Positions 1-64,000 of a DNA stretch of 64,000 nt are shown here, one piece after another; position 1 is the stretch's first letter; every line of letters starts with the position of its first letter. The translations under genes and the position numbers were made by a program. The DNA is from Novosphingobium sp. CECT 9465 (lineage in GTDB: Bacteria; Pseudomonadota; Alphaproteobacteria; Sphingomonadales; Sphingomonadaceae), in the NCBI RefSeq assembly GCF_920987055.1, contig NZ_CAKLBX010000001.1, positions 3,644,501 through 3,708,500 of the forward strand, written 5' to 3'. The notes beneath the pieces were generated by a model, which worked only from the letters and a program-made list of their open reading frames with translations, had not been told where the DNA came from and made no database searches.

Positions 1-2136
1 CAAGCGGCGGTGACCTGCCGTCAACTGGCAGGGTGACGTAGCCCGCAGGTAAAGGGGATTGAGGCGAAGCCGTTACGCCGAGATGGTCCCCGAGGCTGTA
101 GCGCTGGAAGGTTGAGGAACACGAACCGGTTAATCCGCATCCGAGGGCTGAAATGTCGCCTTCGCCTACACGGCTTAACAGGCGGAATGCTGATGATGGC
201 GCCGGAGACGTATGTCGGCGACATCCGAATGTGGCCGGAAATGTAGCCCGTCCGCATGGAGCCATGGAGAGAATGCAGCCAGGCCATGGCATCGGCATCG
301 ACTTGCGGGACGCAAGGACAAGGACTGCGACCGGCAGCCTCCCCAGCGCGCGAAAGTCCAGCATATGAACGAGGGAAGGCATGATGGAATGCCAAGGGAG
401 TTGGCCCCGATGTCCACCGTGCTGGCGGAGTCCCCGTAGTAGTCCGCGACAGGGAAAGCCTGTCACATGGCGAAGGGGGACAGTTCAATCAGCTTGAAGT
501 GCAAACTACCTGACCAAACGAGGTGAAGACCTTTGATAATCAGCGAAATGCAGCACAAGCTCGCGACGTGGGCCGAGAGCGACCAGAACCGCAAGTTCGA
601 TCGCCTTCTCCGGCTCATTGCCGATCGGGCGTGGCTTGCCGAGGCGGCTCGGATCGTGCTGGCGTCGAGTGGCGCCAATACGCCGGGCATCGACGGAATG
701 GACAAGCGACGGATGCAGGCCGTACTGGCAGAACAGCTGGCCAGTCTGCGAACGGACTTGCTGACGGGGAGTTATCACCCGCAGCCGGTCAGGCGAATCT
801 ATATCCCGAAAGCCAATGGCAAGAAACGACCACTTGGTATCCCGACCCTGAAAGACCGCATCGTCCAGCGCGCGATGCTGATGGCCATGGAGCCGATCTG
901 GGAAAGCGACTTCCATCGCCTCTCCTACGGCTTCAGGCCGGAACGCAGCGTGCATCACGCTGTCCGGACCGTGAAGATACAGTTGCAGGATAGTGGTGCC
1001 GGAGCGCGGGGCCGCTGGATCATCGAAGGTGATCTGGCGAGCTACTTCGATACGGTCCACCACCGGCTTCTGCTTCGCTGCGTTCGGCGGCGAATCCGGG
1101 ATGATCGGTTTGTTGATCTGCTCTGGCGATTCCTGAAGGCGGGCCACGTCGACCGTGGCCTGTTCGTCGCCTCAAGCGAAGGTGTACCGCAAGGCGGCGT
1201 GCTGTCGCCGCTCCTGTCCAACATCATGCTCCATGAGTTTGATGCGTGGCTGGAGGCGAAATACCTGAGCGACAAGGCGCGAAAGGATCGCTGGGCATGG
1301 AACTTCGGCATCCAGCAGGGGCGCCCCATCACGGTTCGCGAGAACCGGCAATGGAAACCTGCTGTCGCCTACTGCCGTTACGCCGATGACTTCGTTGTCA
1401 TCGTCAAGGGCACCAAGGCACATGCCGAGGCCATCCGCGAGGAATGCCGGGCCTTTCTGGAAGACGACCTGAAGCTGACGTTGAATATGGACAAGAGCCA
1501 TATCACCCACGTCGACGACGGGTTCGTGTTCCTCGGGCACCGGATTATCCGCAGGCGGGGATCGAGCGGACGCATGTCCGTGGTCTCAACGATACCCAAG
1601 GAGAAGGCCAAGACCTTCGCTCGCCGATTGGTCGAGGCTCTCTCCGGCAATCATGAGGTTGCCGCGGTGGACATGATCGACGGTCTGAACCGCCAGCTGG
1701 CGGGATGGGCTGCGTTCTACAGGTTCACCGACTTCACGGCGCGCACATTCCGGCGCATCGACACCGTCGTGTTCTGGAAAATGGCGCACTGGTTGGCGCA
1801 GAAGTACCGGTCCCGTATCAAGCCTTTGATGCGTAAATGGTACCGCATGCCGGAAACCGGCCAATCGAAGACGTGGCTGGTCTACGGTCGAAGCAATCAG
1901 GGCAATGCCGTCGGCAAGGCGCTGCGACGACTGGTCACAAGCCAGAAGATGCAGTTCCGGTGGCGGAATCCGGAGCGAAATCCCTACATCTATCGGGACG
2001 AGCTCCGAAACACCGTCACCTCCCGCTATCGTGATGTCGCCATGGCCTTGGACCAAGGTTGAATAGAGAGCCGTATGCGCTGAAAGGTGCACGTACGGTT
2101 CGGGGAGGGGAAGCGCTTATGCGCTTCCTACTCCAC
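1..2136 (+). mobile_element. Group II intron, copy 1 (5' 104 nt missing)
   Basis: Self-splicing retroelement inside IS3 orfB. The intron-encoded reverse transcriptase occupies 533-2062. The 3' end has a 34-nt domain V (2068-2101) with the AGC triad opposite a GGTT strand, followed by a domain VI hairpin containing an unpaired A seven bases before the AC 3' end at 2136. The upstream 530 nt would be domains I-IV. The sequence matches the complete copy at 9915-12154. Confidence 0.88.
533..2062 (+). CDS. ltrA: Group II intron reverse transcriptase/maturase
   Basis: Intron-encoded protein of 509 aa that would act as maturase for splicing and as reverse transcriptase during mobility. The fingers/palm region has the PLGIPTLKDR block near residue 96, the VPQGGVLSPLLSN block near 220 and the YADD catalytic box at residues 283-286. 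The maturase (X) domain follows at about 370-440. The C-terminus ends soon after X with no HNH endonuclease Cys/His motifs, so this is an endonuclease-less type that probably primes at replication forks. The start is TTG at 533, chosen for the AGGTGA Shine-Dalgarno at 521-526; ATG 548 is the alternative. The second copy at 10551 has the same protein sequence. Confidence 0.93.
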   Translation: MIISEMQHKLATWAESDQNRKFDRLLRLIADRAWLAEAARIVLASSGANTPGIDGMDKRRMQAVLAEQLASLRTDLLTGSYHPQPVRRIYIPKANGKKRPLGIPTLKDRIVQRAMLMAMEPIWESDFHRLSYGFRPERSVHHAVRTVKIQLQDSGAGARGRWIIEGDLASYFDTVHHRLLLRCVRRRIRDDRFVDLLWRFLKAGHVDRGLFVASSEGVPQGGVLSPLLSNIMLHEFDAWLEAKYLSDKARKDRWAWNFGIQQGRPITVRENRQWKPAVAYCRYADDFVVIVKGTKAHAEAIREECRAFLEDDLKLTLNMDKSHITHVDDGFVFLGHRIIRRRGSSGRMSVVSTIPKEKAKTFARRLVEALSGNHEVAAVDMIDGLNRQLAGWAAFYRFTDFTARTFRRIDTVVFWKMAHWLAQKYRSRIKPLMRKWYRMPETGQSKTWLVYGRSNQGNAVGKALRRLVTSQKMQFRWRNPERNPYIYRDELRNTVTSRYRDVAMALDQG

Positions 2137-2678
2137 TCAAGATCATCGGGTGGGGCTGGATGTACCTGTCGACCGTGCTCGACGACTTCTCGCGCTACAT
2201 TATCGCCTGGAAACTGTGCACCAACATGCGCGCCGAGGATGTGACCGACACGCTCGACCTGGCCCTTGGCGCATCGGGCTGCGACAGCGCCACGGTGCTG
2301 CACAAGCCCAGGCTGTTGTCGGATAATGGCCCCAGCTACATCGCCGGCGAATTGGCTGAATACATTGAGGCCCGGAAGATGAGCCACGTGCGCGGTGCCC
2401 CGATGCACCCGCAAACCCAGGGCAAGATCGAGCGCTGGCACCAAACCCTGAAAAACCGCATCCTGCTGGAAAACTACTTTTTGCCCGGCGACCTCGAAGC
2501 CCAAATCGAGGCCTTCGTCGAGTACTACAACCACCAGCGTTACCACGAGAGCCTGAACAACGTGACGCCCGCCGATGCCTACTTCGGCAGGGCTCCAGCC
2601 ATCATCAAACAGCGCGAAAGGATCAAGCGACAGACCATCGAACATCGGCGCTTGCAACACCGCAAGCTCGCCGCCTAA
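2137..2678 (+). CDS. IS3-family transposase orfB, 3' exon (copy 1, partial)
   Basis: C-terminal part of the DDE transposase, downstream of the intron. It begins mid-codon at the intron 3' end and reads IIGWGWMYLSTVLDDFSRY, then the second catalytic Asp in LLSDNGPSY and the catalytic Glu in KIERWHQTLK. The first catalytic Asp is encoded in the 5' exon, outside the window for this copy. It cannot be translated usefully unless the intron is spliced out; an internal ATG at 2160 would give only a truncated product. Confidence 0.88.
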
Positions 2679-2812
2679 CATCAACCCCCAGACGAGGTCC
2701 GCACTCCGCTAATTTACGCCGCGAGTTGTGCCGAATGTTCTGACGACGGACATTGGGCAGTATGTGCCTGGCCGTAGCGATGGTACCGGTCTGCAAAGGG
2801 GCGCCGTCCTCA

Positions 2813-4467
2813 CTAGCCGCTCTTATTCACGGAGGGTGGCTTGAGGGGTTGGCGGGAGTGGCATAAGCCTCTGATCTGAATTAGGAACTGGGTGTCTAGT
2901 CCGAACCTGCCGCAGGGCAGAAAATGCCACAGGCCACACCCGCCATGAACGACGATATCGCAACCTCATTCCGATTCCCAGCGGTTGGCGGGAAGAAGAC
3001 CACAGCTGCGTTTGACGGTGGCCGCCTGACCTCGGACGGCGGCGTTCTGCTGCTGGCGCAGGCCGAGCGTGCGATGGGGATTTGCCGGAGGCTTGCGGCG
3101 TGCATTGCCGATCCGCGTGACCCTGTGCGGGTGATCCATCGCCTCGATGACATCTTTCGTGCCCGCGTGTTCGCGATTGCCTGCGGCTATGAGGATGCCG
3201 ATGATCTCGACGCCCTGCGCGACGATCCGGGGTTCCGCCTGGCGCTGGGCAAGTTGCCGGGATCGGGCGCGGGGTTGGCCAGCCAACCGACGATGAGCCG
3301 CTGGGAGAATGCGCCGAGCACGCGTGAGCTGGCCCGGATGATGGCCGAGATGATCGGGGTTTACTGTGCCAGCTATCCGGCCCCGCCAGCGGCGGTGACG
3401 CTGGACATTGATGATACCTGCGATGTCGTCCACGGCTATCAGCAGCTCTCGTTCTGGAATGGCCATCACGGTGAGCGCTGCTTTCTGCCGATCCACGTCT
3501 ACGACACCGCGACCGGCCGTCCGGTGGCGATGCTGCTGCGCACCGGCAAGACGCCATCGGGCGCCGAAGCTGCCGGCCACATCCGGCGCCTGGTGCGTCA
3601 TATCCGCCGGCACTGGCCCGATACCCACATCACCATCCGGGGCGACGGGCATTACGGCCGCCCCGAAGTCATGGCCTTCTGCGAAGCGCACCGCGTCGAT
3701 TACGTGTTCGGCTTGCCGACCAATGCCGCCCTGCGTGCCGATCCGGCTATCGTTGCCCTCGCCGATGCCTGCGCGGTCAAGCGGGCCAAGGCCCAGGATC
3801 CGGTGCTGCGGAGCTATGCCGAGACCCGCTACGGTGCCAAAAGCTGGAACTGCCAGCGCCGCGTCGTCGCTCGGATCGAGGCCAGCACGCTGGGCATGGA
3901 TATCCGCTATGTCGTCACCTCGCTGGCTGAGGGTTCGGCTGAGCACATCTACGATACGCTCTACTGCGCACGCGGCCAGGCCGAGAATCTGATCAAGCGC
4001 CACAAATCCCAGCTCGCCAGCGATCGCACCTCGTGCCGTTCGGCCAATGCCAATCAGATGCGCATCATCCTGCACACCGCTGCCTACTGGCTGATGTGGC
4101 GCATCCAGCAGGCTGTCCCCAAGACCACCGCGCTGGCCGCTGCCGAGTTCGCGACGCTACGCCTGCGCTTGCTCAAGGTCGCCGCCCGCGTCATCGAAAC
4201 CGCATCGCGCATCCGTATCGCCTTCGCGTCAGCCTGCCCGGATGCCGGCGTGTTCAAAGCCATCACCACCAGTCTCCGGCCAGCACCGACATAGCCAGTG
4301 CGGCAGTGCCGCACAAAGCCCGAGCCCTCGTCCTTCAATCTCGAAAAGCCCATCGCTCCTGGCACGGTGAAAAACGCCGCCGCCGGCGCTCGCCCACATC
4401 ACGCGGCAACCGACCCACCAAACCCAAAACACCAATGTGCAGCGGGCTCATGAATAAGACAGGCTAG
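2813..4467 (+). mobile_element. IS1380-family insertion sequence
   Basis: The element is bounded by a 17-bp imperfect inverted repeat, CTAGCCGCTCTTATTCA at 2813-2829 and TGAATAAGACAGGCTAG at 4451-4467 (15 of 17 positions pair). It contains a single full-length transposase. The four bases outside each end (ctca and gagg) do not match, so no 4-bp target duplication is visible; a rearrangement after insertion is likely. Confidence 0.8.
2924..4294 (+). CDS. IS1380-family transposase
   Basis: DDE-type transposase of about 456 aa, the full family length. The N-terminal block LTSDGGVLLLAQAERA (near residue 36) and the DIDDTCDVVHG block near residue 161 (first catalytic Asp) are typical of IS1380 proteins, as is the later RGDGHYGRP block. 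ATG 2924 gives the longest product; ATG 2945 (MNDDIATSF) is an equally plausible start because neither has a strong ribosome site. No internal stops or frameshifts are visible, so the element may be active. Confidence 0.88.
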   Translation: MPQATPAMNDDIATSFRFPAVGGKKTTAAFDGGRLTSDGGVLLLAQAERAMGICRRLAACIADPRDPVRVIHRLDDIFRARVFAIACGYEDADDLDALRDDPGFRLALGKLPGSGAGLASQPTMSRWENAPSTRELARMMAEMIGVYCASYPAPPAAVTLDIDDTCDVVHGYQQLSFWNGHHGERCFLPIHVYDTATGRPVAMLLRTGKTPSGAEAAGHIRRLVRHIRRHWPDTHITIRGDGHYGRPEVMAFCEAHRVDYVFGLPTNAALRADPAIVALADACAVKRAKAQDPVLRSYAETRYGAKSWNCQRRVVARIEASTLGMDIRYVVTSLAEGSAEHIYDTLYCARGQAENLIKRHKSQLASDRTSCRSANANQMRIILHTAAYWLMWRIQQAVPKTTALAAAEFATLRLRLLKVAARVIETASRIRIAFASACPDAGVFKAITTSLRPAPT

Positions 4468-4595
4468 GAGGCGAATCGCCCCGCTGAGGGCCATGTTGCC
4501 GGCTGATCCGCAAGGGAGAGCCCAACTGACCGGTGACTGCGCCCGATCAATCGGATATAGGGCAGTCAAATTCAAAAGATCGTTTGGAGGGTGCA

Positions 4596-5249
4596 TTGGC
4601 TAAACAAACGACGAAACGGCAGCTTTTGGGTAGAGAACGTTACGATCCCGCGTCCAAAATTTTGAGAGTCATGGCCGCCGCCCGAGAGGAATTTGCCCTG
4701 TCTGGGTTTGAGGGTGCAAAAGTTGAGCATATAGCCCGACGCGCGGGGGTAACTAAGCAACTTGTCTATTTCTATTTCGCCAGCAAGGATGAATTATACA
4801 GCGAGGTACTTCGAGACATTGCTAAAGGAACATATGAGAAACTCCTAGCAATAGACTATGATTCCTTGCAGCCTGTGGATGCTGTTCGCCAGTATATCGG
4901 TGCTCTTTATGATAGATATTCCACCGATCAGGCAACCGCGATCGTGACAATAGATCAGAGCCTTCATGACGGCGCGCAAATCGGTCGTGCACCAGAAGTC
5001 GCTGTGCTGTGCAATACATTGTCTCAAAAAATTGATAGCGTGCTAAATCGTGGGAAAGATGCCGGATTGTTCGGCCCGCATGTCGACACTGCGGCACTTG
5101 AGTTTATGATCCTTATAATTGTCTCGGGCAGCGTCTCATCCCGCCGAATGTTGACGCGCTACAATGAGCATTTTGGACTAGAGGAGCGCGGCACTGCATT
5201 CTGGCGGGAATATGCGATTGACTTTATTCTGCGGTCGATAAGTCGCTGA
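4596..5249 (+). CDS. TetR/AcrR-family transcriptional regulator
   Basis: One-component regulator of about 217 aa. The N-terminal helix-turn-helix is clear: AAREEFALSGFEGAKVEHIARRAGV followed after a gap by LVYFYFASKDELYSEVL, at about residues 30-70. The C-terminal ligand domain is not assignable to a substrate. TTG 4596 is chosen as start because GGAGG sits five bases upstream; a GTG at 4533 in the same frame has no such site. Codon use is visibly more A/T-rich than in the chromosomal genes. It is the only non-transposition gene in the left half of the island and has no adjacent target gene, so it is an orphan cargo gene or the remnant of a lost operon. Confidence 0.85.
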   Translation: MAKQTTKRQLLGRERYDPASKILRVMAAAREEFALSGFEGAKVEHIARRAGVTKQLVYFYFASKDELYSEVLRDIAKGTYEKLLAIDYDSLQPVDAVRQYIGALYDRYSTDQATAIVTIDQSLHDGAQIGRAPEVAVLCNTLSQKIDSVLNRGKDAGLFGPHVDTAALEFMILIIVSGSVSSRRMLTRYNEHFGLEERGTAFWREYAIDFILRSISR

Positions 5250-5278
5250 GCCGCGTGGGTGATACCAACCTGCATTGA

Positions 5279-5637
5279 TCATGACCCACGCGCCCATTTG
5301 CGGCGACCGATGGTCATGATGTGCCAAGGCAGATCGACGAGCTTGTTCCAAGCCTCGCAGCAGTGGTCGATGACGTTGTCGTAGGAAGACGCGGTTGGAG
5401 AGCCAGTTGTCGCGCATGAACTGCCAGATGTTCTCGACCGAGTTCAATTCAGGACATTTTGCCGGCAGAGCAATGATGCTGATGTTATCGGGCACGACGA
5501 GCTGTCCGGTCATGTGCCACCCAGCCTGGTCCATCAGCACGACCACGTGAGCGCCAGGGGCGACGGGGGGCGATATCTCTGTCAGGTGCAGTGTCATGGT
5601 TTCGGTATTGTAGAAGGGCAGCACCAGCCCTGCGCCC
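5279..5637 (-). pseudogene. IS630-family transposase, C-terminal remnant
   Basis: The minus strand encodes the C-terminal IS630 hallmark: VLMDQAGWH (catalytic Asp), then LPAKCPELNSVENIWQFMRD (the DDE Asp-Glu region). The frame breaks at about 5385, after NRVF, and resumes in another frame as SYDNVIDHCCEAWNKLVDLP down to a TGA at 5279-5281. An in-frame TAG lies just upstream of GAGLVLPF, and the N-terminal half is missing. Dead fragment. Confidence 0.8.
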
Positions 5638-5752
5638 TAGATGTTCCACGGTTCGTCCTCCTCGTGTGAGGATAGGCTCGGCCCACCCGAGCAACCCTCG
5701 GAGCACCAGTGTAGGGCGAACCAACCTCTTTCACGAAACATGAGCGCTGTTC

Positions 5753-5953
5753 TCAGCCCACGTAGATCCAGGGCATGAGTTCATGAACGCGATTGGCCGG
5801 GTAGCCGTTGGCGAGCGCGGTCATTGTCTTGGTCAGCCATTCGTGGGGATTGATGTCGCTCAGCTTGCAGTTTTCGATGAGGGTGGCGATGACCGCCCAG
5901 TTGCCGCCTTCGTCAGAGCCGGCGAAGAGCGCATTTTTTCGATTATGCATACA
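5753..5953 (-). pseudogene. IS66-family TnpC transposase, C-terminal remnant
   Basis: The last ~66 codons of an IS66 TnpC: RKNALFAGSDEGGNWAV, then the TLIENCKL segment and the VHELMPW end, the conserved IS66 C-terminal domain. The similarity begins abruptly at RKN near 5945, where the left end of the recombinase-trio element starts, so the upstream catalytic part of TnpC has been cut away. No accessory tnpA/tnpB genes remain. Confidence 0.78.
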
Positions 5954-5984
5954 TTTCCATAACCGCAATTATGCGAAGCGCCGG

Positions 5985-6074
5985 ATTATGTGCAGGTACA
6001 GATTGCCTGCGATGTTGACCGCGCGGTTTTCTGTCGCCTGCGATGCAGCATGACCGATACCATCTGCACATAAT
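5985..6074. repeat. Inverted repeat in the RIT leader
   Basis: ATTATGTGCAG at 5985-5995 is exactly inverted as CTGCACATAAT at 6064-6074, 68 bp apart, just upstream of the first recombinase. Between them the motif GCCTGCGATG occurs twice (about 6005 and 6040). This looks like a set of recombinase binding sites at the element's left terminus. Confidence 0.55.
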
Positions 6075-6115
6075 ACCGTCCCTCTCCGCCCAACCATCTG
6101 GAGAGGAGCGTTTTC

Positions 6116-7357
6116 ATGAGGTCCGATCTTTTACAGCCTGAGCCGCGCCGGTGGCTATCCAGCAGCGTCATCGCATCGGTCGAAGAGGAGTATGTCGCTC
6201 ATCTTCGGGCAGGCAGGTATCATCCCAACACCGTGCGCGTGTATTTGGCCTGCGTCGCTCACTTCGCGAAGTGGGCCTCCGAGGCAGATGTGGGCCTTAT
6301 TTTGATCGATGAGGCTGCGCAGCAGCAGTTTCTCGACGCCCATTTGCCGTTTTGCACATGCCGCCCGCCCGTGCGTAAACTGCGCCACGAGCTGCGCGCG
6401 GCTATTCGTCATCTCTTGCACGTGCTTCGCGCTCAGGGCCAGATTCCTCCTGCGGAACAGAAGGATCGCCTCAGCAGCGAGCTGGCGGCTTTCGATCGCC
6501 ACATGCGGGATGTCGGCGGTCTGGCGGACACGACACGGCGGCAGCGGATTCAGATCGTTCGCCGATTGCTCCTCGAACGGTTTGGCAATAGCGAGATTGA
6601 TCCTGAGAAGCTCGATCCTGCCCACGTTCGGCGTTTTATCCTGGGCGAAGGCCGAGGTTGGAGTGCCGGTGCAGTATGCGTCGCCGGTGGAGCGGTCGGC
6701 TGTTATTTGAAGTTTCGCAAGATGTTGGGCGACGACGTTGGCAAGCTTGTACGGGAGGTCCCTCGCGTGGCGCATTGGCGCTTGGCGGCGTTGCCCGACG
6801 TTTTATCACCGGCCCAGATTGATGCGGTACTCGCGTCATTTGATGATCGACTGCCGTCCCGGCGGCGCGCTTATGCGATGGTGAGATGCATCACCGACCT
6901 TGGACTCAGGTGCTCCGAAGTCGCCAAGCTGCGGATCGACGACGTTGACTGGCGGAACGGGATCATTCGCATAGCCAGAACCAAGACGCATTTCACCGAT
7001 AGCCTTCCACTGCCTACCGCCACTGGTGACGCGATCGCAGATTATTTGCGCCATGAACGCCCCCAGACCAACAGCCGCGCGATCTTCGTTCGACACGTCG
7101 CGCCCTATGACGTCCCCATCAAGGCGGGCGTCGCCAAGCACGCAGTGATCGCCGCCTTCGCTCGATGCGGATGGCATCGAACCGATCCGCGCGTGCTTCG
7201 CCACAGTATCGCAAGCAGACTGCTCCGCGATGGTACGCCTATGAAGCACATTGCCGATATCTTGAGGCACCAGAGCCTCGACACGTCGAAGATTTACACC
7301 AAGATCGATCTCCACCGGCTGTCTGCCGTGGCGTTGCCCTGGCCTGGGAGGGTGTGA
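6116..7357 (+). CDS. ritA: Tyrosine recombinase, first of trio (RitA-like)
   Basis: Site-specific recombinase of 413 aa. It has an N-terminal core-binding region (about 15-200) and a C-terminal catalytic domain. Visible catalytic residues are Arg in LGLRCSEVAKL (about 265), Lys in ARTKTH, Arg in VLRHS (about 361), His in LRHQSLD and the nucleophile Tyr in KIYTKID (about 394). The box II His of the usual HxLRH motif is Arg here (PRVLRHS). ATG 6116 is preceded by GGAGAGGAG at 6100-6108. Its TGA overlaps the ATG of the next gene by one base, which suggests translational coupling. The symbol is given by synteny with RIT elements, not by a database match. Confidence 0.85.
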   Translation: MRSDLLQPEPRRWLSSSVIASVEEEYVAHLRAGRYHPNTVRVYLACVAHFAKWASEADVGLILIDEAAQQQFLDAHLPFCTCRPPVRKLRHELRAAIRHLLHVLRAQGQIPPAEQKDRLSSELAAFDRHMRDVGGLADTTRRQRIQIVRRLLLERFGNSEIDPEKLDPAHVRRFILGEGRGWSAGAVCVAGGAVGCYLKFRKMLGDDVGKLVREVPRVAHWRLAALPDVLSPAQIDAVLASFDDRLPSRRRAYAMVRCITDLGLRCSEVAKLRIDDVDWRNGIIRIARTKTHFTDSLPLPTATGDAIADYLRHERPQTNSRAIFVRHVAPYDVPIKAGVAKHAVIAAFARCGWHRTDPRVLRHSIASRLLRDGTPMKHIADILRHQSLDTSKIYTKIDLHRLSAVALPWPGRV

Positions 7358-8313
7358 TGACAACCAGGATGATGGCAACGCACGTCGAGGCCTTTCTTGC
7401 TGAACGGCGAGTCTTGGGGTTTCGCACCAATGGACCGAGCGCGAGCCAGTTACGCTCCTTCGCTCGATTCTTCGATGGCACTGACCGCAAGGGATCTCTG
7501 ACAACAGAGCTCGTGGTCGAGTGGGCAAAGGAACACGCCCGAACCGATGGGCCGCGCGCGTGGGCTCGGCGGCTTGATGCCCTTCGGCCCTTCGCGACCT
7601 ATCTGTTGCGAGAAGATCCAGCCACGGAGTTTCCGCAAACCCAGATATTCGGCAAATCCCAGCGCCGGGCCACCCCTCACATCTACACCGAGGAAGAGGT
7701 TCTGGCGCTGCTTGCTGCAGCACGTCATCTCGAACCAGTGGGCGGCCTGCGACCCGCCGCATACGAGGCTTTCTATGGTTTGATCGCCGCAACCGGCTTG
7801 CGCATTTCCGAGGCGATCAAATTGCGCTGCGCCGACGTAGACCTTGGAAGTCGATGTTTGACGGTTCGGATGACGAAGTTCAGCAAGTCGAGGCATGTGC
7901 CGTTCCACTCAACCACCGCCAGTGCTCTTGCCGACTATCTGGCCGTGCGGGACCGATTCCTGCCGCGCGCTGCGGAGCAGTCGTTTTTCGTCTCGACGCC
8001 AGAACGATCACTAAAATCGCGTGCCGCGCATTGGACCTTCCAGAGGTTGCGCAGCAAAGCAGGGATCGTTGCTCGCGGTGCCTACCCCGAAGTCCGCATC
8101 CATGATTTCCGCCATACATTCATCTGTCGACGCATCCAGAGGTGGCGAGCTGACGGTGCCGATATCGATAATGCAATCGCCGCGCTCTCCACCTACGTCG
8201 GCCATGCGAAGATATCGGACACCTATTGGTATCTGACCGGCATCCCGGATTTGATGGCTGCTGCTGGCAATCGGTTCGAAGATTTCGCATTCGGGGAGAA
8301 AGGCAATGGCTGA
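7357..8313 (+). CDS. ritB: Tyrosine recombinase, second of trio (RitB-like)
   Basis: Recombinase of 318 aa with an intact catalytic set: Arg in TGLRISEAIKL (about 148), Lys in TKFSKSR, His and Arg in IHDFRHTF (about 249-252), His in YVGHAKISD and Tyr in TYWYLTG (about 290). The core-binding domain covers about 1-110. ATG 7357 overlaps the upstream stop (TGATG). The last eight bases overlap the third gene. All three products are probably made from one transcript and act together at the element ends. Confidence 0.87.
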   Translation: MTTRMMATHVEAFLAERRVLGFRTNGPSASQLRSFARFFDGTDRKGSLTTELVVEWAKEHARTDGPRAWARRLDALRPFATYLLREDPATEFPQTQIFGKSQRRATPHIYTEEEVLALLAAARHLEPVGGLRPAAYEAFYGLIAATGLRISEAIKLRCADVDLGSRCLTVRMTKFSKSRHVPFHSTTASALADYLAVRDRFLPRAAEQSFFVSTPERSLKSRAAHWTFQRLRSKAGIVARGAYPEVRIHDFRHTFICRRIQRWRADGADIDNAIAALSTYVGHAKISDTYWYLTGIPDLMAAAGNRFEDFAFGEKGNG

Positions 8314-9007
8314 ACACGCCGCCCCCACTTTGTCGACGCTGGTGCAGCGCTTCTTCATGGATCATCTCATAGAGCAACGTGCCGTCAGCCCTCAGACCAT
8401 CGCTGCCTATCGGGATACCCTGCGCCTACTCCTCAACTACGCTGCCACGGCGTTGAAGCGAACGCCCAGCGCCATCACATTGTCCGATCTCGACGCGCCA
8501 ATGCTGCTCGCTTTCCTTGATCATCTGGAGAAGGAGCGCGGCAATAGTGTGCGAAGCCGCAACGCACGCCTGGCCGCAATTAGGACGTTCCTGAAGTTCG
8601 CGTCGCACCACGACCTTGCCTCGCTGGCCACGATTGAGCGAGCGCTGGCAATTCCGTTCAAGCGGTTCGATCGGCCGATGGTCGGTTTTCTGTCTCGTGC
8701 CGAGATTGGTGCCATCATCGAAGCCCCGGATCGGGCCAGTTGGGCTGGACAACGCGATCGGGCATTCTTCAGCATGATGTACAATACCGGTGCCCGCGTT
8801 TCCGAGATGATCGGCATCCGGTGTCGGGACGTCGTGCTTGAAGGCCAACCTGCTGTCCACTTGCGCGGCAAGGGACGTAAAGAACGAAGCGTGCCGCTCT
8901 GGCGACCCACCGCCGCACTCATCAAGTCGTGGCGTCGCCGGATCGGCGATCCTACTGGAGAGAGCATTCTTTTCCCAAATCGCAGCGGTGGCCGGATGTC
9001 CCGCTCC
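8306..9007 (+). pseudogene. ritC: Tyrosine recombinase, third of trio (RitC-like), 5' part interrupted by IS3
   Basis: The first 234 codons of an XerC/D-like recombinase. A core-binding domain (VSPQTIAAYRDTLRLLLNY, about 30-115) is followed by the start of the catalytic domain with Arg in NTGARVSEMIGIR (about 163) and Lys/Arg in GKGRKERSVPL. The frame runs ...GGRMSRS and is then cut by the IS3 insertion at 9008. Joining 9007 to 12781 restores the expected reading SNVTQRLDLAV, which confirms the interruption. The catalytic HxxR, His/Trp and Tyr are missing altogether because the 3' part is also truncated. Confidence 0.87.
8998..9007. repeat. Target-site duplication of IS3 (left copy)
   Basis: GTCCCGCTCC occurs here, directly before the left terminal repeat, and again at 12771-12780, directly after the right terminal repeat. 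The third recombinase reads in frame across a single copy. Ten bases is longer than the 3-5 bp usual for IS3-family elements. Confidence 0.8.
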
Positions 9008-9049
9008 TGTTCCCCGTCAGCACCAATGGCACAGATTTGAGGTTGTGAT

Positions 9050-9114
9050 TTAAGGAGTGTTGGGGCTTCGTCGTAGTGACGAAGGAACGAAGATGAAGCC
9101 CCAACACTCCTTAA
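9050..9114 (+). repeat. 19-bp perfect inverted repeat enclosing the orfA translation start
   Basis: TTAAGGAGTGTTGGGGCTT (9050-9068) pairs perfectly with AAGCCCCAACACTCCTTAA (9096-9114). The 27-nt loop holds the orfA Shine-Dalgarno (AAGGAACG, about 9082-9089) and ATG 9093. A smaller hairpin CTTCGTC/GACGAAG (9066-9072 with 9078-9084) sits inside it. In a read-through transcript the start region would be folded into this structure. Confidence 0.8.
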
Positions 9115-9479
9115 AAAAATCGCCGATGAAGGCCCCTGCCGAGCGGGTGGTGAAGGACATCCGGCGGCAGACCCGTCGGCACTTCTCGGCCGAAGACAAG
9201 ATCAGGATCGTGCTGGATGGCCTGCGCGGCGAGGACAGCATTGCCGAGCTGTGCCGCAAGGAAGGCATCGCCCAAAGCCTGTATTACACCTGGTCGAAGG
9301 AGTTCATGGAAGCGGGCAAGCGTCGCCTGGCTGGCGACACTGCCCGTGCCGCAACCACCGGCGAGGTGCAGGACCTGCGCCGCGAAGCCCGTGCCCTGAA
9401 GGAATGCGTTGCCGACCTGACGCTCGAAAACCGTCTGCTCAAAAAAAGTATGATCGCGGATGGGGGCGACGACGAATGA
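9093..9479 (+). CDS. IS3-family transposase OrfA
   Basis: DNA-binding subunit of 128 aa. The HTH region HFSAEDKIRIVLDGLRGE followed by SIAELCRKEGIAQSLYYTWS spans about residues 22-62. A leucine-rich helical segment (VADLTLENRLLKKSM) at about 108-122 is the multimerisation zipper typical of the family. ATG 9093 follows the AAGGAACG ribosome site. The gene overlaps orfB by four bases (ATGA at 9476) and has an A7G heptamer near its end, allowing both a separate OrfA and an OrfAB fusion. Confidence 0.9.
   Translation: MKPQHSLKKSPMKAPAERVVKDIRRQTRRHFSAEDKIRIVLDGLRGEDSIAELCRKEGIAQSLYYTWSKEFMEAGKRRLAGDTARAATTGEVQDLRREARALKECVADLTLENRLLKKSMIADGGDDE
9441..9448 (+). promoter_or_regulatory. A7G slippery sequence for programmed -1 frameshift
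   Basis: AAAAAAAG lies 31 bases before the orfA stop. OrfB is in the -1 frame relative to orfA, and that frame is open from 9251 onward, so slippage here would produce the OrfAB fusion transposase used by IS3-family elements. Confidence 0.78.
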
Positions 9480-9914
9480 GGTATCCAGCATCGGAGAAGC
9501 TCGAGATCATCCGGATCGTCGAGCAATCGCACCTACCAGCCAAGCACACGTTGGACGAGCTCGGCATTGCCCGTCGGACCTTCTACCGCTGGTACGACCG
9601 GTTCCTCGAAGGCGGCCCGGAGGCGCTGGAGGATCGGCCATCGACACCGAGCCGGGTGTGGAACCGGATCCCGCCTGACATCCATGATCAGATCATCGAG
9701 CTGGCGCTGGGGCAGTCCGAGCTAAGCCCCCGGGAACTGGCGGTGCGTTTTACCGATGAGAGGCGCTACTTCGTGTCGGAAGCCACGGTTTACCGTCTGT
9801 TGAAGGCCCACGATCTGATCACCAGCCCGGCCTATGTCGTGATCAAGGCCGCCGATCAGTTCCACACCAAGACCACGCGGGTAAACGAGATGTGGCAGAC
9901 TGATTTTACCTACT
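9476..9914 (+). CDS. IS3-family transposase OrfB, 5' exon
   Basis: N-terminal 146 codons of the catalytic subunit. It has the HTH-like KHTLDELGIARRTFYRWYDR region (about 20-40), then the start of the integrase fold ending in MWQTDFTY, with the first catalytic Asp in TDF. Coding stops being transposase-like exactly at 9914, where GTGCGCC starts the intron. The split codon t|tc gives Phe when exon 1 is joined to 12155, producing TDFTYFKIIGWGW as in uninterrupted relatives. Unspliced read-through continues to a stop at 10013-10015, giving a truncated protein without the DDE triad. Confidence 0.9.
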
Positions 9915-10550
9915 GTGCGCCTCGTCCCGGATGGTCCGGGGTGCATATGACTGGAATGCAAAGGAGAAAGGAGGAACTGAACGAATGCCTTGCCCTCTGC
10001 TGTGAGGGGGCATGAGCCCAAGCGGCGGTGACCTGCCGTCAACTGGCAGGGTGACGTAGCCCGCAGGTAAAGGGGATTGAGGCGAAGCCGTTACGCCGAG
10101 ATGGTCCCCGAGGCTGTAGCGCTGGAAGGTTGAGGAACACGAACCGGTTAATCCGCATCCGAGGGCTGAAATGTCGCCTTCGCCTACACGGCTTAACAGG
10201 CGGAATGCTGATGATGGCGCCGGAGACGTATGTCGGCGACATCCGAATGTGGCCGGAAATGTAGCCCGTCCGCATGGAGCCATGGAGAGAATGCAGCCAG
10301 GCCATGGCATCGGCATCGACTTGCGGGACGCAAGGACAAGGACTGCGACCGGCAGCCTCCCCAGCGCGCGAAAGTCCAGCATATGAACGAGGGAAGGCAT
10401 GATGGAATGCCAAGGGAGTTGGCCCCGATGTCCACCGTGCTGGCGGAGTCCCCGTAGTAGTCCGCGACAGGGAAAGCCTGTCACATGGCGAAGGGGGACA
10501 GTTCAATCAGCTTGAAGTGCAAACTACCTGACCAAACGAGGTGAAGACCT

Positions 10551-12080
10551 TTGATAATCAGCGAAATGCAGCACAAGCTCGCGACGTGGGCCGAGAGCGA
10601 CCAGAACCGCAAGTTCGATCGCCTTCTCCGGCTCATTGCCGATCGGGCGTGGCTTGCCGAGGCGGCTCGGATCGTGCTGGCGTCGAGTGGCGCCAATACG
10701 CCGGGCATCGACGGAATGGACAAGCGACGGATGCAGGCCGTACTGGCAGAACAGCTGGCCAGTCTGCGAACGGACTTGCTGACGGGGAGTTATCACCCGC
10801 AGCCGGTCAGGCGAATCTATATCCCGAAAGCCAATGGCAAGAAACGACCACTTGGTATCCCGACCCTGAAAGACCGCATCGTCCAGCGCGCGATGCTGAT
10901 GGCCATGGAGCCGATCTGGGAAAGCGACTTCCATCGCCTCTCCTACGGCTTCAGGCCGGAACGCAGCGTGCATCACGCTGTCCGGACCGTGAAGATACAG
11001 TTGCAGGATAGTGGTGCCGGAGCGCGGGGCCGCTGGATCATCGAAGGTGATCTGGCGAGCTACTTCGATACGGTCCACCACCGGCTTCTGCTTCGCTGCG
11101 TTCGGCGGCGAATCCGGGATGATCGGTTTGTTGATCTGCTCTGGCGATTCCTGAAGGCGGGCCACGTCGACCGTGGCCTGTTCGTCGCCTCAAGCGAAGG
11201 TGTACCGCAAGGCGGCGTGCTGTCGCCGCTCCTGTCCAACATCATGCTCCATGAGTTTGATGCGTGGCTGGAGGCGAAATACCTGAGCGACAAGGCGCGA
11301 AAGGATCGCTGGGCATGGAACTTCGGCATCCAGCAGGGGCGCCCCATCACGGTTCGCGAGAACCGGCAATGGAAACCTGCTGTCGCCTACTGCCGTTACG
11401 CCGATGACTTCGTTGTCATCGTCAAGGGCACCAAGGCACATGCCGAGGCCATCCGCGAGGAATGCCGGGCCTTTCTGGAAGACGACCTGAAGCTGACGTT
11501 GAATATGGACAAGAGCCATATCACCCACGTCGACGACGGGTTCGTGTTCCTCGGGCACCGGATTATCCGCAGGCGGGGATCGAGCGGACGCATGTCCGTG
11601 GTCTCAACGATACCCAAGGAGAAGGCCAAGACCTTCGCTCGCCGATTGGTCGAGGCTCTCTCCGGCAATCATGAGGTTGCCGCGGTGGACATGATCGACG
11701 GTCTGAACCGCCAGCTGGCGGGATGGGCTGCGTTCTACAGGTTCACCGACTTCACGGCGCGCACATTCCGGCGCATCGACACCGTCGTGTTCTGGAAAAT
11801 GGCGCACTGGTTGGCGCAGAAGTACCGGTCCCGTATCAAGCCTTTGATGCGTAAATGGTACCGCATGCCGGAAACCGGCCAATCGAAGACGTGGCTGGTC
11901 TACGGTCGAAGCAATCAGGGCAATGCCGTCGGCAAGGCGCTGCGACGACTGGTCACAAGCCAGAAGATGCAGTTCCGGTGGCGGAATCCGGAGCGAAATC
12001 CCTACATCTATCGGGACGAGCTCCGAAACACCGTCACCTCCCGCTATCGTGATGTCGCCATGGCCTTGGACCAAGGTTGA
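10551..12080 (+). CDS. ltrA: Group II intron reverse transcriptase/maturase, copy 2
   Basis: Protein identical to the one encoded at 533-2062: RT palm with YADD at 283-286, maturase domain X after residue 370, no HNH endonuclease. Start TTG 10551 with AGGTGA at 10539-10544. It lies wholly within the intron and in the same direction as the interrupted transposase, so it is probably translated from the unspliced precursor. The complete intron boundaries around this copy make it the better candidate for an active element. Confidence 0.93.
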   Translation: MIISEMQHKLATWAESDQNRKFDRLLRLIADRAWLAEAARIVLASSGANTPGIDGMDKRRMQAVLAEQLASLRTDLLTGSYHPQPVRRIYIPKANGKKRPLGIPTLKDRIVQRAMLMAMEPIWESDFHRLSYGFRPERSVHHAVRTVKIQLQDSGAGARGRWIIEGDLASYFDTVHHRLLLRCVRRRIRDDRFVDLLWRFLKAGHVDRGLFVASSEGVPQGGVLSPLLSNIMLHEFDAWLEAKYLSDKARKDRWAWNFGIQQGRPITVRENRQWKPAVAYCRYADDFVVIVKGTKAHAEAIREECRAFLEDDLKLTLNMDKSHITHVDDGFVFLGHRIIRRRGSSGRMSVVSTIPKEKAKTFARRLVEALSGNHEVAAVDMIDGLNRQLAGWAAFYRFTDFTARTFRRIDTVVFWKMAHWLAQKYRSRIKPLMRKWYRMPETGQSKTWLVYGRSNQGNAVGKALRRLVTSQKMQFRWRNPERNPYIYRDELRNTVTSRYRDVAMALDQG

Positions 12081-12085
12081 ATAGA

Positions 12086-12154
12086 GAGCCGTATGCGCTG
12101 AAAGGTGCACGTACGGTTCGGGGAGGGGAAGCGCTTATGCGCTTCCTACTCCAC
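12086..12154 (+). ncRNA. Group II intron catalytic domains V and VI
   Basis: Domain V is 34 nt (12086-12119): strand GAGCCGTATGCGC, terminal loop region TGAAA, and strand GTGCACGTACGGTTC. The AGC triad is at 12087-12089. Domain VI forms from AAGCGC/GCGCTT with a TTAT loop and a G-rich/C-rich outer stem containing an unpaired A (12148) seven bases from the 3' splice site. The same structure occurs at 2068-2136 in the other copy. Confidence 0.87.
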
Positions 12155-12696
12155 TCAAGATCATCGGGTGGGGCTGGATGTACCTGTCGACCGTGCTCGA
12201 CGACTTCTCGCGCTACATTATCGCCTGGAAACTGTGCACCAACATGCGCGCCGAGGATGTGACCGACACGCTCGACCTGGCCCTTGGCGCATCGGGCTGC
12301 GACAGCGCCACGGTGCTGCACAAGCCCAGGCTGTTGTCGGATAATGGCCCCAGCTACATCGCCGGCGAATTGGCTGAATACATTGAGGCCCGGAAGATGA
12401 GCCACGTGCGCGGTGCCCCGATGCACCCGCAAACCCAGGGCAAGATCGAGCGCTGGCACCAAACCCTGAAAAACCGCATCCTGCTGGAAAACTACTTTTT
12501 GCCCGGCGACCTCGAAGCCCAAATCGAGGCCTTCGTCGAGTACTACAACCACCAGCGTTACCACGAGAGCCTGAACAACGTGACGCCCGCCGATGCCTAC
12601 TTCGGCAGGGCTCCAGCCATCATCAAACAGCGCGAAAGGATCAAGCGACAGACCATCGAACATCGGCGCTTGCAACACCGCAAGCTCGCCGCCTAA
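12155..12696 (+). CDS. IS3-family transposase OrfB, 3' exon
   Basis: Completes the transposase after splicing: 981 nt of exon sequence in total, 326 aa, the usual OrfB length. It contributes the second catalytic Asp (LLSDNGPSY) and the Glu (KIERWHQ), plus the YYNHQRYHESL helix typical of IS3 proteins. Stop TAA at 12694-12696, 48 bp before the right terminal repeat. No internal damage, so a spliced transcript would encode an intact enzyme. Confidence 0.9.
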
Positions 12697-12780
12697 CATC
12701 AACCCCCAGACGAGGTCCGCACTCCGCTAATTTACGCCGCGAGTTGTGCCGAATGTTCTGACGACGGACAGTCCCGCTCC

Positions 12781-12857
12781 AACGTCACCCAGCGCTTGGA
12801 TCTCGCGGTAGCCGCCGCAGGCCTCAAGAATCCAGGCATCCTTGAACGTCCGGTTAA
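12781..12857 (+). pseudogene. ritC: Third trio recombinase (RitC-like), residual 3' segment
   Basis: Continuation of the gene interrupted at 9007. In frame it reads NVTQRLDLAVAAAGLKN then PGILERPVK, matching the stretch just before the HxxR box of XerC-type recombinases. It ends at 12857 where the IS5-family terminal repeat begins. Nothing after the IS5 right end (13978 on) encodes the rest of the catalytic domain in any frame, so the remainder was deleted. Confidence 0.78.
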
Positions 12858-13977
12858 GAGACCTGTGCGCGGGTGGGTGTAGACAAGGGCATTTATTCCT
12901 GATTCAATTGGTTTTCCGAAGAGGAGAGTTGGGCGTGGCACATCGTTCGATTGGTCAGGAGCGATTTGGATTTGCCGGACGCGCAGGGGCGTCATCAACG
13001 CTGGACGAGCTTGGCAAGCTGATCGACTGGATGTCAGTCGCTGCGGTTTTGGATCCGCTCTATTGCGCAGCCAAAGGCGAACCCGCCTGGCCGCCACTTG
13101 CCATGTTCAAAGCTCTGCTACTGTCGATCTGGTACGACCTGTCAGACGTGAAATTGGCTGAGGCGCTCGATGATCGCGCGTCGTTTCGCCGCTTCTGCGG
13201 GTTTTCGGCAAATGAGGCGACACCCGAGCGCACCGCGTTCGTCAGATATCGCAGGCTGCTGGTCGTGCATAAGCTGGATCGATCGCTGTTTGATATCGTT
13301 ACCGCTCAGCTCAAATCGAAAGCAGTGACGGTCAAGACCGGAACACTGGTCGATGCCACGATTATCGCGTCCGCCAGCGAAGACGATGAAGAGGCCCGTT
13401 GGGTAAAACATAAGGGTAAGCGGGCTGTTCATGGCTTCAAGGCCCATGTTGGAGCGGACGCCGATACAGCGCTGGTTGAGGAAGTATCGATCACCTCTGC
13501 CAATATCAACGATGGCAAGGCCGGTCCCGATGCGCTGCCCGACAACCCCGGCGAGGTGTTTGCTGACAGTGCCTATCGCGGCAATCATTTCCGTGACGCA
13601 GTCTTTGCAAAGGGTGGCGTACCGCGGATCGTCGCTACGGGCGCATGGGGCCGCGACGAACAGGAAACACTGCGAAAGCTCCATGAATGGAACCAACCCA
13701 TCCATCGCATTCGCGGACGGATCGAGAAGATCTTCGGGACGTGGAAGCGATCCTATGGCCTGCGCCGAATGCGATGGCGAGGTCTCGCCAAAGCCGCCAT
13801 CCAGGTCCACCTCACCGCCATCGACTACAATCTCAAGCGCACGATGAACATTCTCGCGGCCCAGGCATAAAGGAAACTACAGCCTGTGCCTGAGTGATCG
13901 GGAAGCAGCGCAACCCGCACTAAAGACCAAAAACAGATGGCTTTTCAGTCTTCTACACCCACCCGCGCACAGGTCTC
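12858..13977 (+). mobile_element. IS5-family insertion sequence (about 1,120 bp)
   Basis: Perfect 26-bp terminal inverted repeats: GAGACCTGTGCGCGGGTGGG... at 12858-12883 and its reverse complement at 13952-13977. One intact transposase gene is present. TA lies close to both outer ends (gtta|a and g|taa), compatible with a short TA-type duplication, but the flanks do not join into one gene, which suggests an adjacent deletion. Confidence 0.9.
12935..13870 (+). CDS. IS5-family transposase
   Basis: DDE transposase of 311 aa in a single frame. Catalytic residues: Asp in LVDATIIAS, Asp in VFADSAYRG and Glu in RGRIEKIFGTWKRSYGLRRM, the IS5/IS903-type Y-(2)R-(3)E-(6)K signature. The N-terminal DUF772 region (WPPLAMFKALLLSIWYDLSD) is present. 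GTG 12935 is preferred because GAGGAGAG lies at 12921-12928. No damage seen; likely functional. Confidence 0.92.
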   Translation: MAHRSIGQERFGFAGRAGASSTLDELGKLIDWMSVAAVLDPLYCAAKGEPAWPPLAMFKALLLSIWYDLSDVKLAEALDDRASFRRFCGFSANEATPERTAFVRYRRLLVVHKLDRSLFDIVTAQLKSKAVTVKTGTLVDATIIASASEDDEEARWVKHKGKRAVHGFKAHVGADADTALVEEVSITSANINDGKAGPDALPDNPGEVFADSAYRGNHFRDAVFAKGGVPRIVATGAWGRDEQETLRKLHEWNQPIHRIRGRIEKIFGTWKRSYGLRRMRWRGLAKAAIQVHLTAIDYNLKRTMNILAAQA

Positions 13978-14386
13978 GTAAATTAGGTCAGCCAGGGTTG
14001 GGGCGAGCCCCAACCCTGGCTGAAGTGTTATGCAAGCCACGGAACTCGCCCTTCAAATGGAAAGCAGTGCTAAATAGAAATGACACCCCTCCGCTAGATA
14101 GAGATGACACTCTTGGGTCTTGGCGGCGAACGCGGTGTTCATGGTCTTCCCACGGGAGGATCAGACTATGCCCGTAGAAAGCGGGATGTTGGTGCAGCCG
14201 TTCAGAGCGGCGACCGGATGTGAGGTTGTACAGGGTCCGGATACCGGGGCTCAGACCTTGGATGCCGACGAGAAGGATGGATTAACGTGATGAACTCCTT
14301 GACCCCAAAACCCTCATGTGAGGAGTTGGTGGCTCTCGCAAACCCGGCACGATTCGATCGTTGCTGACCCTAATTACTCTGACGGT
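13978..14386. other. 409-bp spacer between two IS5-family elements; no gene recognised
   Basis: Contains a 15-bp perfect hairpin (13989-14003 with 14008-14022, loop CGAG, stem CAGCCAGGGTTGGGG) without a T-run, and an imperfect 17-bp direct repeat ending atgacac at 14070-14086 and 14094-14110. The repeats resemble the multiple terminal repeats of IS21-type ends, but no IstA/IstB coding sequence is present. The rest looks like fused fragments of lost elements. Confidence 0.5.
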
Positions 14387-15153
14387 CTAGGCCGTAGACT
14401 CATAAACGCGCAGCCACAGGCGCATTGAGGCGAGTTGGACCATGGCCAGAAAGTTTTCGGCCAACTTGTCGTAGCGGGTAGCTACTCTGCGGAAGTGCTT
14501 CAATTTGGAGAAATAGCGTTCGATCAGGTTCCGCTCGCGGTACAGCCATGTGCTGAAGTACGGTTTCGACTTCCGGTTTGCCTTGGGCGGAATGTTGGCA
14601 AACGATCCCTTTTCGCGGAGAGACGCTCGGATACGATCGGCGTCATACGCCTTGTCTGCCAGCACGATTGTTCCGGCGCCAACGTGATTGAGTAGATCGT
14701 CAGCCGCTTGCCCGTCGTGGCTTTGCCCGGCAGTCAGGCTGAGCCGGATCGGGAGGCCTTGCCCATCGACGACCGCGTGGATTTTGGTGGTGAGCCCGCC
14801 TCGGGAGCGACCGAGACAATGATCTCGATCCCCCTTTTTGCCGTCGCAGCCTGTTGGTGCGCCCGGATGGAAGTGCTGTCGATCATCTGGATATCGCCAT
14901 CATGGGCGGCGGTGATGGCGTCCATCATTCGATCCCACACACCGGCTTTTCGCCATCGCACGAAGCGATTGTAGCAGGTTGTGCGCGGGCCATAGCGTTC
15001 CGGCAAGTCTCGCCACGGCGCCCCTGACCGCAGCACCCAGAAGATGCCATTCAGCACACGCCGGTCATCGACACGTGGCACGCCTCTAGGCTTGTTGGGC
15101 AACATTGGTTCGATCACACGCCACTCGAAATCGGTCAGGTCATATCGGCTCAT
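14387..15153 (-). CDS. IS5-family (IS427-like) transposase, two frames joined by -1 frameshift
   Basis: The first frame (15153 down to 14734) encodes SRYDLTDFEWRVIEPML and the first catalytic Asp in MIDSTSIRAHQ. At the A5G5 run (plus-strand CCCCCTTTTT, 14830-14839) a -1 shift opens the second frame, KKGDRDHCLGRSRGGLTTKI, which runs to 14387. That frame contains the second Asp (LADKAYDAD) and Glu (RNLIERYFSKLKHFRR). The slip site is the known recoding arrangement of this subgroup, so this is probably a functional transposase of about 255 aa rather than a pseudogene. No clean terminal inverted repeats could be identified. Confidence 0.82.
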
Positions 15154-15199
15154 CCAGTCCCTGAATCAGCTTTCGCTCAACAAGGAAAGGCGTGTTACG

Positions 15200-15376
15200 A
15201 TGAACCCTATGAAGCCCTGGATGTCTTGGACGCTATTCTTCTTTGCCGCTGCCTTGATCGCATTCTTCAGCGGTGAGCAGTGGAACACCCGACTTATCGT
15301 GTTCCTGATTCTGACAATTCCGATTGTCATCTGGGCGGTGCGACAGATCAAGAAGGCTCAGACACCGTCGCGTTAA
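15200..15376 (+). CDS. Small hypothetical inner-membrane protein
   Basis: 58-aa protein with two predicted membrane segments, WTLFFFAAALIAFFSG (about 9-24) and LIVFLILTIPIVIWAV (about 31-46), and a basic C-terminus (RQIKKAQTPSR). ATG 15200 has the ribosome site AAGGAAAGG at 15182-15190. Function not recognised. Its last bases overlap the degraded 3' end of the integrase fragment on the other strand. Confidence 0.6.
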   Translation: MNPMKPWMSWTLFFFAAALIAFFSGEQWNTRLIVFLILTIPIVIWAVRQIKKAQTPSR

Positions 15377-15947
15377 TGGGTTCACGGCCTAATTCCAGCC
15401 ACCCATGGCGCCGGGCATATTTCAGCACCTGCCTCAGGCAGACAATCTCCTGATGAAGTGTGCTGCGGGCAGGGGGCTTGCCGTTGCGAGGCCGTTTGGC
15501 GAGTTCGGTAGGCTCGCCAACCTTCGGCTTGCTGAAGCTGCCCTTAGTCATTCGGTCGATTCGGTAGTCCTGAATCATCCCGGAAGTGATCTCTGTCAGA
15601 ACCTTATTGCCGAAGAAGGGTATCAGATAGAGGTCGAGTCGGTCGCGATGCCGCTGGAGATAGACAGGGCTGCGATGCCCTTCGGTGAGTATCTTGAATT
15701 CCACATAGAAACGCTCAGCCGCAAATTGAAAGGTCTTGCCGGTCTTGATCTCGCCCCGTGCAGCCTTGCCTGCGAGGGTCAGATACCAGTCCTCGGCCAC
15801 GTCCTTCGCCTGAGCCAGTGAAGTCTGCTTGGTGCTGTGGCGGTGTTGCGCGCCGCCGATGCTGGCCCGGCAATGCCACCGCTTGCTGTTTGGCCGCTGG
15901 AAGAGCTGTACCTTGCCGCCAAGGATTTCGTGGATAGCCTCCGCCAT
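15348..15947 (-). pseudogene. Phage/ICE-type tyrosine integrase, N-terminal fragment
   Basis: About 185 recognisable residues of an integrase: arm-binding N-terminus (HCRASIGGAQHRHSTKQTS), then the SAM-like core-binding domain ending LRQVLKYARRHGWLE. Similarity stops there (about 15395), before the catalytic domain, and the tail to the stop at 15348 is out-of-context sequence. The gene starts about 100 bp from a truncated tRNA-Leu and reads away from it, the usual place for the integrase of a tRNA-targeting island. Without Arg, His and Tyr it cannot recombine, so the island is locked in. Confidence 0.82.
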
Positions 15948-16049
15948 AGGGTAGCGCCTCCTGCTGCGCTAAAATGTGCTAGCTGTGTGCTAACCTCATT
16001 GCCCTATAAAAATGGCAGAAAACTGGGAAAAATCAAGTAAAATCAGTGC

Positions 16050-16087
16050 TTTTAAGTCCCTGGCGTCTACCATTCCGCCACGTCCGC
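16050..16087 (-). tRNA. 5' half of tRNA-Leu(UAA), truncated at the anticodon loop
   Basis: On the minus strand from 16087: acceptor strand GCGGACG, D-arm GCGGAATGGTAGACGC, anticodon stem AGGGA and loop CTTAAAA with anticodon TAA (16055-16053). A complete gene would continue with TCCCT, the variable arm, T-arm and the acceptor strand CGTCCGC; instead the sequence becomes GCACTGATTTTACTTG. The 3' half is not found in this window. The break at the anticodon loop next to an integrase gene marks an attachment-site junction. Confidence 0.82.
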
Positions 16088-16116
16088 ATATGTTCGATGC
16101 GCTTGCCACAGCATGA

Positions 16117-16147
16117 AAGCCGCCGCAACGCCCGGTTGCGGCGGCTT
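16117..16147 (-). terminator. Hairpin terminator downstream of ihfB
   Basis: A 13-bp perfect stem, AAGCCGCCGCAAC (16117-16129) with GTTGCGGCGGCTT (16135-16147), loop GCCCG, located 29 bp after the ihfB stop on the same strand. The trailing T-run is only two bases, so it may need Rho or act as a weak intrinsic terminator. Confidence 0.6.
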
Positions 16148-16175
16148 GTGCATGCCGGTACTGAAAGCGGGCGTA

Positions 16176-16457
16176 TCAGTCGGCGTTCAGCCGGACCCGC
16201 ATTTCCTTGCCTGCCTTGAAATAGGGTACGCGCTTGCCCGGAACTTCCACGGTTTCGCCAGTGCGCGGGTTGCGTCCCTTGCGCGCATCGCGTTCGCGCG
16301 TGGAAAATGCGCCAAAACCACGCAGTTCCACCCGTCCCCCTTCGGCGAGCCGCTTGGCGATCTCGTCAAAGAATACATCGACCACGCGTTCGATTTCCTC
16401 GCTGCGCATGCCTGGGCTCTCTTTTGCGAGCGCCTGCAACAGCTCCGACCTTATCAT
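16176..16457 (-). CDS. ihfB: Integration host factor subunit beta
   Basis: 93-aa HU/IHF-family DNA-bending protein. The family signature is present: [20 protein letters not shown] followed by [11 protein letters not shown], with the DNA-intercalating Pro in the RNPRTG arm (about residue 63) and the C-terminal [11 protein letters not shown] strand. The start [13 protein letters not shown] and overall pattern match IhfB rather than HU. It lies at the edge of the core chromosome beside the tRNA/integrase junction; IHF also assists many integrases, but the adjacency is probably coincidental because ihfB is a normal core gene. Confidence 0.93.
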
Positions 16458-16607
16458 TCGATACCCTCCGCCAGACGCCCGCAGGCGTCCCCCAATTGAC
16501 GATCCCTGCGCCCGAACCCCCGAACGGCCGCATTCTGCGATCCTGCCACGCGGGAACCGGCATTACAATCGATGGATATCGACTTTATGGTACAGAATTG
16601 GACCGTT

Positions 16608-16949
16608 TCAGGCCATTTCTGCAAGGTCTGCCGCCTTCAGGCCAAGCAAACGCATCCGCGCGGCAATTTCGGGCCATTCATCGCGAAGAAACGACTCGCG
16701 CTCCCGTGCCCGCAAGGCAGCTACCGCACCGGCGGCCACGAACATGCCGATCCCGCGCTGCACGGTCACCAGGCCTTCGTCCTGAAACTGCTGGTACGCC
16801 TTGGCCACCGTCAAGGGATTGGCACCCTGTTCGGCTGCAAAGGCGCGCACGGATGGCAGCATCGTGCCCTCGGCATAGCGACCCTCAAGGATACCGATGC
16901 AGATCTCGTCACGCAGGCGCAGATATACGGGGCGGTAAGCACTGCTCAT
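16608..16949 (-). CDS. GntR-family regulator, YtrA-like
   Basis: 113-aa protein with an N-terminal winged helix (PVYLRLRDEICIGILEGRY then LPSVRAFAAEQGANPLTVAKAYQQFQDEGLV, about residues 6-60) and a short C-terminal helix region rather than a large ligand domain, the YtrA-subfamily pattern. The ATG at 16949 (MSSAYRPVY) fits the family start; an upstream ATG would add 12 residues. It is divergent from the peptide transporter at 17136 with about 190 bp between them, so it may control that gene, itself, or both. Confidence 0.85.
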   Translation of the reverse strand: MSSAYRPVYLRLRDEICIGILEGRYAEGTMLPSVRAFAAEQGANPLTVAKAYQQFQDEGLVTVQRGIGMFVAAGAVAALRARERESFLRDEWPEIAARMRLLGLKAADLAEMA

Positions 16950-17135
16950 GGGTGATGCACTGCCATAATACAGCGAGGCGCACAATGGCGGCGTTCCCCG
17001 CGCCAGTGGCGTCAGCCCGGAATGGTTGCGATTGAAAATAGTTTCTTGCCGTTTGCGTTCGTGCCACTAATGCCGGTCAGCCTTGCGCAGGAGAGGCGCA
17101 CGGCAACCGCCAACAAAGACGAGAACGCCCGCCGC

Positions 17136-19127
17136 ATGGCTCAGGACAACATCAGCGCACCCGCCATTCCGCAGCAGTCGCATGGAGACTGGTTTGGCCA
17201 TCCGGCCCAGTTGAAGCGCCTGTTCACCACCGAGATGTGGGAACGGTTCGGCTATTACGGCATGCGGGCGATCCTCACGCTCTACCTGGCCAAGCATTTC
17301 CTGTTCAACGACACGACCAGCACCGGCATTTATGGCGGATTCACGGCGCTGGTCTATCTTACCCCGCTGATCGGCGGATTGATGGCGGATCGCTATCTCG
17401 GCTCGAAGCGCTCGGTGAAGTTCGGCGCGATCCTGATGGCGCTGGGCTATTTCATGCTCTGCTTCGGTGGCGATGCGGCGCGGCCCTATGCCACGATTGA
17501 CGGCCAGCGTTATGACGTGAGCATTTCCGAAACCGGCGGCGACGAAGTCCGCTCGCTCGAAATGGGCGGACAGCGCCTCGAAATCATCGGGAACGAGGAC
17601 AAGTCGGTCTCGCTGAAGGCCGCAGACGGTACGGAAGCACGGCGGATTGCGGCCGGCGGCTTTGAGTCCGATGGCGAACGGTCCCCCTTCTACGTCGCCG
17701 TGCTGCTGATCGGTCTGTCGATCGTCACTGTCGGCAACGGCTTCTTCAAGCCCAATATCTCCACGATCGTCGGAACGCTTTATGCCGAAGGCGACAGGCG
17801 GCGCGATGCCGGGTTCACCATCTTCTACATGGGCATCAACCTCGGTTCGCTGATTTCGCAGTTCTTCTGCCCGATCCTGGCTGAAGCGGTGGGCTGGTGG
17901 GCGGGCTTCGGCCTTGCCGCGCTGGGCATGACCTTCTCGTGGCTGCTGGTCCAGTTCGATGGCGGGCGCCTCGATGGATACGGCGAAAGACCTGTGGGTG
18001 CCGATGCCAGCAAGGACTGGCTGATTTATGGAGCAGCGCTGGTGTGCGTCCCGCTGTTCTGGCTCCTGTTCATGAACCTGATGGCCTACGTTCCCCCACA
18101 AGCGGGCGAAGGCCTTGCCGGGTACGTTCTTGGCCTGCCGATCATGGGCAAGCTGATGTTCGGCACCTTCCTGATCGCAGTTCCGGGTATTCTGATCTGG
18201 GCGCTGACGGCAGGCAACCGCGTCGAATTCCAGATGATGGTCGCAGCAATGGTGCTGATCGTCTTCAACACCGTGTTCTGGACGTTGTTCGAACAGGCCG
18301 GTTCCTCGCTCACCCTGTTTGCCGAACGCAACACCATGCTGGAAGTGGGCTGGACACGCCCGCTCTTCGCAATGTTCCAGTCAATCCAGGCCAGTTATTA
18401 CGTTTTCTTCGCCGTGCTTCTGGGCGGCCTGGGCTGGGCGCTGGCCTGGTTCTTCGGACAGGGTGAGGTTGCGGCAACACGGACGAAGCTCAACATCGGC
18501 TTTGCCCTTGTCATGATCGCGGGCTTTCTTGGCATGGTCTATGCGCGCGCGCGCGGCTTCGGCAGCGATAGCGTCTATGTCATGCCGGCAGGACAGACAC
18601 AGATCTTCAATGCCTTGTTCATCGTCACGCTGGCCCCGCTGTTCAGTGTGATGTGGAACGTGCTGGCGCGACGCGGGCTGGAACCGTCAATCCCGCTCAA
18701 GTTCGCCATCGCGCTGATGGGCGTGGGCGGCGGGTTTCTGCTGCTCGTATGGGGTTCGCAGTTCGCCGACGCCCAGTTCAAGGTCGGACTTGTCTGGCTC
18801 GCCGGACTTTACCTTATCCATTCGATGGCCGAACTTTGCATTTCGCCGGTCGGCCTCTCGATGATCACCAAGCTTTCCATGGCCCGCATCGTGGGCATGA
18901 TGATGGGCGTGTGGTTCCTGTCCATCGCCGTCGCGCAATATGTGGCAGGGCTGGTCGCACAGGTCGCCAGCGTCGAGACGGTCGGCGGGCAGGTCACCAA
19001 CCTCAAGGTCAGCCTCGATACTTATGTCGGTGTGTTCACCACCATCGGCTGGGTTTCGGTCGGCATCGGTTTGGTACTGCTGATCGTTGCCGTCCCGCTC
19101 CGAAAGCTGATGCACGGGGTAACCTGA
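17136..19127 (+). CDS. POT-family proton-dependent oligopeptide transporter
   Basis: Inner-membrane peptide:H+ symporter of about 663 aa with 12-14 hydrophobic segments. The POT signature is clear near residues 30-45: TTEMWERFGYYGMRAIL, followed by LTPLIGGLMADRYLGSKRSV. The FYMGINLGSLIS block near residue 230 is the second family motif. It is longer than the usual 450-500 aa because of a hydrophilic insert after the fourth membrane segment (about 115-190) and extra C-terminal segments, as in other sphingomonad/Xanthomonas POT proteins. ATG 17136 is chosen by homology-like length; in-frame ATGs at 17022 and 17070 exist. Confidence 0.9.
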   Translation: MAQDNISAPAIPQQSHGDWFGHPAQLKRLFTTEMWERFGYYGMRAILTLYLAKHFLFNDTTSTGIYGGFTALVYLTPLIGGLMADRYLGSKRSVKFGAILMALGYFMLCFGGDAARPYATIDGQRYDVSISETGGDEVRSLEMGGQRLEIIGNEDKSVSLKAADGTEARRIAAGGFESDGERSPFYVAVLLIGLSIVTVGNGFFKPNISTIVGTLYAEGDRRRDAGFTIFYMGINLGSLISQFFCPILAEAVGWWAGFGLAALGMTFSWLLVQFDGGRLDGYGERPVGADASKDWLIYGAALVCVPLFWLLFMNLMAYVPPQAGEGLAGYVLGLPIMGKLMFGTFLIAVPGILIWALTAGNRVEFQMMVAAMVLIVFNTVFWTLFEQAGSSLTLFAERNTMLEVGWTRPLFAMFQSIQASYYVFFAVLLGGLGWALAWFFGQGEVAATRTKLNIGFALVMIAGFLGMVYARARGFGSDSVYVMPAGQTQIFNALFIVTLAPLFSVMWNVLARRGLEPSIPLKFAIALMGVGGGFLLLVWGSQFADAQFKVGLVWLAGLYLIHSMAELCISPVGLSMITKLSMARIVGMMMGVWFLSIAVAQYVAGLVAQVASVETVGGQVTNLKVSLDTYVGVFTTIGWVSVGIGLVLLIVAVPLRKLMHGVT

Positions 19128-19400
19128 CCTGCAAATCGCCATGCCACACGCGATTTCAGCGCTCTGGAATGCGCTTTTTCACAGCGCACCGAACAATCCA
19201 TCCGATACGACACATTTTGTGTCTGATCATTTGACGGTTTCCGTATCGCATGGAGTTAATTTGTATTAACCCTGCATCAACTACTTTCTGCTCTTAGGGC
19301 CAAGGTGGTTATACATAAAAATTCAATCGGTATTACAAATGCTTAGAGATGTAGTCCCGATAACAACAATAGAATTGTTCGGGTAGGAAAGGTGAGGCCG

Positions 19401-20081
19401 GTGGACAACACCCACATCCATCTGACCATAGCGATGGCCAGTTTCGTTCTTTCACACTTCCTGATGTCAGGCCCGCTGCGACGGACACTTGTATCTGCCA
19501 TGCGCGAACAGGGCTTCGCGCTATTCTATTCGATGGTTTCGCTTTGCACTCTTACTTGGGGCATCGTCGCGTTTGACCGCGCCTTGTCAACCACGCCTGT
19601 ATGGGACGGCACTCATCCATTGCCCTGGCTGCTGGGCAGTGTGCTGACGATCGTTTCACTGGCGTTGCTGCTGCCATCCTTCGTCCGCAATCCGGCTCTG
19701 CCCGGCGTCAAGGCGGCAGGCCTTGGCACTGTCATCCCGACCGGGGTGTTCAAAATCACCCGTCACCCGATGATGTGGGCATTCAGCTTGTGGGCGATCG
19801 GGCACATCATCGTGGCCCCCGAATTGCGCATGTTCATTTTCATGGGTTCGATCATTCTTATCGCACTGCTTGGATCGCACTTTCAGGACAAGCGCAAAGT
19901 GGCGCAGAACAATCGCGAATTCGGGCCATGGCAGCGCCGCACCACGTTCTGGCCGGATGTGCGCCAGTTCGGACGAATCGGCATCGTGTGGCTGATCGCC
20001 GTGGTCTTGTGGTTTCTCGCCACGACGCTGCACTGGGAATTGTTCGGCATCCCGGCAGGTCTCTGGCTGCTGTTCCGTTAG
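19401..20081 (+). CDS. NnrU-family membrane protein
   Basis: 226-aa polytopic membrane protein. The family is recognised from FVLSHFLMSGPLR near the N-terminus, the central GVFKITRHPMMWAFSLWAIGH block (about 114-133) and HFQDKRKVAQ. NnrU proteins are found near denitrification genes and are related to the zeta-carotene isomerase Z-ISO; the carotenoid link is worth noting because the next gene is dxs, the entry to isoprenoid synthesis, on the opposite strand. GTG 19401 is preferred because AGGAAAGG (19385-19392) is eight bases upstream; GTG 19392 overlaps that site. Confidence 0.8.
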   Translation: MDNTHIHLTIAMASFVLSHFLMSGPLRRTLVSAMREQGFALFYSMVSLCTLTWGIVAFDRALSTTPVWDGTHPLPWLLGSVLTIVSLALLLPSFVRNPALPGVKAAGLGTVIPTGVFKITRHPMMWAFSLWAIGHIIVAPELRMFIFMGSIILIALLGSHFQDKRKVAQNNREFGPWQRRTTFWPDVRQFGRIGIVWLIAVVLWFLATTLHWELFGIPAGLWLLFR

Positions 20082-20110
20082 AGCCTGATGACCTTGCGCG
20101 CGCGAACCAT

Positions 20111-22033
20111 TCAGGCCCGCGCTTCGCTGACCCCGGCGCTGTTATGCCGCAGCGCCTTCAGCACTGTGTCGACGATGTTCGGCGCATTGAGACCCGCCTC
20201 GTCATATTGCTTGTCCGGCGTGTCGTGGTCCTGGAACACGTCGGGCAGGCGCATCGTGCGGATCTTCAGGCCTGCATCGGTCAGGCCCTCGTCGCTCGCC
20301 ATGGTCAGCACGTGGGCGCCAAGCCCTCCGATGGAGCCTTCCTCGACCGTGACGATAACTTCATGCGTGGTCATCAACTGGCGAATCAGCGCTTCGTCCA
20401 GCGGCTTGGCAAAGCGCAAATCGGCAACCGTGGTGGAAAGGCCCTTGGCCTCCAGCTGGTCCGCCGCCTTGAGCGCCTCGGCCAGCCGTGTGCCGAGCGA
20501 AAGCAACGCAACCTTGGTGCCGTGCCGCACGATCCGGCCCTTGCCGATTTCAAGCCGCTCAGGCACGGCGGGCATGGCAACGCCGGTGCCGTTACCGCGC
20601 GGATAGCGGAAGGCAATCGGCCCGCTATCGTGGCAGGCGGCGGTATAGGTCATGTGAACCAGTTCCGCCTCGTCAGCCGCCGCCATCACCACCAGATTGG
20701 GCAGCGTGGCAAGGTACGTGATGTCGAACGATCCGGCATGGGTTGCGCCATCGGCACCCACCAGCCCCGCCCGATCGATCGCAAAGCGCACCGGCAGGTT
20801 CTGGATCGCGACATCATGCACCACCTGGTCGAACGCGCGTTGCAGGAACGTGGAATAGATCGCGCAGAACGGGCGCATGCCTTCGGCGGCAAGCCCTGCT
20901 GCAAAGGTCACCGCGTGCTGTTCGGCAATGCCCACATCGAAGGTGCGTTCAGGGTGCGCCCTGGCAAACTTGTCCACGCCCGTACCGCCGGGCATGGCAG
21001 CGGTGATCGCGCAAATGCGCGGATCGCTGTCCGCCAGCATGGAAAGCGTCTCGCCGAACACGTTCTGATAGGCGGGCGCGGTGGCCTTGGCCTTGACCTG
21101 CTCGCCCGTCACCACATCGAACTTCTGGACGCCGTGATACTTGTCAGCCGCCGCTTCGGCCGGACCGTAGCCCTTGCCCTTCTGCGTCACCACGTGGATC
21201 AGGCACGGCCCTTCGGCAGCATCGCGCACGTTTTCCAGCACCGGGATCAACTGTTCGATATTGTGCCCGTCGATAGGGCCGACATAATAGAAACCCAGTT
21301 CCTCGAACAGTGTGCCGCCCATGGCCATGCCGCGCGCGAACTCGTCGGTCTTGCGGGCGGCTTCGTGCAGCGGACGTGGCAATTTGCGCGAAAGGCGCCG
21401 CGCGATTTCGCGCAGGCTCAGGAACGGACGCGACGATACCAGCCGCGCGAGATAGGCCGAAAGCCCGCCCACCGGGGGCGCGATCGACATGTCGTTGTCA
21501 TTCAGGATAACGACAAGCCGATTGCCCGCGCCCTGGGCGTTGTTCATGGCCTCATAGGCCATGCCTGCGCTCATCGCGCCATCGCCGATCACCGCGATGC
21601 CCTTGCCGGGGCGGTCGGTCAGCTTGTTGGCGATCGCAAAGCCGAGTGCAGCGGAGATCGAGGTCGAGGAATGCGCGGTGCCGAACGGATCGTATTCGCT
21701 TTCGCTGCGCTTGGTAAAGCCCGAAAGCCCGCCGCCCTGCCGCAAGGTGCGAATGCGGTCGCGCCTGCCGGTCAGGATCTTGTGCGGATAGGCCTGGTGG
21801 CCCACGTCCCATACCAGCCTGTCTACCGGCGTATCGAACACATAGTGCAGCGCAACGGTGAGCTCCACCACACCCAGCCCTGAACCGAGATGGCCGCCAG
21901 TCGTCCCGACGGCGGAAATCATTTCGCTGCGCAGTTCGTCCGCCAATTGGCGGAGCTGCGATGGCGCAAGCTTGCGGAGATCTGCGGGCGTGCTGACGGT
22001 GTCTAGCAACGGGGTTGCCGGTTCTGGACTCAT
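20111..22033 (-). CDS. dxs: 1-deoxy-D-xylulose-5-phosphate synthase
   Basis: Condenses pyruvate and glyceraldehyde 3-phosphate in a thiamine-diphosphate-dependent reaction, the first step of the MEP isoprenoid pathway. About 640 aa, full length. Visible hallmarks: [19 protein letters not shown] near the N-terminus, the TPP motif [17 protein letters not shown]...NDN (about 140-172), and the transketolase-type catalytic region [18 protein letters not shown] with the conserved Glu. ATG 22033 (MSPEPATP) follows a purine-rich AAGGGCAGTGGG; eight additional upstream residues are possible. It ends 30 bp from the convergent NnrU-family gene and follows the Zur-type gene at 22108 on the same strand. 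Confidence 0.96.
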
Positions 22034-22107
22034 CCCACTGCCCTTACACATGTGCAAAGCCGGTGTCGAACACGATCAGCCGGATTCAAGCTGCCCGAAA
22101 TGCCGCC

Positions 22108-22584
22108 TCACAGCGCCTCGCCCCTGGCGCATTCGGCGCAGTGCCCGCGAATCTCCACGACGGGCCGTACTTCGGCAAAGCCGGCCGATTGCGCGGCTTG
22201 CCGCAGCGCCCCGGTCAGCCGGTCGTCATCGATATGCACGGCCGATCCGCACACGTCGCAGATCAGGAAGATGCAATCGTGGCGACAGCCGGGATGGCTG
22301 TTGGCAACATAGGCATTCGCGCTTTCCACCCGCCGCGCCAGATTGGTCCGCACGAAAAGGTCGAGGATGCGATATACCGAATTGGCTGCAACCCGCTTGC
22401 CCCGGCCGGTGCCGACGCTTTCGGCAATGTCATAGGCCGAGGCGGGTTTTTCACACCCGGCGAGGGCTTCGAACACATCCGAGCGCATATCGGTCCATTG
22501 CTCGCCCGCCGCCACCAAGGCGTCGCGCGCAGCAAGGACCAGCTTCTCGCCAGCGAAATCGTGATGGTGATGGTGGCCTGACAT
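22108..22584 (-). CDS. zur: Fur-family regulator, Zur-like
   Basis: 158-aa metal-responsive repressor. The winged helix spans about 20-80 (MRSDVFEALAGCEKPASAYDIAES). The C-terminal domain has the structural zinc cysteines CDVCG and CAEC near the end, and the LICDVCGSAVHID segment places it closer to Zur than Fur. The N-terminus carries five consecutive histidines (MSGHHHHHDF), unusual for the family. ATG 22584 chosen; an upstream in-frame ATG adds nine residues. Assignment as Zur rather than Fur/Irr is inferred from sequence type, not from a visible target operator. Confidence 0.78.
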   Translation of the reverse strand: MSGHHHHHDFAGEKLVLAARDALVAAGEQWTDMRSDVFEALAGCEKPASAYDIAESVGTGRGKRVAANSVYRILDLFVRTNLARRVESANAYVANSHPGCRHDCIFLICDVCGSAVHIDDDRLTGALRQAAQSAGFAEVRPVVEIRGHCAECARGEAL

Positions 22585-22620
22585 GATCCCTAGATAGGGG
22601 GCCTGCCGCACCAGCGCAAA

Positions 22621-23298
22621 TCAGTTGCGCGTGAAGATCGGCTTGTACAGATCGGGGAACATCCGCTTCAGCGCCGTGACCTTGGGCGCGTCCCAGCGGC
22701 GGATATAGCCGTGGTCCGGGTTGTTCGCCATGAAATCCTGATGATAGCTTTCGGCCGGGTAGAACGCCTTGTAAGGCTCCACCGTCGTCACGATCGGCTG
22801 CTTCCACAGATCCAGTCGCTTCAACTGGGCTAGATACCCCGCCGCAACCCGCGCCTGTTCCTTGTCCAGCGGCACCAGCGCGTTGCGGTATTGCGATCCG
22901 TGGTCCGGTCCCTGGTAATTGAGCTGCGTGGGGTTGGCGCCCACCGCAAAGAACACGCGCAGAAGCTGATCGTAGCGGATCTTCGAAGGATCGTACGTCA
23001 CCCGCACGGCTTCGGCATGGCCGGTACGCCCGTTTCCGACAGTGTCGTAATCGGCATCCTTCTTCGATCCGCCGTGGTAGCCCGATACGACGCTGCTCAC
23101 GCCCTTCAGATGGCTGAACACCGCCTCGATGCCCCAGAAGCAGCCGCCTGCAAACACCGCGACCTTCTTGCCCGGCGCCTCGTTGGCCTGCACCGCCGCA
23201 GCGGGCGTAGCCATCACGCCTTCGGCCAGAGCGGGCTGCTGGCAAGCGGCGGTCATGATCCCCACCGCTGTCAGGACGGCAAGGATCGGACGCTTCAT
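22621..23298 (-). CDS. msrA: Peptide methionine-S-sulfoxide reductase, exported
   Basis: Reduces methionine-S-sulfoxide in proteins. 225 aa. The catalytic motif GGCFWG is at about residues 53-58, followed by the GYHGG and GHAEAVRV blocks and the YHQDF/NNPDHGYI C-terminal motifs of MsrA. The N-terminus MKRPILAVLTAVGIMTAAC is a signal peptide with a possible lipobox (TAAC), so the enzyme probably works in the periplasm or at the membrane. It follows a 43-aa exported peptide gene by one base, so the two are co-transcribed. Confidence 0.93.
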   Translation of the reverse strand: MKRPILAVLTAVGIMTAACQQPALAEGVMATPAAAVQANEAPGKKVAVFAGGCFWGIEAVFSHLKGVSSVVSGYHGGSKKDADYDTVGNGRTGHAEAVRVTYDPSKIRYDQLLRVFFAVGANPTQLNYQGPDHGSQYRNALVPLDKEQARVAAGYLAQLKRLDLWKQPIVTTVEPYKAFYPAESYHQDFMANNPDHGYIRRWDAPKVTALKRMFPDLYKPIFTRN

Positions 23299-23299
23299 G

Positions 23300-23431
23300 T
23301 TACTGTGCAACCTGCTGTGTGGTGGACGAAGAGGCAAAGGCGGTGGCTCCGGCGGTCATGCCCATGACGGCAGCCCCCATCAGGAAACCAAAGGCCAGCG
23401 AGCGGAAAAAGTCAGGCTTGAACAGGCCCAT
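23300..23431 (-). CDS. Small exported/membrane peptide upstream of msrA
   Basis: 43-aa reading frame: MGLFKPDFFRSLAFGFLMG, hydrophobic AAVMGMTAGATAFA, then SSSTTQQVAQ. It looks like a signal peptide with an AFA cleavage site followed by a very short mature part, or a single-pass membrane peptide. Its stop lies one base before the msrA start. Function not recognised; the tight linkage to an exported MsrA suggests an envelope role. Confidence 0.5.
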   Translation of the reverse strand: MGLFKPDFFRSLAFGFLMGAAVMGMTAGATAFASSSTTQQVAQ

Positions 23432-23572
23432 GGTCGTGCTTTCTTGTCGTGTTTTCGTATCGTCGTGGCCTGCATGGCGCATGCTGCCTTAACGTGCAGT
23501 GACGCCATGCACAGGCGTTCGCCTATTCCGAGAATCATTCAGCAGGCCGTTGCGCATGTGCGACAGGCCGAG

Positions 23573-24349
23573 TCAGGCTCGCAGTTGCACCCACACCGGC
23601 GCATGATCGCTGGCCTTTTCGCGCCCGCGATAGTCCTTGTCCACGCCCGCGCTCACCATCCGGTCTGCCAGTTCGGGCGAAAGCAGGGCATGATCGATGC
23701 GGAATCCGTGATCGCGCTGCCACGCGCCCGCCTGATAATCCCAGAACGTCCACACCCCGCCCTGCGGGTTGAGCGTGTCGATCGCATCGGTCCACCCGTC
23801 ATTGAGCAACCGGCGATAGGCATCGCGCGATCCGGGTTGCATCAGCGCATCATCGGCCATCGCCTTGACCGAATAGGTGTCTTTGTCTTCGGGGATCACG
23901 TTGTAATCGCCGATCACCATTGCCGGCACTTCCTCCGCCGCAATCGCCTTCATCCGGGCGCGCAGCCGCTCCATCCAGCGCAGTTTGTAATCGAACTTCG
24001 GCCCCGGCTGCGGATTGCCGTTGGGCAGATAGATGCACACCACGCGCAGGCCGAAGACGTCGGCTTCAAGATAGCGCGAATGCTCGTCCTCCGGCTCCCC
24101 GGCCAGCCCGCGCTGCACTTCCACAGGCTTTTGCCCATCGGCAAGGATCGCCACGCCGTTGAAGCCCTTCTGTCCGTGCCAGATCGCATGATAGCCGATC
24201 TTCTCGAACTCGGCCGCCGGGAAGCCTTCGTCCTGCGTCTTGATCTCCTGCAGGCAGGCGATGCCGGGCCGGGTTTCCTCCAGCCATTCGAGCAGGCGCG
24301 GCAGGCGGGCCTTGATCCCGTTGATGTTGAACGATGCAACCTTGATCAT
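23573..24349 (-). CDS. xth: Exodeoxyribonuclease III (AP endonuclease)
   Basis: DNA base-excision repair nuclease of 258 aa. The exonuclease-endonuclease-phosphatase fold shows NINGIKARLPRLLEWL, the metal ligand Glu in CLQEIKTQDE (about 38), the NGNPQPGPKFDYKLRW block with the catalytic Tyr/Lys, GDYNVIPEDKD (Asp/Asn) and the C-terminal SDHAPVW with catalytic Asp-His. The start ATG 24349 overlaps the erpA stop by four bases (ATGA), so the two genes are translationally coupled. Confidence 0.95.
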   Translation of the reverse strand: MIKVASFNINGIKARLPRLLEWLEETRPGIACLQEIKTQDEGFPAAEFEKIGYHAIWHGQKGFNGVAILADGQKPVEVQRGLAGEPEDEHSRYLEADVFGLRVVCIYLPNGNPQPGPKFDYKLRWMERLRARMKAIAAEEVPAMVIGDYNVIPEDKDTYSVKAMADDALMQPGSRDAYRRLLNDGWTDAIDTLNPQGGVWTFWDYQAGAWQRDHGFRIDHALLSPELADRMVSAGVDKDYRGREKASDHAPVWVQLRA

Positions 24350-24678
24350 ATCGCGAAGCTGGACCCGCACCCGCACCCCGAAGCCGCCTGCGGGTTGCTC
24401 ACCCGGAAGGCCGCGCCGCCCAGCGATTCGACATATTCCACCACGCTGCCTTCCAGCAGGTCGAGGCTGACCGAATCGACCAGCAGCTTCACACCATCGG
24501 TTTCGGTAACCGTATCATCCGCTTCGGGTGCATCGGCGAGACCGAATTTGTATTGAAAGCCCGAACAGCCGCCCCCCTCTACCGAAAGCCGGAGGATCGC
24601 AGGCTTCGCCTGCTTGGCGGCAATGGTGGCCACGCGCGCGGCGGCGCTGGGAGCGAGCGAGATGACAGGTTCGGACAT
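24346..24678 (-). CDS. erpA: Iron-sulfur cluster insertion protein (A-type)
   Basis: A-type Fe-S carrier of 110 aa. The three cluster cysteines are in GGGCSGFQY (about 38) and ASGCGCGSSF (about 103 and 105). It delivers clusters to apo-enzymes, which may include those of the MEP pathway downstream of dxs. The ErpA/HesB assignment is by motif and length; IscA is the alternative. Overlaps xth by four bases. Confidence 0.9.
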   Translation of the reverse strand: MSEPVISLAPSAAARVATIAAKQAKPAILRLSVEGGGCSGFQYKFGLADAPEADDTVTETDGVKLLVDSVSLDLLEGSVVEYVESLGGAAFRVSNPQAASGCGCGSSFAI

Positions 24679-24724
24679 GGACCCAAGATAGGAGCGATAG
24701 CGCCAAACCTCAACGTCCGAGACG

Positions 24725-25018
24725 TCAACGATTCCGCTCATCCTCCAGCGGGTCGAGGATCGATTCATCATGGCCGGTCCCGCTGGACAGGAACACCAGC
24801 CCCATCAGCGCCGCCATCAGCATGATCGTCAGTCCGACACCCAACGCCGTGGCGATGTAGAAATGGACCGAAACGAACCCGATCCACGAATACAACAGCG
24901 CCAGAACCAGTATCACCACCGCTGCGGTGAACCCGCCCATCCACTTCATCAGCAAGCGATAGCGCGCCCACGCGAAACTTGCGTTGTGCGGATCGTCCAG
25001 GGGGGATCGGCCTGCCAT
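24725..25018 (-). CDS. Two-pass membrane protein of unknown function
   Basis: 97 aa with two membrane helices, GGFTAAVVILVLALLYSWIG (about 27-46) and YIATALGVGLTIMLMAALMG (about 54-73), and an acidic tail (DESILDPLEDERNR). Conserved-looking small membrane proteins of this layout sit beside erpA/xth in sphingomonads, but no function is assignable. ATG 25018 gives MAGRSPLDDPHNASFAW. Confidence 0.75.
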   Translation of the reverse strand: MAGRSPLDDPHNASFAWARYRLLMKWMGGFTAAVVILVLALLYSWIGFVSVHFYIATALGVGLTIMLMAALMGLVFLSSGTGHDESILDPLEDERNR

Positions 25019-25173
25019 CGATATGGTCCTTTTCGCATCGCGAATAGTGGCGGGGAAATGGTGGAGGCAAGTGCTTTCGCAACGGCCGGATCGGTGGCAT
25101 GATCCAGCAGGGAGACAAGCGGAACGCAAGACGCCCATAGGCGCATGTGACCGGTAACAGGATGGAGGATGCC

Positions 25174-25602
25174 ATGACGATTGCACAGGTCATTGCCGGA
25201 CGCAGCGAAGTGTGGAGCTGCAGCGCCGACGATTCGGTGTCGGATGCGGTCGATATGCTCGCCACGCACCGGATCGGCGCGCTTCCCGTGCGCGATGGCG
25301 ACATCGGCGTGGCCGGGATATTTTCAGAACGCGACATGATGCGCTGCCTGCACAAGCACGGTGAAGCCGCGCTGCACATGAAAGTGCGCGACATGATGAC
25401 CGCGCCGGTCATCACCATCACCCCGCAAACCAGTGTGCTCGAAGCGCTGGCCCTGATGACCCAGCGTCGTTTCCGCCATTTGCCCGTGGTCGAGGGCGGA
25501 AAGATGGTCGCCTTCGTTTCCATCGGTGATCTGGTCAAGCACCGCATCGACAAGATCGAGGCAGAAGCCGACGCGATGCGGGTCTATATCCAGCAGGCTT
25601 GA
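25174..25602 (+). CDS. CBS-domain protein
   Basis: 142-aa protein made of two CBS domains (about 8-65 and 75-132), a module that binds adenine nucleotides. Typical segments: DAVDMLATHRIGALPV, VAGIFSERDMMR, and the second copy EALALMTQRRFRHLPVVEGG...VSIGDLVKHRID. Stand-alone proteins of this type probably sense energy state; the partner is not evident. ATG 25174 follows GGAGG by five bases. Confidence 0.9.
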   Translation: MTIAQVIAGRSEVWSCSADDSVSDAVDMLATHRIGALPVRDGDIGVAGIFSERDMMRCLHKHGEAALHMKVRDMMTAPVITITPQTSVLEALALMTQRRFRHLPVVEGGKMVAFVSIGDLVKHRIDKIEAEADAMRVYIQQA

Positions 25603-25702
25603 TCCCAGCGCCCGGTGGCAGTGCCTCGCATTGCCGTCGTTCGTCGAAACTCTCTCCCCTTTCATCTGAAACCATCTACGGTTTCGCGCGAAGGGGAGAT
25701 TC

Positions 25703-27028
25703 ATGCATTTCAACCGCCGCACCGTGCTGACCGGAGCTGCCGCCACCGCCGCGCTTGCCGCCACCGTCCGCGCGCAAGTCCTGCCCCCTTCAGGCTTCGC
25801 CACGCCTTCGGGCACATTCCCCTTTGCCGCCGACGTCTATCGTGAACGCCGCGCCCGCCTGATGGCCACGCTCAAGGACGGCGTCGCGGTCATCCATGGC
25901 GCGAAGCGTGGGGCCACCAGCGGACCGGTCAGCCCGCCGTTCCATCAGAGCGGCGATTTCGCGTGGCTTACCGGCATCGTCGATGAACCCGGCGCGGTGC
26001 TGGTCCTTGCCCCGGCAGAGCGCCTCTATCGCGAATTCCTGCTGCTGCCTTCGCGCGATGTCGAAACCGAACGCTGGGATGTGGAACGTCTGCCGCTCGG
26101 CTCGCAGATCGAGGCGCGCACCGGCATCCAGCGGGTGCGCCGCACATCCGGCCTCGATGCGCTGGTTACCGGCATGGCCGCGCGCAGCCGCACCCTGCAT
26201 TTCATGGGACCGATCGCCAGCGCCTCCAGCCCGGTCCCGGCGGCGCTTGACCTCTACAACCGCGTAATGGCACGCGTGCCCGGATGCACGCTAAAGGACC
26301 AGAGCGCGCTGCTGCCCGCGCTGCGCACGGTCAAGGAACCGCGCGAGCTTGATCTGATGCGCCGCGCCACCGCCGCCACGAAAGCAGGCCACCTCGCCGC
26401 GATGAAGGCCGTCCGTCCCGGCATGACCGAGCGCCAGTTGACCGCAATCCTCGAAACCGGCTTTCGCGAAGGCGGCGGGGAAGGGCTGTCCTACGATTCC
26501 ATCGTCGCCACCGGACGCAACGCCGCCTCGCTCCATTATGCCCATGGCAATGCGGAGATCGGTGCCAGCGATCTGGTCCTGATCGATGCCGCCGCCGCTG
26601 TTGGCACATATGCCTGCGACGTTACTCGCACTTTCCCCGCATCGGGCAAATTCACCACGCAGCAACGCGCCGATTACGAACTGGTTCTTGCCGCGCAGGA
26701 CGCCGCCGCGCGGATGCTCAAGGCAGGCGTGATGCACGAGGACATGACCGAAGCCGCCAGCGCTGTGTTCCGCAGGGCAGGACGCATTGATGACTTCACC
26801 CACGGCCTCGGCCATTTCGTCGGTCTCGATGTGCACGATGCTGGCGATTACGCCAAGCCACTGCCCGCAGGCGCGGTCCTGACCATCGAGCCCGGCCTCT
26901 ACAACCAGCCCCTCAACCAAGGCATCCGCATCGAGGACATCTACCTCGTCACCGCCACAGGCGCCGAACGCCTCAGCACTGGCATCCCACGCACGGTCGA
27001 CGAAATCGAAGCCTTCATGGCGCGGTGA
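25703..27028 (+). CDS. Exported M24-family aminopeptidase (Xaa-Pro type)
   Basis: 441-aa metallopeptidase with a Tat-type signal peptide: FNRRTVLTG twin-arginine motif, hydrophobic AAATAALAA stretch and cleavage near VRAQ. The N-terminal creatinase/prolidase-like domain (40-190) precedes the pita-bread catalytic domain. All five metal ligands are visible: Asp in LIDAAAAV, Asp in CDVTRTFP, His in THGLGHFVGL, Glu in TIEPGLY and Glu in IRIEDIY. It likely folds with metals in the cytoplasm and acts in the periplasm. Confidence 0.92.
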   Translation: MHFNRRTVLTGAAATAALAATVRAQVLPPSGFATPSGTFPFAADVYRERRARLMATLKDGVAVIHGAKRGATSGPVSPPFHQSGDFAWLTGIVDEPGAVLVLAPAERLYREFLLLPSRDVETERWDVERLPLGSQIEARTGIQRVRRTSGLDALVTGMAARSRTLHFMGPIASASSPVPAALDLYNRVMARVPGCTLKDQSALLPALRTVKEPRELDLMRRATAATKAGHLAAMKAVRPGMTERQLTAILETGFREGGGEGLSYDSIVATGRNAASLHYAHGNAEIGASDLVLIDAAAAVGTYACDVTRTFPASGKFTTQQRADYELVLAAQDAAARMLKAGVMHEDMTEAASAVFRRAGRIDDFTHGLGHFVGLDVHDAGDYAKPLPAGAVLTIEPGLYNQPLNQGIRIEDIYLVTATGAERLSTGIPRTVDEIEAFMAR

Positions 27029-27034
27029 CGGCGC

Positions 27035-28030
27035 TTACCCCAAACGCGTTGCGACCAGTGCCTGGAGGTCCGCTTCGGGACGGGCGCCATAGTGCGAGAT
27101 CACTTCCGCCGCGCAAATAGCCCCCAGCGTCAGACTCGCGGCCAGTGGCTTGCCCCGCACGTAGCCAAACAGGAATCCGGCGGCAAACAGATCGCCCGCG
27201 CCTGTCGTGTCGATCACCCTGGCGATCGGCTCGGCAGGCACATGGGCATGTTCGCCCCCGCTCATCGCGTGGGCGCCCTTTTCGCTGCGGGTGACGACCA
27301 CGGTCGGCACTTTTGCGGAAAGATGCGCCAGTCCTGCGTCGAAATCGTCAATCCCGGTCAGCGCGGCCAGCTCGTGTTCGTTGGCAAACAGGATGTCGAT
27401 TTGCCCAGCTTCGATCAGCGCGCGGAAATCATCGCCATGGCGCGAAATCACGAAAGGATCGGACAGCGTGAACGCGACCTTGCGCCCGGCCCCGCGCGCA
27501 GCGGCAATCGCGCGACGCATCGCCTTGCGCGGCTCTTCCGGGTCCCACAGATAGCCTTCGAGATAAAGCACACTTGCCGCCGCGATGGTCGCATCGTCCA
27601 GCGCTTCGGCGGGGAGGAATTGCGAGGCCCCCAGGAACGTGTTCATCGTGCGCTGCCCGTCGGGCGTCACGAAGATCAGGCAGCGCGCGGTCGGCGGTTC
27701 GTCCGTGCGCGCCGCCGTGTCGAACGCGATTCCCCCGGCGCGAATGTCATGCGCGAAAACTTCGCCCAGCTGGTCGTCTGCAACCTGGCCGATGAACGCG
27801 CATTTTGCGCCGAGCGCGGCCAGGCCCGCCAGCGTATTGGCCGCAGAACCGCCCGAAATCTCGCGCGCAGGACCCATCGCATCGTAGAGTTCGCGGGCGC
27901 GGTCCGTGTCGACCAGGGTCATCCCGCCCTTGGCCAGCCCCAGCGTCGCGATTTCGGCATCATCGCAGGGCGCCATGACATCGACGATGGCGTTGCCGAT
28001 GGCGATGACGTCATAAAGCGGTTCGGACAT
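27035..28030 (-). CDS. PfkB-family sugar/nucleoside kinase (adenosine-kinase-like)
   Basis: 331-aa ribokinase-fold kinase. The N-terminal GNAIVDVMA strand, the SGGSAANTLAGLAALG substrate/lid motif (about 59-74) and the C-terminal signature DTTGAGDLFAAGFLFG with the catalytic Asp (about 278) are all present. Sphingomonad proteins with this pattern are usually annotated adenosine kinase; the exact substrate is not provable from sequence. It is convergent with the M24 peptidase (6-bp gap). Confidence 0.88.
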   Translation of the reverse strand: MSEPLYDVIAIGNAIVDVMAPCDDAEIATLGLAKGGMTLVDTDRARELYDAMGPAREISGGSAANTLAGLAALGAKCAFIGQVADDQLGEVFAHDIRAGGIAFDTAARTDEPPTARCLIFVTPDGQRTMNTFLGASQFLPAEALDDATIAAASVLYLEGYLWDPEEPRKAMRRAIAAARGAGRKVAFTLSDPFVISRHGDDFRALIEAGQIDILFANEHELAALTGIDDFDAGLAHLSAKVPTVVVTRSEKGAHAMSGGEHAHVPAEPIARVIDTTGAGDLFAAGFLFGYVRGKPLAASLTLGAICAAEVISHYGARPEADLQALVATRLG

Positions 28031-28207
28031 TTGCGCTGTGGCTCCGTGCAAGGGCAGTATTTCAGGGTGATTTCGCGGCGGGCCTAGCGGCTTCGCCGGA
28101 CTGCGGCAAGCGCATGCGATCAGCGCCGGACTGCACTGGCGATGCGCCCGGTGGTTGGCAGCAGCGTTGACCAAAGCGCACGGGCGCTCCATTCCCGCAG
28201 CGTGATC

Positions 28208-28648
28208 ATGGTTCCCCACCGCTTCGTCCCCCATCGCTTCGCTGTCGCGCTTGCGGCGCTTGCGCTCGCCTCTTGCGGCGGCAGCGGCATGCCATCGGGC
28301 GGCAAGGCCCCGGTGCGCTCGGCTCCGCCCCCTGTCCGCACCACCGTACCACGCCCGGCGCCGGTCACGCGGCCATCGGCGCAAGTGCTGATGATTCCCG
28401 GCCTTGAAGGCGTGATCGGTGCCGATGCGCTGCAACTGGGCAAGGTCTTCGGCACACCGCGGCTCCACCTGATAGAGGATGATTCGCGCAAGATGCAGTG
28501 GACCGGCCCTGCCTGCATCCTCGACATCTACCTCTATCCGCAGCAAGGCGCATCACGCCCCACCGCGACATATGTCGATGCCCGGCGCGGCGATGGCCGC
28601 GAGGTTGATCGCGCGGCTTGCGTCGCCGCGCTCAGGAAGGCTCCGTAA
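28208..28648 (+). CDS. Hypothetical lipoprotein
   Basis: 146 aa. A basic N-terminus followed by VALAALALASCGGSG is a lipoprotein signal with LASC lipobox (Cys about residue 23). The mature part has a Pro-rich linker (APPPVRTTVPRPAPV) then a compact domain with LGKVFGTPRLHLIEDDSRKMQW and two Cys. No function recognised. ATG 28208 chosen to keep the signal peptide compact. Its 3' end overlaps the Rrf2-family gene on the opposite strand by 17 bp. Confidence 0.78.
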   Translation: MVPHRFVPHRFAVALAALALASCGGSGMPSGGKAPVRSAPPPVRTTVPRPAPVTRPSAQVLMIPGLEGVIGADALQLGKVFGTPRLHLIEDDSRKMQWTGPACILDIYLYPQQGASRPTATYVDARRGDGREVDRAACVAALRKAP

Positions 28649-29084
28649 CCGCGCATCCGGGGGAGGGCGGGGCCAGGCTCCACGGCGCAAACGCCGGTAC
28701 CCCTTCGCGCGATACGTCCGCCAGCGTATAGCGGTCAAGCACACCGAGAAACGCCGCCAGCGCTTCGGCCAGAACGCTGCTCAGCGCACAATCGGCCTTG
28801 AGCGCGCAACTGGCGCAATCGGCCAGACGCAACCCACGCTCAAGCCTGCGCACGACATCGCCCACGCGGATATCCGCAGCATCCCGTGCCAGCGCGATCC
28901 CGCCACTGCGCCCGCGCTGGGACTTGGCAAACCCTTCGCTGACCAGCGCCTGCGCCACTTTGGCGACATGGTGATAGCTCAATCCCTGCTCGGCCGAAAA
29001 CGCAGGGAGAGACACCGCGCCGCCCTTGCGCGCCAGCACGATCAGCAGGCGCAATCCGAAATCGGTATGCTGGGTCAATTGCAT
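28632..29084 (-). CDS. nsrR: Rrf2-family iron-sulfur transcriptional repressor, NsrR-like
   Basis: 150-aa Rrf2 regulator. The winged helix is at about 1-65 (TDFGLRLLIVLARKGGAVSLPAFSAEQGLSYHHVAKVAQ). Three cluster cysteines are arranged C-x2-C-x5-C in CASCALKADC (about 91-100), the NsrR spacing. NsrR proteins sense nitric oxide. The gene is divergent from a globin gene with a 76-bp gap rich in palindromes, which supports control of NO detoxification and autoregulation. Confidence 0.85.
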   Translation of the reverse strand: MQLTQHTDFGLRLLIVLARKGGAVSLPAFSAEQGLSYHHVAKVAQALVSEGFAKSQRGRSGGIALARDAADIRVGDVVRRLERGLRLADCASCALKADCALSSVLAEALAAFLGVLDRYTLADVSREGVPAFAPWSLAPPSPGCAVTEPS

Positions 29085-29106
29085 GATCGCCAATGTCGAA
29101 TTTCTG

Positions 29107-29141
29107 CTTGATTTAATCAAGTAGATTAAATACCAGTATTT
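29107..29141. promoter_or_regulatory. Two palindromes between nsrR-like and globin genes, probable operators
   Basis: CTTGATTTAATCAAG (29107-29121) is palindromic except at its centre, and AAATAC-CA-GTATTT (29128-29141) is a second inverted repeat. Both are A/T-rich islands in a GC-rich chromosome, centred 20-45 bp upstream of the globin start, and resemble the spacing of NsrR operators. Confidence 0.65.
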
Positions 29142-29160
29142 ACCTGATTGGAGATACCGC

Positions 29161-29601
29161 ATGCGCACCGCTTCCGAACACGCCAAGTCGATCGTCAAGG
29201 CAACCGCCCCTGCCATTGAAAAGCACGGCGTTGCGATCACCACCGCCATGTACGCACGCCTGTTTCAAGATCCCGATGTCGCCGCCATGTTCGATCGTGC
29301 AGCGCAGGAAAGCGGCGAACAGCCCCGCCGCCTCGCAGGCGCAATCCTCGCCTACGCCAGAAATATCGACAAGCTTGAGAACCTCGGTCCGGCGGTCAAC
29401 CGCATGGTCGCCCGCCATGTCGAAACCGGCGTGAAGGCAGAACACTATCCGCTGGTGGCGCAAGCCCTGCTGCCCGCCATTCGCGAAGTGCTCGGCGCGG
29501 ATGTCGCCACCGACGAAGTTCTCGCCGCATGGGGCGAGGCGTACTGGATGCTCGCCGATATCCTGATTGCCGCCGAAGCAGAGGCTTACGCCAAAGCCTA
29601 A
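29161..29601 (+). CDS. Single-domain globin (flavohaemoglobin-type haem domain)
   Basis: 146-aa haem protein that corresponds to the N-terminal domain of flavohaemoglobins, without the FAD/NAD reductase part. The proximal His lies in ARHVETGVKAEHYPLVAQALL (about residue 83-84), and the helix-B/E regions MYARLFQDPDVAAMFD and AILAYARNIDKLENL are visible. Likely role: nitric oxide dioxygenation or NO/O2 binding, using a separate reductase. ATG 29161 is preceded by GGAG at 29149-29152. It is probably repressed by the divergent NsrR-like protein. Confidence 0.88.
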   Translation: MRTASEHAKSIVKATAPAIEKHGVAITTAMYARLFQDPDVAAMFDRAAQESGEQPRRLAGAILAYARNIDKLENLGPAVNRMVARHVETGVKAEHYPLVAQALLPAIREVLGADVATDEVLAAWGEAYWMLADILIAAEAEAYAKA

Positions 29602-29626
29602 GCCCCCGCTCAGGCTTTGGCGACTG

Positions 29627-29661
29627 CCCGCCGGCTACCGCTCCCTACGGTAGCCAGCGGG
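29627..29661. terminator. Hairpin between convergent globin and dcd genes
   Basis: CCCGCCGGCTACCG (29627-29640) pairs with CGGTAGCCAGCGGG (29648-29661) with one mismatch and a 7-nt loop. Followed by TGTTTCCTT, so it could terminate transcription from the globin side and, with a weak tail, from dcd. Confidence 0.5.
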
Positions 29662-29682
29662 TGTTTCCTTGGAACTTGGCCC

Positions 29683-30237
29683 TTACAGCTTGGGCAGCGT
29701 CACCCCGCGCTGGCCCATGTATTTGCCCGCACGGTCGGCATAGCTGACCTCGCACGGCTCGTTCCCTTTCAGGAACAGGAACTGACACGCGCCTTCGTTG
29801 GCATAGATCTTGGCGGGCAGGGGGGTGGTGTTGGAAAATTCCAGCGTCACGTGGCCTTCCCAGCCCGGTTCCAGCGGGGTTACGTTCACGATGATCCCGC
29901 AGCGCGCATAAGTGCTCTTGCCAAGGCAGATCACCAGCACATCACGCGGGATGCGGAAATATTCGACCGTGCGGGCCAGCGCGAACGAATTGGGCGGGAT
30001 CACGCAGCAATCGGTCTTGCGATCGACCAGGCTCGCCCCGTCGAAATTCTTGGGGTCCACGATCGCCGAATCGACATTGGTGAAGATCTTGAACTCGTCG
30101 GCCACGCGCGCGTCATAGCCATAGGACGAAAGCCCATAGCTGATGCACCCATCACGCTTCTGGCTCTCGACAAAAGGCTCGATCATGCCCTCGCTCAGCG
30201 CGTGCTCGCGAATCCACTTGTCGGAAAGAATGGACAA
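29683..30237 (-). CDS. dcd: dCTP deaminase
   Basis: 184-aa enzyme of pyrimidine deoxynucleotide synthesis converting dCTP to dUTP. Full family length. Motifs: [10 protein letters not shown] start, [10 protein letters not shown], the [11 protein letters not shown] block with the conserved Ser/Arg, and [17 protein letters not shown] with the catalytic Glu. C-terminus QRGVTLPKL matches Dcd. The neighbouring cdd gene 21 bp upstream on the same strand fits a small pyrimidine-deaminase cluster. Confidence 0.96.
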
Positions 30238-30258
30238 AGTTGCTCCCCCGGAGTCGGT

Positions 30259-30693
30259 TCAGTTCAGGCTCGCCGGCCCGAATGCGTTGGGCAATAGCAC
30301 TGACAGGCGCATTTCCACCACCTCGGTTTCGCCCACGCAGAGCACCAGCGGATCGGTCGCGCCCAGCGCTGCCAGTTCATTGAGTATCTGGCGGCACCGC
30401 CCGCAGGGACTGATCGCCGCATCCACCCGGCCAGCCATGCCGCCCAGCACCGCTACCGCCAGCAAACCACCGCGGCGCCCGGCGTGGGCGGCGATCGAAC
30501 AGGCGACGGTCTCGGCACAGAGCGAGAGACCGTAACTGGCGTTTTCGAAATTCGCCCCTGTCACGATCGCCCCATCGTCGAACAGCAGCGCGGCGCCAAC
30601 ATGAAAGCCTGAATAGGGCGCATAGGCGGAACCCATCGCCCGGCGCGCGGCCGCGATCAGGTCTGCGCGGCGATCGGTCAGAACATCGCTCAT
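30259..30693 (-). CDS. cdd: Cytidine deaminase
   Basis: 144-aa homotetramer-type cytidine deaminase for pyrimidine salvage. The zinc site is seen as LCAETVAC (Cys-Ala-Glu with catalytic Glu, about 60-62) and PCGRCRQ (about 96-100). The AYAPYSGFHVGAALL N-terminal block is also typical. ATG 30693 overlaps the stop of the upstream GH25 gene by four bases. Confidence 0.94.
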   Translation of the reverse strand: MSDVLTDRRADLIAAARRAMGSAYAPYSGFHVGAALLFDDGAIVTGANFENASYGLSLCAETVACSIAAHAGRRGGLLAVAVLGGMAGRVDAAISPCGRCRQILNELAALGATDPLVLCVGETEVVEMRLSVLLPNAFGPASLN

Positions 30694-31385
30694 CGCTGGA
30701 CCACCACCCAGCGTATCGGCCCCGGCGCGGCTTTCAGCCGCAGGCGCGCGGTCGCCGTCCACATCACCCACGGTCGTCCGGCGTAGCCCGGCGCGATGAA
30801 ATCCTGCGAAACCCAGATGTTGCGGTCGATCACGGCCGCCAGATGATACCGCTGCTCCAGTCCCCGCGAAACCATCAGGATCACCGGCTTTTCGGCATGC
30901 TTTTCCACCTGATTGAGGAAGGTGGTCAATTCGCTCTGCATCTGCGCCTCGCCCGGCGCTTCGGGGCAGGTTCGCGAATCGATGTCGAGTGCGATGGCTG
31001 GCGGCAGCAATTCAGGATCGCGCGGCACCACCGTCACGAAATTCGCCGCCTGTGCCCCAGCCGGGGCGCACAGATCATAGACATGCACCGCGCCGACCTG
31101 CATCCCGCGCCCACGCGCCGCCTCGACGCCCTCGGCAAAGGCGCCATCACGCATGGCAACGCCTTCGCTGGCGGTAAGATAGGCAAAGTCGGCACCCGCT
31201 GCCCGCAACAGCCGCCAGTCTACCGCGCCATCGTCATCGCTCAACCACGCGCCCTGCACGGGATAGTCGGCACGATCCGGCAACCATGTGCGCGCCTTCC
31301 ACCAGGCAAATCCCGCCGCGATCAGCGCCAGCAGCAGCAATGCCGCAGCCATGCGCCTTCGCGCCGTGTTTCGTTTCTTCGCCAT
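30690..31385 (-). CDS. Glycoside hydrolase family 25 (lysozyme-like), membrane-anchored
   Basis: 231 aa. An N-terminal basic segment and membrane anchor (MAAALLLLALIAAGFAWW, about 12-29) precede a GH25-like barrel: GAVDWRLLRAAGADFAYLTASEG, then PAIALDIDSRTC and KPVILMVSRG. Catalytic GH25 residues are Asp and Glu of a DxE pair; here the second position reads Asp-Ile-Asp, so the catalytic Glu is replaced or shifted. It is probably a periplasmic peptidoglycan hydrolase or a degenerate relative. Translationally coupled to cdd, which is an unusual partner. Confidence 0.75.
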   Translation of the reverse strand: MAKKRNTARRRMAAALLLLALIAAGFAWWKARTWLPDRADYPVQGAWLSDDDGAVDWRLLRAAGADFAYLTASEGVAMRDGAFAEGVEAARGRGMQVGAVHVYDLCAPAGAQAANFVTVVPRDPELLPPAIALDIDSRTCPEAPGEAQMQSELTTFLNQVEKHAEKPVILMVSRGLEQRYHLAAVIDRNIWVSQDFIAPGYAGRPWVMWTATARLRLKAAPGPIRWVVVQR

Positions 31386-31440
31386 GATGAAGTTTGCGCG
31401 CCCCGATATTCACTTCGGCAGAATCATGCCGGGATTTATG

Positions 31441-31923
31441 TCATCCCTTGATATGCAGCACGCAGATCAGGGTAAAGAGCCGCCGCGCGGTCGGGAAATC
31501 GGTTTCGATCTTGCCATCCAGCCGCTCCAGCAGCATTTCAGCTGCCTCGTTGTGAACACCGCGGCGGGCCATGTCGATGGTTTCTATCTCGGTCGCGGTG
31601 GCCTTGCGAATCGCCTGATAGTAACTGTCGCAGATTGCGAAATATTCGCGAATTGGCCGCCGGAACCGGCCAAGCCCCAGAATCACCGTTTCCAGCGCGG
31701 TTCCGGCCTCGTCCGCCATCGCCATGACCAGCCGCCCGTCATCCACGGCAAGCTTCAGCCGGTAAGGGCCTGCATGGCCAGCCTCGAATGCGCGCAATGG
31801 TTTGAACGTGTTTTCTTCGATCAGGTCGAAGATCGCGATGCGGCGCTCCTGCTCGATATCGGCATTTCGCCTGATAATCGTCGTTTCGTCCAGCTCGATA
31901 TGCGAGATGCGCGGGTCGCCCAT
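31441..31923 (-). CDS. UPF0262 family protein
   Basis: 160-aa conserved alphaproteobacterial protein without known function. Recognised from RISHIELDETTIIRRN, the EQERRIAIFDLIEEN block and REYFAICDSYYQAIRKATATEIETIDMARRG. Acidic and soluble, no signal peptide. It is divergent from dnaB with a gap of about 115 bp. Confidence 0.85.
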   Translation of the reverse strand: MGDPRISHIELDETTIIRRNADIEQERRIAIFDLIEENTFKPLRAFEAGHAGPYRLKLAVDDGRLVMAMADEAGTALETVILGLGRFRRPIREYFAICDSYYQAIRKATATEIETIDMARRGVHNEAAEMLLERLDGKIETDFPTARRLFTLICVLHIKG

Positions 31924-32039
31924 GAATGCCCTGTGTTGCAGAGGCGAAACGCGCGGGCAAGGATTTTACCGATTCCCTCCCCGCTATCCACAACCCTGGC
32001 CCGTTGCCCCCGGTCACCCGGTCGGGCACAGTGCGCGTC

Positions 32040-33557
32040 ATGTCAGCCAGCGAAGCCATCCTGTCCCGCGAACCGTCCGAGATTCGCGCCCTTCCTTCCA
32101 ACGTCGAAGCCGAAGCCGCCTTCCTCGGCGCGGTCCTGATCGACAATCGCATTCTCGAAGAACTGCAAACCCCGCTGAAGCCGGAGCACTTCTTCGCCGC
32201 CGTGCATGGCCGGGTTTACGAACGTATCCAGGCCCTGATTGATCGCAAGGCCGTGGTCACGCCGGTCACGCTCAAGCCCTATTTCGAAACCGATGAAGGT
32301 CTCAAGGAACTGGGCGGCACCGCCTATCTCGCGCGCCTCACGGCTGACGGGCAGGGCCTGCTCAATCCGCGCGAGCTGGCCGAACAGGTCTATGACCTCG
32401 CCCTGCTGCGCGAACTCATCACCGTCGGGCGCAATCTTGTCGAAGGTGCGCTCGATACCAGCGATTCGGTCGCCCCGCTCGAACAAGTCGAAAAAGCCGA
32501 AGCCGCGCTCTATGCCGTGGCCGAAGGCGCGCAGACCGGCAGCGAGGCGCAAAGCTTCGGCGCAGCCACCCGCACATCGCTTGAGATGATCGAAAAGGCG
32601 CTGCTTTCGGGCGGCCACATTTCAGGCAAGACCACGGGCCTCACCTCAGTCAACGAAAAGATCGGTGGCCTGCATGATTCGGACCTGATCATCCTCGCCG
32701 GGCGCCCCGGCATGGGCAAGACCTCGCTCGTCACCAACATCGCGTTCAATGCGGCAGACCGCCTGCGCCGCGACATGGACGATGGCATCGCGCTCAAGGA
32801 TTCGGTTGGCGCGGGCGTTGCTTTCTTCAGTTTGGAAATGAGCGCGGACCAGCTCGCCACGCGTATCCTTGCCGAACAATCGGGCATCAGTTCCGAAGCG
32901 CTGCGCATGGGCCGCATCAGCCGTGAGGATTTCCAGCAGCTTTCCTTCGCCAGCCAGCGTCTGGCGGAATTGCCGCTCTATATCGATGATACCCCGGCGC
33001 TGACCATAGGCGCACTGCGCGCCCGCGCCCGCCGTCTCAAGCGCCGCCACGATATCGGGTTGATCGTGGTCGATTACCTTCAGCTCTTGCAGGGTTCGGG
33101 CCGCTCTGGCGATAATCGCGTCAACGAAATCTCGGAAATTTCCCGCGGATTGAAGACCTTGGCCAAGGAACTGTCGGTTCCGGTGATTGCCCTGTCACAG
33201 CTGTCCCGTGCGGTCGAACAGCGCGACGACAAGCGCCCGATGCTGTCAGACCTTCGTGAATCAGGCTCGATCGAGCAGGACGCCGACATGGTGTGGTTCG
33301 TCTTCCGCGAGGATTACTACGTCGCGGCCAAGGAACCCAAGGTGCCCCAAGGCAGCGACGATGCAAAAACGCAGGAAGCCCACGCCGCATGGCAGGCGGA
33401 AATGGAGCGCGTCTACGGCCTTGCCGAACTGATCGTGGCCAAGCAACGCCATGGCTCCACCGGCAAGGTCCGCCTGCGCTTCGAAGCCAAGGTCACCCGC
33501 TTCAGCGACCTCGCGCCGGATGATCTGCGCGCCAACTCTTACGGAAGTGATGAATAG
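32040..33557 (+). CDS. dnaB: Replicative DNA helicase
   Basis: Hexameric fork helicase, 505 aa. The N-terminal DnaB domain (EAEAAFLGAVLIDN) covers about 20-120; the RecA-like motor has Walker A GRPGMGKTSL (about 220-229), Walker B LIVVDYLQLLQG and the motif SGSIEQDADMV. No intein is present. ATG 32040 fits the family start; the upstream 38 codons in frame look non-conserved. Located about 26 kb from the putative origin. Confidence 0.96.
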   Translation: MSASEAILSREPSEIRALPSNVEAEAAFLGAVLIDNRILEELQTPLKPEHFFAAVHGRVYERIQALIDRKAVVTPVTLKPYFETDEGLKELGGTAYLARLTADGQGLLNPRELAEQVYDLALLRELITVGRNLVEGALDTSDSVAPLEQVEKAEAALYAVAEGAQTGSEAQSFGAATRTSLEMIEKALLSGGHISGKTTGLTSVNEKIGGLHDSDLIILAGRPGMGKTSLVTNIAFNAADRLRRDMDDGIALKDSVGAGVAFFSLEMSADQLATRILAEQSGISSEALRMGRISREDFQQLSFASQRLAELPLYIDDTPALTIGALRARARRLKRRHDIGLIVVDYLQLLQGSGRSGDNRVNEISEISRGLKTLAKELSVPVIALSQLSRAVEQRDDKRPMLSDLRESGSIEQDADMVWFVFREDYYVAAKEPKVPQGSDDAKTQEAHAAWQAEMERVYGLAELIVAKQRHGSTGKVRLRFEAKVTRFSDLAPDDLRANSYGSDE

Positions 33558-33607
33558 CAGATTTCGTCTGCCATGGCCCAATTCGGGCATGCCGCCTTTC
33601 TGTATAT

Positions 33608-34207
33608 ATGGACAAGGTATTGCACCGCGTTATCGTGCCGACCATGAGACACAAGATCGAACGATACCAGCGAGCGATCAAGGGACTTGTTGTTTCCGTA
33701 CTGCTCCGATTCAAGGGCGTTAAAGTCGCCGACCGGGTCGTGATCGAAGGTCGTTCGCCATTCATCGTTCCTGACGGTGATCTCTATCTTGGTTCCCGTA
33801 TCAGCTTCCGCTCGTTGTATGGCACCATACGGATCATCATCCGGGGTGGGGCGCGCCTGTCGATCGGAGCGCGATGTTTCATAAACAACGGTTGCAGCAT
33901 CGAGAGTTTCAGTGACGTTGAAATCGGAGACCATTGCCTGATCGGTGACAGTGTCCAGATCATGGACAACAACTATCATCAGATCAGCGAAGGCTCTCTC
34001 CCGCGCGTAGCCCGCGTCCGAATCGGCAGAAACGTCTGGCTGGCCAACCGATGCCTTATCCTTGCCGGCGTGGAAATCGGCGATCATAGCGTGGTCGGCG
34101 CCGGCGCGGTCGTGACGAAGTCCTTTCCGCCACGGTCCATCATCGGCGGAAATCCCGCGCGCCTGATCGGGCAGGTCCAGTGTTCGGATGACTGGATCAG
34201 AAGATAG
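33608..34207 (+). CDS. Acyltransferase with left-handed beta-helix (WbbJ/LbetaH type)
   Basis: 199-aa transferase with hexapeptide repeats from about residue 75 to 180 (GARCFINNGC, VEIGDHCLIGDSVQIMDNN, RIGRNVWLANRCLILAGVEIGDHSVVGAGAVVTKSFPP, GGNPARLIG), typical of acetyltransferases that modify polysaccharide or sugar nucleotides. A short hydrophobic N-terminal stretch (AIKGLVVSVLLRF) may be membrane-associated. ATG 33608 used. The A/T-rich 50-bp gap after dnaB may hold its own promoter. Confidence 0.85.
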   Translation: MDKVLHRVIVPTMRHKIERYQRAIKGLVVSVLLRFKGVKVADRVVIEGRSPFIVPDGDLYLGSRISFRSLYGTIRIIIRGGARLSIGARCFINNGCSIESFSDVEIGDHCLIGDSVQIMDNNYHQISEGSLPRVARVRIGRNVWLANRCLILAGVEIGDHSVVGAGAVVTKSFPPRSIIGGNPARLIGQVQCSDDWIRR

Positions 34208-34350
34208 GACAGTGTGCTTCCGCTCTGCCATCTTCCCGCATTGCCGGGTCATGCTGACATTCCTGGGGATCACGGCAAATCCTTGACTTTTCCACAACTG
34301 CGGCCTAGCAGCCGTTCTTTCCATCTTTACCAGTATATCGGAGTGCCCGG

Positions 34351-34695
34351 ATGGCGCGCGTTACCGTCGAAGATTGCGTCGACAAGATTCCCAACCGTTT
34401 CGATCTCGTCCTTCTTGCGGCAGAGCGCGCCCGCGCGATCTCCGGCGGTTCGGAACTGACCGTCGATCGCGATCGCGACAAGAACCCGGTCGTCGCGCTG
34501 CGCGAAATCGCAGAAGAAACTATCCGTCCAACGGTGCTCAAGGAAAACCTGATCCAGTCGCTGCAACGCGTCCTGCCTGACGATGATGACGAAGTCGATG
34601 AAATCGGCTCGCTCTCGCAGTCGGCCGAAGCTCTGCGCATCACCGCTGCGGCGCCAGTGCGCAACACGTCGCTCGGCGCTGACTACGACGGCTGA
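34351..34695 (+). CDS. rpoZ: RNA polymerase omega subunit
   Basis: 114-aa small RNA polymerase subunit. The [31 protein letters not shown]-terminus and the [13 protein letters not shown] helix are the omega signature. The C-terminus is extended and acidic ([10 protein letters not shown]), common in this order. A strong intrinsic terminator follows at 34721. Confidence 0.96.
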
Positions 34696-34720
34696 TTTCA
34701 AGCGAAATCACTGTTTTGGC

Positions 34721-34753
34721 AAAAAGCCCGCAGTGCAGACTGCGGGCTTTTTT
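34721..34753 (+). terminator. Intrinsic terminator after rpoZ
   Basis: AAAAAGCCCGCAGT (34721-34734) pairs perfectly with ACTGCGGGCTTTTT (34739-34752), loop GCAG, ending in a T-run. Symmetric A/T tails make it bidirectional, serving rpoZ and the convergent gene at 34768. Confidence 0.93.
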
Positions 34754-34767
34754 GTCGCAAGCGGCCT

Positions 34768-35151
34768 TCAGGTGTTTTCCAGTTCCACCGCCATCAGATC
34801 CCAGACCTTGTTGATCCCCTCCAACGGGCGCACCATCATCTTGAAGTCGACGATCCGCCCCTCCAGATCGAAGCGGATCAGATCGATGCCATTCACTTTC
34901 ACCCCGTCTATCTCGCACTCGAATTCCAGGCACGTCTCCGGCCCGTCGACCAGCTCGCGCACATAACGGAAAGTGCCATTGCCGAAGACCTGGCCCACTG
35001 CCGTCAGGTACATCAGCACCTTCTCGCGTCCGGCCTGCGGGGTGTGGGCCACCGGTGAATGAAACACCGCATCATCGGCGACCAGTTCATCCAGAAGAGC
35101 TGGATCGCTGCCCAACATATAGCGGTGCCACGCTGCCAGTCCCAGTTTCAT
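34768..35151 (-). CDS. NTF2/SnoaL-like fold protein
   Basis: 127 aa with the NTF2-like pattern: N-terminal helices AAWHRYMLGSDPALLDELVADDAVFHSPV, then beta-strands ending in GRIVDFKMMVRPLEGINKV. Such small cone-shaped proteins include isomerases and binding proteins; no catalytic residues diagnostic of one activity are seen. Convergent with rpoZ. Confidence 0.8.
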   Translation of the reverse strand: MKLGLAAWHRYMLGSDPALLDELVADDAVFHSPVAHTPQAGREKVLMYLTAVGQVFGNGTFRYVRELVDGPETCLEFECEIDGVKVNGIDLIRFDLEGRIVDFKMMVRPLEGINKVWDLMAVELENT

Positions 35152-35234
35152 GCCACGTCTCCCGTCAGGTTGGTGATCGAACAGTGGAGCAAGGCAGGCG
35201 GCGCGGCATTGATCCGGCGCAACCCGTCCGTGCG

Positions 35235-35933
35235 TTATCCCAGATAGCGGGCGAAGAAATCACGCGTCCGGCGATCAGCCAGTTCCGCGCCCTGTTCATC
35301 GCGGCGCTTTCCCATTTCCGCCGCGAACCCGTGGTCCAAGCCCGCGTAATCATGCAGCGTGACCTTCGGATGGGGGTCGAGCGCGGCATGGATCGCCGCC
35401 TGTGCCTCTGCACTGACAAGATGGTCCGCGGTAGGAATGTGCAGCATCAACGGATTGGCGATCGCGTGCGATTCGCCCAGCATCTGGTCGATCATCACGC
35501 CATAATAGCCCACCGAAGCATCGATATCGGTACGGGTCGCCGTCATATAGGCCATCCGCCCGCCAAGGCAGAAGCCGACCAGCCCGACCTTCGATATCCC
35601 TTCATAGTCCCGCAGAAAGCGAATCGCCGCCTCGATATCCTGCACGCCCTTGTCAGGATCATATTGCCCGAAATATCCGAATGCCTCTTCCATCTGCTCC
35701 GGCACGTCCGGGTCCAGTTCGACGCCAGGCGCAAACCGCCAGAAGATATCCGGCGCCAATGCCATATAGCCAAGATCGGCCCAGACCTTGCACTTGTGAC
35801 GGATACCGGGATTTACACCGAAAATTTCGGGCACGACGATGATCGCCGCGCGGATCGGTCCTTCCGGCACGGCAAGATATCCCGGAATTTCGCCTTCATC
35901 GTGCATCGCTGCAAACGTGATATTCTCGCCCAT
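35235..35933 (-). CDS. Dienelactone hydrolase family protein
   Basis: 232-aa alpha/beta hydrolase. The catalytic triad is visible: Cys in GLVGFCLGGRMAY (about 120), Asp in IPTADHLVS and His in AGLDHGFA, as in dienelactone hydrolases. VVPEIFGVNPGIR near residue 35 is the family's conserved N-terminal block. Real substrate unknown; many relatives are general carboxylester hydrolases. It lies 83 bp downstream of nothing obvious and is divergent from the DUF6489-type gene. Confidence 0.88.
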   Translation of the reverse strand: MGENITFAAMHDEGEIPGYLAVPEGPIRAAIIVVPEIFGVNPGIRHKCKVWADLGYMALAPDIFWRFAPGVELDPDVPEQMEEAFGYFGQYDPDKGVQDIEAAIRFLRDYEGISKVGLVGFCLGGRMAYMTATRTDIDASVGYYGVMIDQMLGESHAIANPLMLHIPTADHLVSAEAQAAIHAALDPHPKVTLHDYAGLDHGFAAEMGKRRDEQGAELADRRTRDFFARYLG

Positions 35934-36050
35934 GATCGCTCATCCTGTGCACTGGTATCTTTGGTCTGATGCCATGTTGGCCCCGACCGTGGACTTTGCC
36001 AAGCTTGCATGACACTGTTGCCTCAACGACGATTGGTGAAGGATGCTCCC

Positions 36051-36305
36051 ATGAAAATGACGGTGGAAGTCGATTGTACCCCGGAAGAAGCGCGCCGCTT
36101 TCTCGGCCTTCCCGATGTTTCCAAGGCCAATGAGCTGTATGTCGACAACATCGCCAAGGCGATGCAGGGCGTGACCAGCATCGAACAGTTGCAGGGCTAT
36201 ATCAAGCAGGTCGCACCGATGGGGGAAATGGGCCTCAAGCTTTTCCAGCAGGTTATGGAACAGGGCGGCATGGGGGCATTCACCGGAAAGAAACCGAAGG
36301 CCTGA
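36051..36305 (+). CDS. DUF6489-like small protein
   Basis: 84-aa protein: MKMTVEVDCTPEEARRFLGLP, a middle helix IAKAMQGVTSIEQLQGYIKQVAPMG, and a Met/Gly-rich end. Conserved small proteins of this type occur in sphingomonads just upstream of mnmE; function unknown, but the phasin-like helical pattern is noticeable. ATG 36051 follows GAAGGA (36038-36043). Confidence 0.72.
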   Translation: MKMTVEVDCTPEEARRFLGLPDVSKANELYVDNIAKAMQGVTSIEQLQGYIKQVAPMGEMGLKLFQQVMEQGGMGAFTGKKPKA

Positions 36306-36336
36306 CGCGCGCCGGATGATCCTGTAGGGGGAGGCC

Positions 36337-37632
36337 GTGACCGACACGATATTTGCCTTGTCCTCTGGCCAGCCCCCCGCCGGAATTGCGGTGATCCGCA
36401 TCAGCGGATCGCAATCCGGGTCCGCACTCGAAGCGCTCGCGCGGAAGCTTCCGCCCCCGCGCCGCGCCACTCTCGCCACACTGCGCGATCCGCAGGATAA
36501 CACCCTGCTGGATCGGACCGTGATCCTGTGGCTTCCGGGGCCGGGCACCGCCACGGGCGAAGACAGCGCCGAACTGCATCTCCACGGCGGCCGCGCAGTC
36601 GTCGCGGCCGTCGAATCCGCCCTCGCGAAAGTTCCCGGCTTGCGCCGCGCCCAGCCTGGCGAATTCACCCGCCGCGCCTTTGCCCATGGCCGGATAGACC
36701 TCGCCGAAGCCGAGGGTCTTGCCGATCTGCTCTCTGCCGAAACCGAACTGCAACGCCGCGCGGCTCTCGCCATGGCCGATGGTGCGCTCTCGCGCGAGGT
36801 GGCCCGATGGCGCGATGCCTTGCTGCACTTGTCGGCAAGGCTCGAAGCAGCGCTCGACTTTTCGGACGAAGATGATGTCGGAGAAGGGGAGTCGGCACTG
36901 CCCAGCGGCTTCACAGCAGACTGCACCGCGCTTCTGCATGACCTTGAATCATGGCTGTCCCGCCCCCGCGCCGAACCCTTGAAAGAGGGCTTTCGCGTCG
37001 TCCTCGCCGGGCCGCCCAACGCGGGCAAGTCCACCTTGTTCAATGCGCTCGTCGATCACGAGGCCGCGATCACCGCCGCTGAGCCGGGCACCACGCGCGA
37101 TGTCCTGACGCATTCCTGCGCGCTCGACGGCATCGCGTTCACGTTCGTTGACACCGCCGGACTGCGCGATGAAGGAGCTGGCGAGATCGAGCGCATCGGC
37201 ATCGCCCGCGCCCGCGCCGCAGCAGAGCGCGCGGACCTGATCCTCTGGCTCGGCCCCGAAGGACAGGGACCGCACGGACGCCCGCTCTGGGAAATTGCCG
37301 CGCAATGCGATGCGCCGCATGCACCGGCCAAGTCCAACGGCCTGCGCCTTTCCGCTCACACGGGCGAGGGCATGGCCCCGTTCCGCGAAGCCCTTGTGGC
37401 TTACGCGCGCAACGCACTCCCCGCTCCCGGCGAAGCAGCCCTCAACCAGCGCCAGCATGCCCTGCTTTCCGACGTCGCCTCCGCGCTTGCCGACAGTTGC
37501 GCCCACACCGATCCACTGCTCGCCGCCGAACACCTCCGGCTCGCCCGCCGCGCGCTCGATGCGCTCGTCGGTCGCACCGGCACCGAAGACATGCTCGACG
37601 CCCTGTTCGGCCGCTTCTGCATCGGCAAGTGA
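36337..37632 (+). CDS. mnmE: tRNA uridine-5-carboxymethylaminomethyl GTPase MnmE
   Basis: GTPase subunit of the complex that makes cmnm5U34 in tRNAs. 431 aa with an N-terminal tetrahydrofolate domain (1-115), helical domain, inserted G domain and C-terminal FCIGK with the catalytic Cys (428). G1 GPPNAGKST, G2 GTTRD and G3 DTAG are intact. A canonical G4 (N/TKxD) is not seen; the corresponding stretch after WEIAAQCDA is degenerate and the domain is short. GTG start at 36337. The partner mnmG follows after a 94-bp gap containing a parS site. Confidence 0.94.
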   Translation: MTDTIFALSSGQPPAGIAVIRISGSQSGSALEALARKLPPPRRATLATLRDPQDNTLLDRTVILWLPGPGTATGEDSAELHLHGGRAVVAAVESALAKVPGLRRAQPGEFTRRAFAHGRIDLAEAEGLADLLSAETELQRRAALAMADGALSREVARWRDALLHLSARLEAALDFSDEDDVGEGESALPSGFTADCTALLHDLESWLSRPRAEPLKEGFRVVLAGPPNAGKSTLFNALVDHEAAITAAEPGTTRDVLTHSCALDGIAFTFVDTAGLRDEGAGEIERIGIARARAAAERADLILWLGPEGQGPHGRPLWEIAAQCDAPHAPAKSNGLRLSAHTGEGMAPFREALVAYARNALPAPGEAALNQRQHALLSDVASALADSCAHTDPLLAAEHLRLARRALDALVGRTGTEDMLDALFGRFCIGK

Positions 37633-37652
37633 ACATCCATCTTCACGCACAA

Positions 37653-37668
37653 TGTTCCACGTGAAACA
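37653..37668. promoter_or_regulatory. parS site (between mnmE and mnmG)
   Basis: TGTTCCACGTGAAACA matches the ParB-binding consensus TGTTTCACGTGAAACA at 15 of 16 positions. It is intergenic, about 2.6 kb from parA. Confidence 0.9.
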
Positions 37669-37726
37669 CTGCCTGCCACCAATCCAAATCTTTGACGCGA
37701 ATCTCCAACTCGCGTAACGCGGCCCC

Positions 37727-39574
37727 ATGCACCAGTTCGACATCATAGTGGTCGGCGGCGGGCACGCCGGCGTTGAGGCAGCGAGTGTTGCTGCACGGAT
37801 GGGCGCGCGCACCGCGCTGGTCTCGTTCGATCCGCAAACCATTGGCGCGATGAGTTGCAATCCGGCCATAGGTGGATTGGGGAAGGGGCACCTCGTGCGC
37901 GAGGTTGACGCCTTTGACGGTCTTATCGCCCGCGCTGCCGATGCGGGCGCAATTCACTACCGCATGCTCAACCGTTCGAAGGGCAGCGCCGTACAGGGAC
38001 CGCGCGTCCAGGCCGATCGCAAGCGCTTCAAGGCCGCGATCCAGCAGATGATTACCGCCCAGCCGAACCTTACCGTGATTGGCGGGGAAGCGGCGGCGCT
38101 GCGGCTTCATGGCAGCACGGTCACAGGTCTCGATCTGGCAGACGGCACCGCCCTGCATGCCAAAGCCGTGGTCCTGTGCACCGGCACGTTCCTTGGCGGG
38201 CGCCTGTTCCGGGGCGAAGAACGGATGGAAGGTGGCCGCATTGGCGAAGATGCCGCCCATCGGCTCGCCGGGCAATTGCGCGACGCCGATCTGCCGATGG
38301 CGCGGCTCAAGACCGGTACGCCCCCGCGCATCGATGGCCGCACCATCGATTGGGCGCGCCTGCCCGAACAACCAAGCGATGCCGAACCGTGGACCATGTC
38401 GCCACTCAACACCACGCGCCCGCTGCCGCAAGTGTTCTGCGCCATCGCCCGCACCAATGCGCGGACTCACGACATAATCCGCAGCGGACTTGACCAATCG
38501 CCGCTGTTCACAGGCGCGATCGACGCGCTCGGCCCGCGCTATTGTCCGTCGATTGAGGACAAAATCCATCGTTTTGGCGACCGTGATGGCCATCAGGTCT
38601 TCCTAGAACCGGAAGGGCTGGATGACCGGACAGTCTATCCCAACGGCATCTCCACCTCGCTCCCCACCGATATCCAGATTGCCATGGTGCGGTCAATGGA
38701 GGGTCTGGAGCAGGCGGAGATCACTGTGCCCGGCTATGCCGTGGAATACGATCACATCGATCCACGCGCCTTGCGCCGCAGTCTTGAAGTGAAGGCCATG
38801 CCCGGCCTTTATTGCGCGGGCCAGATCAACGGCACGACAGGCTATGAAGAAGCGGCGGCACAAGGCCTGGTCGCCGGAATGTCAGCAGCTGCCGTCGTTC
38901 TGGGGCGGGAGGCGCCAGACCTCGATCGCGCCAACAGCTACATGGCGGTGATGATCGATGACCTGACCCTGCACGGCGTGAGCGAGCCATACCGCATGCT
39001 CACCGCCCGCGCGGAATACCGGCTGCGCCTGCGCGCCAACAACGCGTCCACACGCCTGACCCCGCTTGGCCTCGCCGTCGGCTGCATCGGCGATCACCGT
39101 CGCGAATGGTTCGAACAGCGCAGCGCAGCCCGTGCCATGCTTGAAGCATCGCTCCAACAGGAAGCGACATCGACCGAACTCAACCGTCACGGCATTGCCG
39201 TTCGAACGGAAGGGACGCGCCGTCCGCTGACCGGATGGCTGCGCTTCCCTGAAGTCTCCCTTGCCAGCCTTCGGTCGTGGATTGGGGAAGGGGAGATCGA
39301 TCCGCTGCTTGCCGAGGAGGTTGAGGAGGATGCGGCCTACGCCCCCTATCTTGCCCGGCAAGACGCCGAACTGCGCGATCTGCGCGCGTCTGACTCTGTA
39401 CCGCTGGGCGACGGGTTCCCGTTTGCGGATATCCCCGGCCTGTCGCGCGAAATGGTCGAGCGCCTTGAAAAGGCCCAGCCTGATACGCTTGCCGCCGCCG
39501 GACGCATTGCGGGAATTACCCCCGCTGCGCTCGCCAGTCTGCTGGTCCATGCCCGCCGCAGGGTTGCCGCATGA
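37727..39574 (+). CDS. mnmG: tRNA uridine-5-carboxymethylaminomethyl enzyme MnmG
   Basis: FAD- and NADH-dependent partner of MnmE, 615 aa. The dinucleotide motif GGGHAG is at residues 10-15, followed by [20 protein letters not shown], and the [17 protein letters not shown] block of the GidA family. The C-terminal helical tRNA-binding region is complete. Its stop overlaps the rsmG start by four bases. Confidence 0.97.
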
Positions 39575-40254
39575 CCATCGCCACCGAAGCTGAGGCCCAG
39601 GGCTGGCTTCGCGATATCCTGGGTGCGGACGATGCAGGCATGGCACGACTTTCCCAATTGATCGATCTGCTGTTGGAGGAAAACGAACGCCAGAACCTTG
39701 TCGCGCGGGGCACGCTGCCACATGTCTGGCAACGCCACATTGTCGACTCCGCACAGCTCCTTGATGTTTCACGTGGAACATTGCCGCAAGGGGAATGGAT
39801 CGATCTTGGCACGGGGGCAGGCTTTCCCGGCCTGGTGATCGCCGCGCTTCAACCCGAACGTCATGTCAAACTGGTGGACTCGCGTCGCTTGCGCACTGAA
39901 TGGCTGCAACGCGCTGTCGATGCGCTGAGCCTTTCCAATGCCGAAGTCATTCTCGCGCGCGTGGAAGACTTGCCAACAAGCGCTCACGCGGTGATCTCTG
40001 CGAGGGCATTTGCCCCATTGGACAAACTCGTGACGCTTTCTGCCCGGTTTTCCACACCGGACACGCTTTGGCTGTTGCCCAAAGGGGCCGGCGCACAGCA
40101 TGAACTGGATGTGCTTCCCGAATCATGGCGCCATGTGTTTCACGTGGAACAATCGTTGACCGATCCCGGAGCCGGGATCATCGTTGGTCGCTTGCTGGAA
40201 GGGAAGCCTGCCGCTGTCGCGTCCCGATCCACGAAAAAGGCCAGGCGTTCATGA
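39571..40254 (+). CDS. rsmG: 16S rRNA (guanine-527-N7)-methyltransferase
   Basis: SAM-dependent methyltransferase of 227 aa. The RsmG N-terminal helix [11 protein letters not shown] and motif [15 protein letters not shown] (about 83-96) are present, then [12 protein letters not shown] and the [12 protein letters not shown] block. Two parS sites are embedded in its coding sequence, encoding VSRGT and FHVEQ in two different frames relative to the motif. It overlaps mnmG upstream and parA downstream (ATGA at 40251), forming one tight operon. Confidence 0.95.
39765..39780. promoter_or_regulatory. parS site inside rsmG (first)
   Basis: TGTTTCACGTGGAACA: 15 of 16 positions match the ParB consensus; located within codons for DVSRGT. 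Confidence 0.9.
40136..40151. promoter_or_regulatory. parS site inside rsmG (second)
   Basis: TGTTTCACGTGGAACA, the same 16-mer as at 39765, here 100 bp before the parA start and encoding VFHVEQ. Its closeness to parA could also influence par operon transcription. Confidence 0.9.
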
Positions 40255-41027
40255 TTACTATCGCGGTCGCAAATCAGAAGGGTGGGGTGGGCAAGACCAC
40301 CACGGCGATCAATATTGCCACCGCCCTTGCAGCAACGGGCTGGAAAACCTTGCTGATCGATCTCGATCCGCAGGGCAACTGCTCGACCGGCATCGGCATT
40401 TCAGCAGCAGAGCGCGAGCGTTCATCCTATGATTTGCTGATCGATCAGGCGCGCGTGTCCGACTGTCTGATGCCGACGCGCATTCCCAACCTCGATATTG
40501 TACCTGCCACGGTCGATCTCTCCGGGGCCGAGGTGGAACTGGTGACGGTCGAGGACCGCACCCATCGCCTGCAAAAAGTGCTCGCCGAAGATACCGGGCA
40601 CGAAATCTGCCTGATCGATTGCCCCCCTTCGCTCGGCCTGCTCACGCTCAACGCGCTGACTGCAGCCGATTCGATTCTGGTCCCCTTGCAGTGTGAATTC
40701 TTCGCGCTCGAAGGATTGAGCCAGCTTCTGCAAACGGTCGAGCGTGTGCAGGAACGCTTCAACGCCGATCTCGGCATTCTCGGCATCGTGCTGACCATGT
40801 TCGATCGACGTAATCGCCTGACCGATCAGGTGGCTGACGACGTGCGCTCATGCCTGCGTGATCTGGTGTTCGATGCCGTGATTCCGCGCAACGTGCGCCT
40901 GTCCGAAGCGCCCAGCCATGGGCTTCCGGCGCTGATCTATGACCATGCCTGCCCAGGATCGCAGGCCTACATGAAACTGGCGCGCGAGTTGATTGCGCGC
41001 CTGCCCGAACGGAGGATTGCGGCATGA
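40251..41027 (+). CDS. parA: Chromosome partitioning ATPase ParA
   Basis: 258-aa deviant-Walker ATPase that moves ParB-bound origins. Walker A KGGVGKTT is at residues 10-17, A' DLDPQGN near 40-46, and CLIDCPPSLG is Walker B. No N-terminal HTH, as in chromosomal Soj/ParA. ATG 40251 overlaps the rsmG stop; the stop overlaps parB by four bases. Confidence 0.96.
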   Translation: MITIAVANQKGGVGKTTTAINIATALAATGWKTLLIDLDPQGNCSTGIGISAAERERSSYDLLIDQARVSDCLMPTRIPNLDIVPATVDLSGAEVELVTVEDRTHRLQKVLAEDTGHEICLIDCPPSLGLLTLNALTAADSILVPLQCEFFALEGLSQLLQTVERVQERFNADLGILGIVLTMFDRRNRLTDQVADDVRSCLRDLVFDAVIPRNVRLSEAPSHGLPALIYDHACPGSQAYMKLARELIARLPERRIAA

Positions 41028-41965
41028 GCGGCGAGGATGCAGTGAAAACGCAGGTCCCCGCGCGACGGTCCGGTCTTGGCCGCGGTCTTGGCGCGTTGAT
41101 GGGTGAGGTTCGCCGCGAAGAACCGCTTTCCCGCGTCTCGGTATCAGGGAGTGACGGTGTGCGCGATGGCGGCCTCGCCATGCTTGCCGTCGCCGCGATC
41201 GAACCGCATCCCGAACAACCGCGCCGCCATTTTGATGAAGAGGCGCTGGAAGAGCTGGCGCAATCGATCGCTGCACGCGGCGTGATCCAGCCAGTCATCG
41301 TCCGCCCGCTTGGTGGCAATCGCTATCAGCTTGTTGCGGGTGAGCGGCGATGGCGTGCGGCGCAGATCGCGCAAGTGCACGAGATTCCCGCCATTGTCCG
41401 CAAGCTGGACGAGCGCGAAGTCGCAGCGCTGGCCCTGATCGAAAACCTGCAACGCCAGGATCTCAATCCGGTTGAAGAAGCGCGGGCTTATCAAAGGCTT
41501 GCCGACAGCGAAGGCCTGACTCAGCAGGAAATCGCCAAGTTCGTCGACAAATCGCGCAGTCATGTCGCCAACATGATGCGCCTGCTTGGCCTGCCCGATG
41601 ATGTGCTCGATATGGTGGTGCGCGATGAATTGTCGATGGGTCACGCCCGCGCGCTGATCAACGCGCCCGATCCCACCGGACTTGCGCGCGATGCCGCTGC
41701 CAAGGGGCTTTCGGTGCGCGATGTTGAAAAGCTGGCGCGCAAGGCCAGTCGCCCGGAATCAGGCAGGCGGCAGGCGAGGGCGGCCAAGGACCCGTTCGGC
41801 CAGGCAGACATCGCTGCAATCCAGCAGCATCTCGAAGATTTTCTCGGCCTGAAGGTGACCATTGCTGCCGACGCCGACCCGACGACTGGCGCGGTCACGA
41901 TTCGCTACAAGACCCTCGATCAGCTTGACCTGATCTGTCAGCGCCTGACCGGGGGTGAGTTCTGA
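41024..41965 (+). CDS. parB: Chromosome partitioning protein ParB
   Basis: 313-aa parS-binding CTP switch protein. The CTP-binding GERRWRAAQ box (about 105-113) and ENLQRQDLNPVEEARAYQRL are followed by the HTH TQQEIAKFVDKSRSHVANMMRLL (about 165-188) that reads parS. The C-terminal dimerisation domain ends at TGGEF. It acts on the parS sites spread from 37653 to 46708. Confidence 0.96.
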   Translation: MSGEDAVKTQVPARRSGLGRGLGALMGEVRREEPLSRVSVSGSDGVRDGGLAMLAVAAIEPHPEQPRRHFDEEALEELAQSIAARGVIQPVIVRPLGGNRYQLVAGERRWRAAQIAQVHEIPAIVRKLDEREVAALALIENLQRQDLNPVEEARAYQRLADSEGLTQQEIAKFVDKSRSHVANMMRLLGLPDDVLDMVVRDELSMGHARALINAPDPTGLARDAAAKGLSVRDVEKLARKASRPESGRRQARAAKDPFGQADIAAIQQHLEDFLGLKVTIAADADPTTGAVTIRYKTLDQLDLICQRLTGGEF

Positions 41966-41990
41966 CCGGACAGGTGCCGAAGTCCCTGTC

Positions 41991-42695
41991 TCACCCGGTA
42001 TAGACGCGCTTTTCCTTGATCCGCTTGGTCGGTGCGCGGCGCGGGGCCGAGCGGCGGCGCACCGGCACATCCACCCAGCGTTCGGTCACGACCGTGGTTT
42101 CCACGCAGGGCTTCTGCGGCGGAAGCATCACCGGAACCATGACATAACCATAGGGCGCATAGCCGCCAGGCGCACCATAGCCGTAGGAACCTTGCGCCTG
42201 TACCGATCGGGCATAATCGTCGCACTCACGGCGCAAGTCGCGGTCTTCGGCCTTGTCGATCGCGGTCCCCGCAATAGCGCCAACTGCTGCCCCGGCAACC
42301 GTGCCGAGTGTACGATTGCCGTCTGCCACGCGATTGCCGATCACGCCGCCGACAAGACCTCCAAGCAAGGCCCCGCCAATGCCCTTGTCGCCATAGACCT
42401 TGCGACAGCGCTCTTCCATCTCCGCCCAGCGCGGATCGGGAGCAGGGTAAGCCTGTTGCGGGTAGGCCTGCTGCGGGTAGGCATAAGGCTGCGCCATCAC
42501 CGTGGTCGGCCAGGGCGCGCCGACCATCGGCGGGTAATAGATCGGACCCTGACCGTAGGCCTGATTGCCATAAGTCTGGCCATGATGCGCGGCCTTCGGT
42601 CCATGGCGATCGTTCGCCAATGCGGGCGAGGCTGCGAGAGTAGCGACAACCAGCACGGCGCTAGTTAATCCAAAAAGGCTCATGCGGCGAAGCAT
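41991..42695 (-). CDS. Glycine-zipper 2TM-domain envelope protein
   Basis: 234 aa. Signal peptide SLFGLTSAVLVVATLAASPALA with cleavage near residue 27; a Tyr/Pro/Gln-rich stretch (YPQQAYPQQAYP repeats, about 70-85); then the glycine zipper GALLGGLVGGVIGNRVADGNRTLGT...GAIAGTAID (about 107-150), which inserts in the outer membrane in SlyB/Rick_17kDa-like proteins; basic C-terminus. Exact role unknown. Convergent with parB. Confidence 0.82.
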   Translation of the reverse strand: MLRRMSLFGLTSAVLVVATLAASPALANDRHGPKAAHHGQTYGNQAYGQGPIYYPPMVGAPWPTTVMAQPYAYPQQAYPQQAYPAPDPRWAEMEERCRKVYGDKGIGGALLGGLVGGVIGNRVADGNRTLGTVAGAAVGAIAGTAIDKAEDRDLRRECDDYARSVQAQGSYGYGAPGGYAPYGYVMVPVMLPPQKPCVETTVVTERWVDVPVRRRSAPRRAPTKRIKEKRVYTG

Positions 42696-42823
42696 TGCGG
42701 TATCCCCCTGGGGACCGGCGCAAGCTTGCGCCAGTTGTTAACCGCAAACTTACCATTGCAAGCCGCAGGAATCCAAGGGCGGCGGGCAACGGAGTCATAC
42801 GCTGTCCCGAATCGGGTCAGGAA

Positions 42824-43306
42824 TCAGATACGCGCGGCAATTGCCCCGGCCAGCGCCTCGATGCCCCGCGCATCCTCCTCCGCAAATCGGGCGGGGGAGG
42901 GGCTGTCGAGATCGATCACGGCGATCACTCGCCCATCGCGCAGCACCGGCACCACCAGTTCCGAACGGCTCTGCGCATCGCAGGCAATGTGCCCCGGAAA
43001 AGCGTGAACATCGGGCACCAGTTGCGTCTCGCCGGTTGCAGCCGCCGCTCCGCACACCCCCTGGTTCAGCGCGATACGGATGCAGGCGGGCTTGCCGATG
43101 AACGGGCCAAGGACCAGTTCACCTTCAACCAAGCGATAGAAGCCCGCCCAGTTGAGATCGGGCAGGAATTGCCAGATCAGTGCAGCCACATTGGCCATGT
43201 TGGCAATGCCATCAGGCTCGCCGTCGGTCAGGGCACATGCCGCTTCGAGCAGATCGGCATGGCATTCGGCCATGCTCTGGCCGTGCGTCGGGGAAAAGCT
43301 GAACAT
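42824..43306 (-). CDS. msrC: Free methionine-(R)-sulfoxide reductase (GAF domain)
   Basis: 160-aa single GAF-domain enzyme reducing free Met-R-SO. The NWAGFYRL block and the three catalytic cysteines of the fRMsr type are visible: Cys in GKPACIRI (about 77), Cys in QGVCGAA (about 87) and Cys in HIACDAQSRSELVVP (about 111). This second sulfoxide reductase complements msrA at 22621. ATG 43306. Confidence 0.9.
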   Translation of the reverse strand: MFSFSPTHGQSMAECHADLLEAACALTDGEPDGIANMANVAALIWQFLPDLNWAGFYRLVEGELVLGPFIGKPACIRIALNQGVCGAAAATGETQLVPDVHAFPGHIACDAQSRSELVVPVLRDGRVIAVIDLDSPSPARFAEEDARGIEALAGAIAARI

Positions 43307-43390
43307 GGCGAATGCCTTACCGCAAAATCCGCGAAATCCATACCTTCTGGGGCATTGCCCTTGCCGCGCACCGGGCATAGATTCAAATCC

Positions 43391-44851
43391 ATGAACCTGA
43401 TCAAGAAAATCCTGATCGCGCTGGTCGTGATCGTCGCCATCATCGGTGCTTACATCGCCTGGTCCGTGCGCGGTCCATCCGCACAATTCACGCTGGATGA
43501 AACAACCGGAACGCGCCCCAAGCTGGCCGACCCGGACGAACAGACCATCCCGACCATCCGCACCGCAGATCCCATCGGCTGGAAAGATGGCGAAACGCCC
43601 GTGGCGGCGCAGGGCCTGCAAGTCACCCGCTTTGCCGATAAGCTGGATCATCCGCGCACCGTGGTCGTCCTGTCCAACGGCGATGTGCTGGTGGCCGAAA
43701 CCAATTCTCCCCCACGCCAGGGTGGCGGCATCACCGGCGCGGTGATGGGCTATCTGTTCCGCAAGGTGGGCGCGGGCGGACCTTCGCCGAACAAGATCGT
43801 GCTGCTGCGCGATGGCAATGGCGATGGCACGGCCGAACAGCGCTTCACGCTGGACCATCCCGCACTGGCATCGCCGTTCGGCATGGTCTTGCGCGAAGGG
43901 CGCCTGCTCGTCGCCAATCACGACGCCGTGCTCTCGTTCCCCTATGAACTGGGCCAGACGACACTTTCGGGTACGCCCGAAAAGCTGGTGGACCTTCCCG
44001 GTGGCGGCAATCACTGGGCGCGCAACCTCATTCTCAGCCCCGATGGCAACCTGCTTTACATCACGGTCGGGTCGGCCTCGAACATCGCCGAAGGGGGCAT
44101 CGAGGCGGAGAAGGGCCGTGCGACGATTCACGAATATGATTTCACCAAGAAGCGCCTTCGCGAATTTGCCGGGGGCCTTCGCAATCCCAACGGCCTCGAC
44201 TGGAACCCCAACAGCGAGGAATTGTGGACCACCGTGAACGAGCGCGACATGCTCGGCCCCGATCTCGTTCCCGATTACCTGACCAACGTGCCCTTCGGCG
44301 CAAACTATGGCTGGCCGTGGGCCTACTGGAAAAAGAACATCGACTGGCGCGTCGAAGCACCGATGCCGCGATACCTGATGGAATATGTGCGCAAGCCCGA
44401 ATACGCGCTCGGCGCACACGTCGCCCCGCTGGGCCTCGCCTTCGCCAAGGGCGGCAACCGCATGGGCGCAAAGTTTGCCAGCGGCGCCTTCGTGGCGCGG
44501 CATGGTTCGTGGAACCGCCGTCCACTGGCGGGCTACGATGTCGTCTTCGTCGGCTTCGATGAACGCGGCAACGTGCTGAAGCAGCGGCCGCTCCCGGTCC
44601 TGACGGGCTTCCTCACTGACGATGAGAAAGCCCGCGGACGCCCCACCTGGGTCGCCTTCGCCAATGATGGTGCGCTGCTGGTCAGCGACGATACGGGCGG
44701 CGTGATCTGGCGCGTGATCGCTCCGGGTGCACAACCGGCAGCAGCGCCCGTTGCCTTGCCAAAGCGGGTTGCACCGCCGCAGCCCAAGGGCACCGGACGC
44801 TACATCATGAAGCCCAACGCCGAATCAGACCTGGTGAAGCCCAAGCCCTGA
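43391..44851 (+). CDS. PQQ-dependent sugar (sorbosone-type) dehydrogenase, membrane-anchored
   Basis: 486-aa beta-propeller dehydrogenase. An N-terminal anchor (IKKILIALVVIVAIIGAYIAW, about 4-23) puts the catalytic domain in the periplasm. Propeller segments include DHPRTVVVLSNGDVLVAETN, GNHWARNLILSPDGNLLYITVGS (Arg/His region near PQQ) and AGGLRNPNGLDWNP, which match the soluble-glucose/sorbosone dehydrogenase family. PQQ synthesis genes are not in the window, so the cofactor may be scavenged or made elsewhere. Confidence 0.88.
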   Translation: MNLIKKILIALVVIVAIIGAYIAWSVRGPSAQFTLDETTGTRPKLADPDEQTIPTIRTADPIGWKDGETPVAAQGLQVTRFADKLDHPRTVVVLSNGDVLVAETNSPPRQGGGITGAVMGYLFRKVGAGGPSPNKIVLLRDGNGDGTAEQRFTLDHPALASPFGMVLREGRLLVANHDAVLSFPYELGQTTLSGTPEKLVDLPGGGNHWARNLILSPDGNLLYITVGSASNIAEGGIEAEKGRATIHEYDFTKKRLREFAGGLRNPNGLDWNPNSEELWTTVNERDMLGPDLVPDYLTNVPFGANYGWPWAYWKKNIDWRVEAPMPRYLMEYVRKPEYALGAHVAPLGLAFAKGGNRMGAKFASGAFVARHGSWNRRPLAGYDVVFVGFDERGNVLKQRPLPVLTGFLTDDEKARGRPTWVAFANDGALLVSDDTGGVIWRVIAPGAQPAAAPVALPKRVAPPQPKGTGRYIMKPNAESDLVKPKP

Positions 44852-44883
44852 CCTGCAAATCTGGCTGGAAGGGGCCGGGTCGC

Positions 44884-45699
44884 TCAAAGCGAGCGTCCGG
44901 CCCGTCCAGCCAGTTCATTGACGAATTGCCAGGCCACGCGGCCCGAACGACCGCCCCGGCGCTTGGACCATTCCAGCGCATCGGCCTCGGCATATTCCAG
45001 CCCGTAATGCGCGCCATAGCCGGCGATGATCGCAAGGTATTCGTCCTGAGTGCAGTTATGGAAGCCAAGGCTCAGGCCAAAGCGATCCGCCAGCGCCAGA
45101 CGATCGTCGACCACGTCGCGCTGGTTGATCGGATCGTCCTGTTCGGACAAGTGCCGTTCGACGATGGCGCGGCGATTGGAGGTTACCGCAAGCCGCACAT
45201 TGGCAGGCCGCGCTTCCACGCCACCTTCCAGCCATGACCGCAGCTTGCGCGCGCCGCCTGAATCGCCCGCGTCAAAGCCAAGATCGTCGAGAAATACCAG
45301 GAAACTGCGCTGCACCCCGCGCAATATGCTGAACAGATCGGCCAGACCCGCATCGGGGCTGGCCTGCACCAGCGCAATCGAACCCGGAAGCGCTTCCTGT
45401 GCCGCCAGCGTGGCCGCGCGCAACAGGGCAGACTTGCCCATGCCGCGCGATCCCCACAGTAGCATGTCATGCGCAGCCGCCCCGCGTGAAAGCCGCGCGA
45501 CGTTTTCGACCACCGCGGTCTTCTGCTTGTCGATGCCCTGCATCAGCGCGAGCGCAGGTGCGTCAAGCCGTGCGATGCCGCGCGCACCCTTGCCATCCCA
45601 GACATAGGCCGGAAAAGCGTACCAGTCCGTATCCGGCAGCGCGGGCGGCGCGATCCGCTCCAGCGCTTCGGCAATCCGCAACAACAATGCTTCACTCAT
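44884..45699 (-). CDS. DUF815 AAA-type ATPase
   Basis: 271-aa ATP-binding protein. Walker A WGSRGMGKSALLRA (about 82-95), Walker B FLVFLDDLGFD (about 134-143) and the sensor/arginine region AVTSNRRAIVERHL are clear. Family function unknown. ATG overlaps the stop of the upstream acyl-CoA dehydrogenase by four bases, so translation is coupled. Confidence 0.88.
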   Translation of the reverse strand: MSEALLLRIAEALERIAPPALPDTDWYAFPAYVWDGKGARGIARLDAPALALMQGIDKQKTAVVENVARLSRGAAAHDMLLWGSRGMGKSALLRAATLAAQEALPGSIALVQASPDAGLADLFSILRGVQRSFLVFLDDLGFDAGDSGGARKLRSWLEGGVEARPANVRLAVTSNRRAIVERHLSEQDDPINQRDVVDDRLALADRFGLSLGFHNCTQDEYLAIIAGYGAHYGLEYAEADALEWSKRRGGRSGRVAWQFVNELAGRAGRSL

Positions 45700-47414
45700 C
45701 CAGCCAATGCCTCACTATCAAGATCATAAAGCAGCGCCGCGCCAGACATGGCAGACGATCCCAGCCCGCGCGCTTCGGGCACGATCACCCGGTTGAAGAA
45801 CCTCGTCACGGCCGTCTTGGCATGCTGACCCGATGCGCGTGCCTGCCGCGCCAGTTGCCACCCCGCCACGGCCACGGCGCACATTGTCGTGAACGGAACC
45901 GATCCCGCCAGCTTGTCGTCCAGCGAAGCCGTCTCGCTCATCCACTGGCCGATGGCGGCCGCATCTCTGGCAAGCGCCGCCACTTCGGGCACGTCTTCCA
46001 TCTCGGCGACAATCTGCGCCATCAGGCTCTGAAGAACGCCGCCATCTTCGTAAGCCAGCTTGCGCGTGACAAGGTCCGCCGCCTGAATGCCGTTGGTGCC
46101 TTCATAGATCGGCGCGATGCGCGCGTCGCGATAATGCTGGGCCGCGCCGGTTTCCTCGATAAAGCCCATGCCGCCGTGCACCTGAATGCCCAGACTCGCC
46201 ACCTCGCAGCCGATATCGGTCCCCCACGCCTTGAGCATCGGCACAAGCAGTTCGGCGCGCTTCTGCGCAGCTTCATGGCCCAGTGTGCCCCGGTCCACCT
46301 GGCCAGCGGTATAATACAGCAACGCCCGCGCCCCCTCGGTCAGCGCGCGCATCCGCATCAGCATGCGCCGCACATCGGGATGCTCGATAATCGCCACCGG
46401 GGTCTTGTCGGGCGATCCGGCGCGCGGCGACTGCACACGGTCCCGCGCATAAGCGCTGGCCTGTTGCAGCGCGCGCTCGGCAATCTGTACACCCTGTGAC
46501 CCCACATTGATCCGCGCGGAATTCATCATCGTGAACATCGCGCGCAGGCCGCCGTTTTCAGCGCCGACCATCTCGCCAATGCATTCGCCATGATCGCCGA
46601 ACGACATCACGCAGGTGGGCGAGGCATGGATGCCCAGCTTGTGCTCGATCGAAACGCAGCTCACGTCGTTGCGCGGACCAAGGCTGCCGTCATGTTCCAC
46701 GTGAAACTTCGGCACGACGAACAGGGATATCCCGCGTGAACCATCCGGCGCATCCGGCAGACGCGCCAGCACCAGATGCACGATGTTCTGCGTCGCATCG
46801 TGATCGCCAAACGTGATGAAGATCTTCGTCCCCGCGATCCGGTACTTGCCCGCATGAGGGCCTTCGCTGATCGGCGTAGCAGTGGTGCGCAGCGCGCCGA
46901 CGTCTGACCCGGCCTGTGGCTCGGTCAGGTTCATCGTGCCCGACCATTCGCCGCTGATCAGCCGGGGCAGGTAGAGCGCCTTCTGCGCGGCACTGCCATG
47001 ATGATCCAGCGCTTCGATCGCACCAACGGTCAGCATCGGCAGCAGGGTGAAACCCATGTTGGCTCCGCCCAGCGTTTCCAGGACAGCGGTGGCCAGCGTG
47101 AACGGCAAGCCCTGACCGCCGAATGCTTCCGGTCCGGCAATGGAACCCCAGCCTTGCTCGACAAAGGCCCGATAGGCCGCAGTGTAACCCTCAGGCAGGG
47201 TGACAACGCCTTCTGCCCACTGTGCGCCAACCTGATCGCCAATCCGATGTAGCGGCGCCCATTCGCCTGCTGCAAACGCGCCCACCCCCGCAACAATCGC
47301 TTCGACCAGATCGGGCGTAGCGGCGGAAAACCGCTCGTGCGCGGCCAGTTCATCAAGTCCGACGCTTACCGTTATGGCAAGGAGCTGATCGGTACTTGGC
47401 GGTGTGAAGGTCAT
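45696..47414 (-). CDS. Acyl-CoA dehydrogenase
   Basis: 572-aa FAD-dependent dehydrogenase of the long subtype with a C-terminal extension (DUF1974-like/AcdA-type). N-terminal, middle and C-terminal ACAD domains are seen: QGWGSIAGPEAFGGQGLPFTLA, LTEPQAGSDVGALRTTA (flavin/substrate), and HGGMGFIEETGAAQHYRDARI with GTNGIQAADL. It probably oxidises medium/long-chain acyl-CoA. A parS-like site inside the gene encodes FHVEH in the loop before DGSLGPRNDV. ATG 47414. Confidence 0.93.
   Translation of the reverse strand: MTFTPPSTDQLLAITVSVGLDELAAHERFSAATPDLVEAIVAGVGAFAAGEWAPLHRIGDQVGAQWAEGVVTLPEGYTAAYRAFVEQGWGSIAGPEAFGGQGLPFTLATAVLETLGGANMGFTLLPMLTVGAIEALDHHGSAAQKALYLPRLISGEWSGTMNLTEPQAGSDVGALRTTATPISEGPHAGKYRIAGTKIFITFGDHDATQNIVHLVLARLPDAPDGSRGISLFVVPKFHVEHDGSLGPRNDVSCVSIEHKLGIHASPTCVMSFGDHGECIGEMVGAENGGLRAMFTMMNSARINVGSQGVQIAERALQQASAYARDRVQSPRAGSPDKTPVAIIEHPDVRRMLMRMRALTEGARALLYYTAGQVDRGTLGHEAAQKRAELLVPMLKAWGTDIGCEVASLGIQVHGGMGFIEETGAAQHYRDARIAPIYEGTNGIQAADLVTRKLAYEDGGVLQSLMAQIVAEMEDVPEVAALARDAAAIGQWMSETASLDDKLAGSVPFTTMCAVAVAGWQLARQARASGQHAKTAVTRFFNRVIVPEARGLGSSAMSGAALLYDLDSEALAG
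46693..46708. promoter_or_regulatory. parS-like site inside the acyl-CoA dehydrogenase gene
   Basis: TGTTCCACGTGAAACT matches the ParB consensus at 14 of 16 positions. It is 4.7 kb beyond parB and 12.1 kb from the putative origin, well inside an unrelated gene. Confidence 0.8.
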
Positions 47415-47476
47415 GGCTTGGCTCTCCCATGCGGCCGCGCTTGCGCGGTCCGGCGCGCTCCCTATAGCGGGAAGCC

Positions 47477-48424
47477 ATGGAGCCGACAAAGCCTTCCAGA
47501 GTGCATCTGCCCGATGCCAGCGGCATTGCCGAGGCCGCGCGCGTGATCGCCAGTGGTGGCACCGTGGCCGTGCCGACCGAGACCGTCTATGGTCTGGCAG
47601 CACGGGCAGACGACGATGCCGCCGTCGCAGGCATCTATCGTGCCAAAGGCCGTCCCGATTTCAATCCCCTGATAGTGCACGTCCCCGACGTTACGGCAGC
47701 GCAGCACTTTGCGCTGTTCGATGATCGCGCCATCGCGCTGGCGGATGCGTTCTGGCCGGGTGCGCTGACCATGGTCCTGCCTCGCCGCGAGGGGGCTGCA
47801 CTGGCCGCAGCGGTCAGCGCGGGATTGCCCACCGTGGCCCTGCGTTGCCCGGCCCATCCGGTGATGCAGGCCCTGTTGAAAACCTGTGGATTGCCGCTGG
47901 CGGCACCCTCTGCCAACCGCAGCGGCGGAGTCAGCCCGACCAGCGCCGCGCACGTTGCCGATTCGCTGGGGAACCGGGTCGATCTGATTCTCGATGGCGG
48001 GGAGACTGAACGGGGCATTGAATCCACCATCGTTGCCTTGCGCAGCGATGGCACATGGGCCGTTCTGCGGCCCGGCCCAATTACCGAAGCGGAAATCGCT
48101 CACGTCCTTGGGGCCGAAAGTGCCACACCAGCTTCACCCAAAATCGAAGCACCCGGTCAGATGACCAGCCACTATGCGCCGGGCAAGCCGGTCCGGCTCG
48201 ATGCACAAGGGGCAGGGGAGGACGAATTCCTGATCGGCTTCGGCGCAGTGACCGGCGATGTCTCGCTTTCATCCACGGGCGATCTGGCAGAGGCCGCCGC
48301 GCGGCTTTACGCGTGCCTCCATCTGGGCGCTGCGGCTCCGCATGATCGCATAGCCATAGCGCCAATCCCACACCACGGCATCGGTGTGGCGATCAACGAT
48401 CGCTTGCGTCGCGCTGCTGCCTGA
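47477..48424 (+). CDS. tsaC: L-threonylcarbamoyladenylate synthase (Sua5 type)
   Basis: 315-aa enzyme for the first step of t6A37 tRNA modification. The YrdC/TsaC domain (1-200) has GGTVAVPTETVYGLAA, KGRPDFNPLIVHV, WPGALTMVLP and SANRSGGVSPT. The C-terminal Sua5 domain (about 225-315) is present, linked through APGQMTSHYAPGKPV, so this is the two-domain Sua5 (TsaC2) form. ATG 47477, divergent from the dehydrogenase. Confidence 0.94.
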   Translation: MEPTKPSRVHLPDASGIAEAARVIASGGTVAVPTETVYGLAARADDDAAVAGIYRAKGRPDFNPLIVHVPDVTAAQHFALFDDRAIALADAFWPGALTMVLPRREGAALAAAVSAGLPTVALRCPAHPVMQALLKTCGLPLAAPSANRSGGVSPTSAAHVADSLGNRVDLILDGGETERGIESTIVALRSDGTWAVLRPGPITEAEIAHVLGAESATPASPKIEAPGQMTSHYAPGKPVRLDAQGAGEDEFLIGFGAVTGDVSLSSTGDLAEAAARLYACLHLGAAAPHDRIAIAPIPHHGIGVAINDRLRRAAA

Positions 48425-48427
48425 GGT

Positions 48428-48772
48428 TCAGTTGCGCTCGTAGGGAACCGAGCTGCGCATCGCGTTCATTTCGCCATAGATCTCGCGCGCATCGGCGCAG
48501 GCGTCGTCATTGCCCCGGTCGCACTTCTTCAGCGCGCGGTCGTAATCGCGCGAAAGCTCGCCATAGCGCTCCTCGCGCTTGCGGATTTCGCGCCCGCGCT
48601 TCTGGTCACGCTCGGAATCGCTGACGGTGACGCGATCATAGGCATCGGCGGTGGTGTTGACCGCGCGCGCACCGGCCCTGACCGGCAGGGTCGCCAGATC
48701 AAAAGCACTTTTGGCGACACAGCCCGGCAGGCTCGTCAATACCAGCAGAACGGCAAGGTTGCGCAATCCCAT
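48428..48772 (-). CDS. Hypothetical lipoprotein
   Basis: 114 aa. Signal NLAVLLVLTSLPGC with lipobox LPGC (Cys 18), then a highly charged helical segment (SERDQKRGREIRKREERYGELSRDYDRALKKCDRGND) likely forming a coiled coil. Two further Cys could form a disulfide in the periplasm. Function unknown; convergent with tsaC, 3-bp gap. Confidence 0.78.
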   Translation of the reverse strand: MGLRNLAVLLVLTSLPGCVAKSAFDLATLPVRAGARAVNTTADAYDRVTVSDSERDQKRGREIRKREERYGELSRDYDRALKKCDRGNDDACADAREIYGEMNAMRSSVPYERN

Positions 48773-48871
48773 CCAACACTCCTTCGCCGCTCAAAAATCC
48801 CATGGCGCGAAGTCTTTGGCAAGACCGGCATTGGTCCGATGCGGTGAGTCGATGAATTGGGAATCAAATCC

Positions 48872-49666
48872 TCACTTTTCGACGGCTGCCTCGCTGCGGC
48901 CGGTATCCGGCGTCACCCCGGCCTCACACACCAGCTTGCCCGATCCCATTGACGAGACCTTGCAGGTTGCGCGGCCGAAAACCCGCACTTCGCCCGATCC
49001 CATGATATTGGCGTTGACGTGGCCGTTGGAAGCAAAGCGCGCATTGCCCGATCCGGCAACGTCAACCTTGGCCGTGTCGACGTTCAACCCGTCCATCTCG
49101 GCGTCGCCGCTGCCGGCCACGGTCAGCTTCATTTCCTTCGCCTTGCCGCCGGCGCGCAATTTGCCTGATCCGACGACATCCACGTTCAGCTTGGTCGCAT
49201 CGACCGCGCGCGCCTCGACCAGGCCTGATCCCGCCACAACGATCTTCGCTTCGCCGCCACCGATCTGGTCAGCCGTCAGATTGCCCGATCCGGCCAACAC
49301 GACTTCGCTCAGCATCGGCAGGGTCACGTTGACCATGGCCGGGCGCTGTCCAGTGCCCATTTTCCAGTCTTCACGCGCAATGCCAAGCTCGCCGTCGGAC
49401 AAGGCAAAGCGCAGCTTGTCGGCACCTTCGCCTTCGACGGTGATGGCCAGCCTGTCGCCCCGGATCACGCGGACATTATCGGGGCCAAGCAGCGTGATCG
49501 CGGTGGGCGAGGGACCGGTCATGTCAAGCTCGCCCAGCGGCACACCCTTCTTGCCGTTGAACGAAATGTTCGACGTATCGCAGCCGCCCAGTGCGGTGGC
49601 GATGCCAAGCACGGCCACACCGGCCAAGGCACGGATCAGGGGTGCACGAACAAGCGATTGCAGCAT
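48872..49666 (-). CDS. DUF2807 (head-GIN domain) lipoprotein
   Basis: 264 aa. Lipoprotein signal VLGIATALGGC (Cys about 29). The mature part is a beta-helix-like repeat of AGSGNL / AGSGLVEA / VGSGKL / AGSGDAE / AGSGNA / MGSGEV / MGSGKL turns, the DUF2807 pattern, seven GSG turns in total. These proteins are probably surface or periplasmic adhesive/auto-transporter-like folds without known enzyme activity. ATG 49666. Confidence 0.88.
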   Translation of the reverse strand: MLQSLVRAPLIRALAGVAVLGIATALGGCDTSNISFNGKKGVPLGELDMTGPSPTAITLLGPDNVRVIRGDRLAITVEGEGADKLRFALSDGELGIAREDWKMGTGQRPAMVNVTLPMLSEVVLAGSGNLTADQIGGGEAKIVVAGSGLVEARAVDATKLNVDVVGSGKLRAGGKAKEMKLTVAGSGDAEMDGLNVDTAKVDVAGSGNARFASNGHVNANIMGSGEVRVFGRATCKVSSMGSGKLVCEAGVTPDTGRSEAAVEK

Positions 49667-50034
49667 CACGGAATCTCTCCTGCCAAACCTTCGTTGACTG
49701 TATTGCCGATATAACACGGCAATACGATCCTCGCCACGTCGTTCGTGGATCGGGACGGGAGGTTGGTCGGTGCAGGGTGCTGCGCTGCAAGCTTGCCAGC
49801 TTGTTTCACGCCGAGGCGCAGCGGAGGCCGGGAGCGCCGAGGAAATGCGCAAGGCCGTCAGGCCATTCTCCCCGCCAACCTCGCCTCGGACCTTGCGGTG
49901 AATCAGAAGACGGCTTCGCCGTAAGCGGTATCTCCGCGCACTCTGCTTCCCCTGCGCCTCAGCGCGAAACGACCCGCCCGCTCCAGACAAAAGGTGATTA
50001 TCGTTGGCAAACGCAGGCGCTGTAAACCCACCCC
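49667..50034. other. Intergenic region left of IS110; no gene recognised
   Basis: About 370 bp with no reading frame that resembles a protein on either strand. It should contain the promoter of the DUF2807 gene (an A/T-richer stretch ACTGTATTGCCGATATAACACGG at 49697-49719 may be part of it, on the minus strand) and the junction with the IS110 element somewhere near 50030. Confidence 0.45.
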
Positions 50035-50079
50035 CCAGCCCCTTGTATCTGGACGTTGTTGGTTGATTGCGATGTAATC

Positions 50080-50240
50080 GGCTGATCGCCGGGGTGGGTG
50101 GCCACCCACCCCGGCGCTGCGGTGCTGTCGCCCGTCACCCCTCAGGCAGTAACCGTAAGGGAGCCTGGGACCAGCACCGCTTGTCACGCACGACCGAATA
50201 GTCGGCAGGTGTCTCAACCGTACGGACAAGGCAGGTTACC
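50080..50240 (+). ncRNA. Candidate IS110 bridge RNA region
   Basis: Non-coding DNA directly upstream of the recombinase, the location of bridge RNA in IS110-group elements. Features: a 30-bp perfect palindrome (50087-50116); GCGGTGCTG (50119-50127) pairing with CAGCACCGC (50172-50180); inside it CAGGC (50143-50147) pairing with GCCTG (50163-50167). This gives nested stems with internal loops as expected for a guide RNA. Guide-target pairing cannot be tested without the empty site. Confidence 0.5.
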
Positions 50241-51170
50241 GTGATCGAAACGATTTGTGGAGTGGATGTTAGCAAGGCCTGGCTTGATGGCTGGATCGAG
50301 GCCGGCGGCTATCGCCGGTTCGCCAATGATGAGGCGGGGATTGCTGCGTTGGTGGACTGGGCCGGTCGCCATGGCGCAGGGCTGGTGGTGATGGAATCCA
50401 GTGGCGGGCTCGAACAGGACGCATTCCTGGCGCTGTGGCGCGCAGGCATGCCCTGTGCCCTGACCAATCCCAGAGCGGTACGGCATTTTGCCGAGGCGAT
50501 GGGGCGGCTGGAGAAGACCGACCGTATCGATGCAGAGGTCATCGCCTGCTTTGCTGCGGCACGGCGGCTACGGCCAACGCCGCCACCTTGCGACGAACAA
50601 CAAAGGCTTAGCGCGCTTTCTGCCCGGTTGCGGCAAGTGACAGGCGATATCACGGTGCAAAAGCAGCGCCTGCATTCCACCCGCGATCCGCTTGCCCTTG
50701 CCAGCCTGAAAGAGGCCATCGCCTTCTTCAATACCCAAGCCAAAGCGCTGGCCCGTGAAATCGCAGGCCTGATCGAACACGATCCCGTCTGGACCGCGCT
50801 TGATCGCACACTGCGCTCGGTCAAGGGCGTGGCAGATCGCACCGTTGCCACCCTGCTGGCCGAACTGCCCGAAATCGGAACCCTGTCGAACAAGGCCATC
50901 GCCAAACTTGCAGGCCTTGCGCCCATCGCGAACGACAGCGGCAAACGATCCGGTGCCCGATCTATCCGTGGTGGAAGAAGCTCTGTCCGCTCGATCCTCT
51001 TCCTCGTCGCCGACATCGTGCGAAAATTCGATCCGGCCATGGCAGAGTTCCGCCAACGCCTGCTCGACCAAGGTAAACCCAAAATGGTCGTCCGCATCGC
51101 CCTCGCCCGAAAACTGCTCGTCCGACTCAACGCAAAAGCACGCGAAACAAGAGCTGAAATTGGTCAGTGA
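50241..51170 (+). CDS. IS110-family recombinase (transposase)
   Basis: 309-aa enzyme with an N-terminal RuvC-like DEDD domain and a C-terminal transposase_20 domain. Acidic residues: Asp in GVDVSKAW (about 9), Glu in VVMESSGG (about 52), Asp-Asp in EKTDRIDAEVI (about 94-97). The C-terminal domain contains LRSVKGVADRTVATLLAELPEIG and the catalytic Ser in the SIRGGRSSVRSILF region (about 246-252). GTG 50241. Intact, so possibly active under RNA guidance. Confidence 0.92.
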   Translation: MIETICGVDVSKAWLDGWIEAGGYRRFANDEAGIAALVDWAGRHGAGLVVMESSGGLEQDAFLALWRAGMPCALTNPRAVRHFAEAMGRLEKTDRIDAEVIACFAAARRLRPTPPPCDEQQRLSALSARLRQVTGDITVQKQRLHSTRDPLALASLKEAIAFFNTQAKALAREIAGLIEHDPVWTALDRTLRSVKGVADRTVATLLAELPEIGTLSNKAIAKLAGLAPIANDSGKRSGARSIRGGRSSVRSILFLVADIVRKFDPAMAEFRQRLLDQGKPKMVVRIALARKLLVRLNAKARETRAEIGQ

Positions 51171-51297
51171 CACTTGACCTGTCAGATAGTCGCTCCCTTT
51201 AGGGAGGGGGCCGAGACTTGCGCTTCTGCAAGAAGCATTAGTCGCAGCGGGGAGGGTGCTCTACGGCCCGTGTTTGCAAACGGCATAATCGCCAAAG

Positions 51298-51328
51298 AAA
51301 AAGGCCCCCGGTTTCCCGGAGGCCTTTT
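51298..51328 (-). terminator. Intrinsic terminator of carD
   Basis: Stem AAAAGGCCxCCGG/CCGGxGGCCTTTT around loop TTTC, with A/T tails on both sides; 25 bp beyond the carD stop on the minus strand. It may also block transcription arriving from the IS110 element. Confidence 0.88.
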
Positions 51329-51352
51329 GCTGCGCTTTAGCGGAGAAGCGGA

Positions 51353-51877
51353 TCAGACCGTTTCGTAGTACTTTGGCGCGTGTTCGTTGAGGATCGCGAG
51401 GATCTTCTTGAGCGCGGCAGGCTCGTCGGTCTTTTCCATCGCCGCGAGTTCACGCGCAAGGCGCGACGAAGCCGCTTCGAAGATCTGCCGTTCGGAATAG
51501 GACTGTTCGGGCTGGTCGTCCGCACGGAACAGGTCGCGCGTCACTTCGGCGATCGAAACCAAATCGCCCGAATTGATTTTCGCTTCATATTCCTGGGCGC
51601 GGCGCGACCACATGGTGCGCTTGACCTTGGGCTTGCCCTTGAGCGTATCGAGCGCTTCGCGCAGCGTCTTGTCCGAAGACAGCTTGCGCATGCCGATGGC
51701 TTCGACCTTGTTTACCGGAACGCGCAGCGTCATGCGTTCCTTTTCGAAGCGCAGCACATAGAGCTGCAGCTTCATGCCGGCAATTTCTTCGTCCTGAAGT
51801 TCGACCACCCGGCCGACACCATGCTTTGGATAAACGACGTAGTCCCCAACATCGAAGGCGAGAGCCTTGACTGCCAT
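51353..51877 (-). CDS. carD: CarD-family transcriptional regulator
   Basis: 174-aa RNA-polymerase-binding protein that stabilises open promoter complexes, mainly at rRNA and growth-related promoters. The N-terminal Tudor-like domain is FDVGDYVVYPKHGVGRVVELQDEEIAGMKLQLYVL (about 8-42); the helical C-terminal domain has the RRAQEYEAKINSGDLVSIAEVTRDLFR block and the conserved Trp in KRTMWSRRAQ (about 90). ATG 51877. Confidence 0.94.
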   Translation of the reverse strand: MAVKALAFDVGDYVVYPKHGVGRVVELQDEEIAGMKLQLYVLRFEKERMTLRVPVNKVEAIGMRKLSSDKTLREALDTLKGKPKVKRTMWSRRAQEYEAKINSGDLVSIAEVTRDLFRADDQPEQSYSERQIFEAASSRLARELAAMEKTDEPAALKKILAILNEHAPKYYETV

Positions 51878-52191
51878 TGGTATTCCTTTCGACGCGGGCG
51901 GGACGTGCCAGCGGTCGCGGGGTGCTTCATCGGGGAGAAAGCATCAAGGCACCGCCCATCAGGCGGTCTTGCGAGGCCCAGCGATCCGTTTGCTTTTCTG
52001 TCCTGCCTTTTCGTGGTGAAAAGACGCCGGACAGGTATGAACCCACCGGCGCTTGGCTAAGGGTATAACACTTCGGCAATAAAATTACCAGCCCTGTATG
52101 TGCGCAACGCACACGAAATAGCCTGTCACCGCCAGATCGGCGGCAACAGGGCCGATTTCAGCACGGGATGACGCGGCGCAAACGCGCCGGA
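51878..52191. other. Upstream region of carD; no gene
   Basis: 314 bp with no credible reading frame. It holds the carD promoter region and the 3' side of fdxA. TGTCCTGCC...GGACAGG around 51999-52036 (with inner TTTTCGTGGTGAAAAG) can form a long imperfect hairpin about 130 bp before carD, possibly the fdxA terminator or a leader structure. Confidence 0.45.
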
Positions 52192-52530
52192 TCAGTCACC
52201 TTCGCCCGGCTCTGCCGAGAAGTACTTGTCGAACTTGCCTTCTTCGCCCTTGTGCTCATCAGCATCGTCGGGCGCATCCTTCTTCGCCGTGATATTGGGC
52301 CATTCGGCCGAGAACTTCGCATTCAATTCAAGCCACTGCTCCAGGCCTGATTCGGTATCGGGCAGGATGGCTTCGGCCGGACATTCGGGTTCGCACACGC
52401 CGCAATCGATGCATTCGCTGGGGTTGATTACCAGCATGTTTTCGCCCTCATAGAAGCAGTCGACGGGGCAAACCTCGACGCAATCCATGAATTTGCAGCG
52501 AATGCAGGCATCTGTGACGACATAGGTCAT
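52192..52530 (-). CDS. fdxA: Ferredoxin FdxA (7Fe type)
   Basis: 112-aa electron carrier. Cys 9, 12, 17, 21 in [13 protein letters not shown] and Cys in [14 protein letters not shown] (about 40-50) provide ligands for a [3Fe-4S] and a [4Fe-4S] cluster. The [12 protein letters not shown] linker and acidic C-terminal tail match FdxA of alphaproteobacteria. Downstream of the S4 gene on the same strand. Confidence 0.95.
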
Positions 52531-52590
52531 GGCGAATTTCGTCCCTCAGTATCTCTTTGAAGCCGTGCTAGAGGCCTTGTACCCGGATCG

Positions 52591-52863
52591 TCAAGAGTCC
52601 AGATTTTCCGTGGCACCATCGAGTACCCGATAGCAACCCTGCGCTTCCACGGCCGGTCCGCGCCGTTCCGGCAAGGTCAGAACCTCGATCACCCGGACCC
52701 GTGTCGGCAAAGGGAGCACCAGGACATCGCCGCACTTCACATCCGCGCTTGCACGAGCGACACGGCGGCCATTGATGCGGATGTGGCCATCGGCCACCCA
52801 TTCCTGCGCCATTCCGCGTGAACCGGAAAATCGCAGGAACCACAACACCTTGTCGATCCGCAA
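52591..52863 (-). CDS. S4-domain RNA-binding protein (HslR-like)
   Basis: 90 aa with the S4 RNA-binding fold: MRIDKVLWFLRFSGSRGMAQEWVADGHIRINGRRV, as in Hsp15/HslR, which rescues stalled 50S-nascent chain complexes. The C-terminus is shorter than E. coli HslR. It begins 13 bp after the helicase stop on the same strand, so they form an operon. Confidence 0.88.
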   Translation of the reverse strand: MRIDKVLWFLRFSGSRGMAQEWVADGHIRINGRRVARASADVKCGDVLVLPLPTRVRVIEVLTLPERRGPAVEAQGCYRVLDGATENLDS

Positions 52864-52876
52864 TGCGCGTTCTCCC

Positions 52877-55447
52877 TTACCGTGTCACAAGTTCCGCCAA
52901 CGCGGCAAATGCGCCGGTGGATGGCGGCACCGGCGCCACCTTCTGCACTGTGCCCTGACGCACAGGTCGCCATTCCCACAGCGGCGGCATAGCAGGCCCG
53001 TAAGCGCCCTGTGACAGGACACGACCCGTGAACACGCGAAAGCCGCCTGCGCGCAGCAAGGCTGCAAAGCTTGCGGTCGAAAGCCCCATCGACCGCGCCA
53101 GCGCAGGATCGACGAAGAAGCGCCGTCCCCTGGCAGTCAATCGCGTGCGGTGGGCGGCGTGCAGCAGTTTTTCGGCAAGGTCCACGCGCAGCGATTCCGC
53201 GCCAAGGCGGCGATACCCGGCAACAGCCTGCTTGCCCCCGATTACCCGGCTGGCCGTTTCAGGTGTGGCGATAAGCGCTTTCGCTCCCCACACCCATGCC
53301 AGCGTGGCCCAAAGACCAAGCGGCACCGGCCGCAGCATCGCCGGCACGAACAGGTCCAGTGCGCCGATCCTGACGCCCAGCTTCTTCATGCGTTCGCGTT
53401 GCGCCGGATCGAGCCGATCAAGGCCAGACCCTTCACGCGGCAACACGCCGCCCGCCTCGACCAGATGCAGCAGCAAGGCGCGCAGGTTCGCGCCGGATTC
53501 GCTGGCACGGCTTGCCTCGTCAAGCGTGACCAGCGGAGCCAACAGCCGTGCAACATGGGCAGAAAACCAGTCCTGCATTCCCTGTACCACCCGGCCTTTC
53601 AACACAGGTGAAAGGCGGTCGAGCGCCGCATCGGGCTTGATTCGCGGCTTCAGAAGACTGCGCCCGCGCTCCAGTCGTGCCACCGCAATTCCGCGCCACA
53701 CCAGCGCGTCCTTCTCCAGCACCAGCCCGTCCGCCTTGGCAGCGCTCGCAATCAGTTCAACACCGCGCGCTTCCAGCAGGCCAGGCAAATGTCGTTCAGC
53801 CGCTGCCAGCAGCAATTTACGGTCAGCCGCGCGCGCCAGGGGATCGACAACGAACCGGAAGCCCTCAAGGTGGCCAATGGGTTCATCGTCCACCAGCACC
53901 GCCCCGGAATCGCACAGCCGCACCGGCAAAAGACCTGCATCGGCCCCTGCCTTGCGCATCAGCACGGTGGTACGGCGGTTCACGAAACGCTCGGTCAGCC
54001 GCGCGTGCAGGGCATCGGACAGCCGCGTTTCCACCGCCCGCGCGCGCGCCGCCATCTCATCGTGCGCCAGCACCCAATCGGCCCGCTGTGCGATGTACGA
54101 CCATGACCGGATTGCCGAAATTCGCCCTTGCAGCGTGTCGATATCCCCTGTTGGAACATCGAGCTGGGCAATCGCCTGCGCCACGAAATCGGCACCGAGA
54201 TAACCATGGCGCAAGTCCTGCCACAACCGCGCGACAAACCGGCTGTGCGTCTCCTCGCCCTGCTGGCGGAAATCGGGCAGACGGCATACATCCCAGAAAC
54301 GCCGGACCATCCGCGCACCCCGAACGTCGGACGTATCCGGTTCTTCGGCCAGCCGTTTCAGCACTGCCAGATCGATGGACTGCGGCGGCGTTGCCAGTTC
54401 GGGCCGTGGCGGCACACTTTCCAGATCCTCGATCAGCGTCGCCAGGCTGTCGAACCGTGGCTCGGCTTCGCGCCAGAACAACCGGGTCAGCGGCGGGAAG
54501 CGATGCTCCTCGATCGCGTAGATTTCTTCCGGGGTGAACTCAGGATCATGCCCGCCCCCCATGGTTCCCTGGCCCGCCAGCGTACCAAACGTGCCATCGC
54601 GCTGGTGCCGCCCGGCGCGGCCTGCGATCTGCGCCATTTCCGCCGTGGTCAACCGGCGCTGACGGTGGCCGTCGAACTTCGAAAGCCCCGCGAATGCCAC
54701 GTGATGCACATCCAGGTTCAGCCCCATCCCGATGGCATCGGTCGCCACAAGATAATCCACTTCGCCCGACTGATACATTGCCACCTGGGCGTTGCGCGTC
54801 TGTGGTGATAGCGCACCCATCACCACCGCCGCGCCACCCCGGAAACGGCGCAGCATTTCCGCCATCACATAAACCTGCTCGGCACTGAACGCGACAATCG
54901 CGCTGCGCGGAGGAATGCGCGAGAGCTTCTTTGCGCCGACATGCGTCAGCGTGGAAAAACGCGGGCGTGAGACGATTTCCGCTTCGGGCACCAGCGCCTT
55001 GATCATCGGCTGCAAGGTCGCCGATCCCAGCAGCATCGTTTCCTCGCGCCCGCGCGTGTGCAACAGGCGGTCGGTGAACACATGGCCGCGTTCGGGATCG
55101 GCGGAAAGCTGGGCTTCATCGAGTGCCACGAAGGCAAGATCAGGGCGCGAAGGCATCGCCTCCACCGTACACAAGTGCCAGCGCGCGCCTTTCGGCTCGA
55201 TCCGTTCCTCGCCGGTGATCAGCGCAACCTTGTCATGTCCCTTGATCGCGCAGACCCGGTCATAGACCTCGCGCGCCAGCAACCGCAGCGGAAAGCCGAT
55301 GGCGCCCGATGAATGCGCGCAAAGGCGTTCGATCGCCAGATGCGTCTTGCCGGTGTTGGTCGGGCCGAGCACGGCCTTGACCGCGCCGGTATGGGCAGTC
55401 CGCCGGGGCTGGGCGGGCGTAGTCCGGGTTGGCGTGCGGGTTGCCAT
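52877..55447 (-). CDS. SUV3-like DEAD/DEAH-type RNA helicase
   Basis: 856-aa superfamily 2 helicase of the Suv3/MgpS type. Motif I LGPTNTGKTHLAI (about 29-41), motif II VALDEAQL (DEAQ), motif III GSATL, and VI IAGRAGRHQRDG are visible, with motif V DAIGMGLNLD. The C-terminal half (about 450-856) is a long helical and basic region common to alphaproteobacterial members. Likely RNA turnover or ribosome-related. ATG 55447 fits; an ATG 36 bp upstream is possible. Confidence 0.9.
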   Translation of the reverse strand: MATRTPTRTTPAQPRRTAHTGAVKAVLGPTNTGKTHLAIERLCAHSSGAIGFPLRLLAREVYDRVCAIKGHDKVALITGEERIEPKGARWHLCTVEAMPSRPDLAFVALDEAQLSADPERGHVFTDRLLHTRGREETMLLGSATLQPMIKALVPEAEIVSRPRFSTLTHVGAKKLSRIPPRSAIVAFSAEQVYVMAEMLRRFRGGAAVVMGALSPQTRNAQVAMYQSGEVDYLVATDAIGMGLNLDVHHVAFAGLSKFDGHRQRRLTTAEMAQIAGRAGRHQRDGTFGTLAGQGTMGGGHDPEFTPEEIYAIEEHRFPPLTRLFWREAEPRFDSLATLIEDLESVPPRPELATPPQSIDLAVLKRLAEEPDTSDVRGARMVRRFWDVCRLPDFRQQGEETHSRFVARLWQDLRHGYLGADFVAQAIAQLDVPTGDIDTLQGRISAIRSWSYIAQRADWVLAHDEMAARARAVETRLSDALHARLTERFVNRRTTVLMRKAGADAGLLPVRLCDSGAVLVDDEPIGHLEGFRFVVDPLARAADRKLLLAAAERHLPGLLEARGVELIASAAKADGLVLEKDALVWRGIAVARLERGRSLLKPRIKPDAALDRLSPVLKGRVVQGMQDWFSAHVARLLAPLVTLDEASRASESGANLRALLLHLVEAGGVLPREGSGLDRLDPAQRERMKKLGVRIGALDLFVPAMLRPVPLGLWATLAWVWGAKALIATPETASRVIGGKQAVAGYRRLGAESLRVDLAEKLLHAAHRTRLTARGRRFFVDPALARSMGLSTASFAALLRAGGFRVFTGRVLSQGAYGPAMPPLWEWRPVRQGTVQKVAPVPPSTGAFAALAELVTR

Positions 55448-55537
55448 GGATGCGAATGTGGCGGGCATCATGCGCCGAAACAAGCGAGGGCGAGGAATTT
55501 ATCCCCGCCCTCAATCTCTTGCCCGAAATGTCAGGCC

Positions 55538-56794
55538 TTACTGGTTCATCGTGGCGAAGAAATCCTCGTTGGTCTTGGATTCCTTCATCTTGTCGAGCAG
55601 GAACTCCATCGCATCGATGGTGCCCATCTGCATCAGGATGCGGCGCAGGACCCACATCTTCGAAAGTTGATCCTTGGCGACGAGCAATTCTTCCTTGCGG
55701 GTGCCGCTCTTGCCCACGTCGAGCGCCGGGAAGATGCGCTTGTCCGCAACCTTGCGGTCCAGCACGATTTCACTGTTGCCAGTGCCCTTGAACTCTTCAA
55801 AGATCACTTCGTCCATGCGGCTGCCGGTATCGATCAGCGCGGTGGCGATAATGGAAAGCGAGCCGCCTTCCTCGATGTTGCGCGCCGCACCGAAGAAGCG
55901 CTTGGGGCGCTGCAGGGCGTTGGCGTCAACACCGCCGGTCAGCACCTTGCCCGATGACGGAACAACCGTGTTGTAGGCACGGCCAAGGCGCGTGATCGAA
56001 TCCAGAAGGATCACCACGTCGCGCTTGTGTTCGACCAGGCGCTTGGCCTTTTCGATCACCATTTCGGCCACTTGAACGTGCCGGGTGGCAGGCTCGTCGA
56101 AGGTCGAGGAGATGACCTCGCCCTTCACGCTGCGCTGCATGTCGGTGACTTCTTCCGGGCGTTCATCGACCAGCAGGACGATCAGGAACACTTCAGGATG
56201 ATTGTCGGTGATCGCCTTGGCCATGTTCTGCAGCAGCACGGTTTTGCCAGTGCGCGGCGGGGCGACGATCAGTGCGCGCTGGCCCTTGCCCTGCGGGCTG
56301 ACCAGATCGATCACGCGCGCCGACTTGTCCTTGACCGTAGGGTCCAGCGTGTCGAGGCGCAGGCGCTCATCCGGGTAAAGCGGCGTCAGGTTATCGAAGT
56401 TGACGCGGTGGCGCACCGCATCGGGATCATCGAAGTTGACCTTGATCAGCCGCGTGATCGAAAAATAGCGCTCCCCATCCTTGGGTGCGCGCACTTCGCC
56501 TTCCACGGTATCGCCCGTGCGCAGTCCCCATTTGCGGACCTGATTGGGCGAAACGTAGATGTCGTCCGGCCCGGCAAGGTAATTGGCTTCGGGGCTGCGC
56601 AGGAAGCCGAAGCCATCCGGCAGGACTTCGATCGTGCCGATGCCGAGGATTTCCTCGCCATCTTCGGCCATTTCCTTGAGGATCGCAAACATCAGGTCCT
56701 GGCGGCGCAATGTGCTCGCGCCTTCGACCTCAAGCTCTTCGGCCATCTGGACCAGCTCGGCGGGGGGTGTCTTCTTCAAGTCTTTCAAATGCAT
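55538..56794 (-). CDS. rho: Transcription termination factor Rho
   Basis: 418-aa hexameric RNA-dependent ATPase/translocase. N-terminal Rho domain [24 protein letters not shown]-binding cold-shock-like domain with [23 protein letters not shown], Walker [11 protein letters not shown] (about 178-187), Q-loop and R-loop [20 protein letters not shown]. No long insertion. ATG 56794; an upstream ATG would add five residues. Genes hemJ-hemE and the putative origin follow at 57-59 kb, a conserved order. Confidence 0.97.
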
Positions 56795-57040
56795 ATCACG
56801 GGTATCCAAGGCAAAGGCTGGAAATGGCCGGAAGCCTCTAAAGGGCTTGGAGAAAGCGAGAGGGCGGCTGCAACGGGGCAGCGCATCTGTTTCCGGTCGG
56901 TCGCGGAGATATTCCTGCGCGCAGGCTTAGTCAATCACGCAGAATCATTCGCGTGGAAACCTAGGCCGTGGCAAAGTGTTGGCAGGATGGAGCCGGAGAA
57001 AATCCGGCCCGCACGAGAGACCTGAAGAGAGATACGTCCG

Positions 57041-57196
57041 ATGATCAAGCTGCCCCGCCATCGTCCCCCGTTCCCGCGCACTGCCGCACCACAGCCCAAG
57101 GCCAACGCCTGGGGATCGCAATGGAAGCAATTGCGCGCACCGGCCACACTGCTGCGCAATGCGATGCGCGATGGTTTGCGAACCCTGCGCGGTTAA
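57041..57196 (+). CDS. Possible 51-aa basic protein between rho and hemJ
   Basis: Short reading frame, 51 aa: MIKLPRHRPPFPRTAAPQPK then a Trp-containing middle and MRDGLRTLRG, rich in Pro and Arg. Weak ribosome site (AAGAGAGA, 57024-57031). It is convergent with hemJ and the two stop codons overlap by 2 bp. No function; it may be spurious, but coding-like third-position GC makes it worth listing. Confidence 0.35.
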   Translation: MIKLPRHRPPFPRTAAPQPKANAWGSQWKQLRAPATLLRNAMRDGLRTLRG

Positions 57197-57636
57197 AACG
57201 GCTTCACGATTACCAAGATCACGATCAGCGCGGCAGCAATGCCAGGCACTTCGTTGAGCATGCGCAGCTTCCGGCCGGTCAACCGGCGCTGGCCGGCGGC
57301 AAGCATCTGCGCGTAATTCGCCAGCCAGAAGTGATAGCCGGTCAGCGCCAGCACCAGCGCCAGCTTGGCGTGGAACCACCCTTGCGCAAAGGCGCCGATG
57401 CTCATCGCCAGCGCAAGGCCGAGCACCCAGACAACGATCAGCGAAGGCCACATGATGATCTTCATCAGCTTGGCCTCGCGGTCCACCCACACCGCGTTTT
57501 CCGGCGATCCCAACGGTGCTTCCTGATGATACACGAAGAAGCGCGGCAGCATGAACAGGCCCGCCATCCAGAAGATCACGAAAATGAGATGGCCGGCCTT
57601 CAGCCAGAGATAGATCATCGCCAGTACCTGCTGCAT
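57193..57636 (-). CDS. hemJ: Protoporphyrinogen IX oxidase HemJ
   Basis: 147-aa membrane protein with four hydrophobic segments. The conserved His in LKAGHLIFVIFWMAGLFMLPRFFVY (about 16) and the FHAKLALVLALTGYHFW block match the HemJ/UPF0093 family, which oxidises protoporphyrinogen IX in bacteria lacking HemG/HemY. Located beside hemE, another haem-synthesis gene, on the same strand. Confidence 0.9.
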   Translation of the reverse strand: MQQVLAMIYLWLKAGHLIFVIFWMAGLFMLPRFFVYHQEAPLGSPENAVWVDREAKLMKIIMWPSLIVVWVLGLALAMSIGAFAQGWFHAKLALVLALTGYHFWLANYAQMLAAGQRRLTGRKLRMLNEVPGIAAALIVILVIVKPF

Positions 57637-57728
57637 GAGTTGCGGTTCCGCCTGCCTATGCGCCCATGCGGGCTATTTCGGCGCGGAAACCGTGGTTTGC
57701 AAGACGTTGATTCGTGTGGCGGAGAGGA

Positions 57729-58754
57729 TCAGCGCGACCAGCTTCGCACGATCTTCAGCAATTGCTCGACATTTTCGATGGGTGTGTGCTGGCCGATGCC
57801 GTGGCCCAGATTGAACACGTGCGGGCGGTCGGCAAATGCTTCCAGCACACGGATGGTCTGCACCGCCAGATCCGCGCCGCCGGACAGCAGCAGCAGCGGA
57901 TCGAGATTGCCCTGTACCGGCATGTTCGCGGGCAGTTCACGCGCGGCCCACAGCGGGTCGATGGTTTCGTCCACACCCACCGCGTTGACCCCGGTTTCAC
58001 GGGCATAGGCGGCGAGCTTTTCGCCCGCACCCTTGGGGAACCCGATTACCGGAACATGCGGATAGCGGCGCTGCATTGCGGCGGCGATCCTGGCGTTGGG
58101 TGCGATGACCCAGCGTTCGAACTGGGCAGGGGCAAGGCTGCCCGACCATGAATCGAACAGTTGCAGGCCTTCTGCGCCCGCCTCGACCTGGCCTGAGAGG
58201 TATTCGATGGTCACGTCCGCGATCGCATCGATGATCGCCTGGAATGCACCCGGATCGCGATAGGCCATGGCGCGCGTATCGTGATGATCGCGGCTGCCTT
58301 CGCCTGCGACCATGTACGTCGCCACCGTCCACGGACTGCCTGCAAAGCCCAGCAGCGTCGTCTCAGGGCCGATCTGCGCCTTTACCTTGGCCACCGTCTC
58401 ATAGATCGGGGCAAGACGCTCAGGCACGGCTGTGAGGCTTTCCAGCGTGGCATCGATGAGGCGTGGCGAGAGGTGCGGGCCTTCGCCAGCCAGAAACTGC
58501 AAGTCCTGCCCCATCGCATAAGGCACGATCAGGATGTCGGAAAACAGGATCGCACCGTCAAAGCCGAAGCGCCGGATAGGCTGCACGGTTACTTCAGCCG
58601 CAGCATCGGTATCGTAGACCAGCTTGAGGAACCCGCCGCGTTCTGCGCGAAGGGCGCGATATTCGGGCAGGTAACGCCCGGCCTGTCGCATCAGCCAGAT
58701 CGGACGACGGGCAAGATTGGCACCCTGGAGCGTATCGAGAAGCGGGCCGGGCAT
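57729..58754 (-). CDS. hemE: Uroporphyrinogen decarboxylase
   Basis: 341-aa enzyme converting uroporphyrinogen III to coproporphyrinogen III. Signatures: PIWLMRQAGRYLPEYR (about 18-33) with the substrate-binding Arg and Asp in SDILIVPYAMGQ; GFAGSPWTVATYMVAGEGS in the middle; GFPKGAG near the end. ATG 58754 is right at the edge of the putative origin. Confidence 0.96.
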   Translation of the reverse strand: MPGPLLDTLQGANLARRPIWLMRQAGRYLPEYRALRAERGGFLKLVYDTDAAAEVTVQPIRRFGFDGAILFSDILIVPYAMGQDLQFLAGEGPHLSPRLIDATLESLTAVPERLAPIYETVAKVKAQIGPETTLLGFAGSPWTVATYMVAGEGSRDHHDTRAMAYRDPGAFQAIIDAIADVTIEYLSGQVEAGAEGLQLFDSWSGSLAPAQFERWVIAPNARIAAAMQRRYPHVPVIGFPKGAGEKLAAYARETGVNAVGVDETIDPLWAARELPANMPVQGNLDPLLLLSGGADLAVQTIRVLEAFADRPHVFNLGHGIGQHTPIENVEQLLKIVRSWSR

Positions 58755-59091
58755 CGCGGGTTTCGATCCATTCTACTTAAACTAGATTCTTAGAATCAGG
58801 TTGATGGTGTTAGTTGGCCCTGTGGAAAGCGGGGATTGCGGCGCTCTGCCCGATTTGTGAGTCCGCTTCCACCCTTTTCCACATGTCCGACTCTGCCCGA
58901 AATCAGGTCAAGAACAAGTTCTCACCGCTCTCCACAGGCTGGGGAAAAGCCTGTCCCCCTGTCCACAACCGGAGGTGGGAAGGGCGGGAAACAAGCATGG
59001 AATCGCCCGTTCAACTTGTGCCCGACGCTGTCCCGTGGTTTATCGGTCCTGTTTCCACAAGGCTTTCCCGGCCCCCCATGAAAGCGCCAAA
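58755..59091. other. Putative chromosomal replication origin (oriC)
   Basis: 337-bp non-coding gap between hemE and the PEP-synthase regulator gene. DnaA-box-like 9-mers: TGTGGAAAG 58821-58829, TTTTCCACA 58875-58883, CTCTCCACA 58928-58936, CTGTCCACA 58959-58967, GTTTCCACA 59051-59059. An A/T-richer stretch (TTCTACTTAAACTAGATTC, 58771-58789) could be the unwinding element. Five GANTC methylation sites fall in the same interval (58785, 58793, 58859, 58889, 59000). oriC next to hemE is known in Caulobacter and other alphaproteobacteria. Confidence 0.75.
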
Positions 59092-59934
59092 ATGCAGCGG
59101 TTGCACTTGCATCTCCTGTCGGATTCCACGGGCGAAACGCTGGAGATGATCGCCAAGGCTGCGCTTGCGCAGTTCGATGGCGCAGATGTGGTGCGCCACT
59201 TCTGGCCGATGGTCCGCTCCATGCAGCATCTCGATCGTATCATGGGTGAAATCGCCGCCAATCCGGGCCTTGTGCTTTATACCCTGGTCAATCCTGAAAC
59301 GCGTGAACGGCTGGAAAAGCGCTGCGTCACTTTGGGCCTGCCCAGCGTTGCTGCGCTCGATACCGTCACCGATGCCCTGCAGCAGCAATTGGGTGTGCAG
59401 GCCAAGGGGCGACCGGGCCGCCAGCACATCATGGATGAGGCCTATTTCGCGCGCGTCGACGCGATCCAGTTCACGATCGCACACGATGACGGCGTGAACT
59501 GGGAAAACTGGGAAGAGGCCGATATCCTGCTTGCGGGTGTCTCGCGCAGCTCCAAGACGCCCACCTCGATCTACCTGGCCAACCGCGGCTACAAGGTCGC
59601 CAATATTCCCATCGTGATCGAAAGTCCGCCGCCGCCGATGCTGTTTTCGTTGGGCCGACCGCTGGTGGTGGGTCTCACCACCAGCCCGGAACGCCTGATC
59701 GCGGTGCGGCGCAACCGCCTGCTCTCGCTCAACCAGGTTCCTGAAACGGCCTATGTGGATAACGATCAGGTCACGCGCGAAGTGCAGTATGCGCGGCGCA
59801 TGTTTGCCGATAACGGCTGGCCGGTAATCGATGTCTCGCGCCGCTCTATCGAGGAAACCGCAGCGGCGGTGATCAATCTGTACAACGAACGCGCCGCCGG
59901 TGGCGGCAGTGGTGATGGTGTAAAACCGATATGA
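59092..59934 (+). CDS. ppsR: Pyruvate,phosphate dikinase / PEP synthase regulatory protein
   Basis: 280-aa bifunctional kinase/pyrophosphorylase (DUF299). [23 protein letters not shown] at the N-terminus and the P-loop-like [16 protein letters not shown] (about 149-164) are diagnostic; [17 protein letters not shown] near the end. It switches PpsA or PpdK by threonine phosphorylation. ATG 59092 chosen because the preceding sequence is the origin region. Confidence 0.92.
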
Positions 59935-59947
59935 ATTTCATCAGCTT

Positions 59948-60535
59948 ATGTCCATGATCCTGGCCAGCCAGAGCGCCTCGCGCAAGGCGATGCTCGAAGC
60001 CGCAGGCGTTCCGTTCGAAGCGCGCGCAGGCCATGTCGATGAAGGCGCGATCAAGCGTGAACTGATCGGGGTTCCGCCCGGCGATATTGCGCTGATCCTT
60101 GCCGAAGCCAAAGCGCTGGCGGTTTCGGTCGGCGCACCGGGGCGACTGGTGCTGGGCGGGGATTCGCTGGTCGAAGTCTGCGGTCGCCTGTTCGACAAGC
60201 CGGTCAGCCGGGAAAACGCGGCCGAACACCTTGCGTTCTTTTCCGGCAACGAAATGCGCCTTCATTCCGCCGCGGTGCTGATGCGTGATGGCCAATGCGT
60301 CTGGCGCCACGTTGAATGCGCGCGGCTCAAGGTTCGCAGCCTTTCCGACAGCTTTATCCAGAGCTATCTCCACAGGGAATGGCCTGCCGTTTCGGGCTGC
60401 GTCGGGGTGTTCCGCATGGAGGCGCTTGGCGCGCAATTGTTCGAAGCGGTTGAAGGCAGCCATTTCACCGTGCTGGGCATGCCACTGCTGGCGCTGCTCG
60501 GTGCCCTGCGCGATCTCGGAGAACTCGAAGCGTGA
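59948..60535 (+). CDS. maf: Maf-family nucleotide pyrophosphatase
   Basis: 195-aa nucleoside-triphosphate pyrophosphatase that removes non-canonical nucleotides. [17 protein letters not shown] (residues 5-21) is the phosphate-binding S-x-S-x-R motif, and the conserved Asp is in [17 protein letters not shown]. Stop overlaps aroE start (GTGA), so maf-aroE-coaE are one overlapping operon. Confidence 0.94.
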
Positions 60536-61386
60536 CTGCCTATGCCGAAGTGATCGGCGATCCGATTGCCCAATCCAAATCGCCGGTGATTCACGGTTTC
60601 TGGCTTGAGAAGCTGGGCATCGCAGCCGATTATCGCCGCGCCCATGTCAAGGCCGATGATCTGGCGGATTACCTTGCCGCGCGCCACGCCGATCCTGCGT
60701 GGCGCGGCTGCAACGTCACCATGCCGCACAAGCAGGCGGTCATTCCCTTGCTCGACCGGCTCGATCCGCTCGCCGCGCGAATCGGCGCGGTCAACACCAT
60801 CGTCCGCGAACAGGGCGCGCTGATCGGGTACAATACCGATGCGCCGGGCTTCCTCGAACCTTTGCAACCACTGCTGGCGCAGACCCACTATTTCCGCATG
60901 GCCCGCGTGCTCGGCACCGGCGGCGCGGCACGCGCGATCATTGCCGCGCTGGCAGACGCCGGGCTGGTCATCGTGCTGGCAGGCCGCAACGTGGAAAAGG
61001 CGCGCGCCCTGCTCGATGAACTCGATCCCGGCGGCGAACACCACGTCGCCCCGCTCGATCATTTTGCCGATGCCACGGATTTCGCCTTCGACGATCGTGA
61101 AGGTTGCCTCGATCTGGTTGTCAATGCTTCCGCGCTGGGCATGACCGGGCAACCGCCGCTTCCCTTCGATCTCAGCCATGCGCCGCCCGGATCGGTATTC
61201 TACGATATCGTCACCAGCCCGCTCGAAACCGGGTTCCTCAAGGCGGCGCGCGATTCCGGTTTCGTCACCATCGATGGCCTGTCGATGCTGATCGGGCAGG
61301 CCGACCACGCCTTTCGCCGGTTCTTCGGCGCGGTGCCGCCGCGCGGGGAGGCTGATGCTGAACTGCGCGCGAGGCTGCTGGCATGA
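60532..61386 (+). CDS. aroE: Shikimate dehydrogenase
   Basis: 284-aa NADP enzyme of aromatic amino acid synthesis. Shikimate site: [22 protein letters not shown] and [18 protein letters not shown] with catalytic Lys/Asp; NADP motif [13 protein letters not shown] (about 127-139). GTG 60532 overlaps maf by four bases and the gene overlaps coaE by four. Confidence 0.95.
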
Positions 61387-61988
61387 CCCGCCCGTTCATC
61401 GCCGGGCTGACCGGCTCGATCGGGATGGGCAAATCGGCGGTCGCGCAGATGTTGCGCGAACTGGGCGTACCAGTGTTCGATGCCGATGCCGCCGTCCATC
61501 ACCTGCAGGGGCCGGATGGTGAACTGCTTCCCGCCATCGAAGCCGCATTTCCCGGTACGACCGGTCCCGAAGGCGTCAGGCGTCAGACTCTTGGCGCGCA
61601 GGTATTCGGTGATCCCGCGGCGCTCAAGCGCCTCGAAGCCATCGTCCATCCCGCCGTCTCGCGCATGCGTGAGGCTTTTCTGGTCGAACACATGGCCGCG
61701 CCCCTTGTGGTTTTCGACATTCCCCTGCTGTTCGAAAAGGGCCACGGTGCCGATCTCGACGCAGTGCTGGTCGTGTCCGCGCCCGCTGCTGTCCAGCGCG
61801 AACGTGTGCTGGCCCGGCCGGGCATGACGCCCGAAAAGTTCGCGCATATCCTCTCGCTGCAAGTGCCCGATGCCGAAAAGCGCGCCCGCGCCACGCACGT
61901 TATCGATACTGGCGTCACGCTTGCGCAGACACGGGCGCAGGTGGCGGCGCTGGTCGCGGCTATCCGCGAAAAAAACCCGCGGGACTGA
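61383..61988 (+). CDS. coaE: Dephospho-CoA kinase
   Basis: 201-aa P-loop kinase for the last step of CoA synthesis. GLTGSIGMGKSAVAQML (about 7-23) is the Walker A, DADAAVHHLQ follows, and RQTLGAQVF, LLFEKG and the RVLARPGMTPEKFAHILSLQ lid are typical. Translationally coupled to aroE. Confidence 0.95.
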   Translation: MTRPFIAGLTGSIGMGKSAVAQMLRELGVPVFDADAAVHHLQGPDGELLPAIEAAFPGTTGPEGVRRQTLGAQVFGDPAALKRLEAIVHPAVSRMREAFLVEHMAAPLVVFDIPLLFEKGHGADLDAVLVVSAPAAVQRERVLARPGMTPEKFAHILSLQVPDAEKRARATHVIDTGVTLAQTRAQVAALVAAIREKNPRD

Positions 61989-62036
61989 ACCCGACTCCCC
62001 TTGCCAGCCCCGGATTGCAGGTCCACATATCCCCTA

Positions 62037-62723
62037 ATGCGTGAGATCGTTTTCGATACAGAAACGACCGGCCTCGATCCCAGATCGGGGGATAGACTGG
62101 TGGAAATCGGTTGCATCGAGATGGTCAACAAGGTGCCGTCGGGTGCCGTTTATCACTGCTATTTCAATCCTGAACGCGATATGCCGGCAGAAGCCGAGGC
62201 CGTTCATGGCCTGTCGATCGCATTCCTTTCGGACAAGCCGAAATTTGCCGAAAAGGCAGGCGAATTCCTCGATTTCATCCAGGATTCGCCGCTGGTCGCG
62301 CATAATGCGGGGTTCGATTTCGGATTCATCAATAACGAGCTTGAATCGTGCGGGCTTGAACCCGTCAGCCGTGATCGCATGATCGATACGGTGGCGATTG
62401 CCCGGCGCAAGCACCCCGGTGCCAAGCTCAGCCTTGATGCCTTGTGCACGCGTTACGGGATCGACCGCAGCCACCGTACCCTGCACGGGGCACTGCTGGA
62501 CGCTGAACTGCTTGCGCAGCTTTATGTCGAGCTGCAGGGCGGCAGACAGATCGGTCTCGAACTCGCTGCAGAAGCGGCGATGCCGACCGAAGGTTCAATG
62601 ACCGTCACGTCGTCGGTTACCCGCGTATTCCGTTCCCCGCGCCCGCATGCCGCGAGCGCGCAGGAGCTGGCCCGCCATACAGAATTCATGGCGGGTTTCA
62701 GTGAGCCGATCTGGTCACGCTGA
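62037..62723 (+). CDS. dnaQ: DNA polymerase III epsilon subunit (proofreading exonuclease)
   Basis: 228-aa 3'-5' exonuclease. Exo I DTETTGLDPRSGDRLVEIG (about 7-25), Exo II VAHNAGFDFGFINNEL, Exo IIIe HGALLDAELLAQLYVEL with catalytic His and Asp. C-terminal tail with clamp/alpha-binding region. ATG 62037; 48-bp gap from coaE. Confidence 0.95.
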   Translation: MREIVFDTETTGLDPRSGDRLVEIGCIEMVNKVPSGAVYHCYFNPERDMPAEAEAVHGLSIAFLSDKPKFAEKAGEFLDFIQDSPLVAHNAGFDFGFINNELESCGLEPVSRDRMIDTVAIARRKHPGAKLSLDALCTRYGIDRSHRTLHGALLDAELLAQLYVELQGGRQIGLELAAEAAMPTEGSMTVTSSVTRVFRSPRPHAASAQELARHTEFMAGFSEPIWSR

Positions 62724-62770
62724 TGGTGTGATCAAGGCCGGCTTGCCCGAGTGTACAGGAGAAGTAGCTT

Positions 62771-63355
62771 ATGGATATTCGCGTTTCGGGACACCAGGTC
62801 GATACCGGCGCTGCATTGCAGACACATGCCGAGGAACGTCTTTCCACCATCGTCGACAAGTACTTCTCCCGAGCGCTTTCCTCGCATGTCACGATGGGGA
62901 AAGCCCCGCACGGCGGTTTCCGCTGCGATATCGTCACACATGTCACCAACGGTCTGATCCTCAAGGGCGGGGCCATCGCGCAGGACGCGCACGCCGCGCT
63001 CGACCAGTCGGCCGACAAGATCGAAAAGCAGCTGCGCCGCTACAAGCGCCGGCTCAAGGATCGCCACGAAAACGCCGATCACGCGCGCAAGACCGATGAA
63101 TCCAACCTCGTCGTGCAGGATGCCGCCTATACCGTGTTCGCCCATGATGAGGCGGGCGAGGAGGAACCCGCCGATGCTCCGCTGGTCATCGCCGAAACCC
63201 GCGTCGACGTGCCGACGGCCACCGTCTCGGATGCGGTGATGATGCTCGATCTTCGCAACACCAATGCGCTGATGTTCAAGAATGCCGGAACCGGCGTTCA
63301 CAACATGGTCTATCGTCGGGGCGATGGTTCGATCGGCTGGGTCGAACCCAAGTAA
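62771..63355 (+). CDS. hpf: Ribosome hibernation-promoting factor, long form
   Basis: 194-aa protein that dimerises 70S ribosomes in stationary phase. N-terminal S30AE domain (MDIRVSGHQVDTGAALQTHAEERL, about 1-100) and the C-terminal dimerisation domain MLDLRNTNALMFKNAGTG...YRRGDGSIGWVEP (about 150-193), so it is the long HPF type. Located before ptsN, as in many proteobacteria. Confidence 0.95.
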   Translation: MDIRVSGHQVDTGAALQTHAEERLSTIVDKYFSRALSSHVTMGKAPHGGFRCDIVTHVTNGLILKGGAIAQDAHAALDQSADKIEKQLRRYKRRLKDRHENADHARKTDESNLVVQDAAYTVFAHDEAGEEEPADAPLVIAETRVDVPTATVSDAVMMLDLRNTNALMFKNAGTGVHNMVYRRGDGSIGWVEPK

Positions 63356-63523
63356 TCGCCACGCCGAAGGATGGTTCAAAACGGGGAGGGGGCGTAACCG
63401 TCCGCTCCCCGTTTGCGATGGCACTTCTGCCGCGCGCTTTGCTCTTGCGTTCCCCGGCGTTCGGGCGCATTGCGCGCCACAATTCACCGTGTATTTGCAA
63501 TTTTGTGATCTATTCCATCCGCT

Positions 63524-63985
63524 ATGACGGCTCTCTTCACGCTCGATCAACTGGCCGTCCGCATGGTCTGCGCCGATAACAAGCAGCAGATCCTTGCCGA
63601 TCTCGCTCGCTGCTTTGCGGATGTCTACGCGCTTGATTTCGATGCGGTCGCCGATGGTATCGAGGAGCGCGAAAAGCTGGGCAGCACCGGCTTCGGGCGT
63701 GGCGTCGCCATTCCCCACGCCCGGATCGATGCATTGGAGCGCCCGGTCGCGGCGTTCTTCCGGCTTGAAAACCCTGTGGAATTTGCATCGGCCGATGGCA
63801 TGCCGGTCGATTGCGTGTTCGGCCTGCTCTCGCCCTCGCAGGCGGGTGCCACCCACTTGCAGGCCTTGGCTGCCATCTCGCGGCTGATGCGCGATGAACG
63901 CATGCACGAACGGTTGATTTCCGCTCCCAATGCCGAGGCTCTTTACGGTCTGCTGGTCAATGTGATCGACCGTGACGCCGCCTGA
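63524..63985 (+). CDS. ptsN: PTS IIA-like nitrogen-regulatory protein
   Basis: 153-aa EIIA-Ntr of the nitrogen phosphotransfer system. The phosphorylated His is in RGVAIPHARID (about 65), preceded by the EREKLGSTGFGRG segment typical of PtsN. It is a regulator rather than a sugar transporter component. Stop TGA 63983-63985; the last 15 bases of the window hold nothing further. Confidence 0.94.
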   Translation: MTALFTLDQLAVRMVCADNKQQILADLARCFADVYALDFDAVADGIEEREKLGSTGFGRGVAIPHARIDALERPVAAFFRLENPVEFASADGMPVDCVFGLLSPSQAGATHLQALAAISRLMRDERMHERLISAPNAEALYGLLVNVIDRDAA

Positions 63986-64000
63986 ATTCGGGCCGGGCAG

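Follow-up and report, generated by a model that had tools for sequence, protein, structure and literature searches.

A predicted bridge RNA with its guides, core and natural target sites in an IS110-group insertion sequence of Novosphingobium sp. CECT 9465

The bridge RNA mechanism of IS110 elements and their targeting of REP-type repeats are both already known from published accounts. Bridge RNAs have been predicted in 85.7 % of IS110s, with longer right guides in some of them, and pairing follows a rule by which the left guide binds the bottom strand and the right guide the top strand (PMC11208160). For IS621, a promoter spanning the circle junction and a set of handshake positions have been described. 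Four of four copies of ISRm19, an alphaproteobacterial case, were located in REP sequences (PMC1525189), and mutations weakening the 5′ UTR fold of ISPpu9 raised translation (PMC8450116). For comparison, the IS621 sequence was read from E. coli NZ_CP063349 (L106). There, a tandem partial left end (1785–1870) precedes IS621 and stops at the element's own target-guide sequence, as if the guide's own DNA had been used as a target.

The window, the whole stretch of 64,000 nucleotides that was analysed, contains at positions 50042–51194 what its sequence identifies as a fresh member of this known kind, an IS110-group insertion sequence with a predicted bridge RNA. Guidance of such an element by bridge RNA is almost certainly the best account of this interval. 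An earlier note on this DNA, whose reading holds up for the most part, had placed the element at 50035–51190, correctly as to its presence but with the ends slightly off, since the 12 genomic copies give the limits used here. All 12 are 1153 bp long with the terminal CTs counted. Eight of them are identical, including the copy in the window, one differs at 6 positions and three differ at 14; their recombinases share 99–100 % protein identity. The core CTs lie at 50042–50043 (left) and 51193–51194 (right), and all 32 copies examined (12 own, 20 from relatives) have CT at either end. The left CT stands 199 nt ahead of the start codon, and the right CT comes 22 nt after the stop codon, the long left and short right ends of the IS110 group. 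In the IS1111 group, by comparison, the bridge RNA is found in a long right end, an arrangement that the earlier note had named as the alternative. Both in the window and in 15 aligned related left ends the structured RNA lies 5′, and the right end has just 22 nt, so the element is not of the IS1111 type.

50042–51194, + strand: whole insertion sequence, CT at both ends counted, present in 12 copies
50241–51170, + strand: IS110 DEDD-Ser recombinase, 309 aa, GTG start, assigned by profile matches and catalytic residues
51171–51194, + strand: right end (22 nt) plus core, holding the donor left half ATAGTCG and the −35-like TTGACC

The open reading frame at 50241–51170 matched DEDD_Tnp_IS110 (PF01548) and Transposase_20 (PF02371) above the Pfam cut-offs and scored 183 bits against the NCBIfam IS110 model, over its cut-off of 140. 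The protein thus combines the DEDD RuvC-like N-terminal domain of the group with a Tnp domain carrying the catalytic serine. Residues D9, E52, D94, D97 and S233 align with D11, E60, D102, D105 and S241 of IS621; as the catalytic residues are kept, the enzyme looks intact, in agreement with the first description of the locus. Among solved structures, the only sequence matches were the ISCro4 and IS621 transposases.

A DNA search of 98 genomes gave matches in 19, with the whole element in the own genome only and short matches elsewhere. Close relatives besides the own genome were few, found in 1 of 397 in a family sample (E ≤ 1e-60), in 3 of 385 in a class sample (E ≤ 1e-75) and, besides G871 itself, in 1 of 394 in the family of genome G871 (E ≤ 1e-85). 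Six plasmid records matched, one of them over the whole element at 66 % identity, and were kept outside later analyses. No relative of the element was detected among viral contigs. The own genome also encodes a second, distant IS110-type recombinase (L013, G000:C1:900428-901321) with 35 % identity, and the CTTGTAT start was absent from the left end of that locus. Elsewhere in the window, two RF00029 group II intron matches (2066–2136 and 12084–12154, both 70.6 bits) share a strand, with about 10 kb between them.

The left end is predicted, from its sequence, to encode a bridge RNA composed of a 5′ stem-loop, a target-binding loop and a donor-binding loop.

50085–50118, + strand: 5′ stem-loop of the bridge RNA, containing the 30-bp palindrome 50087–50116, in which 12 of 15 pairs change on both sides
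50119–50180, + strand: target-binding hairpin, with lower stem 50119–50127/50172–50180 and inner stem 50131–50134/50166–50169
50184–50244, + strand: donor-binding hairpin, whose closing stem 50184–50188/50240–50244 includes the GTG start codon

The fold was derived from an alignment of the window left end with 15 related left ends (protein identity about 54–70 %) from Sphingobium, Mesorhizobium, Rhizobium, Bradyrhizobium, one alphaproteobacterial MAG and two further genomes. Taken as a fixed structure, the consensus fold pairs 96.7 % of cells across the 16 left ends and has changes on both sides at 18 of 43 pairs (73 such cells); because the structure comes from the same alignment, the pairing score is favoured more than the compensatory changes are. 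None of 500 shuffles reached the pairing, compensatory-pair or compensatory-cell figures, and pairing fell to 24–42 % when partners were shifted by 1–3 columns. The covariation check on related leaders that the earlier note had suggested came out in favour of the structure. Two of the elements listed in that note were recovered: the 30-bp palindrome, here identified as the 5′ stem-loop, whose helix surrounds an invariant GGCC and contributes the bulk of the covariation (compensatory at 12 of 15 pairs), and the stem 50119–50127/50172–50180, whose corresponding helix covaries at 5 of 7 pairs. The inner stem proposed there (50143–50147/50163–50167, CAGGC/GCCTG) can be drawn in the window, but its outer two pairs fail in 7 and 9 of the 16 sequences and compensatory changes were absent at every pair; it was rejected in favour of a different inner stem (50131–50134/50166–50169), which is invariant and only consistent with the alignment. 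Both outer stems of the donor loop, the closing stem included, are invariant as well, so that covariation cannot test them and the donor loop is less supported than the rest.

Single-sequence folding was a weak witness for structure, with z scores of −2.46 for 50047–50245 and −1.09 for 50117–50245, and several relatives, when folded whole, paired the leader with the donor loop in place of the consensus fold. A shared hairpin in the leader was considered and discarded, as the predicted fold varied between sequences and was often no better than shuffles. The window leader alone folds well, with 3 of 200 shuffles as low. Within the element, Rfam gave nothing at gathering score; five matches at E up to 10 were each below it.

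Guides for the target were assigned in the first internal loop.

50135–50142, + strand: left target guide TCACCCCT, 8 nt, the last two letters facing the core
50157–50163, + strand: right target guide AAGGGAG, 7 nt, pairing with CT+CCCTT

In the window copy AAGGGAG fits CT+CCCTT at 7/7 positions, and the left guide, which ends CCCCT, faces CCC+CT. The search pattern set the guide lengths and a 14-nt spacer in advance, and no gap falls there in the 16 aligned sequences. Over the 32 of 32 copies analysed (12 own, 20 from relatives), right guides fitted their own targets at 147/160 positions, compared with at most 87 when slid by 1–3 bases, and left guides at 125/192, compared with at most 98. 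Six right-guide types were distinguished, each fitting its own targets best. Permutation of the 29 distinct rows (11 guide pairs) gave 134/145 on the right (permutation mean 89.5, maximum 114 in 10,000) and 116/174 on the left (mean 95.8, 0/10,000 as high), figures that overstate certainty because the rows are related; sliding preserves this relatedness. On the left, position −2 covaries (26/29, 0/2000 permutations), −3 and −1 fit in 28/29 with hardly any variation, −5 and −4 are weak (16/29 and 14/29) and −6 fits in 4/29. Among the 12 own copies the fit was 1/12 at −4, 4/12 at −5 and 0/12 at −6 (with 8 wobbles at −6); the left guide fits the own sites well at only about three core-proximal non-core bases. 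The first loop is thus complementary to both target strands in the manner of a bridge RNA, strongly on the right and mainly at −3 to −1 on the left. The absence of such complementarity had been named at the outset as evidence against the proposal; instead the loops complement the insertion flanks, and guides change together with targets in relatives.

The sample retained a copy on a short contig with a poor fit to the right target (L070) and a Mesorhizobium sp. L2C084A000 copy (L065) in which a partial left end with an N stands in tandem beside the left flank. This N-containing partial end (1221–1297) precedes an intact copy and is possibly an assembly artefact. Left out were L075 (44 % identical), L078 (truncated), the partial loci L067–L069, L071, L072, L074 and L101, and the distant own copy L013. 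One additional copy (L166), read by eye only and outside the guide counts, has a right guide fitting 5/5 positions and a left guide with CC where the core needs CT.

The target consensus is CCC-CT-CCCTT, of which CCC-CT-C is common to all 12 own sites.

CCCCTCCCTT: target sequence
49994–50041, + strand: left part of the host palindromic repeat, outer limit approximate
51195–51293, + strand: right part of the host palindromic repeat, outer limit approximate

The exact 10-mer is present at 6 of 12 own sites, the other six deviating from the exact right target. It occurs five more times in the genome, once as the other arm of the repeat occupied by L052; the count for a reversed control pattern is five too, which means that the leftover target motif is not enriched. 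Six of the 12 copies (L044, L045, L048, L051, L052 and L053) are inserted in a dispersed palindromic host repeat of about 140–150 bp centred on the palindrome CCCCTCCCTTNAGGGAGGGG, with L044 and L048 in opposite orientation within it. The description of the insertion point as a clean intergenic site was thus half right, as the element lies inside a dispersed repeat. Joined together, the flanks of the window copy had 36 matches within the own genome, of which many were partial and some fell on the flanks of other copies; counting the own genome, 25 of 59 genomes of the genus gave matches. Among 58 loci checked, 36 alignments cross the junction, three of which (L112, L129 and L122) were set aside as far arms of occupied repeats, two being the same place. 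In the remaining 33 uninterrupted repeats CT stands at the core position in 31, which shows that an empty site with a single CT exists, the state that the earlier note had proposed to look for in a relative. Many of the 33 carry CCCGC, not CCCTT, to the right of the core, so some repeats lack a full match to the right guide.

A TTTGCAAAC-like sequence was observed near both ends of the host repeat (L108, L110, L113, L115 and the joined flanks of six own copies), and the dispersed repeat might itself be a small mobile element. Copies L050 and L055, at the chromosome and on contig C2 (193 kb), have near-identical left flanks with the same junction, and L054 is similar, which suggests either that homologous sites were hit or that a stretch was copied.

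The second loop and the two ends carry the letters assigned to the donor, to a candidate promoter and to the start of translation.

50198–50206, + strand: left donor guide ATAGTCG, 7/7 with the right-end terminus, then GC where the core would need CT
50226–50230, + strand: right donor guide ACAAG, pairing with CT+TGT of the left end
50228–50235, + strand: AAGGCAGG, likely ribosome site of the recombinase by position, overlapping the right donor guide
50046–50051, + strand: TATCTG, putative −10-like box of a promoter formed in the circle, from consensus and IS621
51174–51179, + strand: TTGACC, −35-like box in the right end

Between the left donor guide and the right-end terminus, identity is 7/7 in 26 of the 32 copies and 6/7 in the remaining six. 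The guide letters that face the core read GC in all 12 own copies and GT in L057; the remaining 19 copies have CT. As eight own copies are identical, GC does not seem to stop movement. ACAAG is found in 32/32 copies, and the right donor pairing is 5/5 with the core counted. Across a circle junction, TTGACC and TATCTG would be separated by 17 bp. At the handshake positions, the C after the right target guide faces the donor G and the G after the right donor guide faces the target C; both are invariant and by themselves no proof. AAGGCAGG is unchanged in 16/16 left ends; in all 16, the GTG start is predicted to fall within the stem that closes the donor loop. The leader is complementary to the left donor guide at no fewer than 7/9 positions, G-U counted, in 14 of 16 sequences (7/9 with three G-U in the window, 4/9 in L076 and L080); no compensatory changes accompany this complementarity, which is therefore recorded as an observation only.

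The ends, the core, the complementarity of guides to target and donor, the covariation and the catalytic residues were read from the sequence, and the circle, transcription, RNA binding and recombination chemistry are modelled on IS621. The element would be excised as a circle, in which the right-end TTGACC and the left-end TATCTG are brought together over the CT core to form a promoter. Transcription of the left end from this promoter would yield a bridge RNA roughly 185 nt long. This RNA would pair through its first internal loop with the genomic target, the left guide with the bottom strand and AAGGGAG with CT+CCCTT of the top strand, and through its second loop with the element's own circle junction (ATAGTCG/CT/TGT). 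The DEDD-Ser recombinase, binding the RNA, would then join target and donor at CT. Because what the guide recognizes is one arm of a palindromic intergenic repeat, insertion would often take place there, outside genes.

Other explanations of the left end and of the repeat association were weighed. The left end could be mainly a regulatory 5′ UTR that hides the ribosome site, with the protein alone picking the target. In all 16 left ends the start codon falls in a predicted stem whose hairpin also contains AAGGCAGG, which would fit this view; so would ISPpu9, for which mutations were used to test a 5′ UTR that conceals the ribosome site (PMC8450116). However, a mere UTR does not explain why loop letters change with the insertion site between elements, and the guide and UTR roles are not exclusive, so that this explanation as a replacement for guidance is very improbable. 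It is harder still to credit that the repeat association reflects selection against harmful insertions with little true target specificity. In the cases seen the repeats are dispersed outside genes, where insertions are presumably tolerated, but CCC-CT-C is present at all 12 sites, including those outside the repeat, and finding at 6 of 12 sites an exact 10-mer that occurs five times elsewhere in the genome has a binomial chance of about 4e-33 under a uniform-insertion null that ignores selection. Equally hard to credit is a degenerate or decoy left end mobilized in trans by the RNA of another copy: one of 12 copies (L052) is altered in the target-loop stem and left guide, but the window left end is identical in eight copies and three of the other four differ only inside the coding part.

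Guidance by a bridge RNA therefore stands as the preferred reading, and some overlap between the bridge RNA and the translation start is a reasonable idea by analogy, given the shared position of start codon and ribosome site and the 5′ UTR data of ISPpu9. A fuller version for the clade is offered tentatively and is rather unlikely as a whole. Bridge RNA and recombinase translation start would be fused, with the start codon in the donor-loop closing stem and the ribosome site overlapping the right donor guide; the extra 5′ leader could mask the left donor guide; one transcript would serve as message or guide; and the recombinase, by binding the RNA, would shut off its own synthesis.

The closest likeness is to IS621 (PMC11208160, PMC11208158). 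The two share a CT core, a left end starting CTTGTAT, a promoter (here putative) across the junction, the order 5′ stem-loop, target loop and donor loop, and the guide strand rules; the right donor guide (ACAAGG/GCAAGG) and the catalytic residues are also alike. In contrast, the recombinases are only 28 % identical (309 aa here, 326 aa in IS621), and the right target guide has 7 nt here and 4 in IS621. In the own copies the left guide effectively amounts to some 3 non-core bases, unlike that of IS621. The 5′ stem-loop starts about 44 nt from the core, compared with about 20 in IS621, leaving about 24 nt of extra leader, and the start codon lies inside the donor-loop stem, whereas the ATG of IS621 comes just after the comparable stem (by eye). 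The ISEc21 seekRNA, of the IS110 type, resembles the RNA predicted here in being an upstream non-coding RNA with a bottom-strand match before a top-strand match, and a 74-nt short form is reported for it (PMC11187229). ISRm19, ISPpu9, ISPpu10 and ISPa11, also of the IS110 family, insert into palindromic extragenic repeats (PMC1525189); these are other elements in other repeats, likened by description. A limited literature search outside ISfinder returned no published description of exactly this element. New here, as read from sequence, are the guides, core and target of one further IS110 member: a compact 309-aa recombinase, 28 % identical to that of IS621, with guides, core and 12 natural target sites assigned. 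It provides a case for guide rules in which the right guide is long and the effective left guide short, and the six natural right-guide types of its relatives help in learning those of programmable recombinases. It is also a further example of host palindromic repeats as landing sites of IS110 elements.
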